From Allokutzneria sp. A3M-2-11 16 (GTDB lineage Bacteria; Actinomycetota; Actinomycetes; Mycobacteriales; Pseudonocardiaceae): a DNA stretch of 64,000 nucleotides. The DNA lies in the NCBI RefSeq assembly GCF_024213555.1, contig NZ_JANAVO010000001.1, forward strand, positions 3,472,001 to 3,536,000, given 5' to 3'. Shown one piece after another: positions 1 to 64,000 of this stretch; positions within the stretch are counted from its first letter, which is position 1, and the number at the start of each line of letters is the position of its first letter. The translations under genes and the position numbers were made by a program. The notes below the pieces were generated by a model that saw only the letters and a list, made by a program, of their open reading frames with translations, ran no database searches and was not told where the DNA came from.

Positions 1-2
1 AC

Positions 3-1139
3 CTGCTCGCTGCCCCGGTGGTCGCGCCCGCGACGGTGTTCGGTGTGCTCGCCGCGCTGGTGTCAACGGTGCACGAAGGCGCAGCGGAGCTGCTGGTCCA
101 CCTGGCCGGGCCGGAGGTGTGGTGGCTGATCACCGTGGGCAGGCATGCCGCGGCCGTGCCGGACAGCGGCATTCCCTGGCCTTCCGGTGTGCTCGGCGGA
201 CTGTTGCTCGCCGCGCTGCTGGTCACGGTCGTGGTGCTGTTGCGCAGCCCTCGGTTCCGGATCGTGCTGGTGCTCGGCGTAGTCGCGGTGCTGCTCACCA
301 CGGTTCCGGCGAAGCTGCTCAACCCCCAGTGGCCGGTCGACGGCTGGGCAGCGGTGGCCTGTGACGTCGGGCAGGGCGACGCCGTGGTCTTGGCCGTTGC
401 CGAACCGGGACGCGCGGTCCTGGTCGACACGGGGCCGGAACCGTTGGCGGTCAACGCCTGCCTCGACCGGCTGGACGTGGACCGGGTGCCGTTGGTGGTG
501 CTGAGCCACCTGCACGCCGACCACATCGGTGGCCTCGCCGCCGTCCTGGCGGAGAGATCGGTGGGAGCGGTCGCGGTCGGGCCGCTGCGAGAGCCCGCGT
601 GGGCGATGAAGGAGGTGCGTGAAACCGTTGCGGCAGCCGGAGTTCCGCTGATCGAACTGGGCCGTGGTCAACGGCTGGAGTGGCCGGGACTGGTGCTGGA
701 CGTGCTGGCACCGCTGCGTTCCCCGGCACCTCGGACCACGGAGACCCCGTTGCCAGGAACCGTGGTCAACGACGCGTCACTGGTGCTGCGGGCACACACG
801 CGGGCCGGGCGGATGTTGCTGACCGGCGACATCGAACTGGCCACCCAGGCCGAGCTCCTGGCGTCCACAGTGGACATCAGCGCGGAGGTGCTCAAGGTGC
901 CGCACCACGGCTCCCGGTACAGCCTGCCCCGGTTCCTCGGCGCGGTGCGGCCCCGTGTCGCGGTGATCTGCGTGGGCGCGGGCAACGACTACGGCCACCC
1001 GAGCCCACTGGTACTGCAAGCACTCGCCGGGGTGCGCGTCCTGCGCACCGACCTGGACGGTGACGTCGCCGTTCTGGCCACCCGCGATGGTCTGGCGACC
1101 GCACGGAGAGGAGAACCACGGCCACCGCCCAGGCGGTGA
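3..1139 (+). CDS. comEC: ComEC/Rec2 DNA-uptake channel protein, C-terminal part (cut by window edge)
   Basis: This is the 3' end of a gene that begins before the window; the frame is open from base 3. The visible protein starts in membrane helices (roughly residues 1-30 and 55-100) and continues into a soluble metallo-beta-lactamase-like domain. That domain carries the metal-binding motif SHLHADHIGG, a GDIE motif and the HHGS motif, the order typical of ComEC C-termini. In the family the channel moves single-stranded DNA across the membrane and the lactamase-like domain is thought to act as a nuclease. It lies convergent to thrC with a 7-base gap. Only the C-terminal third or so is present, so the competence domain itself cannot be checked. 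Confidence 0.9.
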   Translation: MLAAPVVAPATVFGVLAALVSTVHEGAAELLVHLAGPEVWWLITVGRHAAAVPDSGIPWPSGVLGGLLLAALLVTVVVLLRSPRFRIVLVLGVVAVLLTTVPAKLLNPQWPVDGWAAVACDVGQGDAVVLAVAEPGRAVLVDTGPEPLAVNACLDRLDVDRVPLVVLSHLHADHIGGLAAVLAERSVGAVAVGPLREPAWAMKEVRETVAAAGVPLIELGRGQRLEWPGLVLDVLAPLRSPAPRTTETPLPGTVVNDASLVLRAHTRAGRMLLTGDIELATQAELLASTVDISAEVLKVPHHGSRYSLPRFLGAVRPRVAVICVGAGNDYGHPSPLVLQALAGVRVLRTDLDGDVAVLATRDGLATARRGEPRPPPRR

Positions 1140-1146
1140 GCGCTCG

Positions 1147-2409
1147 TCAGAGCCCGAGGGCCTCGCGGACGGCGGCGCTCGACGGCGGCACGGTGGCGCG
1201 CGGGCCGATCTTGTCCTCCACCGCGTCGAGGGTCTTCAGTCCGTCGCCGGTGATCAGCAGCACGGTCTCCGCGTCCGGGTCCAGCTGGCCGGTCTCGATC
1301 AGCTTCTTCGCCGTCGCGACGGTCACGCCGCCCGCGGTCTCGGCGAAGATGCCCTCGGTGCGGGCCAGCAGGCGGATCGCGTCGACGACCTCCTCGTCGC
1401 TGACGTGCTCGACCGAGCCGTTGGTGCGGCGCACGGTGTCCAGCACGTAGGGGCCGTCGGCGGGCGCGCCGATCGCGAGCGAGCGGGCGATCGTGTCCGG
1501 CTTCACCGGCTGGATCACGTCGATGCCCGCCTGGAACGCGGCGGCGACCGGGGAGCAGCCGGTGGCCTGGGCGCCGAAGACCCGGTACGGGGTCGGCTCC
1601 ACCAGGTCCAGCTCACCGAGCTCGCGGAAGGCCTTGTCCACCTTGGTCAGCTGCGAGCCGGAGGCGACCGGCACCACGATCTGCTGCGGCAGGCGCCAGC
1701 CGAGCTGCTCGGCGACCTCGTAGCCGAGGGTCTTCGAGCCCTCCGCGTAGTAAGGGCGGACGTTGACGTTGACGAACGCCCAGTCCTCGTGGTCCGCGGC
1801 CAGCTCGGTGGCCAGCCGGTTCACGTCGTCGTAGTTGCCGTCCACGGCGATCAGCGCCCCGTCGTACACGGCGGTGGTGAGCACCTTCGCCCGCTCAAGA
1901 GAGGAGGGGATCAGCACGACCGACTCCCAGCCCGCCCGCGCCGCGGCCGCGGCGACGGCGTTGGCCAGGTTGCCGGTGGACGGGCAGGCCAGCACGGTGA
2001 ACCCGAGCTGGCGGGCGGCGGCCAGCGCCACCGCGACCACGCGGTCCTTGAAGGAGTGCGTGGGGTTGCCGGTGTCGTCCTTCACCCACAGCTCGCGCAC
2101 GCCGAGGGCCGCGGCCAGGCGGTCGGCCTTGACCAGCCGGGTCAGTCCCGGGTCGGTGTTGGGGTGCTCCTGGACGTCCGAGGGCACCGGAAGGAGGTTG
2201 CGGTAGCGCCAGATGGAACGGGGGCCCGCCTCGATCTCCGCGCGGGTGATCTTGCCGAAGTCGTAGCCGACCTCAAGGGGGCCGAAACACTCCGAACACG
2301 CGAACTCCGCGGCGAGCGGCACCTCGTTGCCGCATTCGCGGCACACCAGGGCGCGGGCCGGGCCGAGGTCGAACTGGTGGGCGCTGCGGCGCGCCTCGAT
2401 GGTCGTCAT
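1147..2409 (-). CDS. thrC: Threonine synthase, PLP-dependent, SAM-riboswitch controlled
   Basis: A 420-residue enzyme converting O-phosphohomoserine to threonine. The N-terminus has a rubredoxin-like pair of Cys motifs (CRECG and CSECF). The PLP lysine lies in NPTHSFKDR and the phosphate-binding loop in CPSTGNLANA. An in-frame ATG at 2427 lies inside the closing stem of the upstream riboswitch, so I chose the ATG at 2409, which has GGAGAG about 8 bases upstream. Threonine and methionine branch from homoserine, so a SAM-sensing leader here is metabolically sensible: it would link threonine synthesis to methionine/SAM status. It is convergent with comEC and divergent from holA. Confidence 0.95.
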   Translation of the reverse strand: MTTIEARRSAHQFDLGPARALVCRECGNEVPLAAEFACSECFGPLEVGYDFGKITRAEIEAGPRSIWRYRNLLPVPSDVQEHPNTDPGLTRLVKADRLAAALGVRELWVKDDTGNPTHSFKDRVVAVALAAARQLGFTVLACPSTGNLANAVAAAAARAGWESVVLIPSSLERAKVLTTAVYDGALIAVDGNYDDVNRLATELAADHEDWAFVNVNVRPYYAEGSKTLGYEVAEQLGWRLPQQIVVPVASGSQLTKVDKAFRELGELDLVEPTPYRVFGAQATGCSPVAAAFQAGIDVIQPVKPDTIARSLAIGAPADGPYVLDTVRRTNGSVEHVSDEEVVDAIRLLARTEGIFAETAGGVTVATAKKLIETGQLDPDAETVLLITGDGLKTLDAVEDKIGPRATVPPSSAAVREALGL

Positions 2410-2421
2410 CGCGAGGTCTCT

Positions 2422-2549
2422 CCTCATCTTTCCCGCTCGTGCGGGCCGGATTTGGCACCGTGATCGCTGATGGCCTCGCGGAAGTCCGCTGCTGTCGGCG
2501 TCGGTTGCCGGGGTGTCGTAGGGCCGATCCCTCTACCCCTCTGGATGAG
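2422..2549 (-). promoter_or_regulatory. SAM-I (S-box) riboswitch leading thrC
   Basis: Read on the minus strand, the leader has the full S-box signature. The P1 strand CTCATC (2549-2544) is followed by AGAGGGGTAGAGGGA, GGCCCT, ACCCCGGCAACC and GGTGCCAAATCC. The P1 partner GATGAG (2428-2423) closes the element. The partner strand runs straight into GAGAG of the thrC ribosome binding site, so closing P1 when SAM is bound would sit against the Shine-Dalgarno sequence. I see no U-tract terminator, so translational control is the likelier mechanism. Family assignment comes from conserved-sequence matches; the mode of control is inferred. Confidence 0.92.
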
Positions 2550-2702
2550 CTATTCAGTTGTGCGGCGGCGCTCTTCGGCGGCCGTCCGGCGGCAACGCTA
2601 CGGCAACGTCCCACCCGGCAGCCACCGTTGTCCAGGATGCGGGACGTGGCCAGGGGAGCGCCGCGGCGGTCCGGCGTCGGTCGGTCGTGCGAGGATGGCG
2701 CC

Positions 2703-3683
2703 GTGAGTGCTCCCGCCACGGCGCCTGCCCCGTTGCACCTGGTCATCGGAGAGGAAGAGCTCCTCGTCGAACGGTCCGTGCGGGCCGCGCTGGACGCCGC
2801 GCGACAGGCCGATCCGGAGGCCGAGCTGCGCCGGGTCCGGGTGACCGATCTCACCCCGCCTGAGCTGGCCGAGCTGCTCAGCCCCTCGCTGTTCGCGGAG
2901 GGCCGGGTGATCGTGCTGGAGGCGGCCCAGGACGCGGGCAAGGAGATCGCCGAGGCGGTGCTGTCCTACATCCGCGACCCCGCCGAGGGCGTGACCCTGG
3001 TGGTGACGCACACCGGCGGCGGGCGAGGCAAGCTCGCCAAGGAGCTGCCCACCGCGTTGCGCAAAGCCGGGGCCGAGGTCGCGGAGTGCGCCAAGCTGAC
3101 CAAGGCCGCAGACCGGGAATCCTTTGTGCGCAACGAGGTTCGTCGTGCGGGCGGCAAGATCGACGGACCGGCCCTCGCGGCGCTGATGGAGACGGTGGGC
3201 AACGACCTGCGCGAGTTGTCGGCGGCCGCGTCGCAGCTCGTCGCGGACACGGGCGGCAAGATCGACGAGCAGGCGGTGCGCCGTTACCACCGCGGCCGCG
3301 CCGAAGTGACCGGCTTCGTGGTCGCGGAGAAGGCCGTCACCGGAGACCGGACCGCCGCGCTGGAATCGCTGCGCTGGGCACTGCAACTCGGTGTCCCGCA
3401 CGTGCTGCTCGCCGACGCGCTGGCCGACGCGGTGCGCACCATCGCCAGGGTGGCCGGGGTGGGCCGGGCCGACCCGTTCCAGCTCGCCGGCCAGCTCGGC
3501 ATGCCGCCGTGGAAGGTCAAGAAGGCGCTCGGCCAGGCCCAGGGCTGGTCACCGGAGGGCCTCGCCGAGGCGATGGGCCTGGTGGCCACCCTCAACGCGG
3601 AGGTCAAGGGCATGGCCGCCAGCGCGGACTACGCCGTGGAGCGCGCCGTGCTGAAGGTCGCCGCCGCGCGCAACCGCCGCTGA
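2703..3683 (+). CDS. holA: DNA polymerase III delta subunit (clamp loader)
   Basis: A 326-residue protein of normal length for actinobacterial HolA, the clamp-loader subunit that opens the beta sliding clamp. The N-terminus LHLVIGEEELLVERSV matches the family's degenerate AAA+ start. The DxR region around GNDLRELSAAASQL and the C-terminal helical collar (PWKVKKALGQA) are recognisable. The frame is open further upstream, but the GTG at 2703 gives the family-length protein with AGGATG just upstream. It is transcribed divergently from the riboswitch-thrC unit and sits next to comEC, a common comEC-holA-rpsT arrangement. Confidence 0.92.
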   Translation: MSAPATAPAPLHLVIGEEELLVERSVRAALDAARQADPEAELRRVRVTDLTPPELAELLSPSLFAEGRVIVLEAAQDAGKEIAEAVLSYIRDPAEGVTLVVTHTGGGRGKLAKELPTALRKAGAEVAECAKLTKAADRESFVRNEVRRAGGKIDGPALAALMETVGNDLRELSAAASQLVADTGGKIDEQAVRRYHRGRAEVTGFVVAEKAVTGDRTAALESLRWALQLGVPHVLLADALADAVRTIARVAGVGRADPFQLAGQLGMPPWKVKKALGQAQGWSPEGLAEAMGLVATLNAEVKGMAASADYAVERAVLKVAAARNRR

Positions 3684-3731
3684 GAGCGGTACATACAGGA
3701 CGCAACAGACAGATCGGGCAGGCGACCGCGA

Positions 3732-3764
3732 GGGCTCCTCGGCCAGCGGCATGCCGAGGAGCCC
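3732..3764. terminator. Bidirectional hairpin terminator between holA and SSI gene
   Basis: A perfect 12-bp inverted repeat, GGGCTCCTCGGC / GCCGAGGAGCCC, with a 9-base loop lies between the convergent holA and inhibitor genes. There is no U-run on either side, which is common in high-GC actinomycetes. Confidence 0.75.
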
Positions 3765-3798
3765 CCCGCCTGGTCGGCGCCTGCCGGGAAACCCCAGC

Positions 3799-4203
3799 TC
3801 AGAAGCGGAAGACCGCGTCCGTGCGCGCCTCGGCCAGGCAGCCGTTGGCGTAGGTGGCCCGATGGGTGATCCGCGTTCCGCGCCAGAAACCGTGCGCGGT
3901 CACTGTGCGAGGTGCATATTCCTTTGTGCAGTGTGGATCGAGACCGACATTCAATCGGGTGAAGTTTCCCTCGACCTTCGCCAGCTGCAGGCAGGCCGGG
4001 CCGGCGAACGGGTGGTTACCGCCCGTGGGGTCGCACGTCAGCGTCACTCTCCTGGCGGGGGTGCCTTCGCGCTCGTCGGCCACGGACAGTGCGAGAACCG
4101 AGGGAGCACCCGTGGCGGTTTCGGCAACTGCCGGGGTGGGGGTGAGGGAAAACACGACCGCGCCGACGGTGAGGACCAAGCCGGGCAAACGGTTGCGCAG
4201 CAT
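3799..4203 (-). CDS. Secreted subtilisin-inhibitor-like (SSI) protein with P1 lysine
   Basis: A 134-residue secreted protein: signal peptide (residues 1 to about 27, ending AVA), then the SSI fold with LTCDPTGGNHP, PACLQL, the reactive loop CTKEYAP, GFWRG and YANGC. The four cysteines match the two SSI disulfides. In Streptomyces SSI the scissile bond is Met-Val in CPMVY; here the aligned residues are Lys-Glu, which predicts a trypsin-like target. It ends with the usual VFRF-type C-terminus. It is the second of two tandem SSI genes on the minus strand, 153 bases downstream of its paralogue, and both begin MLRNR. Confidence 0.9.
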   Translation of the reverse strand: MLRNRLPGLVLTVGAVVFSLTPTPAVAETATGAPSVLALSVADEREGTPARRVTLTCDPTGGNHPFAGPACLQLAKVEGNFTRLNVGLDPHCTKEYAPRTVTAHGFWRGTRITHRATYANGCLAEARTDAVFRF

Positions 4204-4320
4204 TGCGAGCCCTTTCCGATATCCGAATAGGTTTCCGCGAAATTCATGTCAATACAACCGTCGAGTGACGTCCTTGACGGTTGCGGGAGCCGGGCGTGAT
4301 CGAATATGTGTTTGTCGCGT

Positions 4321-4348
4321 CAACGACCCGGATCATATCGGGTTGTTG
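4321..4348 (-). terminator. Possible terminator hairpin after the upstream SSI gene
   Basis: A 10-position inverted repeat, CAACGACCCG / CGGGTTGTTG, with one non-Watson-Crick position surrounds an 8-base loop just past the stop of the 4357-4767 gene. A second 8-bp inverted repeat (CAACCGTC / GACGGTTG, 4255-4283) follows. Neither has a T-run. They could be terminators or operator palindromes for the next gene. Confidence 0.35.
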
Positions 4349-4356
4349 AGAACTAA

Positions 4357-4767
4357 TCAAAATCCGAATACCGGTCCGGTTTCCGCGATCAATACACACC
4401 TGTTCGGGAACGTGATTTGTTCGCGGATCCGGCGGCCCTGCCACACGCCGGTGGCGGACACCGTCACCGGGTCGTAGATCATCGGGCAGATCGCGTCGCG
4501 GTCCAGGCGCAGCGTCGAGATGCTCCCGCCCGTCGCGGCCAGCGCGGAACAGCTGGCACCGGGCGCGGGATGGGTGCCGCCGTTCGGCCCGCAGGTCAGC
4601 AGGACCCACTTGGCGGCGGGCGTCACGGCCTCGCCGGGGTTGCCGGTGAGCACGAGGGCCGCGGCGGGCGGAGCGGTCCGGGGGGTCGCCCCGGCAGGCA
4701 CCGCCGGCACCGCGAGCAGCGCGGCCGCCGTGATCAGGGCGAACCGAAGCGGTCGGTTCCTGAGCAT
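4357..4767 (-). CDS. Secreted subtilisin-inhibitor-like (SSI) protein with P1 methionine
   Basis: A 136-residue paralogue of the neighbouring inhibitor. It has a signal peptide of about 27 residues ending AGA, then LTCGPNGGTHPAPG, ASCSAL, the reactive loop CPMIYDPV, GVWQGRR and FPNRC, ending in the family tail VFGF. The reactive-site pair is Met-Ile, nearly identical to the Met-Val of classical SSI, so subtilisin-like proteases are the predicted targets. The two tandem copies therefore look like a duplication followed by divergence of the inhibitory bond. SSI proteins are secreted and dimeric and are thought to restrain extracellular proteases. Confidence 0.92.
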   Translation of the reverse strand: MLRNRPLRFALITAAALLAVPAVPAGATPRTAPPAAALVLTGNPGEAVTPAAKWVLLTCGPNGGTHPAPGASCSALAATGGSISTLRLDRDAICPMIYDPVTVSATGVWQGRRIREQITFPNRCVLIAETGPVFGF

Positions 4768-5106
4768 GATTTGCCTTTCGTCGAAATATGTTCGGATATG
4801 TCGCGGGCCACCTGTGGGCGTCCCACTCCGAATACGCGAGCGGCTTCCGGTCGCACTCAGTGAGCGTCCTCACAGACGGGGGAAGCAGGACGCGATCCCT
4901 CCAATGGCGGTATGCGCCCTGCTGTCCGAGGGAACCATGTTTTCCTGTGCAACGAAGCCTTGCCAACGGACCGTTCTTGCGGTGGTATCTAAGGCGGTCG
5001 AGGGGGGCTTCGGGTTGCGCCTCGTGAAGACCTAGGTGCTTCGAAGGGAATTTGGCCGGATAACTCGTTCAGACGTGCTTGTCGGTCCCGCCGATAATTC
5101 CTGTCG
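4768..5106. other. Intergenic region between divergent SSI and sigma-factor genes
   Basis: About 340 bases with no convincing gene. It must carry the promoters of the minus-strand SSI pair and the plus-strand sigma factor. An ECF-style match, GGAAC (4930-4934), a 17-base spacer and CGAA (4952-4955), reads toward the sigma gene and might be an autoregulatory promoter. This is one weak pattern match and nothing more. Confidence 0.3.
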
Positions 5107-5679
5107 ATGCTAGGAGCTGTGTTGTTGACCAATCAGAAGGCCGGTGCGTTCCACGACGGCTGCGCCCGGCCGCGAAGCGAGGAGTTCTGGCGGGAATGCG
5201 TCGACCTGCGGCCGGCGCTGATCCGGATCGCGGTGCGGGCCGGGGCCGGTGAGTCGGCCGAGGACCTGGTGCACGAGGCCTTCATCAGGGCGATGGAGTT
5301 CCCGGCGCTGGACCCGCAACGGGTGATGCCCTTTCTGGTGGCCGTGGTGAAGCGGCTGTGCGTCGACGAGGCCCGCAGGAGCACCACCGCGCGGCAGGTT
5401 GCCACGCACGCCAGGCTGCTACCGTTGGACGTGACAGATCCGGCCGAGTCGATCAGCGACCAGGCCGAGGCGGAGTGGCTCGTCGCGCACTGCGGCAAGC
5501 TCAGTCGGCGCGAACGTTATGTCCTGCTCTGGCTCTCCCACGGTCTCCCGCACGACGAGATCTCACGGAGGCTGGGCACGACACGACGCGCGACCGAGTG
5601 CATCGCCAGCCGCGCGCGCTGCCGGGTCCGTCAGTGGATGGCTCGCCGTTCGCCCCTCAACAGGGTGATCGGCTGCTGA
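5107..5679 (+). CDS. ECF-type RNA polymerase sigma factor
   Basis: A sigma-70-family protein of up to 190 residues. Region 2 is seen in AEDLVHEAFIRAMEF and FLVAVVKRLCVDEARR. Region 4 is a helix-turn-helix in LSRRERYVLLWLSHGLPHDEISRRLGTT. No anti-sigma gene with a zinc-binding signature follows; the gene ends in a strong terminator, so it is monocistronic. The start is uncertain: the ATG at 5107 lacks a ribosome binding site, whereas TAGGAG (5111-5116) would better serve the in-frame TTG at 5122 or 5125. Its targets are unknown; the divergent SSI genes are possible. Confidence 0.85.
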   Translation: MLGAVLLTNQKAGAFHDGCARPRSEEFWRECVDLRPALIRIAVRAGAGESAEDLVHEAFIRAMEFPALDPQRVMPFLVAVVKRLCVDEARRSTTARQVATHARLLPLDVTDPAESISDQAEAEWLVAHCGKLSRRERYVLLWLSHGLPHDEISRRLGTTRRATECIASRARCRVRQWMARRSPLNRVIGC

Positions 5680-5722
5680 AAGGGCCTAGGTACGGGGAGC
5701 AGGGCCCCGTACCTAGGCCCTT
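5680..5722 (+). terminator. Strong 18-bp terminator hairpin after sigma factor
   Basis: A perfect 18-bp stem, AAGGGCCTAGGTACGGGG / CCCCGTACCTAGGCCCTT, with a 7-base loop immediately follows the stop codon. It is followed by the pyrimidine-rich CTCCTTTG. Confidence 0.85.
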
Positions 5723-5728
5723 CTCCTT

Positions 5729-5780
5729 TGCCAGGAACCCTGCCAGGAACCTTGTCAGGAAGAGCTTGCCAGGAAGAGCA
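5729..5780. repeat. Short degenerate tandem repeat (CCAGGAA units)
   Basis: Four imperfect 11-14 base units built on TTGCCAGGAA (the third has TCAGGAA) lie head to tail between two terminators. No gene covers them. They look like slippage-type repeats. Confidence 0.6.
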
Positions 5781-5798
5781 GGGCCCCCGGGCACACGA

Positions 5799-5833
5799 AG
5801 AACGCCGCCCCGCTCGAAGCGGGGCGGCGTTCT
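5799..5833 (-). terminator. rpsT terminator
   Basis: A perfect 16-bp stem, AGAACGCCGCCCCGCT / AGCGGGGCGGCGTTCT, with a 3-base loop sits 21 bases past the rpsT stop. It is followed on the minus strand by TCGTGTG. Confidence 0.85.
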
Positions 5834-5853
5834 CGGGTACGGCGGATCTGAGA

Positions 5854-6114
5854 TCAGATCTTGTTGGCGCGCAGGGCCATCGCCGACTTCTTGTTGGCGG
5901 CCTGGTTCGCGTGGATGACGCCCTTGCTGGCGGCCTTGTCCAGCTTCTTGCTGGCCTCGGCGAGCAGCGCGGCGGCCTTGTCCTTGTCCCCGGCCTCGGC
6001 GGCCTCGCGGAACTTGCGGATGGCCGTCTTGAGGGCCGACTTCACGGACTTGTTCCGCAGGCGCGCCTTCTCGTTGGTCTTGATGCGCTTGACCTGCGAC
6101 TTGATGTTGGCCAT
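5854..6114 (-). CDS. rpsT: 30S ribosomal protein S20
   Basis: An 86-residue basic protein beginning [18 protein letters not shown] and ending in the family C-terminus [14 protein letters not shown]. Its length and the Lys/Arg/Ala-rich helical composition are standard for S20, which binds 16S rRNA early in small-subunit assembly. Upstream in-frame sequence exists, but the ATG at 6114 is the conserved start. It stands alone between its own terminator and its promoter region. Confidence 0.97.
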
Positions 6115-6259
6115 GGCTGGACCCTCATATTCGTTCGAGTGGGGTGTGCACCGCGCTTGATCGGCACTCGCCTGAACTCCGGCGAGTCTTCCTCCACGAC
6201 GGAACGCCGCGCGGCACGACGCCGGTGATGGTAACAACCGGGCGCCGTGCCACCCAAAA

Positions 6260-6276
6260 CGGCCCGGAGCGGGCCG
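6260..6276 (-). terminator. Short GC hairpin after GH3 gene
   Basis: A 6-bp stem, CGGCCC / GGGCCG, with a 5-base loop lies directly behind the stop codon of the glycosidase gene. It is short and has no T-run, so termination is only probable. Confidence 0.45.
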
Positions 6277-6278
6277 GG

Positions 6279-8534
6279 TCAGCGCACCGTGAACGGGGCC
6301 CGCTTGTCCTCCACGACCACCTCGTAGCCGGTTCTCGGTACTTCCCTGCGGCCGGCACCGTCGACGTCACCGCTGGTCAGGGCGAGCTGTTCGACTGAGA
6401 ACTCCACCTCGACCGCCTGCTGGGCTCCTGCCGCGAGCTCCACGCGCGCCCAGCCGACCAGCCGCTTGTCGGGAACCTGGAGCGGCGCGACCGGCTGGTG
6501 CACGTAGACCGGGACGACCGCGGTGCCCGTCCGCGAGCCGGTGTTGCGCACGGTGAAGCCGACCTTGACCTTGGCGTCCGCCCGGACGGAGCTGGGCACG
6601 CTCGGTGCTCCGACCGTGAAGCTCGTGTACGACAGGCCGTGGCCGAACGCGAAGGCCGGGTCGTACTTGGAGCTCTCACCGCCGTTCGTGCCCGGCAGCT
6701 GGTCGTAGGACATCGGCTGGTCACCGATGCGCTTCGGCCAGGACACCGGGAGCTTGCCGCTCGGGTTGGCAGTGCCGAACAACACATCCGCGACCGCCGT
6801 GCCGCCTTCGGTGCCGGGCAGCCACCCCGCGAGCAGCGCTTCGGCGTCCGCGACGGAACCGAGCACCTGCGGCCGTCCGGTGAGCAGCACGACAACTACG
6901 GGCTTCCCCGTCGCGCGCACGGCGTCCACCAGGCTCTGCTGCGCTGGGGTGAGCGCGGGTTCCTCCGTGTCGGCGGGCCCCTCCGCTCCGGGTTTCTCGC
7001 CGAGCACCACGACGACCGCCTTGGCGTCCTTGGCCTGCGCGACCGCGTCGGCCTGGTTGGGCGCGTGGGCGACGGTGGCTCCCGGCGCCGCCGCGCGGAT
7101 GCCCTCCAGCACGGTGACCGCCTCCGGGACCGGCCCCTGCTCGGGGACGCCCTGCCAGTCGACGGTCCAGCCGCCGAGCTGCCGCCGCACGTCGTCCGCC
7201 GTGTCGCCGGTGACCACGATCTTGCCGTCCTTGGCCAGCGGCAGCGTGGACTTCTCGTTGCGCAGCAACACCATCGACTCGGTCGCGGCCTTGCGGGCGA
7301 GGTCGAGGCCGACGCCGTTGACGCGCTCGTTGGCCACGGCGGGGTCGACGTAGGGCCGCTCGAAGAGGCCGAGCTCGAACTTCAGCCGCAGGATGCGCCG
7401 GACCGCCTCGTCGACGCGGCGTTCACTGACCCGGCCGTCGCGAACGACCTGGCGCAGCCCGGCGGTGAACTCCCCGGCGGCGGAAGGCTCCATCGCCATG
7501 TCCACACCCGCGTTCACCGCCATCGCGATCGCCGCCGGGTAGTCGGCCGCGGCCTTGTGCTTGGTCACCAGCGACCGGATGTCCTGCCAGTCGGTGATCG
7601 CGACACCGGTGAAGCCGAGCCGGTGTCGCAACTGCTCGGTGAGCATGTACTTCGACGCGTGCACCGGGACGCCGTTGATCGACCCAGAGTTGATCATGAC
7701 GGTCTTCACGCCCGCGCGGAACTGCGCGGTGAACGGCGGCAGCACCTGGTCCTGGAGCGTGCGCACCGGGAGGAAGGCCGCGGCGCGGTCGTGGCCGCCC
7801 TTGGGCTCGGAGTACCCGGCGAAGTGCTTCGCGGTCGCGGTGAGCCGCGCGGTCTTGCCGTCATCGGCCTGCATGCCGCGAACCGCCGACGCGGCAAGGG
7901 TTCCTGCCAGGTGCGGGTCCTCGCTGTAGGTCTCGTAGTAGCGCCCCCACCGGGTGTCCCTGGCGATGTCGGAGACCGGGGCGAAGTTCCAGAACACGCC
8001 GGTCGCGCGCATCGCCTGCCCGGTCGCGGCGCCCGCCCGCTCGATCAGCTCCGGGTCCCAGGTGGCGCCGAGGCCGATCTGGTGCGGGAACATCGTCGCG
8101 GTCACGACGTTGCTGTGCCCGTGCACGCCGTCCGCGCCGTAGAGCACGGGGATCTTGAGCCTGCTGTTGTCCAGCGCGTACTTCTGGATGGCGTTGGTCA
8201 TCTCCGCCCACGCCTTGGGGCTGGGGTCCGGGGCGGGGACGTCGCCGCCGCCGGACAGGATCGAGCCGACTTTCGCGTCGACGAGCACCGGCTTCATGCA
8301 GTCCTCGCGCAGCGGCCCCGGGACCGCGTCGCAGTCGCCCCTCAGCTTGCCGACCCGGATCTGGGTCATCTGGCCGATCTTCTCCTCCAGCGTCATCCGG
8401 CCGAGCAACGCGTGCACCCGCGCTTCGAGCGGGAGCCCGGCGTTGAGGTGGTCCGCGGGTTGCGCCGCGGTGGTGAGCGGGAGGGTGAGCGCGGCCGTGA
8501 CGGCCAACGCGGTTGTTCTTCGAGCGGTGAGCAC
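6279..8534 (-). CDS. Secreted glycoside hydrolase family 3 beta-glucosidase-type enzyme
   Basis: A 751-residue enzyme with a signal peptide (first ~25 residues). The GH3 N-terminal barrel starts at [13 protein letters not shown] and includes [23 protein letters not shown] and the nucleophile region [10 protein letters not shown]. The GH3 C-terminal domain ([27 protein letters not shown]) and a fibronectin III-like tail follow. GH3 enzymes release terminal glucose or xylose from oligosaccharides; the exact substrate cannot be read from sequence. The GTG at 8534 was chosen because GGAGGAG lies 4 bases upstream; a TTG at 8546 is the alternative. A LacI-type half-palindrome upstream suggests sugar control. 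Confidence 0.92.
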
Positions 8535-8621
8535 GTGCTCCTCCAACGAGAGGGTGTGCGGCAGCAGCCCCTTAACGTTCGACGGTGAGGTTGGTCACCA
8601 ATAGCTGCGTTCGGAGCAATG

Positions 8622-8635
8622 TGGGAGCGCTTTCC
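8622..8635. promoter_or_regulatory. CebR-like operator upstream of GH3 gene
   Basis: TGGGAGCGCTTTCC matches 11 of 14 positions of the Streptomyces CebR operator TGGGAGCGCTCCCA. It lies about 90 bases before the GH3 start and 50 before the divergent transporter. A second palindrome, TTGGTCACCAA, is at 8591-8601. No regulator gene is adjacent. Confidence 0.45.
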
Positions 8636-8684
8636 TGCTGGTAAGCGTTGTTTTGTTGCAGGGGTGCGTGCCTAACGTCCGTCC

Positions 8685-9491
8685 GTGTTCACAACCCTGG
8701 ACCTGCCCGGCTTCGCCGGGGTCTCGATCGCCGCGCTGGTGTTCCTCTGCGTCGCCGCCTTCCTCGCCGGAGCCATCGACGCGATCGTCGGGGGCGGCGG
8801 CCTCGTCCAGCTGCCCGCGATGCTGTTGGTGATGCCGGGTGGCGCCCCGCTCTACTCGCTGGCCACCAGCAAGCTGTCCTCGTTCGTCGGCACCGCCGCC
8901 GCGGTCGGCACCTACGTCCGGCGCACGAAGATCGACTGGCGGAGCACGGCGCCCACGGCCGTCCTCGCGTTCGGCGGTTCCGTTGGGGGAGCGGCGTTCG
9001 CGGACATGCTGCCGCCGGGCGCGCTGAACGTGGTCGTCCTGTGCGCGCTGGTCGTCGTCGGCGTCTACACCTGGCGCAAGCCGGAGTTCGGGGCCGAGGA
9101 CGCGGAGCGGTTCTCGCGCGCCCGGCAGCTGATGGTGATGCTGGCCGGGGGAGTGGTGATCGGCTTCTGGGACGGCCTCGCCGGTCCGGGCACCGGCTCG
9201 TTCCTGGTGTTCCTGTTGGTGGGCCTGGTGGGCTTCGCGTTCGTGCGCGCGTCGGCGACGGCGAAGGTGATCAACACCGCCACCAACCTCGGCGGGCTGT
9301 GCTACTTCGTGCCCGCCGGGCAGGTGCTGTGGGGGCTCGGCCTGGCGATGGCGCTGTGCAACCTCACGGGGTCCGTCCTCGGCGCGCGGATGGCCGTGCG
9401 CCGGGGATCGGAGTTCGTCCGCAAGGTGTTCCTGACCGTTGTCGCCGCCCTCGTGCTCAGCCTGGGGTGGAAGGTCGCGCTGGGAACGTGA
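8685..9491 (+). CDS. TSUP (TauE/SafE) family sulfite/anion exporter
   Basis: A 268-residue integral membrane protein with about eight hydrophobic segments and two related halves. The halves show the TSUP signatures GAIDAIVGGGGLVQLPAML and GFWDGLAGPGTGSFLVF. The family moves sulfite, sulfonates or other small organic anions; the substrate here is not determinable. The start is a GTG at 8685. It is divergent from the GH3 gene and its stop abuts that of the convergent lipase gene with no spacer. Confidence 0.9.
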   Translation: MFTTLDLPGFAGVSIAALVFLCVAAFLAGAIDAIVGGGGLVQLPAMLLVMPGGAPLYSLATSKLSSFVGTAAAVGTYVRRTKIDWRSTAPTAVLAFGGSVGGAAFADMLPPGALNVVVLCALVVVGVYTWRKPEFGAEDAERFSRARQLMVMLAGGVVIGFWDGLAGPGTGSFLVFLLVGLVGFAFVRASATAKVINTATNLGGLCYFVPAGQVLWGLGLAMALCNLTGSVLGARMAVRRGSEFVRKVFLTVVAALVLSLGWKVALGT

Positions 9492-10259
9492 TCAGCACGG
9501 CGGGCGGTAGCCGGGATCGGCGACGCCGCCGCGCTGCAACGCGTTGACCACCCACTTCACCGCGGGCCGCGAGTGCGGGATCAGCAGGTGCTCGGTGAGG
9601 TGCAGCGGGCAGGCGTCCTGCAGCACGACGTTGGTCACGCGGTCGGCCGAGCCGGACAGCGCCTGGCCGCGGTAGGGCGTCACCACCGCCTCGTACCGGG
9701 TGGCGATGGTCGTGTACTTCACCGAGCCCGCGAGGTCGCCGCCGTCGTTGAGCGCCCGCAGGAACGCCGACCCGGCCGACTGGTCGTCGCAGGCCGGGCA
9801 GAACGTCACGCCGAGCAGCTTCGCCAGCGGCTGGGTGGTGCCGTGGTTGGAGGGCGCGATGCCGACCACCGAGTTCACCTTCGCCGCGCCGCCGAGGAAC
9901 TTCAGGTAGTGCCGGGGCATCATGCCGCCCTGGCTGTACCCCACGATGTCCACTTTGGACGCTCCGGTTGCCGAGAGCACTTGGTCGACATAGGTCGCCA
10001 GCTCGCGCGCGGACTGGGCGATCGGGTTCAGCCCGGCGTTGCCGTAGTCGAGCGCGTAGTGGCACCAACCGCCCCGGCTCAGCTCGGGAGCGAGCACGTC
10101 CCAGGTGTTCCCGGACTTCTTGAAGGTTCCGTGCAGCAGGATCACCGGCCGTTTGCCCGATTGGCACGCGGCAGGCGCGGCGGTCGCGGTGGTGGCGGCG
10201 GCGATCGTGACGGCGGTGGCGAGCAGAGCGGCGCAGAGCAGGGCGCGCAGCAGTCGCAT
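9492..10259 (-). CDS. Secreted lipase/esterase, alpha/beta-hydrolase (lipase class 2 type)
   Basis: A 255-residue protein with a signal peptide (residues 1 to ~30, ending AAPAACQ). The mature part has the oxyanion region VILLHGTFKKSGNTW, the nucleophile elbow VDIVGYSQGG, and a late histidine in LTEHLLIPHSRP. Cysteines near both ends suggest disulfides. Similar actinobacterial enzymes are extracellular triacylglycerol lipases. The ATG at 10259 has GGGGAG upstream, better than the earlier in-frame start at 10325. It is convergent with the TSUP gene. A scrap of related sequence lies just upstream at 10380-10435. Confidence 0.9.
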   Translation of the reverse strand: MRLLRALLCAALLATAVTIAAATTATAAPAACQSGKRPVILLHGTFKKSGNTWDVLAPELSRGGWCHYALDYGNAGLNPIAQSARELATYVDQVLSATGASKVDIVGYSQGGMMPRHYLKFLGGAAKVNSVVGIAPSNHGTTQPLAKLLGVTFCPACDDQSAGSAFLRALNDGGDLAGSVKYTTIATRYEAVVTPYRGQALSGSADRVTNVVLQDACPLHLTEHLLIPHSRPAVKWVVNALQRGGVADPGYRPPC

Positions 10260-10379
10260 AGTCGTCTCCCCGTTGAGACCAGCGGCGGTGAACTGGCGAG
10301 TAACCCAGAATGTAAGGCGGGTCACATTCGCCTGTCACTCCACTGAACGGCCTCAGCAGGCGCGTTGACGCGGGGCCGC

Positions 10380-10435
10380 TCAGCGCTTGATGAGCCAGTC
10401 CGGGAGGGAACCCGTGTACCCCACGATGTCCACTT
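10380..10435 (-). pseudogene. Remnant of a lipase-like gene 3' end
   Basis: The minus strand reads VDIVGYTGSLPDWLIKR then stop. Its first six residues equal the nucleophile-elbow strand of the adjacent lipase, and 21 bases (about 10415-10435) are identical to 9938-9958 inside that gene. There is no start or active-site serine. It looks like the leftover of a recombination between lipase copies that fused the elbow to a foreign tail. It could also be coincidence plus gene conversion. Confidence 0.4.
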
Positions 10436-10476
10436 CCCTGAGGTCGGGCGCGGAACTTGCTGCCCGACCTCAGGGA
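10435..10476. terminator. Terminator after the SPFH/RHH operon
   Basis: A perfect 15-bp stem, TCCCTGAGGTCGGGC / GCCCGACCTCAGGGA, with a 12-base loop lies 8 bases past the stop of the ribbon-helix-helix gene. Confidence 0.8.
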
Positions 10477-10483
10477 GGCACAA

Positions 10484-10693
10484 CTAAGGAGAATCCTTCG
10501 CGTCTTTCGGCGGGCGGCCCCGGCGGGCGGGTTTCGCCGCGTTGCCGGGCATCCGCCCCGCCTCCGTCAGAGCTCGCCGGAGCAGGAACTCGATCTGCGC
10601 GTTGGCGCTGCGCAGCTCGTCGTTCGCCCACTTTGTGAGTGCGTCGTGCACCGCGGGGTCCAGGCGGAGCAGGACGCTCTTGCGTTCCGCCAC
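10484..10693 (-). CDS. Small Arc/ribbon-helix-helix DNA-binding protein
   Basis: A 69-residue protein with the RHH pattern KSVLLRLDPAVHDALTKWANDELRSANAQIEFLLRRAL, followed by a basic tail containing an AT-hook-like GRPPK. Dimeric RHH proteins bind short palindromes through an antiparallel beta-strand. The GTG start at 10693 lies 9 bases after the SPFH gene stop, so the two are one operon. RHH genes paired with SPFH genes recur in actinobacteria. Autoregulation through the palindrome ahead of the operon is an inference. Confidence 0.8.
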   Translation of the reverse strand: MAERKSVLLRLDPAVHDALTKWANDELRSANAQIEFLLRRALTEAGRMPGNAAKPARRGRPPKDAKDSP

Positions 10694-10702
10694 GACTACT
10701 TC

Positions 10703-11629
10703 CTAGTGGTAGAGCGACCCGGTGTTGACGACGGGTTGGGTCGATCGGTCGCCGCAGAGCACGACGAGCAGGTTGCTGACCATGGCCGCCTTCCGCTCCT
10801 CGTCCAGGTCGACGACATCGCGCTCGGCGAGCCGGTCCAGCGCCATCTCGACCATCCCGACCGCGCCCTCCACGATGCGCTGGCGCGCGGCGACCATGGC
10901 GCTCGCCTGCTGCCGCTGGAGCATCGAGTGCGCGATCTCCGGCGCGTAGGCGAGGTGGGTGATCCGGGACTCGATCACGTTCACGCCCGCGGAGGTGACG
11001 CGCGCGGCGACCTCGGCGGAGAGCCGCTCGGTGATCTCGTCGGCGTTCTCCCGCAGCGACAGCCCGGTCTCGCCGTGGTTGTCGTAGGGGTAGCTGGTGG
11101 CGATGTGCCGCACCGCGGTCTCGGTCTGCACCTGCACGAAGTCGACGAAGTTGTCCACCTCGAACATGGCCTGCGCGGTGTCGTTGACCTGCCACACCAC
11201 CACCGCGGCGATCTCCACCGGGTTGCCGTCGGCGTCGTTGACCTTCAGCGCCGTGGTCTCGTGGTTGCGAATCCTCGTGGACACCGGGGTCTTCGTGGCG
11301 ATCGGGTTCACCCACTGGAAGCCGTCGGAGCGGATCGTCCCGGTGTAGCGGCCGAGCACCTGGAGCACGCGGGCCTGGCCGGGGGCGACCATGACCAGCC
11401 CGGCGAACAGGACGGAGCCGACGATCGTGCAGCCGATGCCGGTGAAGAGGAACGCGGACGTGTGCGTCTTGGCGGAGAGCACGATCTGCAGCACGCCCGC
11501 GGCCAGCAGGACGAAGCCGAGCAGGAACATCGGCACGCCGGGCAGCCGGTTCCCGTCGTGCTCACCGATCTTCGGTGTCGGCCGGGTCGCGGCGATCTCG
11601 GACGGCGTGTGGACGAGTTGGTCGGACAT
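10703..11629 (-). CDS. SPFH/Band 7 (stomatin-type) membrane protein
   Basis: A 308-residue protein. Two closely spaced transmembrane segments (about residues 33-80) precede the SPFH domain, visible in [23 protein letters not shown] and [19 protein letters not shown], followed by the helical [17 protein letters not shown] region. Such proteins form membrane microdomain rings and chaperone membrane complexes. The ATG at 11629 has GGGAGG upstream. It is the first gene of a two-gene operon with the RHH protein. Partners are unknown. Confidence 0.88.
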
Positions 11630-11654
11630 GGCGGCCTCCCCAGTGGTGCCTAGC

Positions 11655-11671
11655 AAACTGATATCAGATTT
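11655..11671. promoter_or_regulatory. Palindromic operator candidate ahead of the SPFH operon
   Basis: AAACTGATATCAGATTT contains the perfect 10-bp palindrome CTGATATCAG in an AT-rich patch that stands out from the surrounding GC-rich sequence. It is 26-42 bases before the SPFH start and could be the site of the operon's own RHH repressor. Confidence 0.45.
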
Positions 11672-11714
11672 ATAGCAGGTGTCCGCGCGCTCCGCCAGGG
11701 GATAGGTTGGCGGT

Positions 11715-11848
11715 GGTCAGTGCCTAGGGTTCCGCCCCTCGCCCGCCATCACCCGACAACCAGGGCGTGGGGGACTGGTCCGAGCGGCACCGTCGGCCGC
11801 CCCTGCGCGGTCGTTCATCTGACGGGGGAAAAGCCTGGAGGAACCGCG
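11715..11848 (+). promoter_or_regulatory. Guanidine-I (ykkC-type) riboswitch ahead of EamA transporter
   Basis: The leader carries the ykkC core: GTGCC (11720-11724), then TAGGGTTCCG, and GACTGGTCCGAGC followed by GGCAC (11786-11790), which pairs with GTGCC. A nested stem pairs CCCCTCGCCC (11735-11744) with GGGCGTGGGG (11763-11772) with one mismatch. The 3' domain pairs CGTC (11791) with GACG (11821) and continues ACGGGGGAAAAGCCTGG. ACTGGTCC and the ACGG box fit subtype 1 (guanidine) better than the ppGpp/PRPP subtypes. A hairpin CACGCC/GGCGTG (11851-11869) lies between the aptamer and the ribosome binding site and may be part of the expression platform. Confidence 0.8.
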
Positions 11849-11886
11849 ATCACGCCTGCCCTGGGCGTGGTCTGGAGGGAATCCCG

Positions 11887-12732
11887 GTGAGCCTCACCGC
11901 ACTGCTGCTCATCCTCGCCGCCGCCTTCGCCCACGCCGGGTGGAACCTCGCCGCCAAGAGCGCCGGGGCGGGCGGCCCCGCCTTCGTCTGGCTGTACTCG
12001 GCCGTCACCGCCACGATCTACCTGCCGTTCGCCGCCGCGATCGCCTTCGGCGGGCCGCCGCTCGGCTTCACGGCGGTGCTCGGGATGGGGCTCAGCGCTC
12101 TGCTGCACACCGGCTATTTCCTGTTGCTGCAACACGGTTATTCGATCGGCGACATGTCCGTGGTCTATCCGCTCGCGCGCGGAACGGGGCCGATGTTGTC
12201 GGTGCTGGCCGCTGTACTGCTCTTCGGAGAGCGGCCCGGTCTGCTCGGTCTGCTCGGTGCGGGAACGGTCGTCGTCGGTGTGCTCGTGATCGGAGGTGGT
12301 GGCCGAGCCGGTGGTTCCGCGGTGCTCTTCGCGCTGCTGACCGGCGTGATGATCGCCGCGTACACGCTGTGGGACGCCTACGCGGTGAAGGAGCTCGGCG
12401 TGCCGCCCCTGGTGCTCAACTGGGGGAGCGCGGTGGGTGAGGTGCTGATGCTCTCGCCGTACGCGGCCACCCACCGCTCACAGGTGCGGCTGTCGTGGCG
12501 GCTGCACCGGCGCGCGGTGTTGGCGGTCGCGGTGCTCTCACCGCTGGCTTACATCCTGGTCCTGATCGCGGTGCAGACCACTCCGGTGAGCCTGATCGCG
12601 CCCGCCCGCGAGCTGAGCATCGTCATCGGCGGTATCGCGGCGTGGAAGTTGTTCGGCGAGAAGGACCCGGTGCGCAGGATCGGCGGCTCCGTCGTCGTGC
12701 TCGCCGGAGTCGCCATGCTTGCGTCCGCTTAG
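11887..12732 (+). CDS. EamA-family (DMT superfamily) transporter, candidate guanidine exporter
   Basis: A 281-residue protein with ten predicted membrane helices in two EamA repeats (for example LLLILAAAFAHAGWNLAAKS and the second-half IAAYTLWDAYAVKELG), ending in the helix [14 protein letters not shown]. The GTG at 11887 has GGAGGG seven bases upstream, directly after the riboswitch. EamA proteins share a superfamily with the small multidrug resistance proteins, some of which export guanidinium. Given the leader, guanidine export is the most economical guess, but substrate is unproven. Its stop overlaps the stop of the convergent methyltransferase gene by 4 bases. Confidence 0.88.
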   Translation: MSLTALLLILAAAFAHAGWNLAAKSAGAGGPAFVWLYSAVTATIYLPFAAAIAFGGPPLGFTAVLGMGLSALLHTGYFLLLQHGYSIGDMSVVYPLARGTGPMLSVLAAVLLFGERPGLLGLLGAGTVVVGVLVIGGGGRAGGSAVLFALLTGVMIAAYTLWDAYAVKELGVPPLVLNWGSAVGEVLMLSPYAATHRSQVRLSWRLHRRAVLAVAVLSPLAYILVLIAVQTTPVSLIAPARELSIVIGGIAAWKLFGEKDPVRRIGGSVVVLAGVAMLASA

Positions 12733-13328
12733 CGTTTGCGGGCCAGGAGTTCGAAGCGTGGCGCGGAGAACAACCGCAGCGACCCGAGTCGCATGATCAC
12801 TTCGGTGAAGCCGGCGTCGCGTGCGAGCAGCCGCAGATCCAGCGGTTTGCAGCGCAAGCGCGATCGCCGCACGGACAGCAGCAGGGTGCCTCCGGGCCGG
12901 AGCACGCGGTGCAGCTCGGTGAACCCCGCCGCGACGTCCGGCCAGAGGTGCACCGTGTCCACGGAGATCGCCACGTCGACCGAGCCGTCGCCGAGCCCGG
13001 TCCGCTCCGCCGTGCCGGGCCGCAGCCTGACCTGGCCGGTGCCGACCAGCCCCGAGCAGCGCGCCGCGCAGGATCGCAGCGCGTCCGGCGACGGGTCCAC
13101 GGCGATGGCGACGCCCTTCGGCACGAGCGCGCCCGCCGCTCGCACGCCGGTCCCGGTGCCCGCGCCCAGCACGAGCACCGCGTCACCCGGGCCGAGGCGC
13201 GCGTGCTCGACCAGGCGCCGCTCCGCCCGCGCGGACCCGGCCGCGAACAGGCCGGTCAGGGGACTCGCCGGGGAAATGACCACGCCGTTCATGGAGTCCA
13301 GCCAAGCGCGGGGCGACTGAGACCACAT
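12729..13328 (-). CDS. Class I SAM-dependent methyltransferase
   Basis: About 199 residues. Motif I is [12 protein letters not shown], an acidic residue follows in [10 protein letters not shown], and motif IV is [16 protein letters not shown] with the post-motif [16 protein letters not shown]. These are those of methyltransferase-11-type enzymes. The substrate is unknown. Start choice is weak: ATG at 13328 or 13292, neither with a good ribosome binding site, so the transcript may be leaderless. It shares a 4-base TTAG overlap with the convergent EamA gene and is divergent from lepA. Confidence 0.85.
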
Positions 13329-13474
13329 CAGGGTTGCCCCGGACGTGTGCCGGGCATTGTCACCGACATGGGAACATGGGGTGTCACCCATATCCAGCGA
13401 GGACACCGAGTGAAGCGAACGAACTACCAGAGCGCAGCCGCCTTGACGACCGCCGAGCACTGCGAGGTCGCCGC

Positions 13475-15319
<1,845 letters not shown>

Positions 15320-15359
15320 CCGTCCCGCACCCCTCAACCTCGGCTGGGGTGGTTGGGGC

Positions 15360-15479
15360 GTCTTCAAGTCCTACGAACCCCGCCTGTGCTGACCGCAAAC
15401 CGCCCCCAACCCCGCTGGCTCTGCCGGGGTTGGGGGCGGTTTGCGATGTGTGGGGGTGGGGTTGGGGGTACTTGAAGAC
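15360..15479. repeat. Palindromic repeat family A, copy 1
   Basis: A 120-bp element bounded by GTCTTCAAGT (15360-15369) and its inverse ACTTGAAGAC (15470-15479). The core is a perfect 21-bp hairpin (15394-15414 with 15425-15445, loop 10). Near-identical ends recur at 31632-31732 and from 63900 to the window edge, with different hairpin cores. It lies between convergent lepA and a PH-domain gene and probably terminates both. No coding capacity. Confidence 0.9.
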
Positions 15480-15481
15480 CG

Positions 15482-15910
15482 TCATACCCGGGCTGGGGCG
15501 TGGAGCAGGGCCACGGCGTTGTCGTAGGCGGTGCGTTGGGTGGGGGACGCGGTGGGGCGGCAGCGGATGGGCGTGGGGAAGGGGTTGCCGCGCAAGGGTT
15601 CCAGCCACAGGACGGTGCGGCGGGTGCGGAGCGCGCGCAGGCCGTCGGGGCGGCTGGTGACCGCGTACAGCTCCACCCAGCGCAGCGTCCGGGTGCTCAG
15701 GACGCGGCGCACGCGCACGCCGTGATCGCTGACGTAGACACCGGAGCGGGCGTGGCGCAGCGCCAGGACAGCGCCGGGCAGCAGCACCAAGGCGGTCGGG
15801 ACTTCGTTGTCCCACAACAGGAACGCGATGATCAGCGCGATCGCGCCGAAGGCGGTGGCGCCGAGGACCCTCGCCGGGGTCCGCGGGCGCACGCTCCTCC
15901 ACATGGACAT
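15482..15910 (-). CDS. Small membrane protein with bacterial PH-like domain
   Basis: A 142-residue protein with two hydrophobic segments near the N-terminus (residues ~16-50). A PH-like domain follows, recognisable in SGVYVSDHGVRVRRVLSTRTLRWVEL and RRTVLWLEPLRGN. This architecture matches the bPH-type 'low molecular weight antigen' family of actinobacteria. No function is known. It is convergent with lepA across the palindromic repeat. The start at 15910 could be two codons later. Confidence 0.72.
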   Translation of the reverse strand: MSMWRSVRPRTPARVLGATAFGAIALIIAFLLWDNEVPTALVLLPGAVLALRHARSGVYVSDHGVRVRRVLSTRTLRWVELYAVTSRPDGLRALRTRRTVLWLEPLRGNPFPTPIRCRPTASPTQRTAYDNAVALLHAPARV

Positions 15911-15965
15911 GCGGGGAGGATGCGCCGGACTCGCCCGCGCGGGACAGGTCCACTCGGCGAAGCGG

Positions 15966-16424
15966 TCAGGACGAGTTCGCGGCCTCGTACTCGTCGAGCA
16001 GGCGCAGCGCGGTCGCGTACTTGAGCCGCAGCCGCTTCCTGGTCGGCTCGTCGAGCTGGTCCAGCCGGAGCGGGCCGCTGTTGTCGGCGATGTCGGCGCG
16101 CTTGACCACGAGCGCGATCGGGTCGGCGGCGGCGCGGGCCAGGTAGTCGGCCATCGGCTCGCCGGGGCGGTGGCTCAGCGCGATCACGGCGGTGACAACG
16201 CGCTCCGGGCAACCGGCCGCGCGCAGGTCGTCGGCGGTGACCGGGGTGTCCTCGATGACGTCGTGCAGCACGGCGGCCATCTGGTGCTCGGTGCCTTCGA
16301 CGGTGTCCATCACCCGCAGCGGGTGCTTGATGTAGGGCTTCCCCGCCTTGTCGAGCTGGCCTTCGTGGGCGTGCGTGGCCAGGGCGATCGCGGTGTCCAG
16401 CGTGAAAGAGGTGGGTTCGCTCAT
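15966..16424 (-). CDS. Small HD-domain hydrolase, SpoT/Mesh1-like
   Basis: A 152-residue single-domain protein. Metal-binding residues are in KPYIKHPLRVMD, the HD pair in MAAVLHDVIEDTPV, and the late acidic residue in VVKRADIADNSG. This arrangement is that of the (p)ppGpp hydrolase domain of RelA/SpoT without synthetase, TGS or ACT domains, like the Mesh1-type small alarmone hydrolases. Alarmone hydrolysis is therefore likely but not certain. The ATG at 16424 is preceded by GGAGGC. Confidence 0.82.
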   Translation of the reverse strand: MSEPTSFTLDTAIALATHAHEGQLDKAGKPYIKHPLRVMDTVEGTEHQMAAVLHDVIEDTPVTADDLRAAGCPERVVTAVIALSHRPGEPMADYLARAAADPIALVVKRADIADNSGPLRLDQLDEPTRKRLRLKYATALRLLDEYEAANSS

Positions 16425-17147
16425 GGTGCCTCCGAGGGCGTCGTCGCACGATCCGGTGAAGTGGAGCCCGCCCAGTCTCCTCCGGGGATTTTCTGTCAGA
16501 CCCCCCGGGCACGCTGACAGGCAGAGGAGAGTGACGGTGGCGGCCGGCCCCCGACAGTCCGGTCGCCACCGTCGTAGTTGAGAAGACGGCCCCGCCTCCG
16601 CGCGGATGCATGCAAACGCTGCGAACAGGCTGGAGGACATCTGTGATAGGGACGAGCGAGAAGGGGGTTGCGTTGCCTCGCGGCCCGCGATTACCCAAAC
16701 GATCACGCTAACGGCCTAGTGGGACGGGGGTTCGCGCTGATTCGGCAGCCCCGGCGAAAGGAGGGAAAGCCGGAGCCGTGCCACACGAAGCCGTGCCGGG
16801 GCAAGCGGATTAGCTGAACCGGGTGGTACATCATGACTTCGGGTGATTTCCCGGCAGTCCACTCGCCGCAATTGGCCTTGTTTCGCGCCGGGAAAAAGGC
16901 GAATACTCTTCGGAGATGCCCCGCGTGCAGCGCGGGGAATCGCCGGAAGTGCCGGGTGAGCAAGGATTTCACCGCATTGTGCGGCGAATCGACTGTTGAT
17001 GATCTTGGAGATGTACCCGATAGGGTAAGCCACTCGGTGATCGCCCAAACCTCCCGGCGGCACCGGGGTCACTTCGCTGTCGGTGCCGTTGTTGCCAGTG
17101 CTGTTGTCTGAGTCGTTGTCGGAGTCGCTGTCGACCGTGAGGATCTG
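16425..17147. other. Long intergenic region upstream of the conservon
   Basis: About 720 bases without a supported gene. Short open frames exist on both strands (for example plus-strand 16833-17111), but none has a ribosome binding site or recognisable domain. The region contains a structured stretch (listed separately). Just before the kinase gene (17088-17131) is a run of GTTGTC/GAGTCG-like short repeats. The region must hold the promoter of the HD gene and of the conservon. Confidence 0.4.
16727..16822 (+). ncRNA. Unassigned structured RNA element
   Basis: GGTTC (16729-16733) and GCTGATTC (16736-16743) pair with GGATTAGC (16807-16814) and GAACC (16816-16820), giving a 13-bp interrupted closing stem. 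Two of its pairs are G-U only when the plus strand is the RNA. Inside are GCCCCGGC/GCCGGGGC, CCGG/CCGG enclosing GAAAGGAGGGAAAG, and CGTG/CACG. It resembles a riboswitch-like leader but matches no class I can name with confidence. The nearest plus-strand gene is the conservon kinase, 325 bases downstream. Confidence 0.5.
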
Positions 17148-18437
17148 ATGGGGCAAGAAGTACTCGCCGCCGCGTTATGGGTGGCGGTCGCGTTCGCGCT
17201 CGTCGTGGTCGTCCTGCTGGCCCGCCAGCACGGCATCACCAACCGGTTGCGCGCGCGCAACACCGAACTCGAGACCACGGTCCGGGCCCGGACGGAGGAG
17301 GAGGCGCACCTCGTCTCCACCCGCCTGCCCGCCCTCGCCGCGACGCCCGACCACCGCCAGGACGAGGTCCCGCCGCCGCTGCACCCCAGGGTCGCGGGCG
17401 CGCACCAGGTAGTGCTCGAACTGTTCGCCGAGTCCATGCGGCAGGCCAAGGACCGCGGTGAGCAGTCCGCGCGCACCGCCGTCAAGGCGATGATGCGCGC
17501 GGTGCAGAGCCTCGCCAACGAGCAGCAGCTGGCCATCTCGGGCATGCAGGAGGAGCACGACAACCCGACCGTGCTCGGCGGCCTGATGACGATCGACCAC
17601 ATGAACTCCCAGCTCGGCCGTCGCGCGCAGGCGACGGCCGTGCTCTGCGGTTCGTGGCCGGGCCAGCAGCGGTCCGCATCGGCGCTGACCGACGTGGTCC
17701 GCGGCGCCACCTCGCGCATCCGGGACTACCTCCGCGTCCAGGTGCCCACGCAGTCCGACACCGCGGTGGTCAGCCGCGCGGTCGAGCCCGTCGTGCTCAC
17801 CGTCGCCGAGCTGCTGGACAACGGCGCGCGGCACTCGCCGCCGATCGCCTCGGTCCAGGTCAACTTCCAGCCCGCGCACAACGGGATGGCGATCGTCATC
17901 GACGACGCGGGCGTCGGCATGAACAACGACGAGCTGCGGCACGCCGCCGAACTGCTCTCCGGGCGCGCGGGCCAGGACATCAACCGGCTCGGCGACCCGC
18001 CCCAGGTCGGCTTCGCCGTGATCGGCCTGCTCGCCGCGCGCTACGGGTTCTCCGTCTCCGTCGACACCCGCTCGCCCTACGGCGGCGTGCGCGCCGTGGT
18101 GTTCCTGCCGACCGCCCTGCTGACCAGGGTTCCCCTGCCGGAGCCCGCGGTGACCCGGCCCGAGGTCCCCGAGACGCACGCGACCGTCGTGCAGCACCCC
18201 AGCTCACCCCGCCACGGCCGCCAGGAGGAGCCCGTGACCGCGGGCGCGACCGAGCGCACCGCGGGCGGGCTGCCCAAGCGCCGCCGCCGGGACGCCCCGG
18301 CCGAACTGGGCGCCCAGACCACACCGTTGCCGATCCGCCCGGCGTCCAGGACCACGTCCGGACTGGGCGCGTGGCAGCGCGGCACGCGGTCCGGCCGCGC
18401 CGTCCCGCCCGTCGCAGAGGGGAGCCCCCAGGAATGA
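17148..18437 (+). CDS. cvnA: Conservon sensor histidine kinase-like protein (CvnA)
   Basis: A 429-residue protein with one N-terminal membrane helix (residues ~4-25), a coiled stretch, then a histidine-kinase core. A candidate H-box is GLMTIDHMNSQL, the N-box VAELLDNGARHSPP and the G-box VIDDAGVGM. A proline/arginine-rich low-complexity tail of about 100 residues follows. It lacks a recognisable sensor domain. In Streptomyces conservons CvnA works with roadblock, DUF742 and GTPase partners as a membrane-associated G-protein-like system. Its stop overlaps the cvnB start (ATGA). Confidence 0.93.
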   Translation: MGQEVLAAALWVAVAFALVVVVLLARQHGITNRLRARNTELETTVRARTEEEAHLVSTRLPALAATPDHRQDEVPPPLHPRVAGAHQVVLELFAESMRQAKDRGEQSARTAVKAMMRAVQSLANEQQLAISGMQEEHDNPTVLGGLMTIDHMNSQLGRRAQATAVLCGSWPGQQRSASALTDVVRGATSRIRDYLRVQVPTQSDTAVVSRAVEPVVLTVAELLDNGARHSPPIASVQVNFQPAHNGMAIVIDDAGVGMNNDELRHAAELLSGRAGQDINRLGDPPQVGFAVIGLLAARYGFSVSVDTRSPYGGVRAVVFLPTALLTRVPLPEPAVTRPEVPETHATVVQHPSSPRHGRQEEPVTAGATERTAGGLPKRRRRDAPAELGAQTTPLPIRPASRTTSGLGAWQRGTRSGRAVPPVAEGSPQE

Positions 18438-18847
18438 CCGAACCCACGAACAACCGGCTGGGCTGGATGCTCGACAACGCGTTGCAGATGCCCGAGACAC
18501 TGCACGCGATCCTGCTCTCCGCGGACGGGCTGCTGATGGCCCACTCGCAGACGATCACCAGGGACGACGCCGACCGGCACGCCGCGGCCATGTCCGGCCT
18601 GCAGGCGCTGGCCCGCAGCACCGCGGAGTTCTGCGGCGGCGCGATCAGCGGCTGGCAGCAGACGGTCAACGAGTTCGCGGGCGGCTACGTCTTCCTCGTC
18701 GCCGCCGGACCGGGCGCCTACCTCGCGGTCTCGGCGACCGACCGGGTGGACATGGAGGCCGTGTCGTTCCGGCTGCAGGAGCTCGTGCAGCGGCTCGGCA
18801 AGGAGCTGACCAGTCCGCCGCGGCAAGGCATCGGTAGCCGGGCATGA
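18434..18847 (+). CDS. cvnB: Conservon roadblock/LC7-domain protein (CvnB)
   Basis: A 137-residue roadblock/LC7 protein with NRLGWMLDNAL, AILLSADGLLMAHSQ, and the strand YVFLVAAGPGAYLAVSA. Roadblock proteins bind small GTPases and are thought to act as GAP or scaffold for CvnD. It overlaps cvnA and cvnC by ATGA at both ends, so the proteins are translationally coupled. Confidence 0.94.
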   Translation: MTEPTNNRLGWMLDNALQMPETLHAILLSADGLLMAHSQTITRDDADRHAAAMSGLQALARSTAEFCGGAISGWQQTVNEFAGGYVFLVAAGPGAYLAVSATDRVDMEAVSFRLQELVQRLGKELTSPPRQGIGSRA

Positions 18848-19197
18848 CCGCGAACCGCCGCGAACGGGCGTTGGTGCGGCCGCACGTGGTGACCGGCGGC
18901 CGGGCCCATCCGACCCGGAACACCTTCGACCTGGTCACCCTGGTGACGGTGGCCCGGGACCAGGTCGCGGGCCTGAGCCCGGAGAAGCGCCGCGCGATGG
19001 AGCTGTGCCGGGGCGGGGCGCTGTCGGTGGCCGAGGCCGCCGCGCACCTGGGCCTGCCGGTCAGCGTCACCAAGGTGCTGCTGTCGGACCTGGTCGACAG
19101 CGGGCACCTCGCCGTCACCTCCGAGTCCCCGGCTCGCGGCGGCCCCGACCTCAAGCTGCTCAGGGATGTGCTCGATGGCCTCCGCGCGCTCGTCTGA
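18844..19197 (+). CDS. cvnC: Conservon DUF742 protein (CvnC)
   Basis: A 117-residue DUF742 protein. Typical features are RPHVVTGGRAHPTRNTFDLVTLV near the start, then a winged-helix-like part with GALSVAEAAAHLGLPVSVTKVLLSDLVDSGHL. The role in the complex is not established; the helix-turn-helix-like segment could contact protein or DNA. It overlaps cvnB by 4 bases and the cvnD start lies inside its 3' end. Confidence 0.93.
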   Translation: MTANRRERALVRPHVVTGGRAHPTRNTFDLVTLVTVARDQVAGLSPEKRRAMELCRGGALSVAEAAAHLGLPVSVTKVLLSDLVDSGHLAVTSESPARGGPDLKLLRDVLDGLRALV

Positions 19198-19774
19198 GGG
19201 GATCTACGTCCGGGCCACCGTGCGCACGGCGGTGAAGCTGCTCGTCGTCGGGCACTTCGCGGTCGGCAAGACCACCTTCGTCGGCACGCTCTCGGAGATC
19301 CGTCCGCTGCGCACCGAGGAGACGATGACGCAGGCGGCCGAGCACGTCGACGACCTCGCGGGCATCCAGGGCAAGAGCACCACGACGGTGGCGATGGACT
19401 TCGGCAGGCTGACGCTGAACGATCAGCTGGTGCTCTACCTCTTCGGCGCGCCCGGGCAGCACCGCTTCAAGCAGCTGTGGAAGGACATCGCGACCGGCGC
19501 GCTCGGCGCGCTGGTGCTCGCCGACACCCGCAGGCTCGAGGAGTCCTTCGACATCATGGGGCTGCTGGAGGAGCTGGAGCTGCCCTACGCGGTGGCGGTC
19601 AACGACTTCGACGGCGCGCCCAGGTTCCCGGAGCCGGAGCTGCGCGAGGCGCTGGACCTGCTCCCGGAGACCCCGCTGATCACCTGTGACGCCCGCGACC
19701 GGGTGTCCTCCACACACGCTCTGATCGCCCTCGTGGAACACCTCCTCCGTCGCCCGGTTCGGGAGTACGCGTGA
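19175..19774 (+). CDS. cvnD: Conservon Ras-like GTPase (CvnD)
   Basis: A 199-residue small GTPase. P-loop GHFAVGKTT, switch-region threonines in KSTTTVAMDFG, G3 as FGAPGQHRF and G4 as NDFD in place of NKxD. These are the CvnD variants of the Ras motifs. The ATG at 19175 overlaps cvnC by 23 bases; an ATG at 19166 is also possible. It is expected to cycle GTP/GDP under control of CvnA-C. Confidence 0.93.
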   Translation: MASARSSEGIYVRATVRTAVKLLVVGHFAVGKTTFVGTLSEIRPLRTEETMTQAAEHVDDLAGIQGKSTTTVAMDFGRLTLNDQLVLYLFGAPGQHRFKQLWKDIATGALGALVLADTRRLEESFDIMGLLEELELPYAVAVNDFDGAPRFPEPELREALDLLPETPLITCDARDRVSSTHALIALVEHLLRRPVREYA

Positions 19775-21117
19775 ATTCAGTTCCAGCAGGCATCGACATC
19801 GGCACCGGCTGCCCCGTCTCGGGAGGCCGGGTTCCGTTGTACGGCCCGGAGTTCAACGAGAACCCGGCCCGGGTCTACGAGCGGCTGCGCGAACAGGGCC
19901 AGCTCGCGCAGGTGGAGCTGGCCCCCGGGGTGCCCGCGACGCTCGTGGTCGGCTACGAGGCCGCGCTGGAGGTGCTGCGCAACCCGGGTGACTTCCCCAG
20001 GGACGGCCGTCGCTGGGCGGCGACGGTGCCCGAGGACTGCCCGGTGCTGCCGGTGATGTCCTACCGGCCGAACTGCCTGATGACCGACGGCGCGGAGCAC
20101 GCGCGGCTGCGCGGGGTGATCACCGAGAGCGTGGCCAGGGTGGACCCGAACAAGGTCCGCGCCCACGTCGACGCCACCGCGGACATGCTGATCAACCAGT
20201 TCGCCCATCGCGGGTCGGCGGACCTGCTCACCGAGTACGCCGTCGCGCTGCCGCTGTGGGTGTTCACCTTCCTGCACGGCTGCCCGAGGGACGTGGGCGA
20301 GCGGATGGTCACCGGCATGCGCGACATCGTGGACATGCGCGATCCCGAGCAGGCCAACGAGCGGCTGACCACCGCGCTGCTGGAGCTGATCGCGCTGAAG
20401 CGGCGGGAACCCGCGCAGGACATGGCGTCCTGGATGATCGAGCACCCGGCGCAGCTGACCGACGAGGAGATCCTGCACCAGCTGTTCCTGATGCTGGGCG
20501 CGGGAACCGAGCCGGAGGCGAACCTGATCGCCAACGCGCTGCGGCTGCTGCTGTCGGACTACCGCTTCGCCGGGTACGTGGCGGGCGGCAGCATGCGGAT
20601 CGAGGACGCGCTCGACGAGGTGCTCTGGACCGACCCGCCGGTGGCCAACCTCTCCGCCAGCTACCCGGTGCAGGACGTCATGGTCGCCGGGACCCGGCTG
20701 CCGGCCGACCAGCCGGTGGTGATCAGCTACGCGGCGGCCAACACCGACCCGGGCTTCGGCGTCGAGCACCGCTCCGGCAACCGCGCGCACCTGGCCTGGG
20801 GCGCGGGACCGCACGCGTGCCCGGTGCAGGGGCAGGCGCGGATGGTCGCCTCGATCGCGATCGAGAAGCTGCTGGACCGGCTGCCCGATCTGAGCCTCGC
20901 GGTCCCGGTGGAGGACCTGCCGTGGCGGGAGTCGCCGTTCCTGCGGGCGCTGTCCGGACTGCCGGTCACCTTCACCCCGGTGCGCCCGGTGGAGACGGCA
21001 CCCCCGACCGCCCCGCTGCCCGTGGTCCCCGGCGAGCAGAAGCTGGTCGCCCCGCTGCCCACGGCGGTCAGGAAGCGTTGGGTGCACACGATCATCCGGT
21101 GGTGGCGCGGACAGTGA
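19771..21117 (+). CDS. cvnE: Conservon cytochrome P450 (CYP157-like) lacking ExxR arginine
   Basis: A 448-residue P450-fold protein. The haem-ligand loop reads WGAGPHACPVQGQAR, keeping the cysteine but replacing the usual glycine two residues on. The I-helix is LMLGAGTEPEAN. The K-helix, normally ExxR, reads DEVLWTDPP, so the arginine is tryptophan. CYP157 enzymes of Streptomyces conservons show the same loss (EQSLW). The protein may still bind haem, but ordinary monooxygenase chemistry is uncertain. It starts with an ATGA-type overlap on cvnD and ends in a GTGA overlap with the next P450. The C-terminus WWRGQ is shared with its neighbour. Confidence 0.9.
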   Translation: MNSVPAGIDIGTGCPVSGGRVPLYGPEFNENPARVYERLREQGQLAQVELAPGVPATLVVGYEAALEVLRNPGDFPRDGRRWAATVPEDCPVLPVMSYRPNCLMTDGAEHARLRGVITESVARVDPNKVRAHVDATADMLINQFAHRGSADLLTEYAVALPLWVFTFLHGCPRDVGERMVTGMRDIVDMRDPEQANERLTTALLELIALKRREPAQDMASWMIEHPAQLTDEEILHQLFLMLGAGTEPEANLIANALRLLLSDYRFAGYVAGGSMRIEDALDEVLWTDPPVANLSASYPVQDVMVAGTRLPADQPVVISYAAANTDPGFGVEHRSGNRAHLAWGAGPHACPVQGQARMVASIAIEKLLDRLPDLSLAVPVEDLPWRESPFLRALSGLPVTFTPVRPVETAPPTAPLPVVPGEQKLVAPLPTAVRKRWVHTIIRWWRGQ

Positions 21118-22469
21118 GCTCTCTTCCCCCCGACGAGGACCGCGCCCCGGCGAGCTGTCCGTTCTCCGGCGGCCGGGTTCCCCTGTACGGCCCGGAGTTC
21201 ACCGCCGATCCGGCCGCGGTGTACGAGCGGCTGCGCGACCAGGGGCAGACCGCGCCGGTGGAGCTCGCGCCGGGCGTGCACGCCACGCTCGTGCTCGGCT
21301 ACGACGCCGCGCTGGAGGTGCTGCGCAGCCCCGGGACGTTCGTCCGGGACGGCAGGCGGTGGCAGGCCACGATGCCGCCGGACTCCCCGGTGCTGCCCGT
21401 CATGGGCTACCGGCCGACCTGCCTGATGTCCGACGGGGACGCGCACGCGCGGCTGCGCCGGGTGATCAGCGACGCCTACGGCAAGGTCGACCCGAACATG
21501 ATCCGGGCGCACGTCGAGGCCACCGCCGAGATGCTGATCGGCCGCTTCGCCGCGACGGGCGAGGTGAACCTGCTGGCCGGCTACGCGCTGGCGCTGCCGC
21601 TGTGGGTGTTCAACTACCTGCACGGGTGCTCGACCGAGCTGGGTGATCGCCTGGTCAGCGGCATGAGCCGGGTCGTGGACGTGGTCGAGGCGGAACAGGC
21701 CAACATCGACCTGACCCGGGCGCTGACCGAGCTGGTGGCGCTGAAGCGGCGGGAGCCGGGGCACGACGTGACGTCGTGGATGATGGCGCACCCCGCGCGG
21801 CTGACCGACGACGAGATGCTGCACCAGCTGTTCATCATCCTGGGCGCGGTGACCCAGCACCAGGCGAACCTGACCGCGAACGCGTTGCGGCTGCTGCTCT
21901 CCGACGACCGCTTCGCCGGTGACCTGGCGGGCGGCAGCATGCAGATCGAGGACGCGCTCGACGAGGTGCTGTGGACCGATCCGCCGATGACCAACCTCTC
22001 GGTCACCTTCCCCACCCACCCGGTGAACGTGGGTGGGGTGACGCTGCCCGCCGACCAGCCGGTGCTGATCGGCTACGCCGCGGCGAACACCGACCCGACC
22101 GTCCACGGTGGGTACCGCGCGGGCAACCGCGCGCACCTGTCCTGGGGCGCGGGACCGCACGCGTGCCCGGTGCAGGGGACCGCGAGGCTGATCGCCTCGA
22201 TCGCGATCGAGAAGCTGCTGGACCGGCTGCCGGACCTGCGCCTCGCGGTGCCCGCGGAGCGGCTGGAGTGGCGGCCGAGCCCATTTTTCCGTTCGCTGAC
22301 GGCACTTCCGGTGAAGTTCACCCCCGTGCAGGCGGTGAGCGGGGACACCGTCTCCGTCCCGTCGTGGGCGCGGCTGACCCCCAGCTCCGTGCCCCAGGTG
22401 CCGCAGGAGCAGCCCCCGCCGCCGACCGGCTGGAGGCACGCGCTCGGCCGGTGGTGGCGCGGGCAGTAG
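21114..22469 (+). CDS. cvnF: Second conservon P450, close paralogue lacking ExxR arginine
   Basis: A 451-residue paralogue of the preceding P450, similar along its whole length, including the N-terminal GGRVPLYGPEF, the K-helix DEVLWTDPP, the haem loop WGAGPHACPVQGTAR and the C-terminal RWWRGQ. The I-helix centre is ILGAVTQHQAN. The GTG at 21114 overlaps the previous stop. Streptomyces conservons usually pair a CYP157 with a different P450 such as CYP154. Here both look CYP157-like, pointing to a local duplication. Confidence 0.9.
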   Translation: MSSLPPDEDRAPASCPFSGGRVPLYGPEFTADPAAVYERLRDQGQTAPVELAPGVHATLVLGYDAALEVLRSPGTFVRDGRRWQATMPPDSPVLPVMGYRPTCLMSDGDAHARLRRVISDAYGKVDPNMIRAHVEATAEMLIGRFAATGEVNLLAGYALALPLWVFNYLHGCSTELGDRLVSGMSRVVDVVEAEQANIDLTRALTELVALKRREPGHDVTSWMMAHPARLTDDEMLHQLFIILGAVTQHQANLTANALRLLLSDDRFAGDLAGGSMQIEDALDEVLWTDPPMTNLSVTFPTHPVNVGGVTLPADQPVLIGYAAANTDPTVHGGYRAGNRAHLSWGAGPHACPVQGTARLIASIAIEKLLDRLPDLRLAVPAERLEWRPSPFFRSLTALPVKFTPVQAVSGDTVSVPSWARLTPSSVPQVPQEQPPPPTGWRHALGRWWRGQ

Positions 22470-22528
22470 TTGTGGCGTGCGCGGCATTCGCGTCTGCGGG
22501 GCGGTGAACCGGGTCTAGGGTCCGAAGG

Positions 22529-23575
22529 ATGTTGGCGGACTTGCGCATTCCGGTCGTCGTCGCACCCATGGCGGGTGGCGCGTCCACGCCGGAGCTGGTG
22601 ACGGCGGTCGGCGCGGCGGGCGGCTTCGGGTTCCTCGCCGCCGGGTACCTGTCGGCGGAGGCGGTGGCCGGGCACCTCGCCAAGACCCGGGAGCTCGGCC
22701 CGCATCCCTTTGGTGTCAACCTTTTCGTGCCCGGGCCGGAGAGCGCCGCGGACCTTCGCGGCTATGCGGCGTCGTTGCGCGCGGAGGCCGATCGGTACGC
22801 GGTGGCGCTCGGCGATCCCCGCTGGGAGGACGACGACTACGCGGCCAAGCTCGACCTGGTCGTGCGCGAGCGGGTGCCGGTGGTGTCGTTCACGTTCGGC
22901 TGTCCGGAGCCCGCGGTCGTACGTCGCTTGCGGGACAACGGTATTCAGGTCGTCGTCACCGTGACCACGCCCGCCGAGGCGCGGATCGCCGTGGACGCCG
23001 GAGCCGACGTGCTGTGCGTGCAGGGCGCGGACGCCGGCGCGCATCGCGGCCTGTTCGTCGACGACGGATCACCCGCGGGCGGTCCGAGCTACGGGCTGCT
23101 CACGGCGCTCCGCTTGGTCCTTGAGGCCGTGGACGTGCCAGTGATCGCCACCGGCGGACTGATGCACGGGGCCGACATCGCGGCGGTGCTGACCGCTGGA
23201 GCCGTTGCGGCGCAACTGGGAACGGCCTTCCTGCGGTGTCCTGAGGCGGGGACCGCGGCGGTGCACCGCGAGGCGCTGGCGGGGGACAGGCCGACGGAGT
23301 TCACGCGGGCGTTCACCGGACGCCCCGCGCGCGGGCTGGTCAACCGGTTCCTCGTCGAGCACAGCGCGGACGCGCCCTCGGCGTACCCGCAGCTGCACCA
23401 CCTGACGAAACCGTTGCGGGCGGCGGCGAATCGCGCCGGAGACCCGGAAGCCACGTCGCTGTGGGCCGGGCAGGCGTACTCGCTCTGCCGGGACCTGCCC
23501 GCCGCGGAGCTGCTCGCCCGGCTGGACGGCGAGGCCCGGGACGCGGTGTCCCGGGCTCGCCGCCGGTGGCCCTAG
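22529..23575 (+). CDS. Nitronate monooxygenase (2-nitropropane dioxygenase family)
   Basis: A 348-residue FMN-binding TIM-barrel protein. APMAGGASTPELVTAVGAAGGFGFL at the N-terminus, GVNLFVPGP, VSFTFGCPEP, the QGADAGAHRG motif with the conserved histidine, and IATGGLMHGADIAAVL for phosphate binding are family signatures. Such enzymes oxidise alkyl nitronates (for example propionate-3-nitronate) to aldehydes. It is 59 bases after the conservon and may be separate from it. Its stop overlaps that of the convergent permease (CTAG). Confidence 0.92.
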   Translation: MLADLRIPVVVAPMAGGASTPELVTAVGAAGGFGFLAAGYLSAEAVAGHLAKTRELGPHPFGVNLFVPGPESAADLRGYAASLRAEADRYAVALGDPRWEDDDYAAKLDLVVRERVPVVSFTFGCPEPAVVRRLRDNGIQVVVTVTTPAEARIAVDAGADVLCVQGADAGAHRGLFVDDGSPAGGPSYGLLTALRLVLEAVDVPVIATGGLMHGADIAAVLTAGAVAAQLGTAFLRCPEAGTAAVHREALAGDRPTEFTRAFTGRPARGLVNRFLVEHSADAPSAYPQLHHLTKPLRAAANRAGDPEATSLWAGQAYSLCRDLPAAELLARLDGEARDAVSRARRRWP

Positions 23576-25008
23576 GGCTGATCCGCCTTGTTCAGCTCGG
23601 ACTTGCGGTAGGAGTAGGCGAAGTAGATCACCAGGCCGACCGCGAACCAGGCCCCGAAGCGCAGCCAGGTCTCCCACTGCAGGAAGGTGATCAGCCAGAT
23701 CGAGAAGGCGACGCCGACCAGCGGGACGACCGGCATCCACGGGCAGCGGAAGCTCCTGGGCAGGTCGGGCTGGCGGTAGCGGAGCACGATCACCGCGATG
23801 CAGACCACCACGAACGCCAGCAGGATGCCGATGTTGGTCAGCTCGGCGGCCTCGTTGATGTTGAGGAAACCGGCGATGAACGCCGAGGCGACACCGACGA
23901 TCCAGGTGATCCTGGTCGGCACCTTGCGCACCGGGTGGGTCTTGGCGAACCACTTGGGCAGCAACCCGTCGCGGCTCATCGAGTAGCCGACCCTAGTCAC
24001 GCCCATCATGAAGGTGAACATCACGGTGAGGATGCCCAGGATCGCGCCGACGGCGATGATGATGCCGATCAGCGGCAGCCCGACCTGCGCGAAGGCGTCG
24101 GCGAACGCGGCCTCCCCGTCGATCTTGGCGAACGGGATCATGCCGGTGAGCACCAGGCAGGCCAGCACGTAGAGCACCATCGAGATGGCCAGCGAGTAGA
24201 TGATCGCCTTCGGCATGTGCTTCTGCGAGTCCTTGGACTCCTCGGCGGCGGTGCTCATCGCGTCGTAGCCGAAGACCGCGAAGAACACCGTCGCCGCGCC
24301 GGTCACCGCTCCGGTGAAGCCGAACGGGAAGAAGTCGGTGTAGTTGCCGGTGTCGATGTAGAAGAAGCCGACCGCGATCACCAGGACCACCACGCCGACC
24401 TTGAGCCACACCAGCGCGGTCTCGAAGCGGGCGGCGTTCTTCATGCCCATGTTCAGCACCCACGCGATCAGCAGGCACAGCAGCACGGCGAACAGGTTCA
24501 CCGAGTACGTGCCCGCCGCGACGCCCTCCGGCTCGGTGCCGGGGGCGCCGAGCATCCACTGCGGCAGGTCGATGTCGAGGAAGCCCAGCAGTTTCGTGAA
24601 GTAACCGGAGATGCCGATGGCCACCACCGCCACGATCGCGGTGTACTCCAGCAACAGGTCCCAGCCGATGAACCAGCCGACGATCTCGCCGAGCACCGCG
24701 TAGCCGTAGGTGTAGGCCGAGCCCGCCTTGGGGATCAGCCCGGCGAACTCCGCGTAGGCGAAGGCGGCCGCGGCGCTGGCGACGCCCGCGATCAGGAACG
24801 AGATCAGCACCGCCGGGCCCGCGGTCTTGTTCGCGACGGCTCCGGCGAGGGAGAAGATCCCCGCGCCGATGATGCCGCCGATGCCGATCGCGGTGAGCTG
24901 CCACAGCCCGAGGGACCGCGTCAGTTCGCCCTCGTGCTCGGAGGCGATCTGTTCCACCGGCTTGCGTCGGAACACGCTCCGACCACCCCGGGGGCCTGCT
25001 GTAGTCAT
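23572..25008 (-). CDS. APC-family amino acid permease (CAT/YfnA type)
   Basis: A 478-residue membrane protein with about 12-13 helices. The first contains GIGGIIGAGIFSLAG, the conserved substrate-backbone loop of APC permeases, and AGSAYTYGYAVLGEIVGWFIGWDLLLEY follows. The family imports amino acids by proton symport; cationic amino acids are typical for this subgroup, but specificity is not readable. The ATG at 25008 has GGGAGAAGG upstream. Convergent with the nitronate monooxygenase gene. Confidence 0.92.
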   Translation of the reverse strand: MTTAGPRGGRSVFRRKPVEQIASEHEGELTRSLGLWQLTAIGIGGIIGAGIFSLAGAVANKTAGPAVLISFLIAGVASAAAAFAYAEFAGLIPKAGSAYTYGYAVLGEIVGWFIGWDLLLEYTAIVAVVAIGISGYFTKLLGFLDIDLPQWMLGAPGTEPEGVAAGTYSVNLFAVLLCLLIAWVLNMGMKNAARFETALVWLKVGVVVLVIAVGFFYIDTGNYTDFFPFGFTGAVTGAATVFFAVFGYDAMSTAAEESKDSQKHMPKAIIYSLAISMVLYVLACLVLTGMIPFAKIDGEAAFADAFAQVGLPLIGIIIAVGAILGILTVMFTFMMGVTRVGYSMSRDGLLPKWFAKTHPVRKVPTRITWIVGVASAFIAGFLNINEAAELTNIGILLAFVVVCIAVIVLRYRQPDLPRSFRCPWMPVVPLVGVAFSIWLITFLQWETWLRFGAWFAVGLVIYFAYSYRKSELNKADQP

Positions 25009-25098
25009 GCCTTCTCCCTCCACGCGCGACGGTGCGCATCAGATCCAGGCGCGAAAAGTAGTTGAACACCTCAGGAAGAGCAGCGCTACGTTCATCAC

Positions 25099-25764
25099 AT
25101 GAAGCTGGGGTGTGTCGAGTCAGTCAACCTTGCCGTCGTCAGTACCGCCGCGTGGACCGGCCGCAAGAAGAGCTCCGGGATGGACAAGCGCCCGACGGCC
25201 GGGCCGACGATGTTCACCCCGGACGGGGTAGCGGGGGACACCGTCGTCGACCGCGCGGTGCACGGCGCCTGGTACCAGGCCGCGTACGCCTTCCAGCTGG
25301 AGGACCTGCGCTACTGGTCGGAGCGACTCGGCAAGGACCTGGTGCCGGGCAACGCGGGTGAGAACCTGACCCTGGCCGGGTTCGACGCCAACGCCGCGCT
25401 CGTCGGGGAGCGGTGGCGGATCGGCGGAGCGCTGCTGCGGGTGACCGGGCCGCGCTCGCCCTGCGTGGTCTTCGCGGGCTTTTGGGATCACCAGAAGCTC
25501 GTCAAGGAGTTCACCCAGGTCGGTCGCCCCGGGCCGTACCTCGCGGTGGAGGAGGCCGGAGAGGTCAGCCCGGGGGACACCGTGGAACTGGTCGACCGGC
25601 CGGAGCACGACGTGTCGGTGGCGACGCTGTTCGCTTTCCTGTTCGGCAACCGAGAGCTTGCCGACCGGATTCCGCCGGTGCTGGCCCACCTCCCGGACCC
25701 GTGGGCCGAGCACACCGAGAAGCTGTTGGCCGGAGCACAGCGGGGAACAGTCCGCCAGACCTGA
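25099..25764 (+). CDS. MOSC-domain protein (YiiM-like)
   Basis: A 221-residue protein with the MOSC beta-barrel. GRKKSSGMDKRP near the start, DRAVHGAWYQAAYAF (in place of the usual HGG), GNAGENLTLAGFD and the conserved cysteine in RSPCVVF are seen. MOSC proteins carry sulfur as cysteine persulfide or reduce N-hydroxylated compounds with a molybdenum cofactor. Which applies here is unknown. The DsbA-like gene begins 14 bases after it, so they probably share a transcript. Confidence 0.88.
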   Translation: MKLGCVESVNLAVVSTAAWTGRKKSSGMDKRPTAGPTMFTPDGVAGDTVVDRAVHGAWYQAAYAFQLEDLRYWSERLGKDLVPGNAGENLTLAGFDANAALVGERWRIGGALLRVTGPRSPCVVFAGFWDHQKLVKEFTQVGRPGPYLAVEEAGEVSPGDTVELVDRPEHDVSVATLFAFLFGNRELADRIPPVLAHLPDPWAEHTEKLLAGAQRGTVRQT

Positions 25765-25778
25765 GTGTTGCCGCTGGC

Positions 25779-26387
25779 ATGCGACTAGAGGTCTGGTCCG
25801 ACGTCGTCTGTCCCTGGTGCTACATCGGCAAACGCCGACTCGAACAGGCACTGGAGACCTGGCGTGCCGAGGGCGGCGAGGACGTCGAGGTGCGGTGGCG
25901 CCCGTTCCAGCTAGACCCGGGCAGCAGCAGCGACGGACGCCCGCTCGACGAGGCGATGGCGGAGAAGTTCGGCGGCGCCGAGCAGGCCGCGCGGATGATG
26001 GCCGGGGTGACCGCGACCGCGGCTGAGGTCGGCCTGGAGTACCGCCTCGACCGGGCGGTCCGCGCGAACACCTTCGACGCGCACCGCGTGCTGGCCCTCG
26101 CCGCGCGCCAGGGCGTGCAGGACGCGGTCCAGGAGCGGTTGTTCCGCGGCTACTTCGCCGAGGGCGTCAACCTCGGTGACCGGGCGGCGCTCACGGCGCT
26201 GGCCGCCGAGGCGGGCCTGCCCGGCGTGGACCTCTCCGACGACGAGGACGTGGACGCGCTGCGGGCCGAGCTGGCCGAGGGCATCGCGATCGGGGTGCGC
26301 TCGGTGCCGACGTTCGTGGTCGGCCGCCGCGGCGTCGCGGGCGCGCAGTCCGCCGAGGTCCTGCTCGACCTGCTGCGCGGCGCCTGA
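25779..26387 (+). CDS. DsbA/FrnE-family thiol oxidoreductase
   Basis: A 202-residue thioredoxin-fold protein with the active-site CPWC in DVVCPWCYIGKRRLE at the N-terminus, an inserted helical domain, and the cis-proline loop VRSVPTFVVG. There is no signal peptide, so it is cytoplasmic, like FrnE and 2-hydroxychromene isomerase relatives. The stop lies in a 12-base direct duplication (GCGCCTGAGAAC at 26380 and 26396), so a short extension was probably lost or gained there. Confidence 0.92.
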   Translation: MRLEVWSDVVCPWCYIGKRRLEQALETWRAEGGEDVEVRWRPFQLDPGSSSDGRPLDEAMAEKFGGAEQAARMMAGVTATAAEVGLEYRLDRAVRANTFDAHRVLALAARQGVQDAVQERLFRGYFAEGVNLGDRAALTALAAEAGLPGVDLSDDEDVDALRAELAEGIAIGVRSVPTFVVGRRGVAGAQSAEVLLDLLRGA

Positions 26388-26408
26388 GAACCAGAGCGCC
26401 TGAGAACG

Positions 26409-26459
26409 GGCGAAGGCCCGGCGGTTGACCTCCCCCGAGGTGGCCGCCGGGCCTTCGCC
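26409..26459. terminator. Bidirectional terminator between convergent dsbA-like and luxR genes
   Basis: A perfect 16-bp stem, GGCGAAGGCCCGGCGG / CCGCCGGGCCTTCGCC, encloses a second small hairpin (ACCTC/GAGGT). It lies 21 bases past one stop and 16 past the other. Confidence 0.82.
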
Positions 26460-26475
26460 GTGTCGTGCGGTGGTG

Positions 26476-27141
26476 CTAGATCGCGCTCGATTCGAGCACG
26501 GAGCGGTTGGTGACCAGGCCCATCCGGTAGGCCTGGACGACCGCCTCGGTGCGGTTGGCCGCCTGCAGCTTGCGCCGGATGCTGAGCACGTGCGTGCCCA
26601 CCGTGGCGCTGGAGATGTGCAGGTAGGCCGCGATCCGGGAGTTCGACATGCCCTCCGCGAGCAACCGAAGAACCTCGGTCTCCCGCTCGGTCAGCTCCTC
26701 CTCCGGCCGCCGGTCGCTCGGCGACAGGAGGTGGATGATCTCCTGGCTGTACTGCCTCAGCATGCGCGGCGAGATGAACAGCTCGCCGCTCGCCGCCGCG
26801 GACACCGCGCACAGCACGTCCCAGGCCCCGACGGGCTCGGTCAGTACCGCGTTGACCCTGCGGCGCAGGGTGCGGGCCACGTGTTCCTCACTGGCACAGA
26901 CCACGATGACCGGGACGAGCCTGCCGTCCCGCTCGCGGTGCCGGTCGAAGACCTCCCAGTGACCGGCGATCGCGTCGTGGTCCACGAGCCACACGTCGAT
27001 GTCCGACCGGGGCGGCTGTGCCAGAGCCGTGACCGCGTCGTACCAGACGTCGACGATGTTCAGACCGTAGAGATCGCCGTTGAGCGTGTAGATCCACGAC
27101 GCCGCTGGTCTGTCTCCGGTGATGTAGCCGACTCGCATCAT
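26476..27141 (-). CDS. LuxR/NarL-type transcriptional regulator with pseudo-receiver domain
   Basis: A 221-residue protein. The C-terminal GerE/LuxR helix-turn-helix is clear in LTERETEVLRLLAEGMSNSRIAAYLHISSATVGTHV. The N-terminal 130 residues have the length and VDHD strand of a receiver domain, but the conserved phosphorylation lysine is replaced (LTEPVGAWD), so it may be an atypical receiver. No kinase is adjacent. The MM start at 27141 follows a purine-rich GGGGGC; the frame is open further upstream to 27255. Confidence 0.85.
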   Translation of the reverse strand: MMRVGYITGDRPAASWIYTLNGDLYGLNIVDVWYDAVTALAQPPRSDIDVWLVDHDAIAGHWEVFDRHRERDGRLVPVIVVCASEEHVARTLRRRVNAVLTEPVGAWDVLCAVSAAASGELFISPRMLRQYSQEIIHLLSPSDRRPEEELTERETEVLRLLAEGMSNSRIAAYLHISSATVGTHVLSIRRKLQAANRTEAVVQAYRMGLVTNRSVLESSAI

Positions 27142-27350
27142 TCGGAAGCCCCCACTTCCTCGGTTACCGCTGCGCGCCGGACCGGACGAGGGTGTGTCCA
27201 TGTGAACGCTACGGACCGCCCCCATGCGGTCCAGCAATGGTTTTGTTACGGGCACCCATTTTTCTCATTACCTGCACCCCTCGCGGGGCACGGCGAGTCT
27301 AGCGGTTTCTACGCACCCGGCGGGGGCTTCATCGACGTTTCAAGCAGCTG

Positions 27351-28316
27351 CTAACGCGTGAAAACGATCTTCCCGGCGGTATCGCCGTCGAGCATCGCGC
27401 GGAAGCCCTCCTCGGCCCGCTCCATCGGCAGTTCGGCGCCGATGCTCGGCCGCAGCCCGGCCACGTCCATGAACGAGATCAGGTCGGCGAGCTCCGCGCG
27501 GGTGCCCATGGTGGAGCCCACGACGCGCAGCTGGAGGAAGAACAGCCGTTGCAGGTCCGCTGGCGGGTTGCCGCCGGTGGTGGAGCCGGAGCAGACGATC
27601 ACGCCGCCCGGCTTGAGGCTGCGCATGGAGTGGCTCCAGGTGGCCTCGCCGACCGTCTCGAAGACGCCGTCGACCCGCTCCGGCAGCCGCGCCCCGGACT
27701 CGAAGGTCGCGTGCGCGCCCAGCTGCTGCGCCAGCGCGCGCTTGGCCTCGCTGCGCCCGGTCGCCCACACCCGCAGCCCGGCGGCGCGGCCGAGCTGGAC
27801 GAGCGCGGTGGCGACGCCGCCGGAGGCGCCCTGCACGAGCATGGTCTGGCCCGGCCGCAGCTCGGACTTCACGAACAGCATCCGGTAGGCCGTCAGCCAC
27901 GCGGTGCTCAGGCAGGCGGCGTCGGCGAAGGTCATCGAGGCGGGCTTGGGCAGCACGTTGGCCGCGGGCACCACCACGGTCTCGGCGAAGGTGCCCTGGT
28001 GCAGCTCGGTGAGCAGGGTGCGCCTGGGATCGAGGGTCTCGTCCCCGGTCCAGCCCGGCGAGGTGACCACGGAGTGCAGCACCACCTCGGTGCCGTCGGC
28101 GAGCACCCCCGCGCCGTCGCAGCCGAGGATCATCGGGAAGCGCTCGGCCTTGATGCCGACCCCGCGCAGCGTCCACAGGTCGTGCATGTTCAGGCTGGCC
28201 GCGCGCACGGTCACCGGCACCCAGTCGTCCGGGACCTGTGGTTCGGGGCGCTCGCCGACCACGAGGCCGGCCAGGGGGTCGTCGGGGTGCGGGGCGTCGG
28301 CGTACACGGCGAACAT
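27351..28316 (-). CDS. Zinc-type MDR alcohol dehydrogenase / quinone oxidoreductase family
   Basis: A 321-residue medium-chain reductase/dehydrogenase. The GroES-like N-domain includes VRAASLNMHDLWTLRG and MILGCDGAGV. The Rossmann NADP-binding motif is VQGASGGVATALVQLGRA. It lacks the usual catalytic and structural zinc cysteines, so it belongs to the zinc-free quinone oxidoreductase side of the family. The substrate is unknown. It stands alone, divergent from the RNase operon. Confidence 0.88.
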   Translation of the reverse strand: MFAVYADAPHPDDPLAGLVVGERPEPQVPDDWVPVTVRAASLNMHDLWTLRGVGIKAERFPMILGCDGAGVLADGTEVVLHSVVTSPGWTGDETLDPRRTLLTELHQGTFAETVVVPAANVLPKPASMTFADAACLSTAWLTAYRMLFVKSELRPGQTMLVQGASGGVATALVQLGRAAGLRVWATGRSEAKRALAQQLGAHATFESGARLPERVDGVFETVGEATWSHSMRSLKPGGVIVCSGSTTGGNPPADLQRLFFLQLRVVGSTMGTRAELADLISFMDVAGLRPSIGAELPMERAEEGFRAMLDGDTAGKIVFTR

Positions 28317-28393
28317 GAACGAAACCTAGCGCCGCCGTCCGGATGGTGCCCGTGACGCCGGTCACGTCGGGCGCGGGGCGTAAGGTGCACAAC

Positions 28394-28603
28394 GTGTTTG
28401 ACTGGCTGGTCTCCTGGTGGGACGGCGTGGAGTTCTGGGTGGTCGGGCTCTGGTTCCCCTTCCAGTTCGTCCTCGTCATGGCCGTGCTGCTGCCGGTCTG
28501 CTGGGGGGTCGCGCTCGGCATCGACCGGGCGGTCGACCGCGTCTCGGCCGCGCTGAACACCGCCCGCCGCAACGCCGCCGACAAACGGGAACGCACCCGG
28601 TGA
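28394..28603 (+). CDS. Small single-pass membrane protein in RNase/barstar operon
   Basis: A 69-residue protein with one long hydrophobic segment (about residues 14-38, WVVGLWFPFQFVLVMAVLL) and a basic C-terminal helix. No domain is recognised. The GTG at 28394 follows AAGGTG, and the stop overlaps the RNase start (GTGA), so the two are translationally coupled. It could help export or anchor the RNase, or be incidental. Confidence 0.65.
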   Translation: MFDWLVSWWDGVEFWVVGLWFPFQFVLVMAVLLPVCWGVALGIDRAVDRVSAALNTARRNAADKRERTR

Positions 28604-29040
28604 CCTCGCGAAGGCGGATCACCGTCGCCCTGGTCGGACTGGTCGCGCTCGTCGTGGTCGGCTGGTTCGCCCGGGACCTGTTCACCGGCTCGGAGCCCCC
28701 GGGCGGGTGCGCGTCCGCCTCGGCCCAGTCGAAGGTCCCCGGCGCGGCCAGCGGGCTGCGGGTGTGCGCGCTGAGCGGGCTGCCCAAGGAGGCCGGGACC
28801 ACATGGGAGAGCGTCCGGGCGGGCGGTCCGTACAAGTACCCCAAGAACGACAACGTGGACTTCTTCAACCGCGAGGGCGTCCTGCCCGCCAAGGCCAGGG
28901 GCTACTACCGCGAGTTCACCGTGCCGACCCCGGGGGAGAGCAACAGGGGGGCACGCCGGTTGGTGACCGGTCAGTCCGGTGAGGTCTACTACACCGCCGA
29001 CCACTACAAGAGCTTCGTCGTCGTCGACCCGTCCCGATGA
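28600..29040 (+). CDS. Secreted guanyl-specific ribonuclease (RNase Sa/barnase type)
   Basis: A 146-residue protein with an N-terminal signal or anchor segment (residues 8-25) followed by the microbial ribonuclease fold. The catalytic glutamate is in YYREFTVPTPG, arginines in RGARRLVTG and histidine in YYTADHYKSF, matching RNase Sa residue by residue. There are two cysteines in the mature part. RNase Sa enzymes cleave RNA after guanosine outside the cell. The next gene encodes its barstar-type inhibitor, which would protect the producer's cytoplasm. Confidence 0.93.
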   Translation: MTSRRRITVALVGLVALVVVGWFARDLFTGSEPPGGCASASAQSKVPGAASGLRVCALSGLPKEAGTTWESVRAGGPYKYPKNDNVDFFNREGVLPAKARGYYREFTVPTPGESNRGARRLVTGQSGEVYYTADHYKSFVVVDPSR

Positions 29041-29062
29041 CCGTTTCCAGTGAGGTGAGGCA

Positions 29063-29353
29063 ATGACCACCAGGCACGTGGTCGACGGCACGACCGTCAA
29101 CTCCAAGAGCGCGGCGATCGACGCGATCGCCAAGGCCATGTCGTTCCCGTCCTACTTCGGACGCAACCTCGACGCGCTCTACGACTGCCTGGTGGACCTG
29201 TCCTGGCTGCCCGTCGGGAACCACGTGCTGGTCTGGACCGACCACCACGTCCTCGCCGAGGAGGACCCGGACGCCTACGGCCGGGTGCGCGACGTGCTGG
29301 AGGACGCCGCGGAGGCCAACCCGAGGCTGGTGCTGCGGCTCACCGCGAACTGA
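29063..29353 (+). CDS. Barstar-family ribonuclease inhibitor
   Basis: A 96-residue protein with the barstar pattern IDAIAKAMSFPSYFGRNLDALYDCLVDLSWL, the acidic helix and strand that plug the active site of barnase-type RNases. It has no signal peptide, as expected for a cytoplasmic immunity protein. The ATG at 29063 is 22 bases after the RNase stop with GAGGTGAGG upstream. Its last 14 bases overlap the convergent gntR gene. Confidence 0.93.
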   Translation: MTTRHVVDGTTVNSKSAAIDAIAKAMSFPSYFGRNLDALYDCLVDLSWLPVGNHVLVWTDHHVLAEEDPDAYGRVRDVLEDAAEANPRLVLRLTAN

Positions 29354-29699
29354 GCTCCCCCCGCACCAGGTCCAGCACCTCCGGTTCGGCGAGTCCCAGC
29401 CGTCGTGCGGTCGCGACGAGCTCGCGGGTGAGCCGCACCAGCTCCGCCCGCTGGCCGGTCGCCCCGTCCGCGACCACCGCGCCCCGACCGCGGCGCAGCT
29501 CGATCAGCCCCTCGTCACGCAGCTGCTGGTAACCGCGCAGCACCGTGTGCAGGTTGATCCCCAGCGACTCCGCCAGCTCCCGCGCGGGCGGCAACCGGTC
29601 GCCCGCCTTCACCGCGCCGTCGGCGATGGCGCCGCGCACGGAGGCGGCGACCTGGTCGCCCAGGGGCACGGAGGAGGACGGGTCGATTCTGATCAGCAT
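29340..29699 (-). CDS. GntR-family regulator, YtrA subfamily
   Basis: A 119-residue repressor type: winged helix VPLGDQVAASVRGAIADGAVKAGDRLPPARELAESLGINLHTVLRGYQQL followed by only a short dimerisation helix pair, the hallmark of YtrA regulators. These usually control neighbouring membrane or ABC-transport genes. It starts 2 bases after the stop of the upstream DUF1648 gene, so both are one operon. Confidence 0.93.
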   Translation of the reverse strand: MLIRIDPSSSVPLGDQVAASVRGAIADGAVKAGDRLPPARELAESLGINLHTVLRGYQQLRDEGLIELRRGRGAVVADGATGQRAELVRLTRELVATARRLGLAEPEVLDLVRGELSSR

Positions 29700-29701
29700 G
29701 G

Positions 29702-30667
29702 TCAGTCCCTGGTTCTCGCCCGCTCGGCGAGCGAGTTCAGCAGCGCGGCCGCGGTGTCCGCGTCGTCGACGGTGACGACGAAGTCGATGTCATTGTCCAA
29801 CTCGACGACGAGCGCGTCGCCCGCCCGCAGGACGACACCGGAGGCGCCGCCGCGGTGGCGGTAGCCCCAGCCGCCGAAGTCCCTGAAGGGATCGACGGTC
29901 CGCACCCGGACGAGCTTGATCTGCTCCAGCGCGATCTGCTTGCGCGGCCTGCGAAGCAGCGCGGAGCGCACGGACAACCCGTTGCCGTCGACGGTGATCC
30001 GGACCGACGCGGTGAGCACCAGCAGCAACGCGGGCACGATGATGATCGCCGCGTGCCAGGAGACGGTGAACCCGAGCGCCAGCGCGGCGACCACCATGAC
30101 GGTCGCGCCGACCAACGGCAGCCGCGAGGTCATGGTGTGGCTCCAGCTCACGCGTTCCCCCTCGGCCAATTCGAGCCGCGGCGCGTCCGCCGGGAGCGGG
30201 TCGTCGCGCTTCGGCAGGACGACCTTGCCCGCCAACGCGTAGCCCAGCGCCCCGGACAGCACGGCCGCGAGCAGCGGCAGCGGCAGCGTCCACCACCCGA
30301 AGACCACGGTCCTGGCGTCGGCGACGTCGAGGTTGGCGGTCATGACCACCGCGAAGATCGCCGCGTGCAGGCCGCCCACCGCGAAGCTGGTCATGACCAG
30401 GAAGCGCTGCGCGTGCGGGTTGCGCCGGGCGACCACGAACATGCCCAGGCACAGCAGGCTGATCGCGCTCAGCGGGAACGAGAAGACGGAGAGCAACTGC
30501 GGGCCCGACAGGTAGCTGTCCGTGCGCCCGGACGGTCCGACGTGGGCGGCAAGCGGGTCCGGCAACCGCTCGGCGAGGGAGTGGAAGGTCAGCAGCGCCG
30601 CGCCCAGCACGAGCACCGGCGGCGCGAGCGTCAGCAGGAACCTGCGCACGAACTTCGGCGACTGCAT
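29702..30667 (-). CDS. DUF1648 multi-pass membrane protein
   Basis: A 321-residue membrane protein. The DUF1648 part lies near the N-terminus (RLPDPLAAHVGPSGRTDSYLS), with about six helices, and the C-terminal ~90 residues form a soluble PH-like region (SVRITVDGNGLSVRSALLRRPRKQIALEQI). DUF1648 proteins with YtrA-type regulators are common; Bacillus SdpI is a related immunity protein. Function here is unknown. The ATG at 30667 has GAGGTAGG upstream. Confidence 0.85.
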   Translation of the reverse strand: MQSPKFVRRFLLTLAPPVLVLGAALLTFHSLAERLPDPLAAHVGPSGRTDSYLSGPQLLSVFSFPLSAISLLCLGMFVVARRNPHAQRFLVMTSFAVGGLHAAIFAVVMTANLDVADARTVVFGWWTLPLPLLAAVLSGALGYALAGKVVLPKRDDPLPADAPRLELAEGERVSWSHTMTSRLPLVGATVMVVAALALGFTVSWHAAIIIVPALLLVLTASVRITVDGNGLSVRSALLRRPRKQIALEQIKLVRVRTVDPFRDFGGWGYRHRGGASGVVLRAGDALVVELDNDIDFVVTVDDADTAAALLNSLAERARTRD

Positions 30668-30740
30668 GGGCCTACCTCGTTTCTCCGGCGCACCCGAGGA
30701 AGACGGACAACGCCACGGCGGATCACCTCTTATTTGCATA

Positions 30741-30756
30741 CAACTATAACAAGTTG
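30741..30756. promoter_or_regulatory. AT-rich palindrome ahead of the DUF1648-gntR operon
   Basis: CAACTATAACAAGTTG is an inverted repeat CAACT-N6-AGTTG within the only AT-rich patch of this intergenic region (30730-30756). It lies about 75-90 bases upstream of the DUF1648 start. It is a candidate promoter plus operator for the operon's own GntR regulator. Confidence 0.4.
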
Positions 30757-30780
30757 CCGACGGGTGTGGGCAAGGGATGC

Positions 30781-30807
30781 GGGCAGGGGCCGAGTCGGCC
30801 CCTGCCC
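30781..30807 (-). terminator. Terminator after enoyl-CoA hydratase gene
   Basis: A perfect 11-bp stem, GGGCAGGGGCC / GGCCCCTGCCC, with a 5-base loop lies directly behind the stop codon at 30814. Confidence 0.75.
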
Positions 30808-30813
30808 GGGTGA

Positions 30814-31584
30814 TCAGTCCTGGGGGACCCAGGAGGCGGGGCGCTTCTGCAGGAAGGAGGCGATGCCCTCCTGGCCCTCCTCGCCCGCGAAGTGCTTGGC
30901 GGAGAGGTCGAGCATCGCGGCGAAGTCGTCGGCCATGCTCACCGGGTGCCTGCGCAGCATCTGCTTGGTGGCCGCGAGGGCCTGCGGGGCGCCGAGGGCG
31001 AGCATGCCGGTGAAGCGGCGCACTTCGTCGTCGAGCCGGTCGGCGGGCACGGCGGAGTTGATCAGGCCGATCCGCGCGGCCTTGGCCGCGTCGAACTTCT
31101 CCCCGGTCAGGAACAGCTCGTGCGCGGCCCTGGGCAGCAGCCGCGGCAGCACGGTCACCGAGATCACCGCGGGCACCACGCCGATGCGGACCTCGGTGAA
31201 GGCGAAGCTGGCGTCCTCGGCCGCGACCGCGATGTCCGCCGCGGCGACCAGGCCGACCCCGCCCGCGCGCGCCGGGCCCGCCAGCTTCACGACCACGGGG
31301 GTGGGGCTCTCCCAGATCAGCTGGAGCAGCTCGGGGAACTCGTTGACGCCCTGGGCGGTGGAGCCCGCCCCCTTGGACTCCTTGAGGTCCATGCCCGAGC
31401 AGAACACCGGGCCGGTGTGGTCGAGCACGATCACCCGGACCTCGGGCGCCTCGATCGCGGTCGTCAGGTGCGCGCGCAGTTCCCGGCGCAGCTGAGCGGA
31501 CAACGCGTTGCGGTTGTGCGGGGAGTCCAGCGTGATCGTCGCGACCCCGCGCTCCACGGAGTAGTGCACCAGCTCGTCAGCCAT
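30814..31584 (-). CDS. Enoyl-CoA hydratase/isomerase (crotonase) family protein
   Basis: A 256-residue crotonase-fold protein. LDSPHNRNALSAQLRREL, the oxyanion/CoA region FCSGMDLKE and LAGPARAGGVGLVAAADIAVA are family signatures. The usual second catalytic glutamate region reads FTEVRIGVVPAVIS, keeping one glutamate. The family hydrates or isomerises enoyl-CoA esters; the pathway is not clear from neighbours. I used the ATG at 31584; a GTG at 31593 is also in frame. Confidence 0.9.
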   Translation of the reverse strand: MADELVHYSVERGVATITLDSPHNRNALSAQLRRELRAHLTTAIEAPEVRVIVLDHTGPVFCSGMDLKESKGAGSTAQGVNEFPELLQLIWESPTPVVVKLAGPARAGGVGLVAAADIAVAAEDASFAFTEVRIGVVPAVISVTVLPRLLPRAAHELFLTGEKFDAAKAARIGLINSAVPADRLDDEVRRFTGMLALGAPQALAATKQMLRRHPVSMADDFAAMLDLSAKHFAGEEGQEGIASFLQKRPASWVPQD

Positions 31585-31631
31585 GCAAGGCACTCTAAGC
31601 GCCCATCCTCCCCGGCCGCCGTGGTCGGGGC

Positions 31632-31732
31632 GTCTTCAAGTACCACGAACCCCCGCCCCAGCGGTCTTTAACCGCACACCACGGTCGTGCGGTTAAAGAC
31701 GATCGAATGCGGGGTCGGGGGTACTTGAAGAC
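31632..31732. repeat. Palindromic repeat family A, copy 2
   Basis: A 101-bp element with ends GTCTTCAAGTACC (31632-31644) and GGTACTTGAAGAC (31720-31732). The core hairpin is GTCTTTAACCGCAC / GTGCGGTTAAAGAC (31664-31677 with 31687-31700). The outer arms match copies 1 and 3 but the core sequence differs, as expected if the ends are what is conserved or mobilised. Confidence 0.9.
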
Positions 31733-31734
31733 CG

Positions 31735-31775
31735 GCGGACCCGTGGCGGAGTGCGAGGCTCCGCCACGGGTCCGC
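31735..31775 (-). terminator. Terminator after secreted-protein gene
   Basis: A perfect 17-bp stem, GCGGACCCGTGGCGGAG / CTCCGCCACGGGTCCGC, with a 7-base loop begins 5 bases past the stop at 31781. It directly abuts repeat family A copy 2. Confidence 0.82.
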
Positions 31776-31780
31776 GGGGG

Positions 31781-32395
31781 TCAGGAGATGGTCGTGGTGG
31801 TGAGCGCGGGGTTGGGGTCGGGGTAGCAGGCGGTCGGCGCGTCGACGTCGCCGAGGATCGTCTGCGCGGTGGCGATGAAGGTCAGGCCCGGATCGGCGAA
31901 GCTCGTTCCGCCGAGCTTGGACTCGATCGTTCCGGAGCTGCCCGCCTTCAGGTTCACCGTCAGCGTGGGCAGTTCGAAGTCGGCACCACCGGCGAGGGCC
32001 GCGGAAAGGCGGAGCACCAGCGTCCCGTTTTCGTGGGTCACCGTGGCTTCGCCGACTCCGGAACCGCCGGACAAACTCGACGAGACATACGTCGAGTTCG
32101 CCGGTACCGGAACCTTCAGTGCGAAGTTCTTGACCTGTTTGAGCGTGTAGTCGCCGACCTTCGCCGGAACCTTGTTCGGGGCCGGGTCGACGACGACGGC
32201 CACATCCCCGCCCGCGGCGACCGTGGCCGGCGCGGTGGCTGTGACCTCTTGGTTGAGCGTGGCGGAGACCTTGCCGATGGGCGTGGTCGCCTCGCATTTG
32301 TAGACGATGGGGGCTGCGGCGGCAGGAGTGGCCAACGCGAATACCGGTGCGATGGCCATGGCGGCGACGAGAGCGATTCGAGATGCAGGGGACAT
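31781..32395 (-). CDS. Secreted protein of unknown function, paralogue of the next gene
   Basis: A 204-residue protein with a signal peptide (residues 1 to ~27, ending AAAA) and then a beta-rich sequence. No catalytic motif is seen. It shares with its neighbour (32539-33162) the start MSPA, KCEATTPIG/ACQAKTPIG, KVPVPANST, LKAGSSGTIESKLGGTSF and the C-terminus ACYPDPNPALTTT. Two conserved cysteines probably form one disulfide. The ATG at 32395 has GAGG upstream. I do not recognise the family; a surface beta-sandwich is the best description. Confidence 0.75.
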   Translation of the reverse strand: MSPASRIALVAAMAIAPVFALATPAAAAPIVYKCEATTPIGKVSATLNQEVTATAPATVAAGGDVAVVVDPAPNKVPAKVGDYTLKQVKNFALKVPVPANSTYVSSSLSGGSGVGEATVTHENGTLVLRLSAALAGGADFELPTLTVNLKAGSSGTIESKLGGTSFADPGLTFIATAQTILGDVDAPTACYPDPNPALTTTTIS

Positions 32396-32497
32396 CTGCT
32401 GACCTCGCTTCTTCAACATTCCCGACAACGGCGGCGGGAATGCGAGCATCACACGGGGCCTACCTCCGGGTAACCCGCCGAAGGTCGGGGTTCGCGT

Positions 32498-32534
32498 CCG
32501 TGCGGGCGCCGGAGCAGGGTCGGCGCCCGCACGG
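32498..32534 (-). terminator. Terminator between the two secreted-protein genes
   Basis: A perfect 14-bp stem, CCGTGCGGGCGCCG / CGGCGCCCGCACGG, with a 9-base loop follows the 32539 stop. The two paralogues therefore have separate terminators. Confidence 0.82.
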
Positions 32535-32538
32535 GGGA

Positions 32539-33162
32539 TCAGGCGATCTTCGTGGTGGTCAGCGCGGGGTTGGGGTCCGGGTAGCAGGCCACCGGGGCGT
32601 CCACCGGGAGCGGGCCGAACTCGGCGGTGCCGGTGAAGGTCAGGCCCGGCTTGTCGAAGCTGGTCCCGCCGAGCTTGCTCTCGATGGTCCCGGACGCGCC
32701 CGCCTTGAGCTTCACGGTGATCGTGGGGATCTCGATCGCGGCGCCGCCCTTGAGCGGCCCGGCGAGCGTGACCACCATGTTCCCGCCCTCCTGCACGATC
32801 GTCGGCGTGCCGACGCCGACGCCGCCGGAGAGCGCGACCGAGATGAACGTGGAGTTCGCCGGGACCGGCACGGCCAGCTTGAAGTTCTTCACCTCGCGCA
32901 CCTTCACCCCGTTGATCGTGCCCGGGATGGTGCTCGCGGGCGGGTCGAAGACCAGCTCGAACTCCGCGCCGGGCTTGACCGTCGCCGGCGCCTTGGCCTC
33001 CATGGCCTGGGTGACGCTGGCGTTGATCGGGCCGATCGGCGTCTTGGCCTGGCAGGCGAAGGTCACCGACGCGGCGGATGCGGGGGTGGCCAGGGCGAGC
33101 ACGGGGGCGAGCGCCAGTGCAGTGACAAGGGAGCCGCCAAGGGCGATGCGGGCAGGGCTCAT
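32539..33162 (-). CDS. Secreted protein of unknown function, tandem paralogue
   Basis: A 207-residue homologue of the adjacent gene, about half identical by eye, with signal peptide (first ~30 residues, ending ASAAS) and the same ordered motifs: ACQAKTPIG, PASTIPGTINGVKVREVKNF, VPANSTFISVALSGG, GTIESKLGGTSF and CYPDPNPALTTT. The shared block AGASGTIESKLGG suggests a glycine-rich loop. The gene has its own ribosome binding site (CGAGG) and terminator, so the pair arose by tandem duplication and both are expressed separately. Confidence 0.78.
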   Translation of the reverse strand: MSPARIALGGSLVTALALAPVLALATPASAASVTFACQAKTPIGPINASVTQAMEAKAPATVKPGAEFELVFDPPASTIPGTINGVKVREVKNFKLAVPVPANSTFISVALSGGVGVGTPTIVQEGGNMVVTLAGPLKGGAAIEIPTITVKLKAGASGTIESKLGGTSFDKPGLTFTGTAEFGPLPVDAPVACYPDPNPALTTTKIA

Positions 33163-33301
33163 CGACGAAACCTCGCTTTGTGAATGGTGCGCTCCCGGCT
33201 TCGGCGGCGGGAGGAAAGCGAGCCTCGCACGGCCAATGCTTTCCAGTGATGCGACGAAAGTAGGTTCTCGCCTTCAGTGAATTCTGGTCACGGGAATTGG
33301 C

Positions 33302-33397
33302 TCACCACGGTACGGGCGGTATGAGCCCGAGAAAGGCGGCGACGATCAGCACCGCCGCGACCAGCACGGCCGTGGTGTCGATCCGCCGCGTCGTCAT
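33302..33397 (-). CDS. 31-residue single-helix membrane peptide at end of sulfur operon
   Basis: A small open frame whose ATG overlaps the chelatase stop (ATGA), the same coupling used between other genes of this operon. The peptide is MTTRRIDT followed by a 17-residue hydrophobic helix and LIPPVPW. No family is recognised. The overlap and the clean positive-inside helix make translation likely, but 31 residues could arise by chance. Confidence 0.5.
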   Translation of the reverse strand: MTTRRIDTTAVLVAAVLIVAAFLGLIPPVPW

Positions 33398-34128
33398 GCC
33401 GACCGCGCCGCGTGGAAAGCCGCGCCCAGCGCCGCGTCGAAGCGGTGCAGCACGAGCTCGGCCACCTCGACGTCGTCCCCGAGCGGCGGGGCCACCACGG
33501 CAGATGGCCCGGCGAGGTCGATGATCCGGTCCGGCAGCCTGCCCGGCGCGAGGAACCACGAAGCCACGGCGATCCGCCGCGCACCACGGGCTTTCAGCCG
33601 CTCCACGGCCGCGGGCACGTCGGGCTGGGCCGACGCCGCGAACGCCGCCTCGACGCCCGCCCACCGCGAGCCGCGCTGCCACCGCCGCGCCACATCGGCC
33701 ACAGCGGCGTTCGCGGGCGCGTGCGAGGACCCGGCCGCCGCCAACACGACGCCGAGCTCAGGATCAGCGGGGTCGACGCCAGCGGACAGCAACCGCCGCC
33801 ACGCCGCCGACTCCAGCCGCGGATCGGGACCGAGCACGTCGGCGATGCGCACGTCCAGAAGTGGTTGCCGCGCAACGGCTTCCGCGACCGCGCCCGGAAC
33901 GTCGACCCGCGCGTGGAATGCGCTGCCCAACAGCAACGGCACCACGACGGCCGACCGCTCGACACCGCCCAGCACCTCGGGAAGGCGCGGCGCGGACAGA
34001 TCGAGGAAGGCCGCCCGCACGTCCAGCCCCGGCCGGAGTCGGCGAACGACGTCCAGCAGCTCCGAAACCGTTGCCGCGGAACGGGGATCGCGACTGCCGT
34101 GGGCGACTGCCACCAAAGGAATCGTCAT
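33394..34128 (-). CDS. Sirohydrochlorin chelatase (CbiX/SirB type)
   Basis: A 244-residue protein with two chelatase half-domains. The metal-binding histidine region VAVAHGSRDPRSAAT starts the first and VVLAAAGSSHAPANAAV the second, with VVVPLLLGSAFHARVDV between. CbiX/SirB enzymes insert Fe or Co into sirohydrochlorin; beside sir, iron insertion to make sirohaem is the natural role. It overlaps the ABC permease stop by ATGA and is coupled to the 31-residue peptide. Confidence 0.88.
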   Translation of the reverse strand: MTIPLVAVAHGSRDPRSAATVSELLDVVRRLRPGLDVRAAFLDLSAPRLPEVLGGVERSAVVVPLLLGSAFHARVDVPGAVAEAVARQPLLDVRIADVLGPDPRLESAAWRRLLSAGVDPADPELGVVLAAAGSSHAPANAAVADVARRWQRGSRWAGVEAAFAASAQPDVPAAVERLKARGARRIAVASWFLAPGRLPDRIIDLAGPSAVVAPPLGDDVEVAELVLHRFDAALGAAFHAARSA

Positions 34129-34997
34129 GCGGGGGCTCCGGTGAGGCCGCGGGAACGGAGCACGCGCCGTTCCAGTGGACGGAAGAAGAGCAGGTCGACG
34201 CCGACGCCGACGGCGAGGATGAGCAGGATCGCGGTGATCACCGTGGACATGTCGGTGAGCAACCGGCCCTGTTCCAGGAGCTGGCCGAGGCCGATGCCGA
34301 GGTCGGGGGAGCGCGCGATGATCTCCGCGGCCATCAGCGAGCGCCAGGAGAACGCCCAGCCCTGCTTCAACCCGGCCAGGTAGCCGGGCAGCGCCGCGGG
34401 CAGCAGCACGTGCCGCGCCGACTGGAGCCGTCCGGCGCCGAGCACCGAACCGACCCGCAGCAGCAGCGGTGGCACCTGGTCGATCCCGGCCACCAGGCCG
34501 TTGGCGATCGAGGGCACGGCGCCGAGCAGCACCACCGCGTAGATCATCGAGTCGTTCAGGCCGAGCCAGAGCACCGCGGCGGGCACCCACGCCACGGACG
34601 GCAGGCTCTGCAGGCCGCTCAGCAACGGGCCGATCGCGGCGCGCACCACTCGTACCCGCGCCACGACCAGCCCCAGCGGTGTGCCGATCGCCACCGCCAC
34701 GAGAAAGCCGAGCACCGCGCGGTGGGTCGAGGTCCACAGCGTCTCAGTGATCCGGCCTTCCCCGGCCAACCGCACGAACTCACCCGCCACCGCCAAGGGC
34801 GACGGCAGTTTCCACTCCGGCCACAGCGCCGAGGCCCACAACGCCTGCCACACCACGATGATCAGCACAACGGCGACGGCCGGCGGCAGCACGACCGCGG
34901 CGAAGCGGCGCAGTCCGCGAGGCCCCCGCTGCTCGGCAGCGGGGGTGTCCAGCGCGTCCAGTCCCGCTTCGAGCGCCCTGTGGTCAACCTCTGGCAT
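34125..34997 (-). CDS. ABC transporter permease, SsuC/TauC type
   Basis: A 290-residue permease with about six helices. The EAA-type cytoplasmic loop is seen around GLVAGIDQVPPLLLRVGSVLGAGRLQSARHVLLPAALPGYLAGLKQGWAF in broken form, including the conserved glycine and LP. The family imports sulfonates, taurine, nitrate or related anions. In this operon a sulfur compound is the likely cargo. It overlaps the ATPase gene by 14 bases. Confidence 0.9.
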   Translation of the reverse strand: MPEVDHRALEAGLDALDTPAAEQRGPRGLRRFAAVVLPPAVAVVLIIVVWQALWASALWPEWKLPSPLAVAGEFVRLAGEGRITETLWTSTHRAVLGFLVAVAIGTPLGLVVARVRVVRAAIGPLLSGLQSLPSVAWVPAAVLWLGLNDSMIYAVVLLGAVPSIANGLVAGIDQVPPLLLRVGSVLGAGRLQSARHVLLPAALPGYLAGLKQGWAFSWRSLMAAEIIARSPDLGIGLGQLLEQGRLLTDMSTVITAILLILAVGVGVDLLFFRPLERRVLRSRGLTGAPA

Positions 34998-35745
34998 GAC
35001 TGGAGATCACTCCTCGCAGCTCACCGGTGATCTCGTGCGCCAGGTCCTCCCCGCCGTCGCTGACCTCCCACTCGCGGACCACTCGGCCGGGCCGGGAGGA
35101 CAGCAGCACGACGCGCTGCCCGAGCCGCACCGCCTCGCGCACGTCATGCGTCACGAACAGCACGGAAGTGCCGGTCTGCGCCCAAATCCGCCGCAGTTCC
35201 CCTTGCAGCACATCGCGGGTGATCGCGTCCAGCGCGGCGAAGGGCTCGTCCATCAGCAGCAGCGGAGCGCCCGTGTCACTGTCGTCGAGGGTGGTCGCGA
35301 GCGCGCGGGCCAGTGCGACCCGCTGCCGCATACCGCCGGACAGCTCGTGCGGGCGCTTGCGGGCGGCATCGCCGAGGCGCACCAGGTCGAGCAGCTTCGC
35401 GGCCCGCTCCTCGCGTTCGGCGCGCCCGATCCCGCGCAGCTTCAAGGGAAGTTCGACATTGCGCGCGGCGGTCAGCCACGGCATCAGCGCGGGCTCCTGG
35501 AACACGACGGCCGGTCGTCCACTGTGGACATCAACGACACCGGTCGTGGGCTTGTCCAGCCCGGCGACCAGTGACAGCAACGTGGACTTGCCGCAGCCGG
35601 ACGCGCCGAGCAGGCAGACGAACTCGCCGGGCTTGACGTCGAGGTCGACACCGTCCAGCGCCGCGACGGTGCCGAAGGACTTGCCGACGCCGGAAAGCCT
35701 TACGACGTGGTCAACACTGGTGGCCTTTTCGAGGATCGCGGTCAT
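34984..35745 (-). CDS. ABC transporter ATPase, SsuB/TauB type
   Basis: A 253-residue ATPase. Walker A is GASGCGKST, the signature LSGGMRQRVALARAL, Walker B LLMDEPFAALD and the switch histidine is in VTHDVREA. It powers the neighbouring permease and belongs to the nitrate/sulfonate/taurine class. Transcribed between the lipoprotein and permease genes with an 8-base gap and a 14-base overlap respectively. Confidence 0.93.
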   Translation of the reverse strand: MTAILEKATSVDHVVRLSGVGKSFGTVAALDGVDLDVKPGEFVCLLGASGCGKSTLLSLVAGLDKPTTGVVDVHSGRPAVVFQEPALMPWLTAARNVELPLKLRGIGRAEREERAAKLLDLVRLGDAARKRPHELSGGMRQRVALARALATTLDDSDTGAPLLLMDEPFAALDAITRDVLQGELRRIWAQTGTSVLFVTHDVREAVRLGQRVVLLSSRPGRVVREWEVSDGGEDLAHEITGELRGVISSHARG

Positions 35746-35752
35746 GGCAGCC

Positions 35753-36826
35753 TCACTTCTTGTCGAGTCCGGAAGCGTCCACTGTGGCCAGACCGCCCGC
35801 CTTCAGCGCTTCGTTGAGCGCCGTGACGTCGACAAGGCCCTTGAGGTCGATCTCCTGCTTGGTCACACCGGCCGCCACGGCGTCCTTCGACAGCTTGGGG
35901 AAGCGCCCGGCGAGTGGGTCGAACGAGAACTCGATCTGACTGAAAGCGCGGTCCAGCACCAGTTCCGCGAGCGGCTTGCCCGCGTTCTTGGCCAGGCTCG
36001 CGTTGACCACCTTCTTCGCCGCCGCGGGTTCGGTGTTGATCCACCGGACCGCGGCGACGTGCCCGCGCAGCAACGCTTTCACGGTCTCCGGGTGCTTCTT
36101 GGCGAACTCGGTCCGCACGATCAGCACAGTGGTGGGGAACTTGCCTTCCGGCCACAGCTGCCGCTCGTCGACGAGCACCTTCGCGCCCGCCTCCAGCACC
36201 AGCCGCGACGCCCACGGCTCCGGCAGCCAGCCGCCGTCCAACTGTCCACTTCGGAACGCGTCGAACGTCTGCGGGTTGTCGGTGGTGAGCACCTTGACGT
36301 CGTTGCCGCCCGTCGTGTCGACCTTCAGGCCCTGCTGCGCCAGCCACGCCCGCAGCGCCACGTCCTGCGTCCCGCCGAGCTGCGGGGTCGCGATCGTCTT
36401 GCCGCGCAACTGTTCCACCGAAGTGATCTCCGGCTTCACCACGAGCTGCGCGCCACCGGAGGCCGCGCCCGCGATCAGCCGCACGGCCTCGCCCTTGGTC
36501 TTGGTGAAGGCGTTGATCGTCGGGTTGGGGCCGACGAACGTGGCGTCCAGCGAGCCGGACAGCAGCGCCTCGATCGCGGACGGCCCCGCGTTGAACGCCT
36601 GGGTGCTCAGCTTCGTCGCGCCGAGTTCCTTGGCCACGAAGCCCTTTTCCTGGTCGATGCCGACCAGGGCGGCCGCGTGCGTGACGTTCGGGAAGAAGCC
36701 CAGCCGCAGTTCCGCGGCCGGTCCGGCGTCGGCGATCGGCTTGTCCTCGGCCGGACCCCCGTCGGCACGGGTGCACGCGCCGAGCGCCAGGGCGGCGACG
36801 ACTGCGATCGCGATGGTGCGGAGCAC
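35753..36826 (-). CDS. ABC transporter substrate-binding lipoprotein, SsuA/NrtA type
   Basis: A 357-residue lipoprotein. The lipobox LGAC follows a hydrophobic segment at residues 4-18. The mature part has LRLGFFPNVTHAAALVGIDQEKGF, typical of SsuA/NrtA proteins, and ends ATVDASGLDKK. Ligand could be sulfonate, sulfate or thiosulfate; position in the sulfur operon argues against nitrate. In Streptomyces the same three transporter genes follow cysN. Confidence 0.9.
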   Translation of the reverse strand: MLRTIAIAVVAALALGACTRADGGPAEDKPIADAGPAAELRLGFFPNVTHAAALVGIDQEKGFVAKELGATKLSTQAFNAGPSAIEALLSGSLDATFVGPNPTINAFTKTKGEAVRLIAGAASGGAQLVVKPEITSVEQLRGKTIATPQLGGTQDVALRAWLAQQGLKVDTTGGNDVKVLTTDNPQTFDAFRSGQLDGGWLPEPWASRLVLEAGAKVLVDERQLWPEGKFPTTVLIVRTEFAKKHPETVKALLRGHVAAVRWINTEPAAAKKVVNASLAKNAGKPLAELVLDRAFSQIEFSFDPLAGRFPKLSKDAVAAGVTKQEIDLKGLVDVTALNEALKAGGLATVDASGLDKK

Positions 36827-36846
36827 GTGACCCTCCTGAAAGGGGA

Positions 36847-38148
36847 TTAGGGGCCGGGGGAGAGCTGGACCGGTACACCGCCGCGCAGCGGCAGTGGTGC
36901 GCCGACAAGCCCAGCGGCGAGTGTGCCGCCGTCCGCCGGGTCGATCACCAGGAACGAGCCCGTGCGGCGGCTCGCCACGTAGTCGTCAACCGGCAGCTGC
37001 TCCGAGGTGCGGATCACCACGCGGCCGATCTCATTGAGCGACAACGCCTCCGGACCGTCCACAAGGGACAGGTTCTGTTCGTCGAAGCGCCCGGAGAGCT
37101 CGGTGACGATGGCCTGCACGGTCCTGGTGCCGTGCTTGACCAGTACGCGAGCGCCCGCGCGCAGCGGTTTCTCGGCCAGCCAGCAGATCGTCGCGTCCAG
37201 CTCGTCGACGAGCTTCGGCTGGTCGTCGGCCGCCGCGATCACATCGCCGCGGGAGATGTCGATGTCGTCGGCCAGCAGCACGGTGACCGACTGGCCCGCG
37301 GTCGCCTCGCCGAGCGGGCCGTCCGCGGTGTCCACGCGCTCGATGCGGCTGCGCCTGCCGGACGGCAGCACGACCACCTCGTCGCCCGGCGTCGCGACAC
37401 CCGCCGCGACCTGCCCGGCGTAGCCCCGGTAGTCGGGGTGCTCCGGCGTGCGTGGGCGGATCACGTACTGCACCGGGAAACGCAGCGGCACATCGCGCGG
37501 GTCCGGCGCCACGGGCACGGTTTCCAAGTGCTCCAACAGGGTCGGCCCGGTGTACCAGGGCGTCTGCTCGGAGCGCTCGACCACGTTGTCCCCGTGCAGC
37601 GCGGAAACCGGCACGATCACCAGTGCGTCGGCGGTGTAGCCGAGACCGGTGACGTACTCGGTGAACTCCCGCGAGATCGTGTCGAACACCGCCTTGTCGA
37701 AGCCGACCAGGTCGATCTTGTTGACCGCCAGCACAAGCCGGGGAACGCCCAGCAGTGCCAGCACCGCGGCGTGCCTTCTGGTCTGCTCCAGCACGCCTTT
37801 TCGCGCGTCCACCAACAGGATCGCGAGCTGCGCGGTCGAGGCGCCGGTCACGGTGTTGCGGGTGTACTGCACGTGGCCTGGGGTGTCGGCGAGCACGTAG
37901 CTGCGGTTGGGCGTGGCGAAGTAACGGTAGGCCACGTCGATGGTGATGCCCTGCTCACGCTCCGCCCGCAGCCCGTCCACGAGCAGCGACAGGTCCGGAG
38001 TGGACAGTCCACGGTCCGCGCTCGCGCGGTGCACGGCTTCAAGGGTGTCGGCGAGCACGGACTTCGTGTCGTAAAGCAGGCGTCCGACCAAAGTGGACTT
38101 GCCGTCGTCCACGCTGCCCGCGGTCGCGAGCCGCAACAGGTCGCTCAT
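36847..38148 (-). CDS. cysN: Sulfate adenylyltransferase large subunit (GTPase)
   Basis: A 433-residue EF-Tu-like GTPase. P-loop TAGSVDDGKSTL, DTPGHVQYTRN and NKIDLVGFDK give the GTP site; two beta-barrel domains follow. It couples GTP hydrolysis to CysD's formation of APS from sulfate and ATP. There is no fused APS kinase domain at the C-terminus. The start overlaps the cysD stop (TGATG). Confidence 0.95.
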   Translation of the reverse strand: MSDLLRLATAGSVDDGKSTLVGRLLYDTKSVLADTLEAVHRASADRGLSTPDLSLLVDGLRAEREQGITIDVAYRYFATPNRSYVLADTPGHVQYTRNTVTGASTAQLAILLVDARKGVLEQTRRHAAVLALLGVPRLVLAVNKIDLVGFDKAVFDTISREFTEYVTGLGYTADALVIVPVSALHGDNVVERSEQTPWYTGPTLLEHLETVPVAPDPRDVPLRFPVQYVIRPRTPEHPDYRGYAGQVAAGVATPGDEVVVLPSGRRSRIERVDTADGPLGEATAGQSVTVLLADDIDISRGDVIAAADDQPKLVDELDATICWLAEKPLRAGARVLVKHGTRTVQAIVTELSGRFDEQNLSLVDGPEALSLNEIGRVVIRTSEQLPVDDYVASRRTGSFLVIDPADGGTLAAGLVGAPLPLRGGVPVQLSPGP

Positions 38149-39092
38149 CAGAAGTACCCTTCCCGCTTGCGGTCTTCCATCGCGGCCTCGGAGAGCCGGT
38201 CGTCGGCGCGGGTGGCCCCGCGCTCGGTGAGCCTGCTCGCGGTCACCTCGGTGATCACTTCGTCCACAGTGGACGCCTCGGACTGGACGGCGCCAGTGCA
38301 CGAGCCGTCGCCGACGGTGCGGTAGCGCACGGTCATCTCGGTGACCGGCTCGTTCTCCCTCGGCCCGCCCCACGGTCCAGAGGTCAGCCACATGCCGTCG
38401 CGCTGGTAGACCTCGCGCCGGTGGGCGAAGTAGATCGAGGGCAGCTCGATGTTCTCCCGGTCGATGTAGCGCCACACGTCCAGCTCGGTCCAGTTGGACA
38501 GCGGGAACACCCGGACGTGCTCGCCGGGGCGGTGGCGGCCGTTGTAGAGGCTCCACAGCTCCGGCCGCTGGCGGCGCGGGTCCCACTGGCCGAAAGCGTT
38601 GCGCAGGCTGAAGATGCGCTCCTTCGCCCGCGCCCGCTCCTCGTCGCGCCGACCGCCGCCGAACACCGCGTCGAACTTGCCCTCGGTGATCGAGTCCAGC
38701 AGCGGCACCGTCTGCAGCGGGTTACGGGTGCCGTCAGGACGCTCGGTGAGGCGGCCGTCGTCGATCCAGTCCTGGACCTTCGCGACCACCAAGCGCGCGC
38801 CGAGCTTGTCCACGAGGTTGTCGCGGAACTCGATGACCTCGTCGAAGTTGTGCCCGGTGTCCACGTGCAGCAACGGGAACGGGATCGGCGCGGGCCAGAA
38901 AGCCTTGTACGCCAAGTGCACCAGCAGCGTGGAGTCCTTGCCGCCGGAGAACAGGATCACCGGCTTGTCGAACTCGCCCGCCACCTCGCGGAAGATGTGG
39001 ATCGCCTCGGCCTCAAGCGCGTCGAGTGTGAGATCTGCTTGCAGGATCGAACCAGAGACACTGTCCGTGACATCGATAGTGCCCTTACCCAT
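38148..39092 (-). CDS. cysD: Sulfate adenylyltransferase small subunit
   Basis: A 314-residue PP-loop ATP sulfurylase subunit with the SGGKDSTLLVHLA nucleotide loop, HVDTGHNFDEVIEFRD, and GGGRRDEERARAKERIFS. It makes APS from ATP and sulfate with CysN. The ATG at 39092 lies just inside the cysH 3' end (8-base overlap); a GTG at 39101 is an alternative. The sequence TCCACTGTGGAC within the gene belongs to a palindrome that recurs in this window. Confidence 0.95.
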   Translation of the reverse strand: MGKGTIDVTDSVSGSILQADLTLDALEAEAIHIFREVAGEFDKPVILFSGGKDSTLLVHLAYKAFWPAPIPFPLLHVDTGHNFDEVIEFRDNLVDKLGARLVVAKVQDWIDDGRLTERPDGTRNPLQTVPLLDSITEGKFDAVFGGGRRDEERARAKERIFSLRNAFGQWDPRRQRPELWSLYNGRHRPGEHVRVFPLSNWTELDVWRYIDRENIELPSIYFAHRREVYQRDGMWLTSGPWGGPRENEPVTEMTVRYRTVGDGSCTGAVQSEASTVDEVITEVTASRLTERGATRADDRLSEAAMEDRKREGYF

Positions 39093-39765
39093 GAAGACCA
39101 CACTCCGTCTTGGCGAGTCCGGCCCAACGGCCGCTGCGCAGGTCGGCGCCGGGCAACGGCTTCGCGGTGCACGGTGCGCACCCGATGGACGGATATCCCT
39201 CCTGCACCAAGGGGTTCTCCAAGATTCCGTTCTCGGCGATGTAGTGGTTGAACTCGTCGTCGGTCCACGCCGCGATCGGGTTGATCTTGACGAGGCCGTT
39301 GCGCTCGTCCCACTGCACGATCGGCGTGTTCGCCCGCGTCGGCGCGTCCACCCGGCGCACTCCGGTCACCCACGCCTCGTAGCGCGCGAGAGTCCGTTGC
39401 AGCGGAACGACTTTGCGCAGCGCGCAACACTTGCCGGGATCGCGGGCGAAGAGGTCCTTGCCGTACTCGGCGTCCTGCTCCGCGACGCTCTGCTCGGCCT
39501 GGGCGTTGACGATGTTCACGTCGTAGACCGTCTCCACCGCGTCACGGGTGCCGATGGTCTCCGCGAAGTGGTAGCCGGTCTCCAGGAACAGCACGTCCAC
39601 GTTCGGCTTCACCTTGGTGGCGAGGTCGATGAGCACGGCGTCCTGCATGTTCGACGCGACGATCCACCGGTCCCCGAAGGTCCGCGCCACCCACGCCAGG
39701 GCTTCTCCCGCGCTGGCCTCGGACAGTTCCACCGAAGCCTTCTCGGCCAACTCGCGCGTGGTCAC
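39085..39765 (-). CDS. cysH: Adenylyl-sulfate (APS) reductase
   Basis: A 226-residue PP-loop reductase. The 4Fe-4S cysteines are CCALRKV and GCAPC, present in APS reductases and absent in PAPS reductases, and the catalytic cysteine is in the C-terminal ECGLHG. It reduces APS directly to sulfite, consistent with the lack of any APS kinase here. The GTG at 39765 has GGAGGTGAG upstream; its start overlaps the preceding zinc-ribbon gene stop by four bases. Confidence 0.95.
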   Translation of the reverse strand: MTTRELAEKASVELSEASAGEALAWVARTFGDRWIVASNMQDAVLIDLATKVKPNVDVLFLETGYHFAETIGTRDAVETVYDVNIVNAQAEQSVAEQDAEYGKDLFARDPGKCCALRKVVPLQRTLARYEAWVTGVRRVDAPTRANTPIVQWDERNGLVKINPIAAWTDDEFNHYIAENGILENPLVQEGYPSIGCAPCTAKPLPGADLRSGRWAGLAKTECGLHG

Positions 39766-39923
39766 CTGCTCACCTCCGCAGTCGTGGACGACAAACCGAC
39801 GTACTTCACGGCGAACACGCGACGGCACCCACCGCACAACCAGGCACCGTGCGGCTCCGGCTCGGGACGAAGGTCCTCATCCCCGCAGTACGGGCAATAG
39901 AAAGCGGCTGCGCGTTCGCTCAT
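39762..39923 (-). CDS. 53-residue zinc-ribbon protein between sir and cysH
   Basis: A small protein with two CxxC pairs, CPYC and CGGC, spaced 19 residues apart, the geometry of a zinc ribbon, followed by RRVFAVKYVGL. It is coupled at both ends: ATGA with sir and a 4-base overlap with cysH. Similar mini-genes occur at this place in actinobacterial sulfur operons. It may carry metal or act as a small partner of the reductases; nothing is established. Confidence 0.8.
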   Translation of the reverse strand: MSERAAAFYCPYCGDEDLRPEPEPHGAWLCGGCRRVFAVKYVGLSSTTAEVSR

Positions 39924-41605
39924 TGCAGATCCGCCTCCTCGGCGCGGGTGACCCACTGAGCGAAGCGCTCGCCGTCCGTGCGCTGCTTCACGAAGTTGCG
40001 CACCACGCGCTCCACGTAGTCGCCGAGCTCGGCCGAAGTCACCTTGTGACCGCGCAACTTCCGCCCGAAACCGGAGTCCAGCCCGAGGCCGCCGCCCAGG
40101 TGCACCTGGAAACCCTCGACCTGCCTGCCATCGGAGTCGGTGACGATCTGCCCCTTGAGGCCGATGTCGGCGACCTGGATGCGGGCGCAGGAGTTGGGGC
40201 AGCCGTTGATGTGGATGCTCACCGGAGTGTCCAAAGTGGACTGAACATCGGCGAGCCGCTCCTCCAACGTGTCCACAAGGGACAGCGCGCGGGCCTTGGT
40301 CTCCACGATGGCGAGCTTGCAGAACTCGATGCCGGTGCACGCCATGGTGGAGCGCCGCCACGGCGAGGGGTTCGGCTGCAACCCGAGCTTGGCCAGCTCC
40401 TCCGACAGCGCGGGCACTTCCCGTTCGGCGACGTCGAGCACCACGAGCTTCTGCAACGGGGTGAACGCGACCCGCCGCGACCCGGCCCGCTCCGCCGTCT
40501 TCGCCAGCGCCACCAACGTGGAACCCGAGACGCGCCCGGCCACCGGAGCGGCTCCGACGTAGAACTTCCCGTCCTTCTGCCGGTGCACGCCGACGTGGTC
40601 GATCGGCCGCGCGAGCAGTTCCGGGGCGGGCCCGTCGAGCATGGGGCGCTTGAGGTACTCGGTCTCCATCACCTCGCGGAACTTCGCCGTGCCCCAGTCC
40701 TTGAGCAGGAACTTGATCCGCGCCCGGTGCCGCAGCCTGCGGTAGCCGTAGTCGCGGAAGACGCTGATCACCGCCTCCCACACGTCCGGGACCTCGTCCA
40801 GCGGGATCCACACGCCCAGTCGTTGAGCGATCATCGGGTTGGTCGAGAGCCCGCCGCCGACCCACAGGTCGAAGCCCGGCCCGTGCTCGGGGTGCTCCAC
40901 CCCGACGAAGGAGACGTCGTTGACCTCGTGCGCGATGTCCTGCTGCCCGGAGATCGCCGACTTGAACTTGCGCGGCAGGTTCGCGTACGCCGGGTCCCCG
41001 ATGTAGCGCTCGACGATCTCGGTGATCGCGGGCGTCCCGTCGATGACCTCGTCGGAGGAGATCCCGGCCACCGGCGAGCCCAGCACGACGCGCGGGCTGT
41101 CGCCGCACGCCTCGGTGGTGCTCAGGCCGACCGCCTCCAGCTTCTGCCAGATCGTCGGCACGTCCTCGATGCGGATCCAGTGGTACTGGATGTTCTGCCG
41201 GTCGGTGATGTCGGCGGTGTCGCGCGCGTAGGTCTGGGAGATCTCGCCGACGACGCGCAGCTGCTCCGTGGTCAGCGCGCCGCCGTCGATGCGCACCCGC
41301 AGCATGAAGTACTCGTCGTCGAGCTCTTCGGGCTCCAGCACGGCGGTGCGCCCGCCGTCGATCCCCGGCTTGCGCTGCGTGTACAGCCCGTACCAGCGGA
41401 AACGCCCTCGGAGATCACCCGGGTCGATCGAGTCGAAGCCGCGGTGCGCGTAGATGTTCTCGATGCGCGCGCGGACGTTGAGCGGGTTGTCGTCCTTCTT
41501 GGAGCGCTCGTTGGGGTTCAGCGGTTCGCGGTAGCCGAGCGCCCATTGCCCCTCACCCCGGCGCTGTTGCGGGCGCCGGGTCGGTGTGGTGGTAGGGGGG
41601 ACCAT
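39920..41605 (-). CDS. sir: Ferredoxin-dependent assimilatory sulfite (nitrite) reductase
   Basis: A 561-residue siroheme/4Fe-4S reductase with two ferrodoxin-like halves. The cluster cysteines are in MACTGIEFCKLA and NGCPNSCARIQ; siroheme-binding arginines in RQNIQYHWIR and NTRR-like regions are present. It reduces sulfite to sulfide with ferredoxin. Nitrite reductase is a sister function, but the sulfur operon context decides for sulfite. The ATG at 41605 has GGAGGA upstream; a conserved leader peptide lies 118 bases ahead. Confidence 0.94.
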   Translation of the reverse strand: MVPPTTTPTRRPQQRRGEGQWALGYREPLNPNERSKKDDNPLNVRARIENIYAHRGFDSIDPGDLRGRFRWYGLYTQRKPGIDGGRTAVLEPEELDDEYFMLRVRIDGGALTTEQLRVVGEISQTYARDTADITDRQNIQYHWIRIEDVPTIWQKLEAVGLSTTEACGDSPRVVLGSPVAGISSDEVIDGTPAITEIVERYIGDPAYANLPRKFKSAISGQQDIAHEVNDVSFVGVEHPEHGPGFDLWVGGGLSTNPMIAQRLGVWIPLDEVPDVWEAVISVFRDYGYRRLRHRARIKFLLKDWGTAKFREVMETEYLKRPMLDGPAPELLARPIDHVGVHRQKDGKFYVGAAPVAGRVSGSTLVALAKTAERAGSRRVAFTPLQKLVVLDVAEREVPALSEELAKLGLQPNPSPWRRSTMACTGIEFCKLAIVETKARALSLVDTLEERLADVQSTLDTPVSIHINGCPNSCARIQVADIGLKGQIVTDSDGRQVEGFQVHLGGGLGLDSGFGRKLRGHKVTSAELGDYVERVVRNFVKQRTDGERFAQWVTRAEEADLQ

Positions 41606-41722
41606 CGGAGTCCTCCGGGGGTCTGGAGCGCTGGGCGCGCAGGCAGAGTCCCGGGACTACCGGTGGGAGAGCTCAGCCGACGCGACCGGCGCCGGCTGGA
41701 TGAAGACAGACTTCGGCGCGGT

Positions 41723-41809
41723 CTACAGACCGAGCCGACACAGGGAACTGGCCACGCGCAACTGATCGACGTGGCGTCGAGCCACGAGCGGCAGGCCATC
41801 CGAGGTCAT
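41723..41809 (-). CDS. Sulfur-operon leader peptide (RRHVD...RVAS...C type)
   Basis: A 28-codon frame whose product contains ARRHVDQLRVASSLCRLGL. This matches the actinobacterial 'putative leader peptide' pattern RRHVDLxRVASAxC found upstream of sulfur genes, with a cysteine codon (TGT) five codons before the stop. Ribosome stalling at the cysteine codon under cysteine starvation is the accepted kind of mechanism in mycobacteria. The region between its stop and sir contains palindromes (AGTCCCGGGACT and CAGCCG/CGGCTG) that could form the switch. Confidence 0.75.
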   Translation of the reverse strand: MTSDGLPLVARRHVDQLRVASSLCRLGL

Positions 41810-41873
41810 GCCTCGACGATGCCATGGGTCCACGGCTTGGTCTACCGCCATCCGAATACTGAGACACTGGGGT

Positions 41874-43085
41874 ATGCCCTCTGCTCTTCCCCAAGGCGAT
41901 CCGGCCCCGTCAAGCGGGGAATTGCCCCCTTCCGCGCTGGAGGGCCTCGGTACCCGTCCGTTCGGCGTGTACGTGCACGTGCCGTTCTGCGCGGCCCGCT
42001 GCGGCTACTGCGACTTCAACACCTACACGCCCGGAGAGCTGGGTTCGTCGGCCTCGCCCGAGTCCTGGCTTGAGGGTTTCAAGCACGAGCTGTCCCTCGC
42101 AGCGAGGGTCCTCGGCTCAGCCCCGCCGGTCGAGACGGTGTTCATCGGCGGCGGGACGCCCTCGCTGCTCGGTGTCTCCGGCCTCTCCGAGGTGCTGGAC
42201 GGCGTCCGCTCCACGTTCGGGCTCGCTGAAGGGGCCGAGGTCACCACCGAGTCCAACCCGGAGTCGACCTCGCCGGAGTTCTTCGCGGGCCTGCGCGAGG
42301 CGGGCTACAACCGGATCTCGCTCGGCATGCAGTCCGCGGCCAGCCACGTGCTGAAGATCTTGGACCGCAAGCACACCGCGGGCCGGGCCGTGGCCGCCGC
42401 CCGCGAAGCCCGCGCCGCCGGGATCGAGCACGTGAACCTGGACCTCATCTACGGCACACCGGGGGAGACCGACTCCGACCTCAAAGCAACCTTGGAGGCC
42501 GTGCTGTCGGCGGGCGTGGACCACGTGTCCGCCTACGCGTTGATCGTCGAGGAGGGCACCGCGCTCGCCCGCCGCATCTCCCGCGGAGAGCTGCCCGCGC
42601 CCGACGACGACGTCCTCGCCGACCGCTACGAGATGATCGACGACATGCTCGGCGGCGCGGGCATGCGGTGGTACGAGGTGTCGAACTGGGCTCGTGACGT
42701 GGCCGCCGAATGCCGCCACAACCTCGGCTACTGGCTCGGTGGCGACTGGTGGGGCTTCGGGCCGGGCGCGCACAGCCACGTCGGCGGGGTCCGCTGGTGG
42801 AACGTCAAGCACCCCGCGCGCTACGCCTCCGTCCTGGCTTCAGGGGCTTCACCGGCGGCGGGCCGGGAGACCCTGACGCCCGCCGAGGCGCAGTCGGAGC
42901 GCGTCCTGCTGGAGATCCGCCTCGCCCAGGGCATGCCCCTGTCCGCGCTGCCCTCGCCTTCGGAAGCTTCGCGTGCCGCCGCCGACGGACTCCTCTCCCC
43001 CGAGGCGCTCGCGGAAGGCCGCTGCGTCCTCACCCGACGAGGCCGCCTCCTCGCCGACGCCCTCGTCCACCGCCTCCTCGCCTGA
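41874..43085 (+). CDS. hemW: Radical SAM haem chaperone HemW
   Basis: A 403-residue radical SAM protein. The cluster motif is CAARCGYCDFN; then IGGGTPSLLG, NPESTSPE, RISLGMQSAASHVLKILDRKHT and the HemW C-terminal domain. HemW delivers haem to target proteins and was formerly misnamed coproporphyrinogen oxidase (HemN); the Cys spacing CxxxCxYC and the MQS motif fit HemW. The ATG at 41874 gives the family start; the frame is open earlier. It is divergent from the sulfur operon. Confidence 0.93.
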   Translation: MPSALPQGDPAPSSGELPPSALEGLGTRPFGVYVHVPFCAARCGYCDFNTYTPGELGSSASPESWLEGFKHELSLAARVLGSAPPVETVFIGGGTPSLLGVSGLSEVLDGVRSTFGLAEGAEVTTESNPESTSPEFFAGLREAGYNRISLGMQSAASHVLKILDRKHTAGRAVAAAREARAAGIEHVNLDLIYGTPGETDSDLKATLEAVLSAGVDHVSAYALIVEEGTALARRISRGELPAPDDDVLADRYEMIDDMLGGAGMRWYEVSNWARDVAAECRHNLGYWLGGDWWGFGPGAHSHVGGVRWWNVKHPARYASVLASGASPAAGRETLTPAEAQSERVLLEIRLAQGMPLSALPSPSEASRAAADGLLSPEALAEGRCVLTRRGRLLADALVHRLLA

Positions 43086-43161
43086 TCCTGTTCGTGCGAC
43101 CGCATAGAATTGGCGTTCACACGGGCGAGTGTGTGCTCAGCGTGTTCGGAGGTGACGTGCA

Positions 43162-44184
43162 GTGAACGCGGACGAGCGACGTCTGCAGGTTCTTCGCGCC
43201 ATCGTCGCGGACTACGTGTCCACACACGAACCGGTGGGGTCGAAGGCCATCGTCGACCGGCACAACCTCGGTGTGTCCAGCGCCACGGTGCGCAACGACA
43301 TGGCCGCGCTGGAGGAGGAGGGCTACATCGCCCAGCCGCACACCAGCGCCGGGCGGGTGCCGACGGACAAGGGCTACCGGCTGTTCGTGGACCGGCTGCA
43401 CGAGGTCAAGCCGCTGTCCTCGGCCGAGCGCAGGGCGATCCAGCACTTCCTCGACGGCACCCTGGACCTGGACGAGGTGATGCGCCGCAGCGTGCGGCTG
43501 CTCGCCCAGCTCACCAGGCAGGTCGCCGTCGTGCAGTACCCGACCCTGACGCGCTCCACGGTGCGGCACGTCGAGGTCGTCCCGATCACCCCGGCGCGGC
43601 TGATGCTGGTGCTGATCACCGACACCGGCCGGGTGGACCAGCGCGTGGTCGAACTGGGCGACGTGATCACCGAGGACGCGACCGCCCGGGTCCGCACCGT
43701 GCTGAACTCCACCCTGGTCGGCCGCCGGCTCACCGAGGCGTCCGCGCTGGTCGCCGAGCTGCCCGAGGAGGCGCCCGCGGAGCTGCGCGACGCCATGCTG
43801 CGGGTCTGCACGGTGCTGATCGAGTCGCTGGTGGAGCACCCCGAGGAACGGCTGGTGCTGGGCGGTACCGCCAACCTCACCCGCAACGTCACCGACTTCC
43901 CCGGTTCCCTGCGGAAGGTGATGGAGGCGCTGGAGGAGCAGGTCGTCGTCCTGAAGCTGCTCGCGGCCTCGCGGGACCCGTCGACCGTCACCGTGCGGAT
44001 CGGCGAGGAGAACGAGGCCGAGGAGATGCGCAGCACCTCGGTGGTGTCCATCGGGTACGGCTCGCCCGGCATGATCCTCGGCGGTATCGGGGTCGTCGGG
44101 CCGACGAGGATGGACTACGCGGGAACCATGGCGTCGGTGCGAGCCGTTGCCGCATACGTGGGAGAGATCCTGGCCGGTCGTTGA
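43162..44184 (+). CDS. hrcA: Heat-inducible repressor HrcA
   Basis: A 340-residue repressor. The winged helix is [47 protein letters not shown], followed by [18 protein letters not shown], a HrcA signature. HrcA represses groE/dnaK-type genes through CIRCE elements; none is visible in front of this gene. The GTG at 43162 has GGAGGTGA upstream. It heads an hrcA-dnaJ2-rsmE operon, the standard actinobacterial order. Confidence 0.96.
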
Positions 44185-44251
44185 CCGGCCGGACCGGATT
44201 GACCGAACTGGCCGTGACGCGCGCACGCGCGCCACGGCGGGAGGATTCGCA

Positions 44252-45412
44252 GTGGCCAGGGACTACTACGGCACGCTCGGAGTGAGCCGGGACGCAACGC
44301 CCGAGCAGCTCAAGCGCGCCTACCGCAAGCTCGCCCGCGAGCTGCACCCCGACGTCAACCCTGACCCGGAGGCCCAGGAGCGCTTCCGCGAGGTCAGCGC
44401 CATCTACGAGGTGCTCTCCGATCCGGAGAAGCGCAAGCTCGTCGACCTCGGCGCCGACCCGCTGGACCCGTCCGGCGGCATGCGCGGAGCGGGCGGCGGC
44501 ATGGGTGGCGACCCGTTCGGCGGGTTCGGCCTCGGCGACATCATGGACGCGTTCTTCGGCGGCGGGGGCGGCGGCGGGCGCGGCCCGCGCAGCCGGGTCC
44601 AGCCCGGTTCGGACGCGCTGATCCGCGCCGAGCTGACCCTTGAGGAGTGCAACAGCGGCGTCACCCGCGAGATCAGCGTGGAGACCGCGGTCCTGTGCAC
44701 CACCTGCTCCGGTTCCGGCTGCGCGGGCGACTCCCGCCCGGTCGGCTGCGACACCTGCGGCGGGCGCGGCGAGGTGCAGTCCGTGCAGCGGTCCTTCCTC
44801 GGCCAGGTCGTCACCGCCCGGCCCTGCCCGGCCTGCCGCGGCTTCGGCGAGGTCATCCCCGACCCGTGCCAGCAGTGCGGCGGCGACGGCCGGGTCCGCG
44901 CGCGGCGCACCATCACCGCGAAGATCCCGCCGGGCGTGGCCGACGGCATGCGGGTGCGGCTGGCCAGCCAGGGCGAGGTCGGCCCCGGCGGCGGACCCGC
45001 CGGTGACCTCTACGTGGAGGTCGAGGAGCTGCCGCACGAGGTCTTCACCCGCGACGGCCACAACCTGCACTGCACGATCCGGGTCCCGATGACCGCGGCG
45101 GCGCTGGGCACCTCGATCCCGCTGGAGACCCTGGACAGCGAGGAGGAGCTGACCCTGGAGCCGGGCACCCAGCCCAACACGGAGCTGGTGCTCAGCGGGC
45201 GCGGCATGCCCCGGCTGCGGTCCTCCGGGCGCGTCGACGGCCGCGGCAACCTGCACGTGCACGTCGAGGTCGTGGTGCCGTCCAAGCTCGACACCAAGCA
45301 GGCCGACCTGCTGCGGCAGCTGGCCATGCTGCGCGGCGAGGACCAGCCGGAGCTGGCCACCAACGGCCGGGGCAACGGCGGCGGCCTGTTCTCGCGGCTG
45401 CGCAGGCGTTGA
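44252..45412 (+). CDS. dnaJ2: Chaperone DnaJ (second copy, dnaJ2 type)
   Basis: A 386-residue type I J-protein. The J-domain starts [24 protein letters not shown] with LHPDVNPD (HPD motif), then a Gly-rich linker and four zinc-binding repeats [32 protein letters not shown], then the C-terminal substrate domains. It stimulates DnaK ATPase and binds unfolded clients. GTG start with GGGAGG upstream. Its stop overlaps the rsmE start (TTGA). Confidence 0.95.
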
Positions 45413-46158
45413 CCTCCACCAGCGGTCTGCCGGTCTTCCTGGTGGACACCCTGCCGCCGGGGCCGACCGCTGTGCTCGACGGCCCCGAAGGCAGGCACGC
45501 CGCCACCGTGCGCAGGCTCCGCCCCGGCCAGCGGCTGCTGCTCTCCGACGGCGTCGGCGGGCTCGCGGACTGCTCCATCGAGCACGTCGACGACGGCGCT
45601 CTCCAGCTGTCGGTGCGCAGGGCGTGGCAGGAGCCGGTGCCCGCGCCGCGGGTGGTCCTGGCGCAGGCACTGATCAAGGGCGACCGTGGTGAGCTCGCAG
45701 TCGAACTCGCGACCGAGGCGGGCGTCGACGCCGTCCTGCCGTGGCGCGCCTCCCGCTGCATCGCCCGCTGGGACGACGGCCCGCGCGGCGCGAAAGCCTT
45801 GGCCAAGTGGCGTTCCACCGCGCGCGAGGCGGCGAAGCAGGCCCGCAGGTCCCGCCTGCCCGAGGTGGGCGAGCCGGTCAGCACCAGGCAGCTCGCCGCG
45901 CTCGTCCGCGCAGGCGCGGGAGCGCTGGTCCTGCACGAGTCGGCCGAGGTGCCGCTGACCGAGATCCCGCTGCCCACCGAAGGCGACCTGATCATCGTGG
46001 TCGGACCGGAAGGCGGCATCACCGACGACGAGGTCGCCGCGCTCACCGAAGCGGGCGCGCACGCGGTGCGGTTGGGGCCAACGGTGCTCCGCGCGTCGAC
46101 GGCCGGAGCGGTGGCTCTGGGGGCTCTGGGAGTGCTCACGGAGCGATGGCGATCATGA
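45409..46158 (+). CDS. rsmE: 16S rRNA (uracil1498-N3)-methyltransferase
   Basis: A 249-residue SPOUT methyltransferase: N-terminal PUA-like part ([22 protein letters not shown]), then [26 protein letters not shown] and the trefoil-knot cofactor loop [16 protein letters not shown] with [12 protein letters not shown]. RsmE methylates U1498 of 16S rRNA in the small subunit. It begins with a TTG overlapping the dnaJ2 stop. A weak 6-bp hairpin AGGGGC/GCCCCT lies at 46215-46233, about 55 bases past the stop. Confidence 0.93.
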
Positions 46159-46490
46159 CCGCACTATGCCGCCATCGGATACGAAGTCCTTATACATAAC
46201 CGAATGGGCGCATTAGGGGCTCGAACGGCCCCTATAGCTACCTGAGTATGTAGCGAACGCCGCGCGCCTCGCGTTACTCTCGGTGGCCACGGCAGCGGAG
46301 CCGCCCCGGGCGGTTTCCACCGTGAGTGACCTCGGGTGACGGGCACCCGAAGGATCGCCGGACACCTCCCCCCTCGGTCCGGCGTCGGCTGCGTCGCGGC
46401 GGAGTAACCCCCAGGCTCCGCCGCGACGTACCTTCCGCGCTCTTCGGGCTACTTCTGATCCCGTCACCCCGCACCATTAGCCTCTCGGCC
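46159..46490. other. Intergenic region between rsmE and HIT gene
   Basis: About 330 bases without a supported gene. Bases 46170-46260 are noticeably AT-richer than the surroundings and hold a small hairpin (AGGGGC/GCCCCT). A promoter for the HIT-phoH unit is expected here. An apparent upstream extension of the HIT frame has no start of quality. Confidence 0.4.
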
Positions 46491-46853
46491 ATGAGTGCTG
46501 CGGACTGTCTGTTCTGCCGGATCGTCGCGGGGGAGATCCCGGCCAAGGTCGTGCACGAGAGCGAGAACGTGCTGGCGTTCCGGGACATCAACCCGCAGGC
46601 GCCGACGCACGTGCTGGTGATCCCGAGGGAGCACTACCCGCACGCCGCCGCGCTCGCCGCCGCCCGGCCCGAGGTGACCGCCGAGCTGGTCGCGGCCGCC
46701 GGGACCATCGCCGAGCAGGAGGGAATCTCCGAAGCCGGCTACCGGTTGCTGTTCAACACCGGGGAACAGGCCGGGCAGACCGTCTTCCACGCGCACCTGC
46801 ACGTGCTCGGCGGGGAGTGGCTCGGCGGCCTCGTCGGCGGGGAACTGCGCTAA
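46491..46853 (+). CDS. HIT-family nucleotide-binding hydrolase
   Basis: A 120-residue histidine-triad protein. ADCLFCRIVAGEIPAKVV at the start, FRDINPQAPTHVLVIPREHY, and the catalytic HxHxH in GQTVFHAHLHVLGG define the HINT branch of the superfamily. HINT proteins hydrolyse nucleoside phosphoramidates such as AMP-lysine. The ATG at 46491 begins MSAADC. It ends 82 bases before the phoH start. Confidence 0.94.
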   Translation: MSAADCLFCRIVAGEIPAKVVHESENVLAFRDINPQAPTHVLVIPREHYPHAAALAAARPEVTAELVAAAGTIAEQEGISEAGYRLLFNTGEQAGQTVFHAHLHVLGGEWLGGLVGGELR

Positions 46854-46935
46854 TGCGGTGGGGGCGGCTCCGCCGGTGCGGCTAGCATCCTCCTGTTCAG
46901 AAGACGCACACACCAGGAAGCAGGCCCGAGCGGAT

Positions 46936-49089
46936 TTGTCCGGTAGCGCACAGGACGAGGCAGCCCGTTCCACCGAACCCAGCGGCGGGGGCCAGGACGG
47001 CGCGACCCGAGAGGGCACGCAGTCCAAGCTGACCGTCCCCGACGACGCCGTGCTGGCGCTGCTGGGTTCCAGCGACGAGAACCTCCGCCTCGCGGAGGAA
47101 CTGCTCGCCGCCGACGTGCACGTCCGGGGCAACGAGATCACCCTGTCCGGCGGCGCCCAGGACGTGCTCTTCGCCGAGAAGGTCTTCACCGAGCTGATCG
47201 CCATCGCCAAGGGCGGCCAGCAGGTCGGCCCCGACGCGGTCCGGCGCAGCGTGGCGATGCTGGCCACCGGCGGCAAGCAGTCGCCAGCCGAGGTGCTCGG
47301 CCTCAACATCATCTCCAGGCGCGGCCGCACCATCCGGCCGAAGACCCTGAACCAGAAGCTCTACGTCGACGCCATCGACTCGCACACCGTGGTCTTCGGC
47401 ATCGGCCCGGCCGGTACCGGCAAGACCTACCTGGCGATGGCCAAGGCCGTGCAGGCGTTGCAGGCCAAGCAGGTCTCCCGGATCATCCTCACCCGCCCCG
47501 CGGTCGAGGCGGGGGAGCGGCTGGGCTTCCTGCCGGGCACGCTCTACGACAAGATCGACCCGTACCTGCGCCCGCTCTACGACGCGCTGCACGACATGAT
47601 CGACCCGGAGTCGATCCCGCGGCTGACCGCGGCGGGCACCATCGAGGTCGCACCGCTGGCGTACATGCGTGGCCGGGCTCAGCCGGTGTTCACCAAGGTG
47701 CTCACGCCGTGGGGTTTCCGGCCCATCGGTGAACTCGAAGTCGGCGATCTCGTCGTCGGCTCGGACGGCCGCCCGACGCCGGTTCTCGGTGTCTTCCCCC
47801 AGGGGCCCAAGAACATCTACCGGGTCAGCACGCAGGACGGCGCGTCGACCCTCTGCTCGGAGGACCACCTGTGGGCGGTGGCCACGCGTGACGACCGGCG
47901 CCGGGGCAAGCCGCTTCGGGTGCTGGAGACCAAGGAGATGGTCGGCCGACTGCGCGCCGAGCACTACCACCGCTACGAACTGCCGTTGCTCAGCAAGCCG
48001 GTGGAGTTCGTGCCGGAGCCGGTGCCGATGGATCCGTATGCCCTGGGACTGCTGCTGGGCGACGGGTGCCTCACCGGCTCGACCACGCCTTCCTTCGCCA
48101 CGGCCGACTCTGAGCTGGCCGAGATGCTCGAAGCCGCGCTGCCCGGCGTTCGGGTCCGTTCGCGAGGTGGACCCGACTACGTTCTCAACCGCGTCACCTC
48201 GCCGGGCGACGTGATCACCGTGGAGAACCCCGTGACGGCGGTTCTGCGCCAGCTCGCTCTGTGGGGCGCCAGGTCGGACACCAAGTTCGTGCCCGAGGCG
48301 TACCTCTACAACAGCGCGAGCGTTCGTCTGGCGGTTCTCCAAGGGCTGCTGGACTCCGACGGCGGCCCGGTCACCCAGAGCGGTCGTACCTGTCGCATCC
48401 AGTACACGACCACCTCGCGCGGCCTTCGAGAGGACGTCCTGTTCCTCGTTCGTTCGTTGGGCGGTGTCGTCTACGAGCGCACTCGTCCTGCGCTGGGGAG
48501 GACGCCGGGGCTTGCCAAGGGGCGCGACGTTCATCACCGCAACGACGCCCACATTCTCGAGATTCGGCTCCCCGAGGGCGTCGAGCCGTTCCGGTTGGCG
48601 CGGAAGGCGGCGAAGTACCAGAGCAGCGGTGGCGGGCGCCCGATGCGCTACATCGACCGGATCGAGCCCGCGGGTACCGACGAGGCCGTGTGCATCCAGG
48701 TCGGGGCGGCGGACTCGTTGTACGTGACCGAGGACTTCCTGCTCACGCACAACACGCTCAACGACGCGTTCATCATCCTCGACGAGGCGCAGAACACCAC
48801 GCCCGAGCAGATGAAGATGTTCCTGACCCGGCTCGGCTTCGGCTCCAAGATCGTGGTCACCGGCGACGTCACCCAGGTCGACCTGCCCGGCGGGCAGAAG
48901 AGCGGCCTGCGCGTGGTGCAGGAGATCCTCGGCAAGGTCGACGATATCCACTTCTCGCAGCTGACCAGCCAGGACGTCGTCCGGCACCGGCTCGTCGGGG
49001 ACATCGTGGACGCCTACGAGCGGTGGAACGTCATCCAGGACGACGGTCAGCAGGACCGCGGCGGCAAGGCTCGGAAGGGACGCCGGTGA
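46936..49089 (+). CDS. phoH: PhoH-like ATPase interrupted by an in-frame intein
   Basis: A 717-residue precursor. The N-extein has a KH-like part ([17 protein letters not shown]) and Walker [14 protein letters not shown], ending LAYMRGR at 47676. The C-extein resumes [19 protein letters not shown] (Walker B) at 48754 and ends KGRR. Removing the 359-residue intein leaves 358 residues, close to mycobacterial PhoH1. The start is unsure: I use the TTG at 46936, which gives the family length; a GTG at 46858 is also open. The stop overlaps the ybeY start (GTGA). PhoH proteins are RNA-associated ATPases, here in the usual phoH-ybeY-hemolysin order. Confidence 0.92.
47677..48753 (+). mobile_element. 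Class 3 intein with LAGLIDADG homing endonuclease, inside phoH
   Basis: A 359-residue intein inserted between GR and TLND. It starts with alanine (AQPVFTKV), so it lacks the N-terminal Cys/Ser nucleophile. The class 3 W-C-T set is present: W in block B (CSEDHLWAV), C in block F (EAVCIQV), and T just before the final His-Asn (LLTHN), followed by Thr +1 of the C-extein. A LAGLIDADG endonuclease is indicated by GLLLGDGCL and GLLDSDGG. Base composition appears slightly less GC-rich than phoH, which fits transfer. Confidence 0.92.
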
Positions 49090-49631
49090 GCATCGAGATC
49101 GCCAACGAGTCCGGAGTGGCGGTCGAGGAGACCTCGATCGTCGCGGCGGCGCGGTTCGCGCTGGACCGGATGAACGTCAGCCCGCTCGCGGAGCTGTCGG
49201 TGCTGCTGGTCGAGCTGGACGTGATGTCCGACCTGCACGAGCGGTGGATGGACCTGCCCGGTCCCACCGACGTGATGGCCTTCCCGATGGACGAGCTGGA
49301 CTCCGCGCGCCGCCCCGACGCCGCCGGGGTGGGTCCCGCGCTGCTCGGCGACATCGTGCTCTGCCCCGCCTTCGCCAAGGACCAGGCCCGCAAGGCCGGG
49401 CACGCGCTGATCGACGAGCTGCACCTGCTCACCGTGCACGGCGTGCTGCACCTGCTCGGCTACGACCACGCGGAGCCGGAGGAGGAGAAGGAGATGTTCT
49501 CGCTGCAGAACAGGCTCCTCGCCGACTTCCGCGGGCAGCGGGCCGAGGAGCAGCGCCGCGCCGCCCAGCGCAGCGCCGACGACCGGGTGCTCGGCGCGGT
49601 CGGCCTCGACGAGGACCAGACCGGCGGCTGA
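49086..49631 (+). CDS. ybeY: Endoribonuclease YbeY (16S rRNA maturation)
   Basis: A 181-residue metalloprotein with [30 protein letters not shown] and the zinc motif [11 protein letters not shown] near the C-terminus. It takes part in 16S rRNA 3'-end maturation and ribosome quality control. The last ~30 residues ([20 protein letters not shown]) extend beyond the core. The GTG start overlaps the phoH stop. Confidence 0.95.
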
Positions 49632-49635
49632 ACCC

Positions 49636-50967
49636 ATGACCAGCTCCACCGCGCTGATCGTGTTGGCGGTGCTGCTCGTGCTCGCCGCCGGGGCGTTCGG
49701 TGCCGCGGACGCCGCCTTCGGAACGGTGTCCCGGGCGCGCGTGGACGCGTTGGTGCGCCAGGGTCGTCTCGGTGCGCGCCAACTGTCACTGGCCATTGTG
49801 GACAGACCACGGCACATCAACCTGTTGTTGTTGCTGCGCCTGGCTTGTGAGCTGTCCGCGACGGTGCTCGTGACCATGGTCTGCCTGCGGCACATCGACC
49901 CGGACTGGGTCGCGTTGCTCACCGCGGGCGTCAGCATGCTCGTGGTGTCCTACGTGCTTGTCGGCGTCGGGCCGCGCACCATCGGCCGTCAGCACCCCTA
50001 CGCGGTGGGCATGGTCGTCGCGGCGCCGGTGCGCGTGCTCGGCATCGTGCTGGGACCGTTGAGCCGCTTGCTGATCCTCGTCGGTAACGCGATCACACCG
50101 GGCAAGGGCTTCCGTGAGGGGCCGTTCTCCTCCGAGGTGGAGCTGCGCGAGCTCGTCGACATGGCCCAGGAACGCGGGGTCGTGGACGACGACGAGCGCG
50201 AGATGATCCACTCGGTGTTCGAGCTCAGCGACACGATCGCGCGCGAGGTCATGGTGCCGCGCACCGAACTCGTGTGGATCGAGCGCGCGAAGACGGTGCG
50301 CCAGGCGCTCGCGCTCAGCCTGCGCACGGGGTTCTCGCGCATCCCGGTCATCGACGAGTCCGTCGACGACGTGGTCGGCGTCGTGAACATCAAGGACCTG
50401 GCGCGAGCGTCCACAGTGGACTACGAGACCGCCTGCCGCACCACGGTGGACGAGCTGATGGGACCCGCCGAGTTCGTCCCGGACTCCAAGCGGCTGGACG
50501 AGCTGCTCAAGGAGATGCAGCTCTCCCGCAGGCACATGGCGATCCTGGTCGACGAGTACGGCGGCACCGCGGGGCTGCTGACCATCGAGGACATCATCGA
50601 GGAGATCGTCGGCGAGATCACCGACGAGCACGACGCCGACGAGCGGCCGCCGGTGGAGGAGCTGGCCGACGGGGCGGTGCGGGTCTCCTCGCGGCTGCCG
50701 GTCGAGGACCTCGGCGAGCTCTTCGACGTGGAGCTGGACGACTCGGAGGTGGAGACCGTCGGTGGCCTGATGGCGCAGCGCCTCGGCCGGGTCCCGCTGC
50801 CGGGCGCCGAGGCGGAGATCGAGGGCCTGCGGCTGCGCGCCGAGGGCGGCAAGGACCACCGCGGGCGGATGCGCATCACCACCGTCCTGGTGCACAGGGC
50901 GAACAACGGCAACGGGCGCTCCGCCGATCGCGGCGAGGAGCGGGAGGGAGGCGACGGCCATGGCTGA
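49636..50967 (+). CDS. Hemolysin C/CorC-type membrane protein with CBS domains (Rv2366c-like)
   Basis: A 443-residue protein: DUF21 (CNNM) membrane domain with about four helices in the first 140 residues, two CBS domains (EVMVPRTELVWIERAKTVRQALAL and MAILVDEYGGTAGLLTIEDIIEEIVGEI) and a CorC_HlyC transporter-associated domain. Relatives take part in Mg2+/Co2+ efflux or are annotated as hemolysins; no haemolysis should be assumed. It follows ybeY by 4 bases and overlaps the next gene by 8, as in Mycobacterium. Confidence 0.92.
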   Translation: MTSSTALIVLAVLLVLAAGAFGAADAAFGTVSRARVDALVRQGRLGARQLSLAIVDRPRHINLLLLLRLACELSATVLVTMVCLRHIDPDWVALLTAGVSMLVVSYVLVGVGPRTIGRQHPYAVGMVVAAPVRVLGIVLGPLSRLLILVGNAITPGKGFREGPFSSEVELRELVDMAQERGVVDDDEREMIHSVFELSDTIAREVMVPRTELVWIERAKTVRQALALSLRTGFSRIPVIDESVDDVVGVVNIKDLARASTVDYETACRTTVDELMGPAEFVPDSKRLDELLKEMQLSRRHMAILVDEYGGTAGLLTIEDIIEEIVGEITDEHDADERPPVEELADGAVRVSSRLPVEDLGELFDVELDDSEVETVGGLMAQRLGRVPLPGAEAEIEGLRLRAEGGKDHRGRMRITTVLVHRANNGNGRSADRGEEREGGDGHG

Positions 50968-51304
50968 GCAGCGGGAGCTGGACCCCGAGGACGCCAAGAT
51001 CGTCACGCTGGCCAGGTCCGCGCGGGCCCGCACGGGAGCGGCCGAGGGCGCGGCGGTCCGCGACACGGACGGCCGGACCTACTCGGCGTGCACCGTCGCG
51101 CTGCCCTCGCTGCGGCTGACCGCGGTGCAGGCCGCGGTGGCGGCGGCGGTGGCCAGCGGGGCCGAGGGGCTGGAGGCGGCCGCGGTCGTCACCGGCGCCG
51201 ACGCGGTCGACGCCGATTCCCTTGCCGCGGTGCGGGATCTAACGAACACCGCCACCGTGCTGCGTGCCGACGCCGCCGGCGCGGTGCTGGAAGTTCTCCG
51301 CTGA
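50960..51304 (+). CDS. Cytidine deaminase-fold protein without catalytic residues (Rv2365c-like)
   Basis: A 114-residue protein with helix-strand order and length of a cytidine deaminase, including DGRTYSACTVALPSLRLTAVQAAVAAAV. At the HAE and PCxxC zinc positions there are no histidine, glutamate or cysteine pair, so it cannot bind the catalytic zinc. It corresponds to the gene between the Rv2366c homologue and era in mycobacteria; here era is 8.8 kb away. Its 3' end overlaps a convergent gene by 66 bases. Confidence 0.8.
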   Translation: MAEQRELDPEDAKIVTLARSARARTGAAEGAAVRDTDGRTYSACTVALPSLRLTAVQAAVAAAVASGAEGLEAAAVVTGADAVDADSLAAVRDLTNTATVLRADAAGAVLEVLR

Positions 51305-51499
51305 CTCCGGGGTGAGCTGCTGCGGGATGACGCGTTCGGCGAGCGCCTCGTCGACGTAGTCCAGCAGCAGCCGCCGTTCCCGGCGCCAGCGGCGCTGGAA
51401 GTGGAAGCCGATCAGCACCATGTACGCGGGTGGCAGCAACAGCCACACGAGGAACAGCGCGATCCCGGTGCCATCGCGCGCGAGCTCGGACCAGAGCAT
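51239..51499 (-). CDS. Small predicted membrane protein
   Basis: An 86-residue frame with one clear hydrophobic helix (residues ~13-32, ALFLVWLLLPPAYMVLIGF), a charged stretch RRWRRERRLLLDYVDEALAERV and a Gly-rich end. The ATG at 51499 follows AAGGTC. The final ~22 residues lie antisense to the deaminase-fold gene, so those may be less constrained. No family is recognised. It is a plausible but unproven gene. Confidence 0.5.
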   Translation of the reverse strand: MLWSELARDGTGIALFLVWLLLPPAYMVLIGFHFQRRWRRERRLLLDYVDEALAERVIPQQLTPESAENFQHRAGGVGTQHGGGVR

Positions 51500-51733
51500 G
51501 TAGTGACCTTAGTCACGCAGCGGTCAAGGTCGAGCACTCCATGTGAGCGCCCGCCGATCGGGCGACCGCATTCTGGGTGACCCGCCGCGAGGCCCCGGCC
51601 CACGCGACGGGCGACCGTGCGAAAGCCACCCTCGCTACCCGCACCACCGGCGAGTTGTCCACATCGGACCCCGTTGTCCACAGATCCCGGGCAACGCCCA
51701 CCAGCCGCCCGCCCGCCACCGCATCCTCGATCC

Positions 51734-52642
51734 ATGCCCACCAGCCGCACGGTCATCGACCTCGATGGCCTCGCCACCGTCTTCCCGCACCGGGTCGCCA
51801 GGATCACCGCCCTGGTCGGCCTGGGGATCAGCTCCCCGTCCGCCTACCGCCGCTGCCAGCCCGGCGGCCCGTGGCGGTCCCTGTTCCCCGGGGTGCTCCT
51901 GCTCGGCCCGGAACCGCCGACGCGGACGCAGCTCGTCCAGGGCGCGCTGTGCTTCGCGGGCCCGGAGGCGATGGTCAGCGGCCACGACGCGCTCCGGCTG
52001 CACGGCGCGCGCATCACGGAGGCGGGCGGCCAGGTCCACCTGCTGGTGCCGCACGGGCGTCAGCTGCGCAGCTGCCGGACGCTGTTCGTGGAGCGCACGC
52101 GGCGCATGCCGAAACCGGTGCTGCGCAAGGGATTCCTGACCGCTCCGGTGAACAGGGCACTGCTGGACACCCTGCGCGGGATGCGACATCCGATGACGAT
52201 GCGCGCGCTGCTGCGGGAAACGGTGTACCGCTACCACCTCGACCCGGCCGAGCTGCTCTGCGAGCTGTCGCTGGGCAGCGCGCGGGGTTCGGCCTATCCG
52301 AAGCGGTTGCTGGCCGAGCTGTCCGATCCGCGCGCGGTGGAGTTCTCCCCGCGCCGGGTGGTGCAGCTGTCCGGCGTGCCGAAGCCGAGGTGGAACGTGC
52401 GGGTCCGCGGCGCCGACGGCGACGTGATCGGTTGGGCGGACGCGTGGTGGGACGAGGTGGCGATGGCGTGGCGGATCGTGGAGAACAGCCTCGCCGGGAC
52501 CGAGCTCACCAGCACCGGGGTGATCGTCGTGCGCACGGCAAGAAACCACCTCCTCGGCGACGCGGCGGACGTCGCCGGGGAGCTCCGAAGGGCCTACGCC
52601 CGAGCGGCTCGCAGACCACGCCCCCGGGTGGTCGCGGCGTGA
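51734..52642 (+). CDS. AbiEi-like antitoxin-domain protein without adjacent toxin
   Basis: A 302-residue protein. The N-terminal part (VIDLDGLATVFPHRVARITALVG, PGVLLLGPEPPTRTQLVQGALCFAGPEAMVSGHDALRLHG) resembles the AbiEi antitoxin/winged-helix module seen as orphan genes across actinobacteria. The C-terminal portion with VQLSGVPKPRWNVRVRGADGDVIGWADAWW is like the DUF559-type endonuclease-fold end of such proteins. No AbiEii toxin gene follows; instead a terminator does. Its role may be unrelated to defence. Confidence 0.6.
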   Translation: MPTSRTVIDLDGLATVFPHRVARITALVGLGISSPSAYRRCQPGGPWRSLFPGVLLLGPEPPTRTQLVQGALCFAGPEAMVSGHDALRLHGARITEAGGQVHLLVPHGRQLRSCRTLFVERTRRMPKPVLRKGFLTAPVNRALLDTLRGMRHPMTMRALLRETVYRYHLDPAELLCELSLGSARGSAYPKRLLAELSDPRAVEFSPRRVVQLSGVPKPRWNVRVRGADGDVIGWADAWWDEVAMAWRIVENSLAGTELTSTGVIVVRTARNHLLGDAADVAGELRRAYARAARRPRPRVVAA

Positions 52643-52654
52643 CGGGCGTAGAGA

Positions 52655-52696
52655 GGGTGGCCTTCACCGATGCCCCCGACACCGTGAAGGCCACCC
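52655..52696. terminator. Bidirectional terminator between AbiEi-like gene and glyS
   Basis: A 13-bp perfect stem, GGGTGGCCTTCAC / GTGAAGGCCACCC, with a 16-base loop sits between the two convergent genes. Confidence 0.8.
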
Positions 52697-52713
52697 CGCC
52701 CCGGAAACTCCGG

Positions 52714-54099
52714 TCAGCAGCCGAGCAGCTGCCCGGCCAGGTAGGACTCCAGCTGGTCCATGGCCACCCGCTCCTGGGTCATGGAGTCCCGCTCCCGCAC
52801 GGTGACCGCGTGGTCGGAGAGGGTGTCGAAGTCCACGGTCACGCAGAACGGCGTGCCGATCTCGTCCTGGCGGCGGTAACGCCTGCCGATGGCGCCCGCG
52901 TCGTCGAAGTCCACGTTCCAGTGCTTGCGCAGCTGCGCGGCCAGGTCGCGGGCCTTGGGCGAGAGGTCGGAGTTGCGCGAGAGCGGCAGCACCGCGGCCT
53001 TCACCGGCGCGAGGCGGCGGTCAAGGCGCAGCACCACGCGCTTGTCCACCCCGCCCTTGGCGTTGGGCGCCTCGTCCTCGGTGTAGGCCTCCAGCAGGAA
53101 CGCCATCATCGGCCTGCCGACACCCGCGGCGGGCTCGATCACGAACGGCCGGTACCGCGAGTTCGTGGCCTGGTCGAAGTACATCAGGTCGACGCCGGAG
53201 TGGTTGGAGTGCGTGGTGAGGTCGAAGTCCGTGCGGTTGGCGACGCCCTCCAGCTCGCCCCACTCCTGCCCGGCGAAGCGGAAGCGGTACTCCAGGTCGA
53301 CGGTGCGCTTGGAGTAGTGGGAGAGCTTCTCCTTGGGGTGCTCGTAGTGCCGCAGGTTCTCCTGGGCGATGCCGAGCTCGGTGTACCAGCGGGTGCGCTC
53401 GTCGATCCAGTACTGGTGCCACTCCTCGTCGGTACCGGGCTCGACGAAGAACTCCATCTCCATCTGCTCGAACTCGCGGGTCCGGAAGATGAAGTTGCCC
53501 GGGGTGATCTCGTTGCGGAAGGACTTGCCGATCTGGCCGATGCCGAACGGCGGCTTGCGTCGGGCGGTCGTCTGCACATTGAGGAAGTTGATGAAGATGC
53601 CCTGGGCGGTCTCGGGCCGCAGGTAGTGCATGCCCTCCTCGGTCTCCACCGGGCCGAGGTGGGTCCGCAGCAGGCCGTTGAACATCTTCGGCTCGGTGAA
53701 CTGGCCGCGGTTGCCGCAGTTCGGGCACGGCACGTCGGAGAGGTCGCCCTCGATCAGCTCCTTGCCGGTGCGCTCGGAGTACTCCTCGGCGAGCTGGTCG
53801 GCGCGGTGGCGGCGGTGGCAGGACTGGCACTCCACCAGCGGGTCGACGAACTCGGCGACGTGGCCCGACGCCTCCCAGACCTCCCGGGGCAGGATCACCG
53901 AGGAGTCGATGCCGACGACGTCCTCCCGGCTCTGCACCATGAACTTCCACCACTGGCGCTTGATGTTGTCCTTCAGCTCGACGCCGAGCGGACCGTAGTC
54001 CCACGCGGACCTCGTCCCGCCGTAGATCTCGCCGCAGGGGTAGACGAAGCCACGGCGCTTGCAGAGGCTGACGACGGTCTCGATCTGATCGGCGGGCAC
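52714..54099 (-). CDS. glyS: Glycyl-tRNA synthetase (class II, alpha2 type)
   Basis: A 461-residue class II synthetase. [25 protein letters not shown] near the start, [44 protein letters not shown] (motif 2) and the late anticodon-binding domain [18 protein letters not shown] are typical. It charges tRNA-Gly. The start is a GTG at 54099. No T-box leader is visible in the 250-base upstream region. In mycobacteria glyS also neighbours smtB and zur. Confidence 0.96.
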
Positions 54100-54349
54100 G
54101 AACGCTCCAGGCGGGTTTGTACGAGCACTACTTCAGGAGTTCGCAAGCGTAGCGGCCCAGTTCACCGGCCCCGAAACGGGATTCGCGCACGCCCGGGGGC
54201 CGCGAATCACTACCCGGAATCGTTCCGCCGACACCGAACTTCACCCGGTCGGGCCGAGACCGGTTTTCGATTAGACATGCAATCGTGCGCATATGAGTAT
54301 TTGTCTCCTCACGGTCATCGCCCCGGTGGCCGGCACCAGAGGAGCGAAC

Positions 54350-54685
54350 ATGAGCGCGGCACTCGACCACCGCCCCGCGGAGACCCACCAGCACACGCAC
54401 GGCCCCGGCTGCGGCCACGACGCAGTCCTGCACGGCGACCACGTGGACTACCTGCACGACGGCCACGTGCACCGCGAACACCGCACCGAAGAGGGGGTTC
54501 ACTACGACGAGTGCGACACCTGCACGTGCTCCGGCTGCTCGGACAACTGCGCGGTCTGCTCCTGTGCCGACTGCTCATGCCCGACGTGCAACCACGCCAC
54601 CTGCCAGTGCTCGGGCTGCTCCGACTCGTGCCAGAACTGCACGTGCGCCAGCTGCACCTGCCCCACCTGCAACCACGCCGCCTAA
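54350..54685 (+). CDS. His/Cys-rich metal-binding protein, metallothionein-like
   Basis: A 111-residue protein in two parts. Residues 1-50 are histidine-rich (THQHTHGPGCGHDAVLHG, HVDYLHDGHVHREH), resembling the small actinobacterial His-rich proteins annotated around zinc genes. Residues ~55-111 are two consecutive 26-27-residue Cys-rich repeats, TCTCSGCSDNCAVCSC and TCQCSGCSDSCQNCTC, each ending CPTCNHA, giving about 20 cysteines. The whole is likely a zinc buffer or store. The gene has AGAGGAGCG upstream. Its setting (ArsR/SmtB, Zur, TIGR03943) supports a zinc role, but metal binding is inferred. Confidence 0.8.
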   Translation: MSAALDHRPAETHQHTHGPGCGHDAVLHGDHVDYLHDGHVHREHRTEEGVHYDECDTCTCSGCSDNCAVCSCADCSCPTCNHATCQCSGCSDSCQNCTCASCTCPTCNHAA

Positions 54686-54707
54686 CCCTCACCTCCCAGC
54701 CCCCAAC

Positions 54708-54770
54708 CCCGTTTCGTACTCATAACGGGATTTGGGAGCGCTCTTTTTCCCGCTATGAGTACGAAACGGG
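54708..54770. repeat. Palindromic repeat family B, copy 1
   Basis: A 63-bp element. Ends are CCCGTTTCGTACTCATA (54708-54724) and its exact inverse TATGAGTACGAAACGGG (54754-54770). The centre has CGGGA/TCCCG inner arms, GGGAGCGCTC and a T5 run. It fills the gap between the convergent His/Cys-rich gene and the ABM gene and ends exactly at the ABM stop. Copy 2 at 56572-56634 differs at 2 of 63 positions. Probably a bidirectional terminator as well as a repeat. Confidence 0.92.
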
Positions 54771-55154
54771 TCAGCGGGGGGTGGAGCGGGGTTGGGCGGC
54801 CTCGCCGAGGCGGACGGTTCCGGCGTCCTCGGCGAGCAGGCTCGGGTGGTCGGTGACGGCGCCGCCGGTGGCCTCGGCGAGGACCTCGTAGGCCGCGGGC
54901 TCGTCGGGCAGGGCCTCGGAGAGCAGGGGGATCACGTGCTCCCGGACTTCGAAGGGGGAGAGGGCGCGGCGGTAGGCCACCACCGACTCGAACTCCACCA
55001 CGAGCACCCAGCGGTCCGCCTCGTCGGTCGCCCTGGCGAGGTGCCCGGAGCGACAGCGGGGTTGGGCGGTGAGCAGTTCGAGGGCGCGCCGGGCGCGCGC
55101 GGTGAACGTCCCGGCCTCGGCTTCGGTCACGGCGAAGCGGCATACCAGCAGCAC
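54771..55154 (-). CDS. ABM-superfamily (antibiotic biosynthesis monooxygenase-like) protein
   Basis: A 127-residue ferredoxin-like-fold protein. VLLVCRFAVTEAEAGTFTARARRALELLTAQPRCRSGHLARATDEADRWVLVVEFESVVAYRRALSPFEVREHVIPLL shows the ABM strand-helix pattern with the conserved hydrophobic VLVVEFES strand. The function of such single-domain proteins is often haem or quinone related; none is shown. The GTG at 55154 is preferred over upstream starts that lack homology. It occupies the position of Rv2360c in mycobacteria, next to zur and uppS. Confidence 0.7.
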   Translation of the reverse strand: MLLVCRFAVTEAEAGTFTARARRALELLTAQPRCRSGHLARATDEADRWVLVVEFESVVAYRRALSPFEVREHVIPLLSEALPDEPAAYEVLAEATGGAVTDHPSLLAEDAGTVRLGEAAQPRSTPR

Positions 55155-55245
55155 CCGCCCATCCTGGCAGGATGGCCGCGCGTCCCGGTCCCACGGGGCG
55201 GTGGATGATGGCTGTGATGTCGCCCTGAAGGGATGAGGAGGCGCC

Positions 55246-55521
55246 ATGAACCAGCGCAGGTCACCGCGCGCTCAGCTGCTGCCGGGCAGCGGGCCGCTCT
55301 CCCGGGTGCCACCGGCGGCGGCGTTCTTCGGAGTGCTGGTGCTGTTCGTGGCCGGTGTGCTGATCAAGGGTGTGGTCGGCGCGGTGCTGCTGGGCCTGCT
55401 GACGCTGGGCGTGCTGGGGTTGCTCGTCGCCGCGTGGCGGGTGCTGTCCCCGGTCGACCGGCTGATGCGGTTCGTGGTGTTCGCCGCGATGGTCGCCGTG
55501 ACCTTCTCGGTGCTGGGCTGA
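55246..55521 (+). CDS. DUF6703-type small membrane protein
   Basis: A 91-residue protein with two or three hydrophobic segments (residues 25-45, 47-63, 72-90) and a basic N-terminus. It resembles the actinobacterial DUF6703 family by size and the RxxxSPVDRLMRF loop. Function unknown. The ATG at 55246 has GAGGAGG six bases upstream. It precedes arsR by 194 bases and could be separate from it. Confidence 0.65.
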   Translation: MNQRRSPRAQLLPGSGPLSRVPPAAAFFGVLVLFVAGVLIKGVVGAVLLGLLTLGVLGLLVAAWRVLSPVDRLMRFVVFAAMVAVTFSVLG

Positions 55522-55645
55522 TCCGGAGTTGGGCTGATCCGGTGCCGGGCTCGGCGCGGGCGAACACGATTACCGTCGTCTCCTAGAATGACGGGTAGCC
55601 TTGCGCTCCCGGGTGCCTTCCGGTATTCGGTCGGTCACTGCCGAA

Positions 55646-55698
55646 GATCCGCTTGCGGGATCGAGCACTGCCAGCGAGATCCGCTCGCGGGATCGAGC
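55646..55698. promoter_or_regulatory. Pair of direct repeats in the arsR leader
   Basis: Two 21-base repeats at 55646-55666 and 55678-55698, differing at one position. Each contains the near-palindrome GATCCGCTCGCGGGATC. Start-to-start spacing is 32 bases, about three helical turns. They sit between a TAGAAT hexamer (55583) and the arsR ribosome binding site. They may be operators for the SmtB-type repressor, although canonical SmtB sites are AT-rich. Confidence 0.5.
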
Positions 55699-55715
55699 GT
55701 TGATGGAGAGGAGCC

Positions 55716-56141
55716 ATGTCCGCCGTGAGTCAGGACTCCACGTCGCCGGCACCGCACGGCGTTGCGGACGGTCCCGTTCTCGCGCCGGTCGAGGCCGCTC
55801 CCGCGGGCGAGCACGTGCACTCGCACGACCGCACGCCACCACCGCCCGCACCGCGCCGCGATACGAAATCGCTGGTCGCCGCGGGTGACCTGCTGCGAGC
55901 CCTCGCGGCGCCGGTGCGGATCGCCATCGTGTTGCAGCTGCGCGAGTCCGAGCGGTGCGTGCACGAGCTCGTCGACGCGCTCGGCGTGACCCAGCCCCTG
56001 ATCAGCCAGCATCTGCGCGTGCTGAAGTCGGCCGGTGTGGTGCACGGTGAACGGCACGGCCGCGAGGTCGTGTACCGGCTCGCCGACGAGCACCTGGCGC
56101 ACATCGTGATCGACGCCGTCGCGCACGTGGAGGAAGCGTGA
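55716..56141 (+). CDS. smtB: ArsR/SmtB-family metal-sensing repressor
   Basis: A 141-residue repressor with a disordered His-containing N-terminal 40 residues, then the winged helix RALAAPVRIAIVLQLRESERCVHELVDALGVTQPLISQHLRVLKSAGVV. The C-terminal alpha5 helix reads ADEHLAHIVIDAVAHVEE, which places D, H, H and E at the exact spacing of the SmtB/CzrA zinc site (D104, H106, H117, E120). Zinc binding should release it from DNA. Its stop overlaps the zur start (GTGA), as in Mycobacterium Rv2358-Rv2359. Confidence 0.93.
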   Translation: MSAVSQDSTSPAPHGVADGPVLAPVEAAPAGEHVHSHDRTPPPPAPRRDTKSLVAAGDLLRALAAPVRIAIVLQLRESERCVHELVDALGVTQPLISQHLRVLKSAGVVHGERHGREVVYRLADEHLAHIVIDAVAHVEEA

Positions 56142-56557
56142 CCATCAGCGAACGGCCGACTCCGGCGGTGCCCGGACTGCGGGCCACCAAGCAGCGGGCG
56201 GCGGTGTCGAAGCTGCTCGACCAGCTCGACGAGTTCCGTTCCGCCCAGGAGATCCACGAGGAGCTCCGGCGCCGCGGTGAGGGCATCGGCCTGACCACCG
56301 TGTACCGGACCCTGCAGAGCCTGGCCGACGCCAGCGAGATCGACGTGCTGCGCACCGGCTCCGGCGAGGCGATGTACCGGCGCTGTTCGGCGCACCACCA
56401 TCACCACCTGGTGTGCCGCACCTGTCAACGCACCGTCGAGGTGGAGGGCCCGGCCGTGGAGCGGTGGGCCGAGAAGATCGCCGCCGAGCACGGCTTCTCC
56501 GAGGTCAGCCACACCATCGAGATCTTCGGCACCTGCGCCGACTGCACCCGCTCCTAA
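56138..56557 (+). CDS. zur: Zinc uptake regulator (Fur family)
   Basis: A 139-residue Fur-family protein. DNA-binding domain: PGLRATKQRAAVSKLLDQLDEFRSAQEIHEELRRRGEGIGLTTVYRTLQSLAD. Metal sites: HHHHHLVCRTCQRTVEVEGPAVE and FGTCADC, the two CxxC pairs of the structural zinc and the histidines of the regulatory site. The order smtB-zur and neighbours indicate Zur rather than Fur. Zinc-loaded Zur represses uptake and zinc-sparing genes. Confidence 0.93.
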   Translation: MTISERPTPAVPGLRATKQRAAVSKLLDQLDEFRSAQEIHEELRRRGEGIGLTTVYRTLQSLADASEIDVLRTGSGEAMYRRCSAHHHHHLVCRTCQRTVEVEGPAVERWAEKIAAEHGFSEVSHTIEIFGTCADCTRS

Positions 56558-56571
56558 CCCCCCGGGGGTAT

Positions 56572-56634
56572 CCCGTTTCGTACTCATAACGGGATTTGGG
56601 AGCGCTCTTTTTCCTGCTAAGAGTACGAAACGGG
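56572..56634. repeat. Palindromic repeat family B, copy 2
   Basis: A 63-bp near-copy of the element at 54708-54770. The two changes (C to T in the right inner arm, T to A near the right outer arm) weaken the stem slightly. It lies between convergent zur and TIGR03943 genes, 14 bases past the zur stop, the same kind of position as copy 1. Confidence 0.92.
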
Positions 56635-56646
56635 AAAGCGGTGGGG

Positions 56647-57393
56647 TTACTCGTAGGGCATCTCGGGGATGGGGATCTGTTTGATGCTCGCCACGGTCAG
56701 CGACGGGGTGTAGGAGTTCGCCTCCGTCGCGGTGCCGGGCTGGATGCGGCCGGTCACCTCGACCCAGCTGTCCACGGCGTAGCCGGACGCGCTCGGCTCG
56801 CCGTCCAGGCGCACCCGCACCGGGGTGGCGTCGGCGGCGCAGCACCCCATCACCAGGCGCGCCATCAACGTGGAGTTCTTGTCCCGCACGATGAAGCCGC
56901 TCATCCGGACCGTGCGGTCGTTGAGGGTGTTGGCGTCGTCCCACGCGGAGCGGGTGACGAAGTCGGTCATCGTGATCGGCACGACGTCGCCGGGCGGCAG
57001 CGGGTCGAACTTGGCGCCGCCGGTCTTGCGCTCGCTCTGCGCGACCGAGCGGCCGTCGTTGCGGGTGACCGAGTCCGAGCCGAGCGCGGGCGGGGCGATC
57101 AGGAAGATCGCCAGCACCGGGAGCATCAGCATCCAGCTGCTGCGGCCGTGCGCGTGCCCGTCATCATGAGAACCGGAGTCGTGCGAGTGCCCGTCGGAGG
57201 CTGAGCCGCGGACGTGCTTCTTCAGGTCGCGGACGATCGCGAAGAGCGCGAGCAGCACCATGACGGCACCGGTCGCGAGCACCATCCACTGGAACGAGGG
57301 CTTGACGTAGTTCAGGTACGCGCCGGTGAACCCGATCTTGAGCAGTGCCCCGCCGAGCAGCACGAGCAGGATGTTCTGCGTTTCACGCCTCAT
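56647..57393 (-). CDS. TIGR03943-family putative membrane zinc-transport partner
   Basis: A 248-residue protein with two N-terminal helices, a His-rich loop (DGHSHDSGSHDDGHAHG) followed by a third helix, and a soluble C-terminal domain of about 140 residues containing RLVMGCCAADATPVRVRLDG. The family (YcgQ-like) is always next to a DUF318 permease, as here, and is often under Zur control. The ATG overlaps the permease stop (ATGA). The exact activity is unproven. Confidence 0.88.
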   Translation of the reverse strand: MRRETQNILLVLLGGALLKIGFTGAYLNYVKPSFQWMVLATGAVMVLLALFAIVRDLKKHVRGSASDGHSHDSGSHDDGHAHGRSSWMLMLPVLAIFLIAPPALGSDSVTRNDGRSVAQSERKTGGAKFDPLPPGDVVPITMTDFVTRSAWDDANTLNDRTVRMSGFIVRDKNSTLMARLVMGCCAADATPVRVRLDGEPSASGYAVDSWVEVTGRIQPGTATEANSYTPSLTVASIKQIPIPEMPYE

Positions 57394-58409
57394 CGAACCC
57401 CTCCGAAGACCACCAGGCCCGCGCCGACCGCGCACAGGATCGCCACCACGAACGTCAGCGGGGCGAAGCGCGCCGCGAACGGGCGGCCGAACGCCCCCGC
57501 CTGCATCGCGATCAGCTTCACGTCCACCGCCGGACCCACCACGAGGAACACCAGCCTGGGCAGCAGCGGCAGCATCGACAGGGACGCCACCACGAACGCG
57601 TCGGCCTCGCTGCACAGCGCCAGGATGACCGCGAGCAGCGCCATCACGATCACGCCGAGCACGACCTGACCGCCGAGCGAGGTCATCCACGACCCGGGGA
57701 CGAGCACGTGCAGCGCCGCTGAGGTGACCCCGCCGAGCACCAGGAACCCGCCCGCCTCGACCAGGTCGTGCCGCGCGGTCTCGGCGAAGATCGTGAACTT
57801 CGAGTCGCCCGCCTTCGGCTCGGGCCTGCGCAGCGCGCGCTCGGCGATCCACTCCGCCTTGCCCAGCCGCAGCCACAGCCAGCCCATGACCACTGCGGTC
57901 AGGAACGAGCCGAGGAAGCGGGCGAGGACCATCAGCGGCTCGCCGGGGAACGCGACGGCCGTGGAGACCAGCACGATCGGGTTGACCGCGGGCGCGGCCA
58001 GCAGGAAGGTCAGCGCGGCGGCCGGAGCGACGCCCTGCTGCATCAGCCTGCGGCTCACCGGCACGGACGCGCACTCGCAGCCGGGCAGCGCCATGCCCGC
58101 GACCCCGGCGACCGGAACGGCCAGCGCGGAGTTGCCCGGCAGCGCCTTGCGCAGCGCGCTCATCGGCACGTACGCCGCGATGAGGCCGCTGAGCAGGACA
58201 CCGAACACCAGGAACGGCAGCGCCTGCACGCACACGGCGACGAAGATCGTCGAGCCGGTGCGCAGCTCGGGCACGTTGAAGAACTGGGTCAACGGGGTCC
58301 GGAAGAGCAGCGCCAGCACCAGCACCAGGCACAGCACTTCCAGCGATGACGGAACCCAGCGGCGGCGTTCCTCGGGAGCCTCCGGCTCGGCCTCGGTGGT
58401 CGTGGTCAC
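57390..58409 (-). CDS. DUF318/ArsP-type permease (YcgR-like)
   Basis: A 339-residue membrane protein with about eight helices in two related halves. The first half contains MALPGCECASVPVSRRLMQQGVAPAAALTFLLAAPAVNPIVLVST, and the second CSEADAFVVASLSMLP, the paired conserved cores of this permease family. The GTG at 58409 gives VTTTTEAEP; an upstream TTG at 58448 is in the same frame but would overlap the palindromic box. Together with the next gene it forms a two-gene metal-associated unit. Confidence 0.88.
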   Translation of the reverse strand: MTTTTEAEPEAPEERRRWVPSSLEVLCLVLVLALLFRTPLTQFFNVPELRTGSTIFVAVCVQALPFLVFGVLLSGLIAAYVPMSALRKALPGNSALAVPVAGVAGMALPGCECASVPVSRRLMQQGVAPAAALTFLLAAPAVNPIVLVSTAVAFPGEPLMVLARFLGSFLTAVVMGWLWLRLGKAEWIAERALRRPEPKAGDSKFTIFAETARHDLVEAGGFLVLGGVTSAALHVLVPGSWMTSLGGQVVLGVIVMALLAVILALCSEADAFVVASLSMLPLLPRLVFLVVGPAVDVKLIAMQAGAFGRPFAARFAPLTFVVAILCAVGAGLVVFGGVR

Positions 58410-58433
58410 CCGGACATGGTGCCAGGCCGATCC

Positions 58434-58446
58434 GATAACCGTTACC
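58434..58446. promoter_or_regulatory. Zur-box-like palindrome before the permease gene
   Basis: GATAACCGTTACC is a 13-bp palindrome with one mismatch (GATAAC-C-GTTACC), centred about 31 bases upstream of the permease start. Actinobacterial Zur sites are AT-rich palindromes of this arm spacing around a central G/C. The location between the 3' end of the preceding gene and a Zur-type target is right, but no consensus was computed. Confidence 0.45.
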
Positions 58447-58458
58447 AACGACCGCCGG

Positions 58459-58890
58459 TTATGCGCGGTGCCGGGGTCCCTTCGGCGCGGAGAGCGAGTC
58501 CCGCAGCTTCGAGCTGTTGCCGATCATGATCCCGAACAGGGTGCCGAGCGCGTCCCTGCTCAGCCCCTCCGCCGGGAACTCGTAGCGCAGCGTCAGGTCC
58601 ATCTTGCCGTCGTTGCGCGAGAGCACCGGGGTGCCGCCGAAGGGCAGCTCCGAGGCGCGGTCGATCGCCGAGAGCGCCAGTTCGGCGTCGTCGGGGAGGT
58701 TGACCGCGACGACGCACATCAGGCTGAGCACGACCAGGCCCTCGGCCAGCTGGGCGGCCTGGACCAGCCACGGGATGCCGGAGTGCTCGAAGAACAGCGC
58801 GCCCCCGTCGTCGACGCGGACCTCGTGGTAGGTCTCCAGGGCGCCGCGCGCGTGGCTCAGCAGCGCCGCCGTGTTCGCCGCCTCGGTCAC
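58459..58890 (-). CDS. YbjN-like/tetrameric chaperone-fold protein of unknown function
   Basis: A 143-residue acidic protein: [59 protein letters not shown], the alternating strand-helix layout of YbjN/type III secretion chaperone-like proteins, but without clear family residues. It starts with a GTG overlapping the uppS stop (GTGA), so it is coupled to uppS and its product may support it. Function unknown. Confidence 0.6.
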
Positions 58891-59699
58891 TTCGCGCTCA
58901 CCTGGTTCGGCACGGCGCCACCGTAGCGGCGGTCCCGCTTGGCGAAGATCTCGCAGGCGTGCCACAGGTCGCGGCGGTCCATGTCCGGGAACAGCTTGTC
59001 CAGGAAGACCAGCTCGGCGTACGCGGACTGCCAGAGCAGGAAGTTCGAGGTCCGCTGTTCGCCCGAGGTGCGCAGGAACAGGTCGACGTCGGGCATGTCC
59101 GGCTCGTCGAGGTAGCGCGCAAGCAGCTTCTCGGTGATCTTCTCCGGGTTGATCTCCCCGGAGGCCACCCTGCGGCCGATCTCCCGCGCCGCGTCGGCGA
59201 TCTCCGCGCGCCCGCCGTAGTTGACGCACATGGTGAGCGTCAGCACGTCGTTGTCCTTGGTCTGCTCCTCGGCGGCCTCCAGCTCCTTGATCACGCTGCG
59301 CCACAGCTTCGGCCGCCGCCCGGCCCAGCGCACGCGGACGCCGATGGAGTCCATGTAGTCCACCTGGCGGTGGATGGTGTCGCGGTTGAAGCCCATCAGG
59401 AACCGGACCTCGTCCGGGCTGCGCTTCCAGTTCTCGGTGGAGAAGGCGTACGCCGAGAGCCACTTCACCCCGGCGTTCACCGCGCCGTTGACGAGTTCGA
59501 TCAGCACGGCCTCACCGCGCTTGTGACCCTCGATCCTGGGCAGCCCGCGCTCCTTGGCCCACCGGCCGTTGCCGTCCATCACCAGCGCGATGTGCTTGGG
59601 CACGAAATCGGCGAGCACGGTGGGGAACGTCGCGCCGGAGGGGTGTGCCTCGGGAGCCTGGATGTCGGTCCGCGTGCGGCCGGAACGCCGTCGCAGCAT
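58887..59699 (-). CDS. uppS: Isoprenyl (Z-) diphosphate synthase, UppS family
   Basis: A 270-residue cis-prenyltransferase. The catalytic aspartate region is [27 protein letters not shown], then [20 protein letters not shown], the [20 protein letters not shown] substrate/dimer motif. It makes the long-chain polyprenyl diphosphate carrier of cell wall synthesis. The ATG at 59699 gives MLRRRSG; a longer frame upstream lacks homology. It is the first gene of a minus-strand run uppS-ybjN-like (-permease-TIGR03943). Confidence 0.94.
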
Positions 59700-59774
59700 G
59701 GGTTCGCCTTCTTTCCCTGCGAGTTCAGCCGTCGATCCTACGCAGTGCCCGAGCGCGGGATAGCGTGGCCTCTC

Positions 59775-60104
59775 GTGATCTCTCCGGCCGTTCGGCTCAC
59801 CGTGTGCCGGGACTGCTGTTGCGGCAACGCGACCAAGCACCCCGGCGTCGACCACGACGCGCAGCTCGCCCGGCTGCGCGAGATAGCCGAGGCGACCGGG
59901 GCCGCCGTCACCGTCTCGGACTGCCTCGACGTGTGCGAGCACGCGAACGTCGTCGTGGTGCACCGCCGGGGCGGCAGGCCCGAGTGGTTCGGTTTCGTGA
60001 AGGGCGACGGAGTGCTCGACGACCTGCACGAGTGGATCAAGGGCGGCGGGCCCGTTCCGGACACCCTTGAGCTGCACCGGATCTCCCCGCCCGTGCGGTC
60101 CTGA
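59775..60104 (+). CDS. Thioredoxin-like [2Fe-2S] ferredoxin-domain protein
   Basis: A 109-residue protein with clustered cysteines CRDCCCG near the N-terminus and [16 protein letters not shown] in the middle, the cysteine pattern of thioredoxin-like [2Fe-2S] ferredoxins. The C-terminal strand/helix [18 protein letters not shown] completes the fold. Electron-transfer role likely; partner unknown. GTG start at 59775. It lies 14 bases before era and could share its transcript. Confidence 0.8.
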
Positions 60105-60118
60105 GGACGGCTGCGAGA

Positions 60119-61036
60119 ATGACGGGCGTGACCAGCCCCAAAGACGCACACCGGTCCGGGTTCGCCTGCTTCGTCGGCCGCCCCAACGCGGGCAAGTCGA
60201 CCCTGACCAACGCGCTGGTCGGCTCCAAGGTCGCGATCACCTCGGACAAGCCGCAGACCACCCGGCACACCATCCGCGGCATCGTGCACCGCGAGGACGC
60301 GCAGCTGATCATCGTCGACACCCCCGGCCTGCACCGGCCGCGCACCCTGCTCGGGCAGCGGCTCAACGACCTGGTCATGGAGACCTGGTCGGAGGTGGAC
60401 GTGATCGGCCTGTGCGTGCCCGCCGACCAGAAGGTCGGCCCCGGCGACAAGTTCATCGCGAGCGAGCTCGCCAAGATCGCCAAGAAGACCCCGGTGATCG
60501 GCATCGTCACCAAGACCGACCTGGTCCCGCCGAAGCAGGTCGCCGAGCAGCTGCTCGCCCTGCAGCAGGTGATGGAGTTCGCCGAGCTGATCCCGGTCTC
60601 GGCGGTGGACGGCTACCAGGTCGGGCTGCTGGCGGACCTGCTGGTCAAGCGGCTGCCCACGGGGCCGCAGCTCTACCCGGCCGGGGAGCTGACCGACGAG
60701 CCGGAGCAGACGCTGATCGCCGAGCTGATCCGCGAGGCCGCGCTGGACGGGGTCCGCGACGAGCTGCCGCACTCGATCGCGGTCACCGTCGAGGAGATGC
60801 TGCCGCGCGAGGGCCGTGACGACATGCTGGAGATCCACGCCGCGCTGCACGTGGAGCGGCAGAGCCAGAAGGCCATCGTGATCGGCCGCGGCGGCGAGCG
60901 CCTGAAGCAGGTCGGCATGGTCTCCCGCAAGCAGATCGAGAAGCTGCTCGGCACCAAGGTCTACCTTGACCTGCGGGTGCGAGTGGCCAAGGACTGGCAG
61001 CGCGATCCCAAGCAGCTGCGCCGCCTCGGTTTCTGA
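60119..61036 (+). CDS. era: GTPase Era (ribosome assembly)
   Basis: A 305-residue GTPase with the KH domain. G1 [10 protein letters not shown]3 DTPGLH, G4 as TKTD, and the C-terminal KH motif [13 protein letters not shown]. Era binds the 16S rRNA 3' end and couples ribosome maturation to growth. Start ATG 60119 or GTG 60128. In mycobacteria era follows the Rv2365c gene; here it is displaced but still precedes recO (38 bases). Confidence 0.96.
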
Positions 61037-61073
61037 CGGCGCTTTTGTCGGGGGTAGGTGGGAGAATCCGGTG

Positions 61074-61811
61074 GTGAGCCTGTATCGCGACACCGGTGTG
61101 GTGCTGCGGGTGCAGAAGCTGGGTGAGGCCGACCGCATCATCACGCTGCTGTCCCGCCAGCACGGCAAGGTGCGCGCCGCCGCCAAAGGCGTGCGCCGCA
61201 CCAGCTCCCGGTTCGGCGCGCGGCTGGAGCCGTTCTGCCACGTCGACGTGCAGTTCTACACGGGGCGGACCCTCGACGTCGTCACTCAGGTGGAGACGGT
61301 GGACGCCTTCGGGCCCGGGATCGTCGGCGACTACCCGCGCTACACGGCCGCCTGCGCGGTGCTGGAGACCGCGGACCGGCTCAGCGCCGAGGAGGGTGAA
61401 CCTGCGCTCCGGCTGTACCTGCTCGTCGTCGGCGCGCTGCGGGCGCTGGCCGGACGGGAGCGCGACGCCGCCCTCGTACTGGACGCTTTCCTGTTGCGCG
61501 CCATGGCTTTCGCGGGTTGGGCGCCTGCTGTCTCCGAGTGCGCGCGCTGCGGTACGCCCGGCCCGCACCGGTCGTTCAGCGTGCCGGTCGGCGGCGCGGT
61601 CTGCGGCGGTTGCCGTCCCGCGGGCGCGGCCAAGCCCGTCCCGGACACCTTCCGGATGCTCGACGCGCTCCAGCACGGCGACTGGCCGGTCGCGGAGAGC
61701 ATGCCCAACACGATCCGCCGGGAGAGCAGCGGCCTGATCGCCGCACACCTCCAGTGGCACCTGGAACGGCAGTTGCGGTCGCTCCCCCTGGTCGAACGGC
61801 AGCGGGTATGA
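61074..61811 (+). CDS. recO: DNA repair protein RecO
   Basis: A 245-residue RecO: N-terminal OB fold (SLYRDTGVVLRVQKLGEADRIITLLSRQHGKVRAAAKGVRR) and a helical zinc-binding domain with CARCGTPG and CGGC. RecO loads RecA with RecR during recombination repair. The GTG at 61074 gives the conserved SLYRD start with GGGAG nine bases upstream; a GTG at 61071 is also in frame. Its stop overlaps the next start (ATGA). Confidence 0.93.
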   Translation: MSLYRDTGVVLRVQKLGEADRIITLLSRQHGKVRAAAKGVRRTSSRFGARLEPFCHVDVQFYTGRTLDVVTQVETVDAFGPGIVGDYPRYTAACAVLETADRLSAEEGEPALRLYLLVVGALRALAGRERDAALVLDAFLLRAMAFAGWAPAVSECARCGTPGPHRSFSVPVGGAVCGGCRPAGAAKPVPDTFRMLDALQHGDWPVAESMPNTIRRESSGLIAAHLQWHLERQLRSLPLVERQRV

Positions 61812-62407
61812 CCATTCGTCCTTACCGCCCAAGCGATTTCGACGCCGTGCACCTCATCTGCCTGGCCACCGCGAACGCGGGGGTGCCGATGACGGGGCTG
61901 CCGGACCCGGACATCGTCGGCCACTGCTTCGCCGATCCCTACGTCACCTTCGAACCCGAGTTGGCCTTCGTCTACGAGGATGGGGAAGGTGTCGCGGGCT
62001 ACGTGATCGCGGCGTTGGACACGACGGCCTTCGAGAACCGTTGGCGCGCCGAGTGGTCGCCGAGGTTCATCGAGAGCCACCCGCCGCCCTCGGTCTCCGC
62101 CGAACCCGAGGCGGACGCGTGGCTGCGCGAGTTCCTGCACAACCCGTCGTCCCCGGCCGCGACGGACTTCTCCGACTACCCCTCGCACCTGCACATCGAC
62201 CTGCTGGCGCGGGCGAGGGGAGCCGGACGCGGCCGCGAGCTGCTGGCCGTGCTCTTCGAAGCCTTGCGCGCCAAGGGTTCCCCGGGTGTGCACCTATTGG
62301 TCGGCCGGAACAACCCGGGTGCGGTCGCGTTCTACCGCACGGTCGGCTTCACCGAGCTGACCACGTCGGTGCCGGGCATAGCGGCCTTCGGCATGCGGCT
62401 GGACTAG
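61808..62407 (+). CDS. GNAT-family N-acetyltransferase
   Basis: A 199-residue acetyltransferase. MTIRPYRPSDFDAVHLIC begins the fold, LHIDLLARARGAGRGRELLAVLFEAL is the acetyl-CoA loop region (motif A: RxxGxGRxL-type), and LLVGRNNPGAVAFYRTVGF is motif B. The substrate is unknown; relatives acylate amino groups of peptides or sugars. Translation is coupled to recO. Its stop overlaps the convergent peptidase stop by 4 bases (CTAG). Confidence 0.9.
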   Translation: MTIRPYRPSDFDAVHLICLATANAGVPMTGLPDPDIVGHCFADPYVTFEPELAFVYEDGEGVAGYVIAALDTTAFENRWRAEWSPRFIESHPPPSVSAEPEADAWLREFLHNPSSPAATDFSDYPSHLHIDLLARARGAGRGRELLAVLFEALRAKGSPGVHLLVGRNNPGAVAFYRTVGFTELTTSVPGIAAFGMRLD

Positions 62408-63132
62408 AGCCGCCGCACGTCCAGCGCGGTCTCGCTGACCTTGCCGTCCGCGTCGCGCTCGACGACGTAGGCACCGGAGTTCTTGCGCTCCGCCAACGCT
62501 TCCACGAGTTCCGTGCCCCGGTAGAGCAGGCCCGCGCCATCGTCGGTGCAGTAGGTCAGGCCCAGCTCCCCGGACGCGACGCCCGCGTGCACCAGTGGCC
62601 GCCGCCGCTTCTCGGAGTCGTAGTGGACCCCGTTGTGGAACGGCAGGAAACCCAGGCCGTTGTTGACCAAACGCAGCTCCGGGCCGAAGGAGTCGGTCGG
62701 CCCGCCCTGGTGCCAGCAGATCGAACCCGCCGACACACCGGCCAGCACGACTCCGCGCTGCCACGCCTCGCGCAGCACCTCGTCCACGCCGTGCAGCCGC
62801 CACAGCGCGAGCAGGTTGGCCACCGAACCGCCGTGCACCCACACCACGTCGCAGCCGAGCACGAACTCGCGCAGGTCGCCGGTCGGCGGCATCGGGAACA
62901 GGTTGAGGTGGCTGGCCCGATAGCCCGCGAGGTCTGCGGCCTCGGAGAAGTCGGCGTTCCACGTGCGCTGGTCACCCGAGGCGGTGCCGATCTGGCAGAT
63001 CCGCGGCGCGCGCCCGCTCACCCCGGCCAGTTCCACGGCGTGGTGCACCAGCGGCGCGAGCTCGATGCGGGTGCGATGACCTGCGAGGTAACCACCCGAG
63101 GTGGCGAGGATCGTCGGCTGTTCAGCGGGCAT
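62404..63132 (-). CDS. Peptidase E-like serine peptidase, family S51
   Basis: A 242-residue protein. The catalytic serine is in GVVLAGVSAGSICWH and the conserved VWVHGGSVANLLALWR, and a late HNGVHYDSE segment follows, features of peptidase family S51 (dipeptidase E, cyanophycinase). Asp-dipeptidase activity is plausible but unproven. It has no signal peptide, so it is probably cytoplasmic. ATG at 63132. Confidence 0.88.
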   Translation of the reverse strand: MPAEQPTILATSGGYLAGHRTRIELAPLVHHAVELAGVSGRAPRICQIGTASGDQRTWNADFSEAADLAGYRASHLNLFPMPPTGDLREFVLGCDVVWVHGGSVANLLALWRLHGVDEVLREAWQRGVVLAGVSAGSICWHQGGPTDSFGPELRLVNNGLGFLPFHNGVHYDSEKRRRPLVHAGVASGELGLTYCTDDGAGLLYRGTELVEALAERKNSGAYVVERDADGKVSETALDVRRL

Positions 63133-63186
63133 GGACCGATCCTGCCACCCGGACCCGGCCGATGCGGAGAGCGTTCCTCTGTCACC

Positions 63187-63873
63187 ATGGAGGCCGTGAC
63201 GGAACCGGCTACGAGGAAACGTCCCAGCCGGGCGCGCTGGGTGCGGCGGGCCCTGTTCGGCGCCTTCCTGATCGCGGGGCTCGTCGTCGGCGGCACGGCC
63301 GCAAGGATCTGGCAGGTGGCGCGGCTGGACGACCAGCGCCCCGCCGATGTCGTCGTCGTCCTCGGTGCCGCCCAGTACAACGGCAAGCCCTCCGAAGTGC
63401 TCGAAGCGCGTCTCGTGCACGCGCAGCGCCTCTACGCCCGCGGGGTGGCGAAGACCATCGTCACGGTCGGCGGCGCGCGCGAAGGGGACGCGTTCAGCGA
63501 AGCCGAGGCGGGCAAACGATGGCTGCTCGGCACCAGCACGCGCACGGGCACCGCGAAGGAACCGTTGCCGTCGGACCACGTGGTGGCGCTGACCACCGGC
63601 TCGGACACCCTCGGCAGCATCCGCGCGGTCGCCGACGAGGCGAAGGCGCAGGGCTGGAACAGCGCGGTGATCGTCAGCGATCCGTGGCACTCGCTGCGCT
63701 CGCGGACCATGGCGCAGGACTTCGGCCTGGCCGCGTGGGCCTCGCCGACCCGCAGAGGCCCCATCGTCCAGACCAGGGAAACGCAGTTCAACTACATCGT
63801 CCGGGAAACCGGCGCGCTGCTCTACTACCGCCTCACCCACGCCCCCGCCAACGACCACACGGGCCTGGGCTGA
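63187..63873 (+). CDS. YdcF-like (DUF218) membrane-anchored protein
   Basis: A 228-residue protein with one N-terminal helix (residues ~22-42) and a DUF218 domain: DVVVVLGAAQYNGKPSEVLEARLVHAQRLYARGVAKTIVTVGGAREGD, TTGSDTLGSIRAVADEAKAQGWNSAVIVSDPWHSLRS. Related ElyC/SanA proteins act in envelope integrity in Gram-negatives; an envelope role is inferred. ATG at 63187; a GTG at 63196 is possible. It is followed by repeat family A copy 3. Confidence 0.88.
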   Translation: MEAVTEPATRKRPSRARWVRRALFGAFLIAGLVVGGTAARIWQVARLDDQRPADVVVVLGAAQYNGKPSEVLEARLVHAQRLYARGVAKTIVTVGGAREGDAFSEAEAGKRWLLGTSTRTGTAKEPLPSDHVVALTTGSDTLGSIRAVADEAKAQGWNSAVIVSDPWHSLRSRTMAQDFGLAAWASPTRRGPIVQTRETQFNYIVRETGALLYYRLTHAPANDHTGLG

Positions 63874-63899
63874 GCCTCCCGTCCCAGCCGGGTTGGCCG

Positions 63900-64000
63900 G
63901 TCTTCAAGTACCGCGAACCCCACCGCCAGCGATCGCAAACCGCCCCATTCCTCCCGGGTATGACGTCGTTCGCGACCGCTGGAAGAGGGGTGGGGCGTAC
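63900..64000. repeat. Palindromic repeat family A, copy 3 (cut by window edge)
   Basis: The element starts GTCTTCAAGTACC at 63900. It contains a hairpin CCAGCG-TCGC with GCGA-CGCTGG and runs to the window end in GGGGCGTAC, which should continue TTGAAGAC. It lies 26 bases past a plus-strand gene, as copy 1 does. Confidence 0.85.

Follow-up and report, generated by a model that had tools for sequence, protein, structure and literature searches.

The leader upstream of an EamA exporter gene in the window (the whole 64,000-nucleotide stretch of DNA analyzed) is best read, at a probability of roughly 0.8, as a ykkC riboswitch of the EamA/TauE-linked subtype 2 (called 2d) and not as a guanidine-I riboswitch, and would act as a translational ON switch for EamA-mediated export. 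The features on which the argument depends are as follows.

11703–11708, forward strand: −10-like box TAGGTT, 17 nt before P1
11713–11843, forward strand: ykkC-family aptamer, subtype 2 (2d by gene association)
11720–11724, forward strand: P1, 5′ strand, pairs with 11786–11790 (100% paired over its 5 pairs, double-sided changes at 2 of them)
11724–11734, forward strand: core CTAGGGTTCCG, end of P1 plus P1a 5′ strand, invariant in the 34 alignment rows
11756–11764, forward strand: conserved P1b terminal-loop motif ACAACCAGG (MCAAYNRRG in 30 of 35 loci)
11785, forward strand: diagnostic base C (A in guanidine-I RNAs, where it contacts guanidinium)
11786–11790, forward strand: P1, 3′ strand, pairs with 11720–11724
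11794–11813, forward strand: P2 hairpin (double-sided changes in each of its 7 pairs; 86% of cells paired)
11816 and 11838, forward strand: C and G at the positions of the long-range pair in guanidine-I and PRPP aptamers, placed by the RF00442 alignment (C in 34 of 34, G in 34 of 34)
11818–11820, forward strand: lower P3 helix, 5′ strand, pairs with 11840–11842
11824–11836, forward strand: P3 hairpin with AAAAG in the loop (3 pairs, 99% paired)
11840–11842, forward strand: lower P3 helix, 3′ strand; in relatives the same end can pair with the ribosome-binding site (RBS) strand
11848–11872, forward strand: 10-bp hairpin directly before the RBS, the putative expression platform in the window species
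11874–11879, forward strand: Shine-Dalgarno (SD) sequence GGAGGG, kept in a same-genus genome that lacks the aptamer
11887–12732, forward strand: EamA exporter gene, GTG start, 281 residues

An Rfam scan of positions 9000–15000 gave a single riboswitch match, that to RF00442 at 11713–11843 of the forward strand, which spanned the full model length (44.4 bits, E 1.1e-5; E 3.7e-6 in the genome-wide search) and lies below the Rfam gathering cutoff of 63 bits. Matches to AsrC (within the lepA open reading frame) and mir-140 scored far under their cutoffs and were discarded as chance. The genome-wide search, in which 150 of the 221 first-look candidates were scored, found no second RF00442 match at E≤0.001 in the window's own genome. 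With a Pfam EamA match (E 6.8e-20) for the downstream gene, the proposal of the initial annotation that a ykkC-family riboswitch precedes an EamA-type exporter gene was borne out. The Rfam search that it proposed as a check gave the family and left the subtypes together, as Rfam does not separate them: RF00442 was the label given to all nine ykkC loci scanned, which lie ahead of guaA, purine, ilv, TauE or EamA genes (the purine and ilv genes being named by inspection), and hence Rfam cannot decide the subtype. An RF00442 match by itself must not be counted as proof of guanidine sensing. At locus L116 (positions 1–177) a guanine aptamer (RF00167, truncated by the end of the locus) adjoins a ykkC RNA ahead of purine genes; Rfam calls this ykkC RNA Guanidine-I at 65.6 bits, over the cutoff, and the arrangement resembles a PRPP tandem.

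In the cited passage of PMC6031431 guanidine-I is told apart from ykkC subtype 2 by an adenine, and that of PMC11661666 surrounds guanidinium with A34 and G33 (the AG bulge), G63, G64 and the Hoogsteen edge of G81; in our reading, the marker adenine of the first paper and the AG-bulge residue of the second are the same base. This position (11785) is C in all 35 RNAs of the window group, window included, versus A in 29 and G in one of the 30 canonical guanidine-I RNAs from the same bacterial family. The six RNAs of the guaA-linked type described below also have C (6 of 6). Profiles built here scored the window aptamer at 92.8 bits with its own group (the window being left out), 21.8 bits with the canonical set and 17.3 bits with the guaA type. 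The guanidine-I label given earlier is not supported by the marker base or by these scores; a better score to another ykkC subtype, which the initial annotation had itself named as evidence against that label, was obtained with our profiles, a question that Rfam cannot decide. The ACGG at 11822–11825 had been misread as the guanidine-I 3′ box: canonical RNAs have CACGG directly after P2, whereas the window has CA followed by UCUGA, and its ACGG sits further 3′ and runs into P3.

The leader is most likely a ykkC subtype 2 RNA, namely orphan subtype 2d. Subtype 2d is described in the cited passages of two Breaker-laboratory papers (PMC5912903 and PMC7266159) as an orphan located upstream of EamA (phn_DUF6) and TauE genes, with a consensus nearest to that of guanidine-I. 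The window shares with it a ykkC scaffold without the guanidine marker base, a phn_DUF6-like EamA gene and, in relatives, TauE/SafE genes. We use the 2d label because of the marker base and the gene association, the published consensus being known by description. No difference from 2d was found in a comparison made by description, so that the lower P3 helix, the P1b loop and the alternative helix discussed below may be included in it. As EamA and TauE are the published 2d targets, EamA is a familiar ykkC target and not the less familiar one it had been taken for. According to the cited part of PMC9788692, one ykkC variant class still had no known ligand as of 2022, and the titles and abstracts among the literature matches listed name no 2d ligand, although a subscription-only report could escape such a search.

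The aptamer structure was assessed in a 34-row MAFFT alignment (A1) of the window and 33 of its 34 fetched group relatives, L052 being omitted as near-identical to L051. Double-sided changes were seen in 20 of the 32 consensus pairs. The 32 pairs were 93.8% paired and gave a covariation score of 0.399 versus 0.148 for shuffled columns (0 of 500 column shuffles as high), a type of score that kinship among the sequences can inflate. The lower P3 helix, an extra helix that lies near the pocket together with the 2-nt insert it draws on (counted against the RF00442 consensus), was paired in 34 of 34 RNAs. Its outer pair occurs as four types (U-A in 20, C-G in eight, G-C in five and A-U in one), the next as C-G in 30 and A-U in four, and the third as U-G in all 34. 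For the two P3 helices taken jointly, 0 of 500 shuffles reached the covariation score, and 4 of 500 and 18 of 500 reached two other measures. The P1b loop region conserved here is length-variable in the printed RF00442 alignment. Both the covarying lower P3 helix and the conserved P1b loop go beyond the cited 2d passages and may be present in the published consensus. Pairing of the aptamer ends into a P0 helix was unsupported in the group (z 1.3, a value reached in 19 of 200 shuffles) and in a wider test against mismatched controls (295 of 500 as high); the P0 test covered the group, and the window alone has a 5-bp GCGGU/ACCGC flank match.

Association with the exporter was examined across the window's bacterial family, in which 104 of 297 genomes gave an RF00442 match at E≤0.01 (31 over the cutoff). 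The 30 best loci (L002–L031) were taken as the canonical guanidine-I set. Genes were assigned by inspection for 13 of these, and 12 of the 13 oriented loci lie ahead of genes for a GdmH-like agmatinase-family protein or an APC-type permease, six each. Outside the 30 best were 87 matches, a few of them canonical-like at 58–64 bits. An EamA gene (E≤1e-30) lay within 700 nt downstream on the same strand in 53 of the 87, and the RNA-to-EamA distance was 38–56 nt in 52 of these and 376 nt in one. The other 34 comprised guaA-, TauE- and canonical-like types, more distant EamA genes and further matches. Forty of the 87 were fetched, of which 34 belong to the window's group and six lie ahead of guaA. 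Among the 35 group loci (34 plus the window), the genes of 30 fall in one EamA cluster, two (L055, L067) were identified as EamA by search, two precede TauE genes (L069 by Pfam; L050, which clusters with L069) and L038 is unclassified. TauE also follows L092 (Pfam) and L104 and L115 (BLAST). Six genomes carry a canonical guanidine-I RNA together with a second match ahead of an exporter gene (EamA in G108, G125, G141, G157 and G233, TauE in G225; the second RNA was fetched in four, leaving out G108 and G233), as expected if the two RNAs have different ligands.

The guaA-linked subtype 2 RNAs (L043, L049, L058, L060, L065 and L071 in the window's family, L099 in Nakamurella lactea) form a separate observation. 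The six from the family share the core GGUUCGAGC and by eye have P0-capable flanks; guaA (GMP synthase) was called by Pfam GMP_synt_C for L043, by clustering for the other five and by inspection for L099. The PRPP class is reported from Firmicutes, and guaA is unmentioned in the main texts of PMC5912903 and PMC7266159. The guaA-linked RNAs are possibly a further purine-linked class.

Beyond the family, profile R1 matched 18 of 396 genomes of the phylum at E≤1e-4, own genome included, and the adenine of guanidine-I is present in at least eight of the remaining 17. Scanning the genome collection with a pattern returned 42 loci of several subtypes. RNAs of the window type lie ahead of EamA or TauE genes in Kribbella, Nocardia, Saccharopolyspora, Pseudonocardia, Actinopolymorpha, Nonomuraea and Streptomyces. 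The equivalent of 11821 is C or T in five of six TauE-linked RNAs (L050, L069, L092, L104 and L115) and G in the sixth (L074, its TauE named by inspection); it is G in the other 32 rows of A1 and T in the EamA-linked L079. Proteobacterial EamA-linked RNAs (L090, L095, L102, L118, L120, L121, L122 and L131, from Paracoccus, Brenneria, Methylorubrum and others) resemble the window group in the marker C and the EamA-type gene downstream. They differ in having CGAC/GUCG P0-capable flanks (8 of 8), whereas the Actinobacterial RNAs are P0-less, and in a P3 insert one base shorter. Their genes were identified by BLAST for L090, L095, L102 (phn_DUF6, 122.8 bits) and L120 and by inspection for the rest. 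The two sets may have been pooled as 2d in publications. A third exporter-linked variant (L077, L078, L080, L105 and L109) precedes a different, RhtA-like EamA protein, called for L077 from TIGR00950 (94.8 bits, under cutoff) and Pfam EamA and for the others by inspection; in L077 a VOC-type gene (Glyoxalase_3) follows EamA.

The GTG start of the window EamA gene was picked from the SD sequence and the starts of homologues. The gene association of 2d was found although the match to TIGR03340 (phn_DUF6), at 113.8 bits, does not reach that model's curated cutoff of 288.15; a search of PDB sequences gave no match at E≤0.1. EamA and Gdx proteins both belong to the DMT superfamily. Likewise, phn_DUF6 is placed in this superfamily in the cited passage of PMC5912903. 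As for neighboring genes, 13 of the 40 family loci that were fetched have a VOC/glyoxalase-type gene (family name taken from the L098 homologue) after EamA; it is absent in the window and was the only recurrent partner recognized in those 40 loci as a clue to the ligand. By eye, no phosphonate genes were recognized beside the Proteobacterial loci. The frequent gene order in relatives, by inspection, is rpsT, RNA, EamA, VOC-type gene and lepA; in the window (5854–15319) extra genes separate rpsT from the RNA, and a minus-strand methyltransferase-like gene stands where relatives have the VOC gene. A TauE/SafE gene (8685–9491, Pfam E 1.8e-44), whose family is the second published target of 2d, is found 2.2 kb upstream of the RNA on the same strand, and a similar-looking TauE gene precedes the RNA in L044, L051, L052 and L098. 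A perfect 15-bp inverted repeat with a 12-nt spacer (10435–10476), between two minus-strand genes, is perhaps a terminator or operon-boundary hairpin.

A −10-like box abuts the aptamer: TANNNT starting at −19 to −16 from P1 occurs in 28 of 35 loci versus 0.08 expected from background, and a sigma-70 consensus scan of 11650–12000 returned no promoter. Given this placement, the transcript should start about at the aptamer, and this would leave little room for P0. No terminator-like site was found in 11650–12000; transcription termination was therefore rejected as the control mode, and translational control is likely. In relatives the 3′ end of the aptamer (for example GGAACCC) can pair with the RBS strand (GGGUUCC), and this alternative helix covaries, its sequences differing by genus (GUAGCC/GGCUAC, GGACCC/GGGUCC, GCCUUCC/GGAAGGC, GGGCCU/AGGCCC). 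Its score was 15.8 versus 12.6 (sd 0.6) for mismatched pairs in 20 RNAs from 18 genera, window included (0 of 1000 as high), and 16.6 versus 12.8 (sd 0.4) in 35 RNAs (0 of 300 as high). As it mostly begins 1–3 bases past the equivalent of G11838 and overlaps the lower P3 strand, the helix and the aptamer should compete.

The window itself lacks the alternative helix, its best match (11.0) being under the mismatched mean. The hairpin ahead of the RBS that had been proposed as the expression platform is present (11848–11857 paired with 11863–11872) and folds little better than shuffles (z −0.83). With this hairpin of its own and no alternative helix, the platform of the window is only putative. 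Taken whole, the leader shows no folding advantage over shuffles (z 0.83). ViennaRNA tests of SD release showed no effect: the mean unpaired fraction of the SD was 0.44 without and 0.43 with the aptamer forced (higher in 7 and lower in 10 of 34, p 0.52), and a test of 3′ segments gave a change from 0.38 to 0.44 (higher in 13 of 35, p 0.22). The minimum-energy fold of the window leader, which beats the forced aptamer by 5.7 kcal/mol, pairs GGGUUCC of the core (11727–11733) with GGAAUCC (11878–11884) beside the SD. This pairing was rejected as the switch, because SD exposure does not rise with the forced aptamer and instead falls from 0.37 to 0.29.

The mechanism that we propose for the 2d leader is that a small, probably toxic metabolite other than guanidinium would bind near the guanidinium site of guanidine-I RNAs, in a pocket that differs at P3 and, through the A-to-C change, at the AG bulge. 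Once bound, the metabolite would stabilize P3 and the lower helix and so may raise EamA translation, and EamA would export the ligand or a related compound. The ON direction is presumed by analogy with other ykkC classes, and the folding energies do not confirm it.

A more specific version, which we consider rather unlikely, is that the Actinobacterial RNAs linked to EamA or TauE, the window included, with no P0, a lower P3 helix and a conserved P1b loop, would be a class of their own sensing a small toxic anion via a metal held by the marker C. The candidates would be phosphonate-, sulfonate- or carboxylate-like compounds, the metal-holding C having replaced the adenine that contacts guanidine. 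We know of no riboswitch for a small anion of these kinds. The suggestion comes from the annotation of TauE as a sulfite exporter (Pfam), the VOC/glyoxalase gene in 13 of 40 loci and the PRPP aptamer, in which the marker C coordinates a metal that holds a phosphate (cited passage of PMC6031431).

Some relatives have the exporter gene without the RNA. The EamA protein of G034, a genome of the same genus (locus L133), is 94% identical to that of the window, and no profile R1 match at E≤1 was found around its gene. The TAGGTT box and the SD GGAGGGAATCCCGGTG are retained in the G034 leader, as is a degenerate version of the aptamer's first part, and its promoter-to-SD distance is 54 nt versus the 176 nt of the window, a net shortening by 122 nt. 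In G034 the aptamer and platform have naturally been lost almost entirely, with EamA left intact. Searching the other genome of the genus, G068, gave only an EamA homologue of 40% identity. Among 107 family genomes with an EamA match, 54 have no RF00442 match before EamA; 40 of these upstream regions were tested, and 37 lacked an R1 match at E≤0.01 (one of them with an 8.7-bit match, E 0.31), whereas three had one. Hence the exporter exists both with and without the RNA. That the window aptamer is likewise a relic, its platform decayed in the genus as one congener already lost the RNA, would accommodate the missing alternative helix as well as the G034 and RNA-free leaders. We nevertheless hold it to be quite improbable: the aptamer keeps its invariant bases and helices (125.4 bits with a model that includes the window itself), and the promoter-like box and the 10-bp hairpin before the RBS are present.

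Still less probable is a divergent guanidine-I riboswitch with EamA exporting guanidinium. The window shares with guanidine-I RNAs the P1/P1a core CTAGGGTTCCG, P2, P3 with its AAAAG loop, the long-range C-G pair and a link to a DMT-superfamily exporter such as Gdx; RF00442 is its sole credible Rfam match, and it carries G at both 11837, which our alignment assigns as the G81 equivalent, and 11821. Nevertheless, the published marker base is C here, and this Hoogsteen-position base varies in the group (26 G, four C, two A and two T in 34 RNAs). The group also has the 2-nt insert with an extra lower P3 helix, the conserved P1b loop and other target genes. The score is below the Rfam cutoff and favors the group profile over the canonical one, RF00442 also takes RNAs before purine genes (one over cutoff), and six genomes hold a separate canonical guanidine-I RNA. 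Equally improbable is a ppGpp, PRPP or NDP aptamer (2a, 2b or 2c) with an exporter as its chance target: the marker pyrimidine is shared with 2a and 2b (PMC6031431 and PMC5912903, in the passages cited), but the long-range G that 2a lacks (PMC5912903, same passages) is present in 34 of 34 group RNAs, P0, seen in the PRPP structure, is unsupported in the group, and the genes are exporters (EamA in the window) and not amino-acid or purine genes or the NUDIX or HAD hydrolase genes of 2c.

The leader is a real riboswitch candidate that was mislabeled guanidine-I and most likely belongs to orphan ykkC subtype 2d, a known kind. As described in the cited parts of papers from 2018, 2020 and 2022, the ykkC scaffold already reads guanidine, ppGpp, PRPP and NDPs, and 2d is its orphan branch. 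To this our comparison of leaders contributes an abutting −10-like box, a predicted alternative helix with the RBS strand in relatives and a congener in which the RNA is almost entirely gone. Also gained are a clean 2d-type case whose gene is intact, a description of the structure and, in G034, a same-genus genome without the aptamer that is usable as a genetic control.
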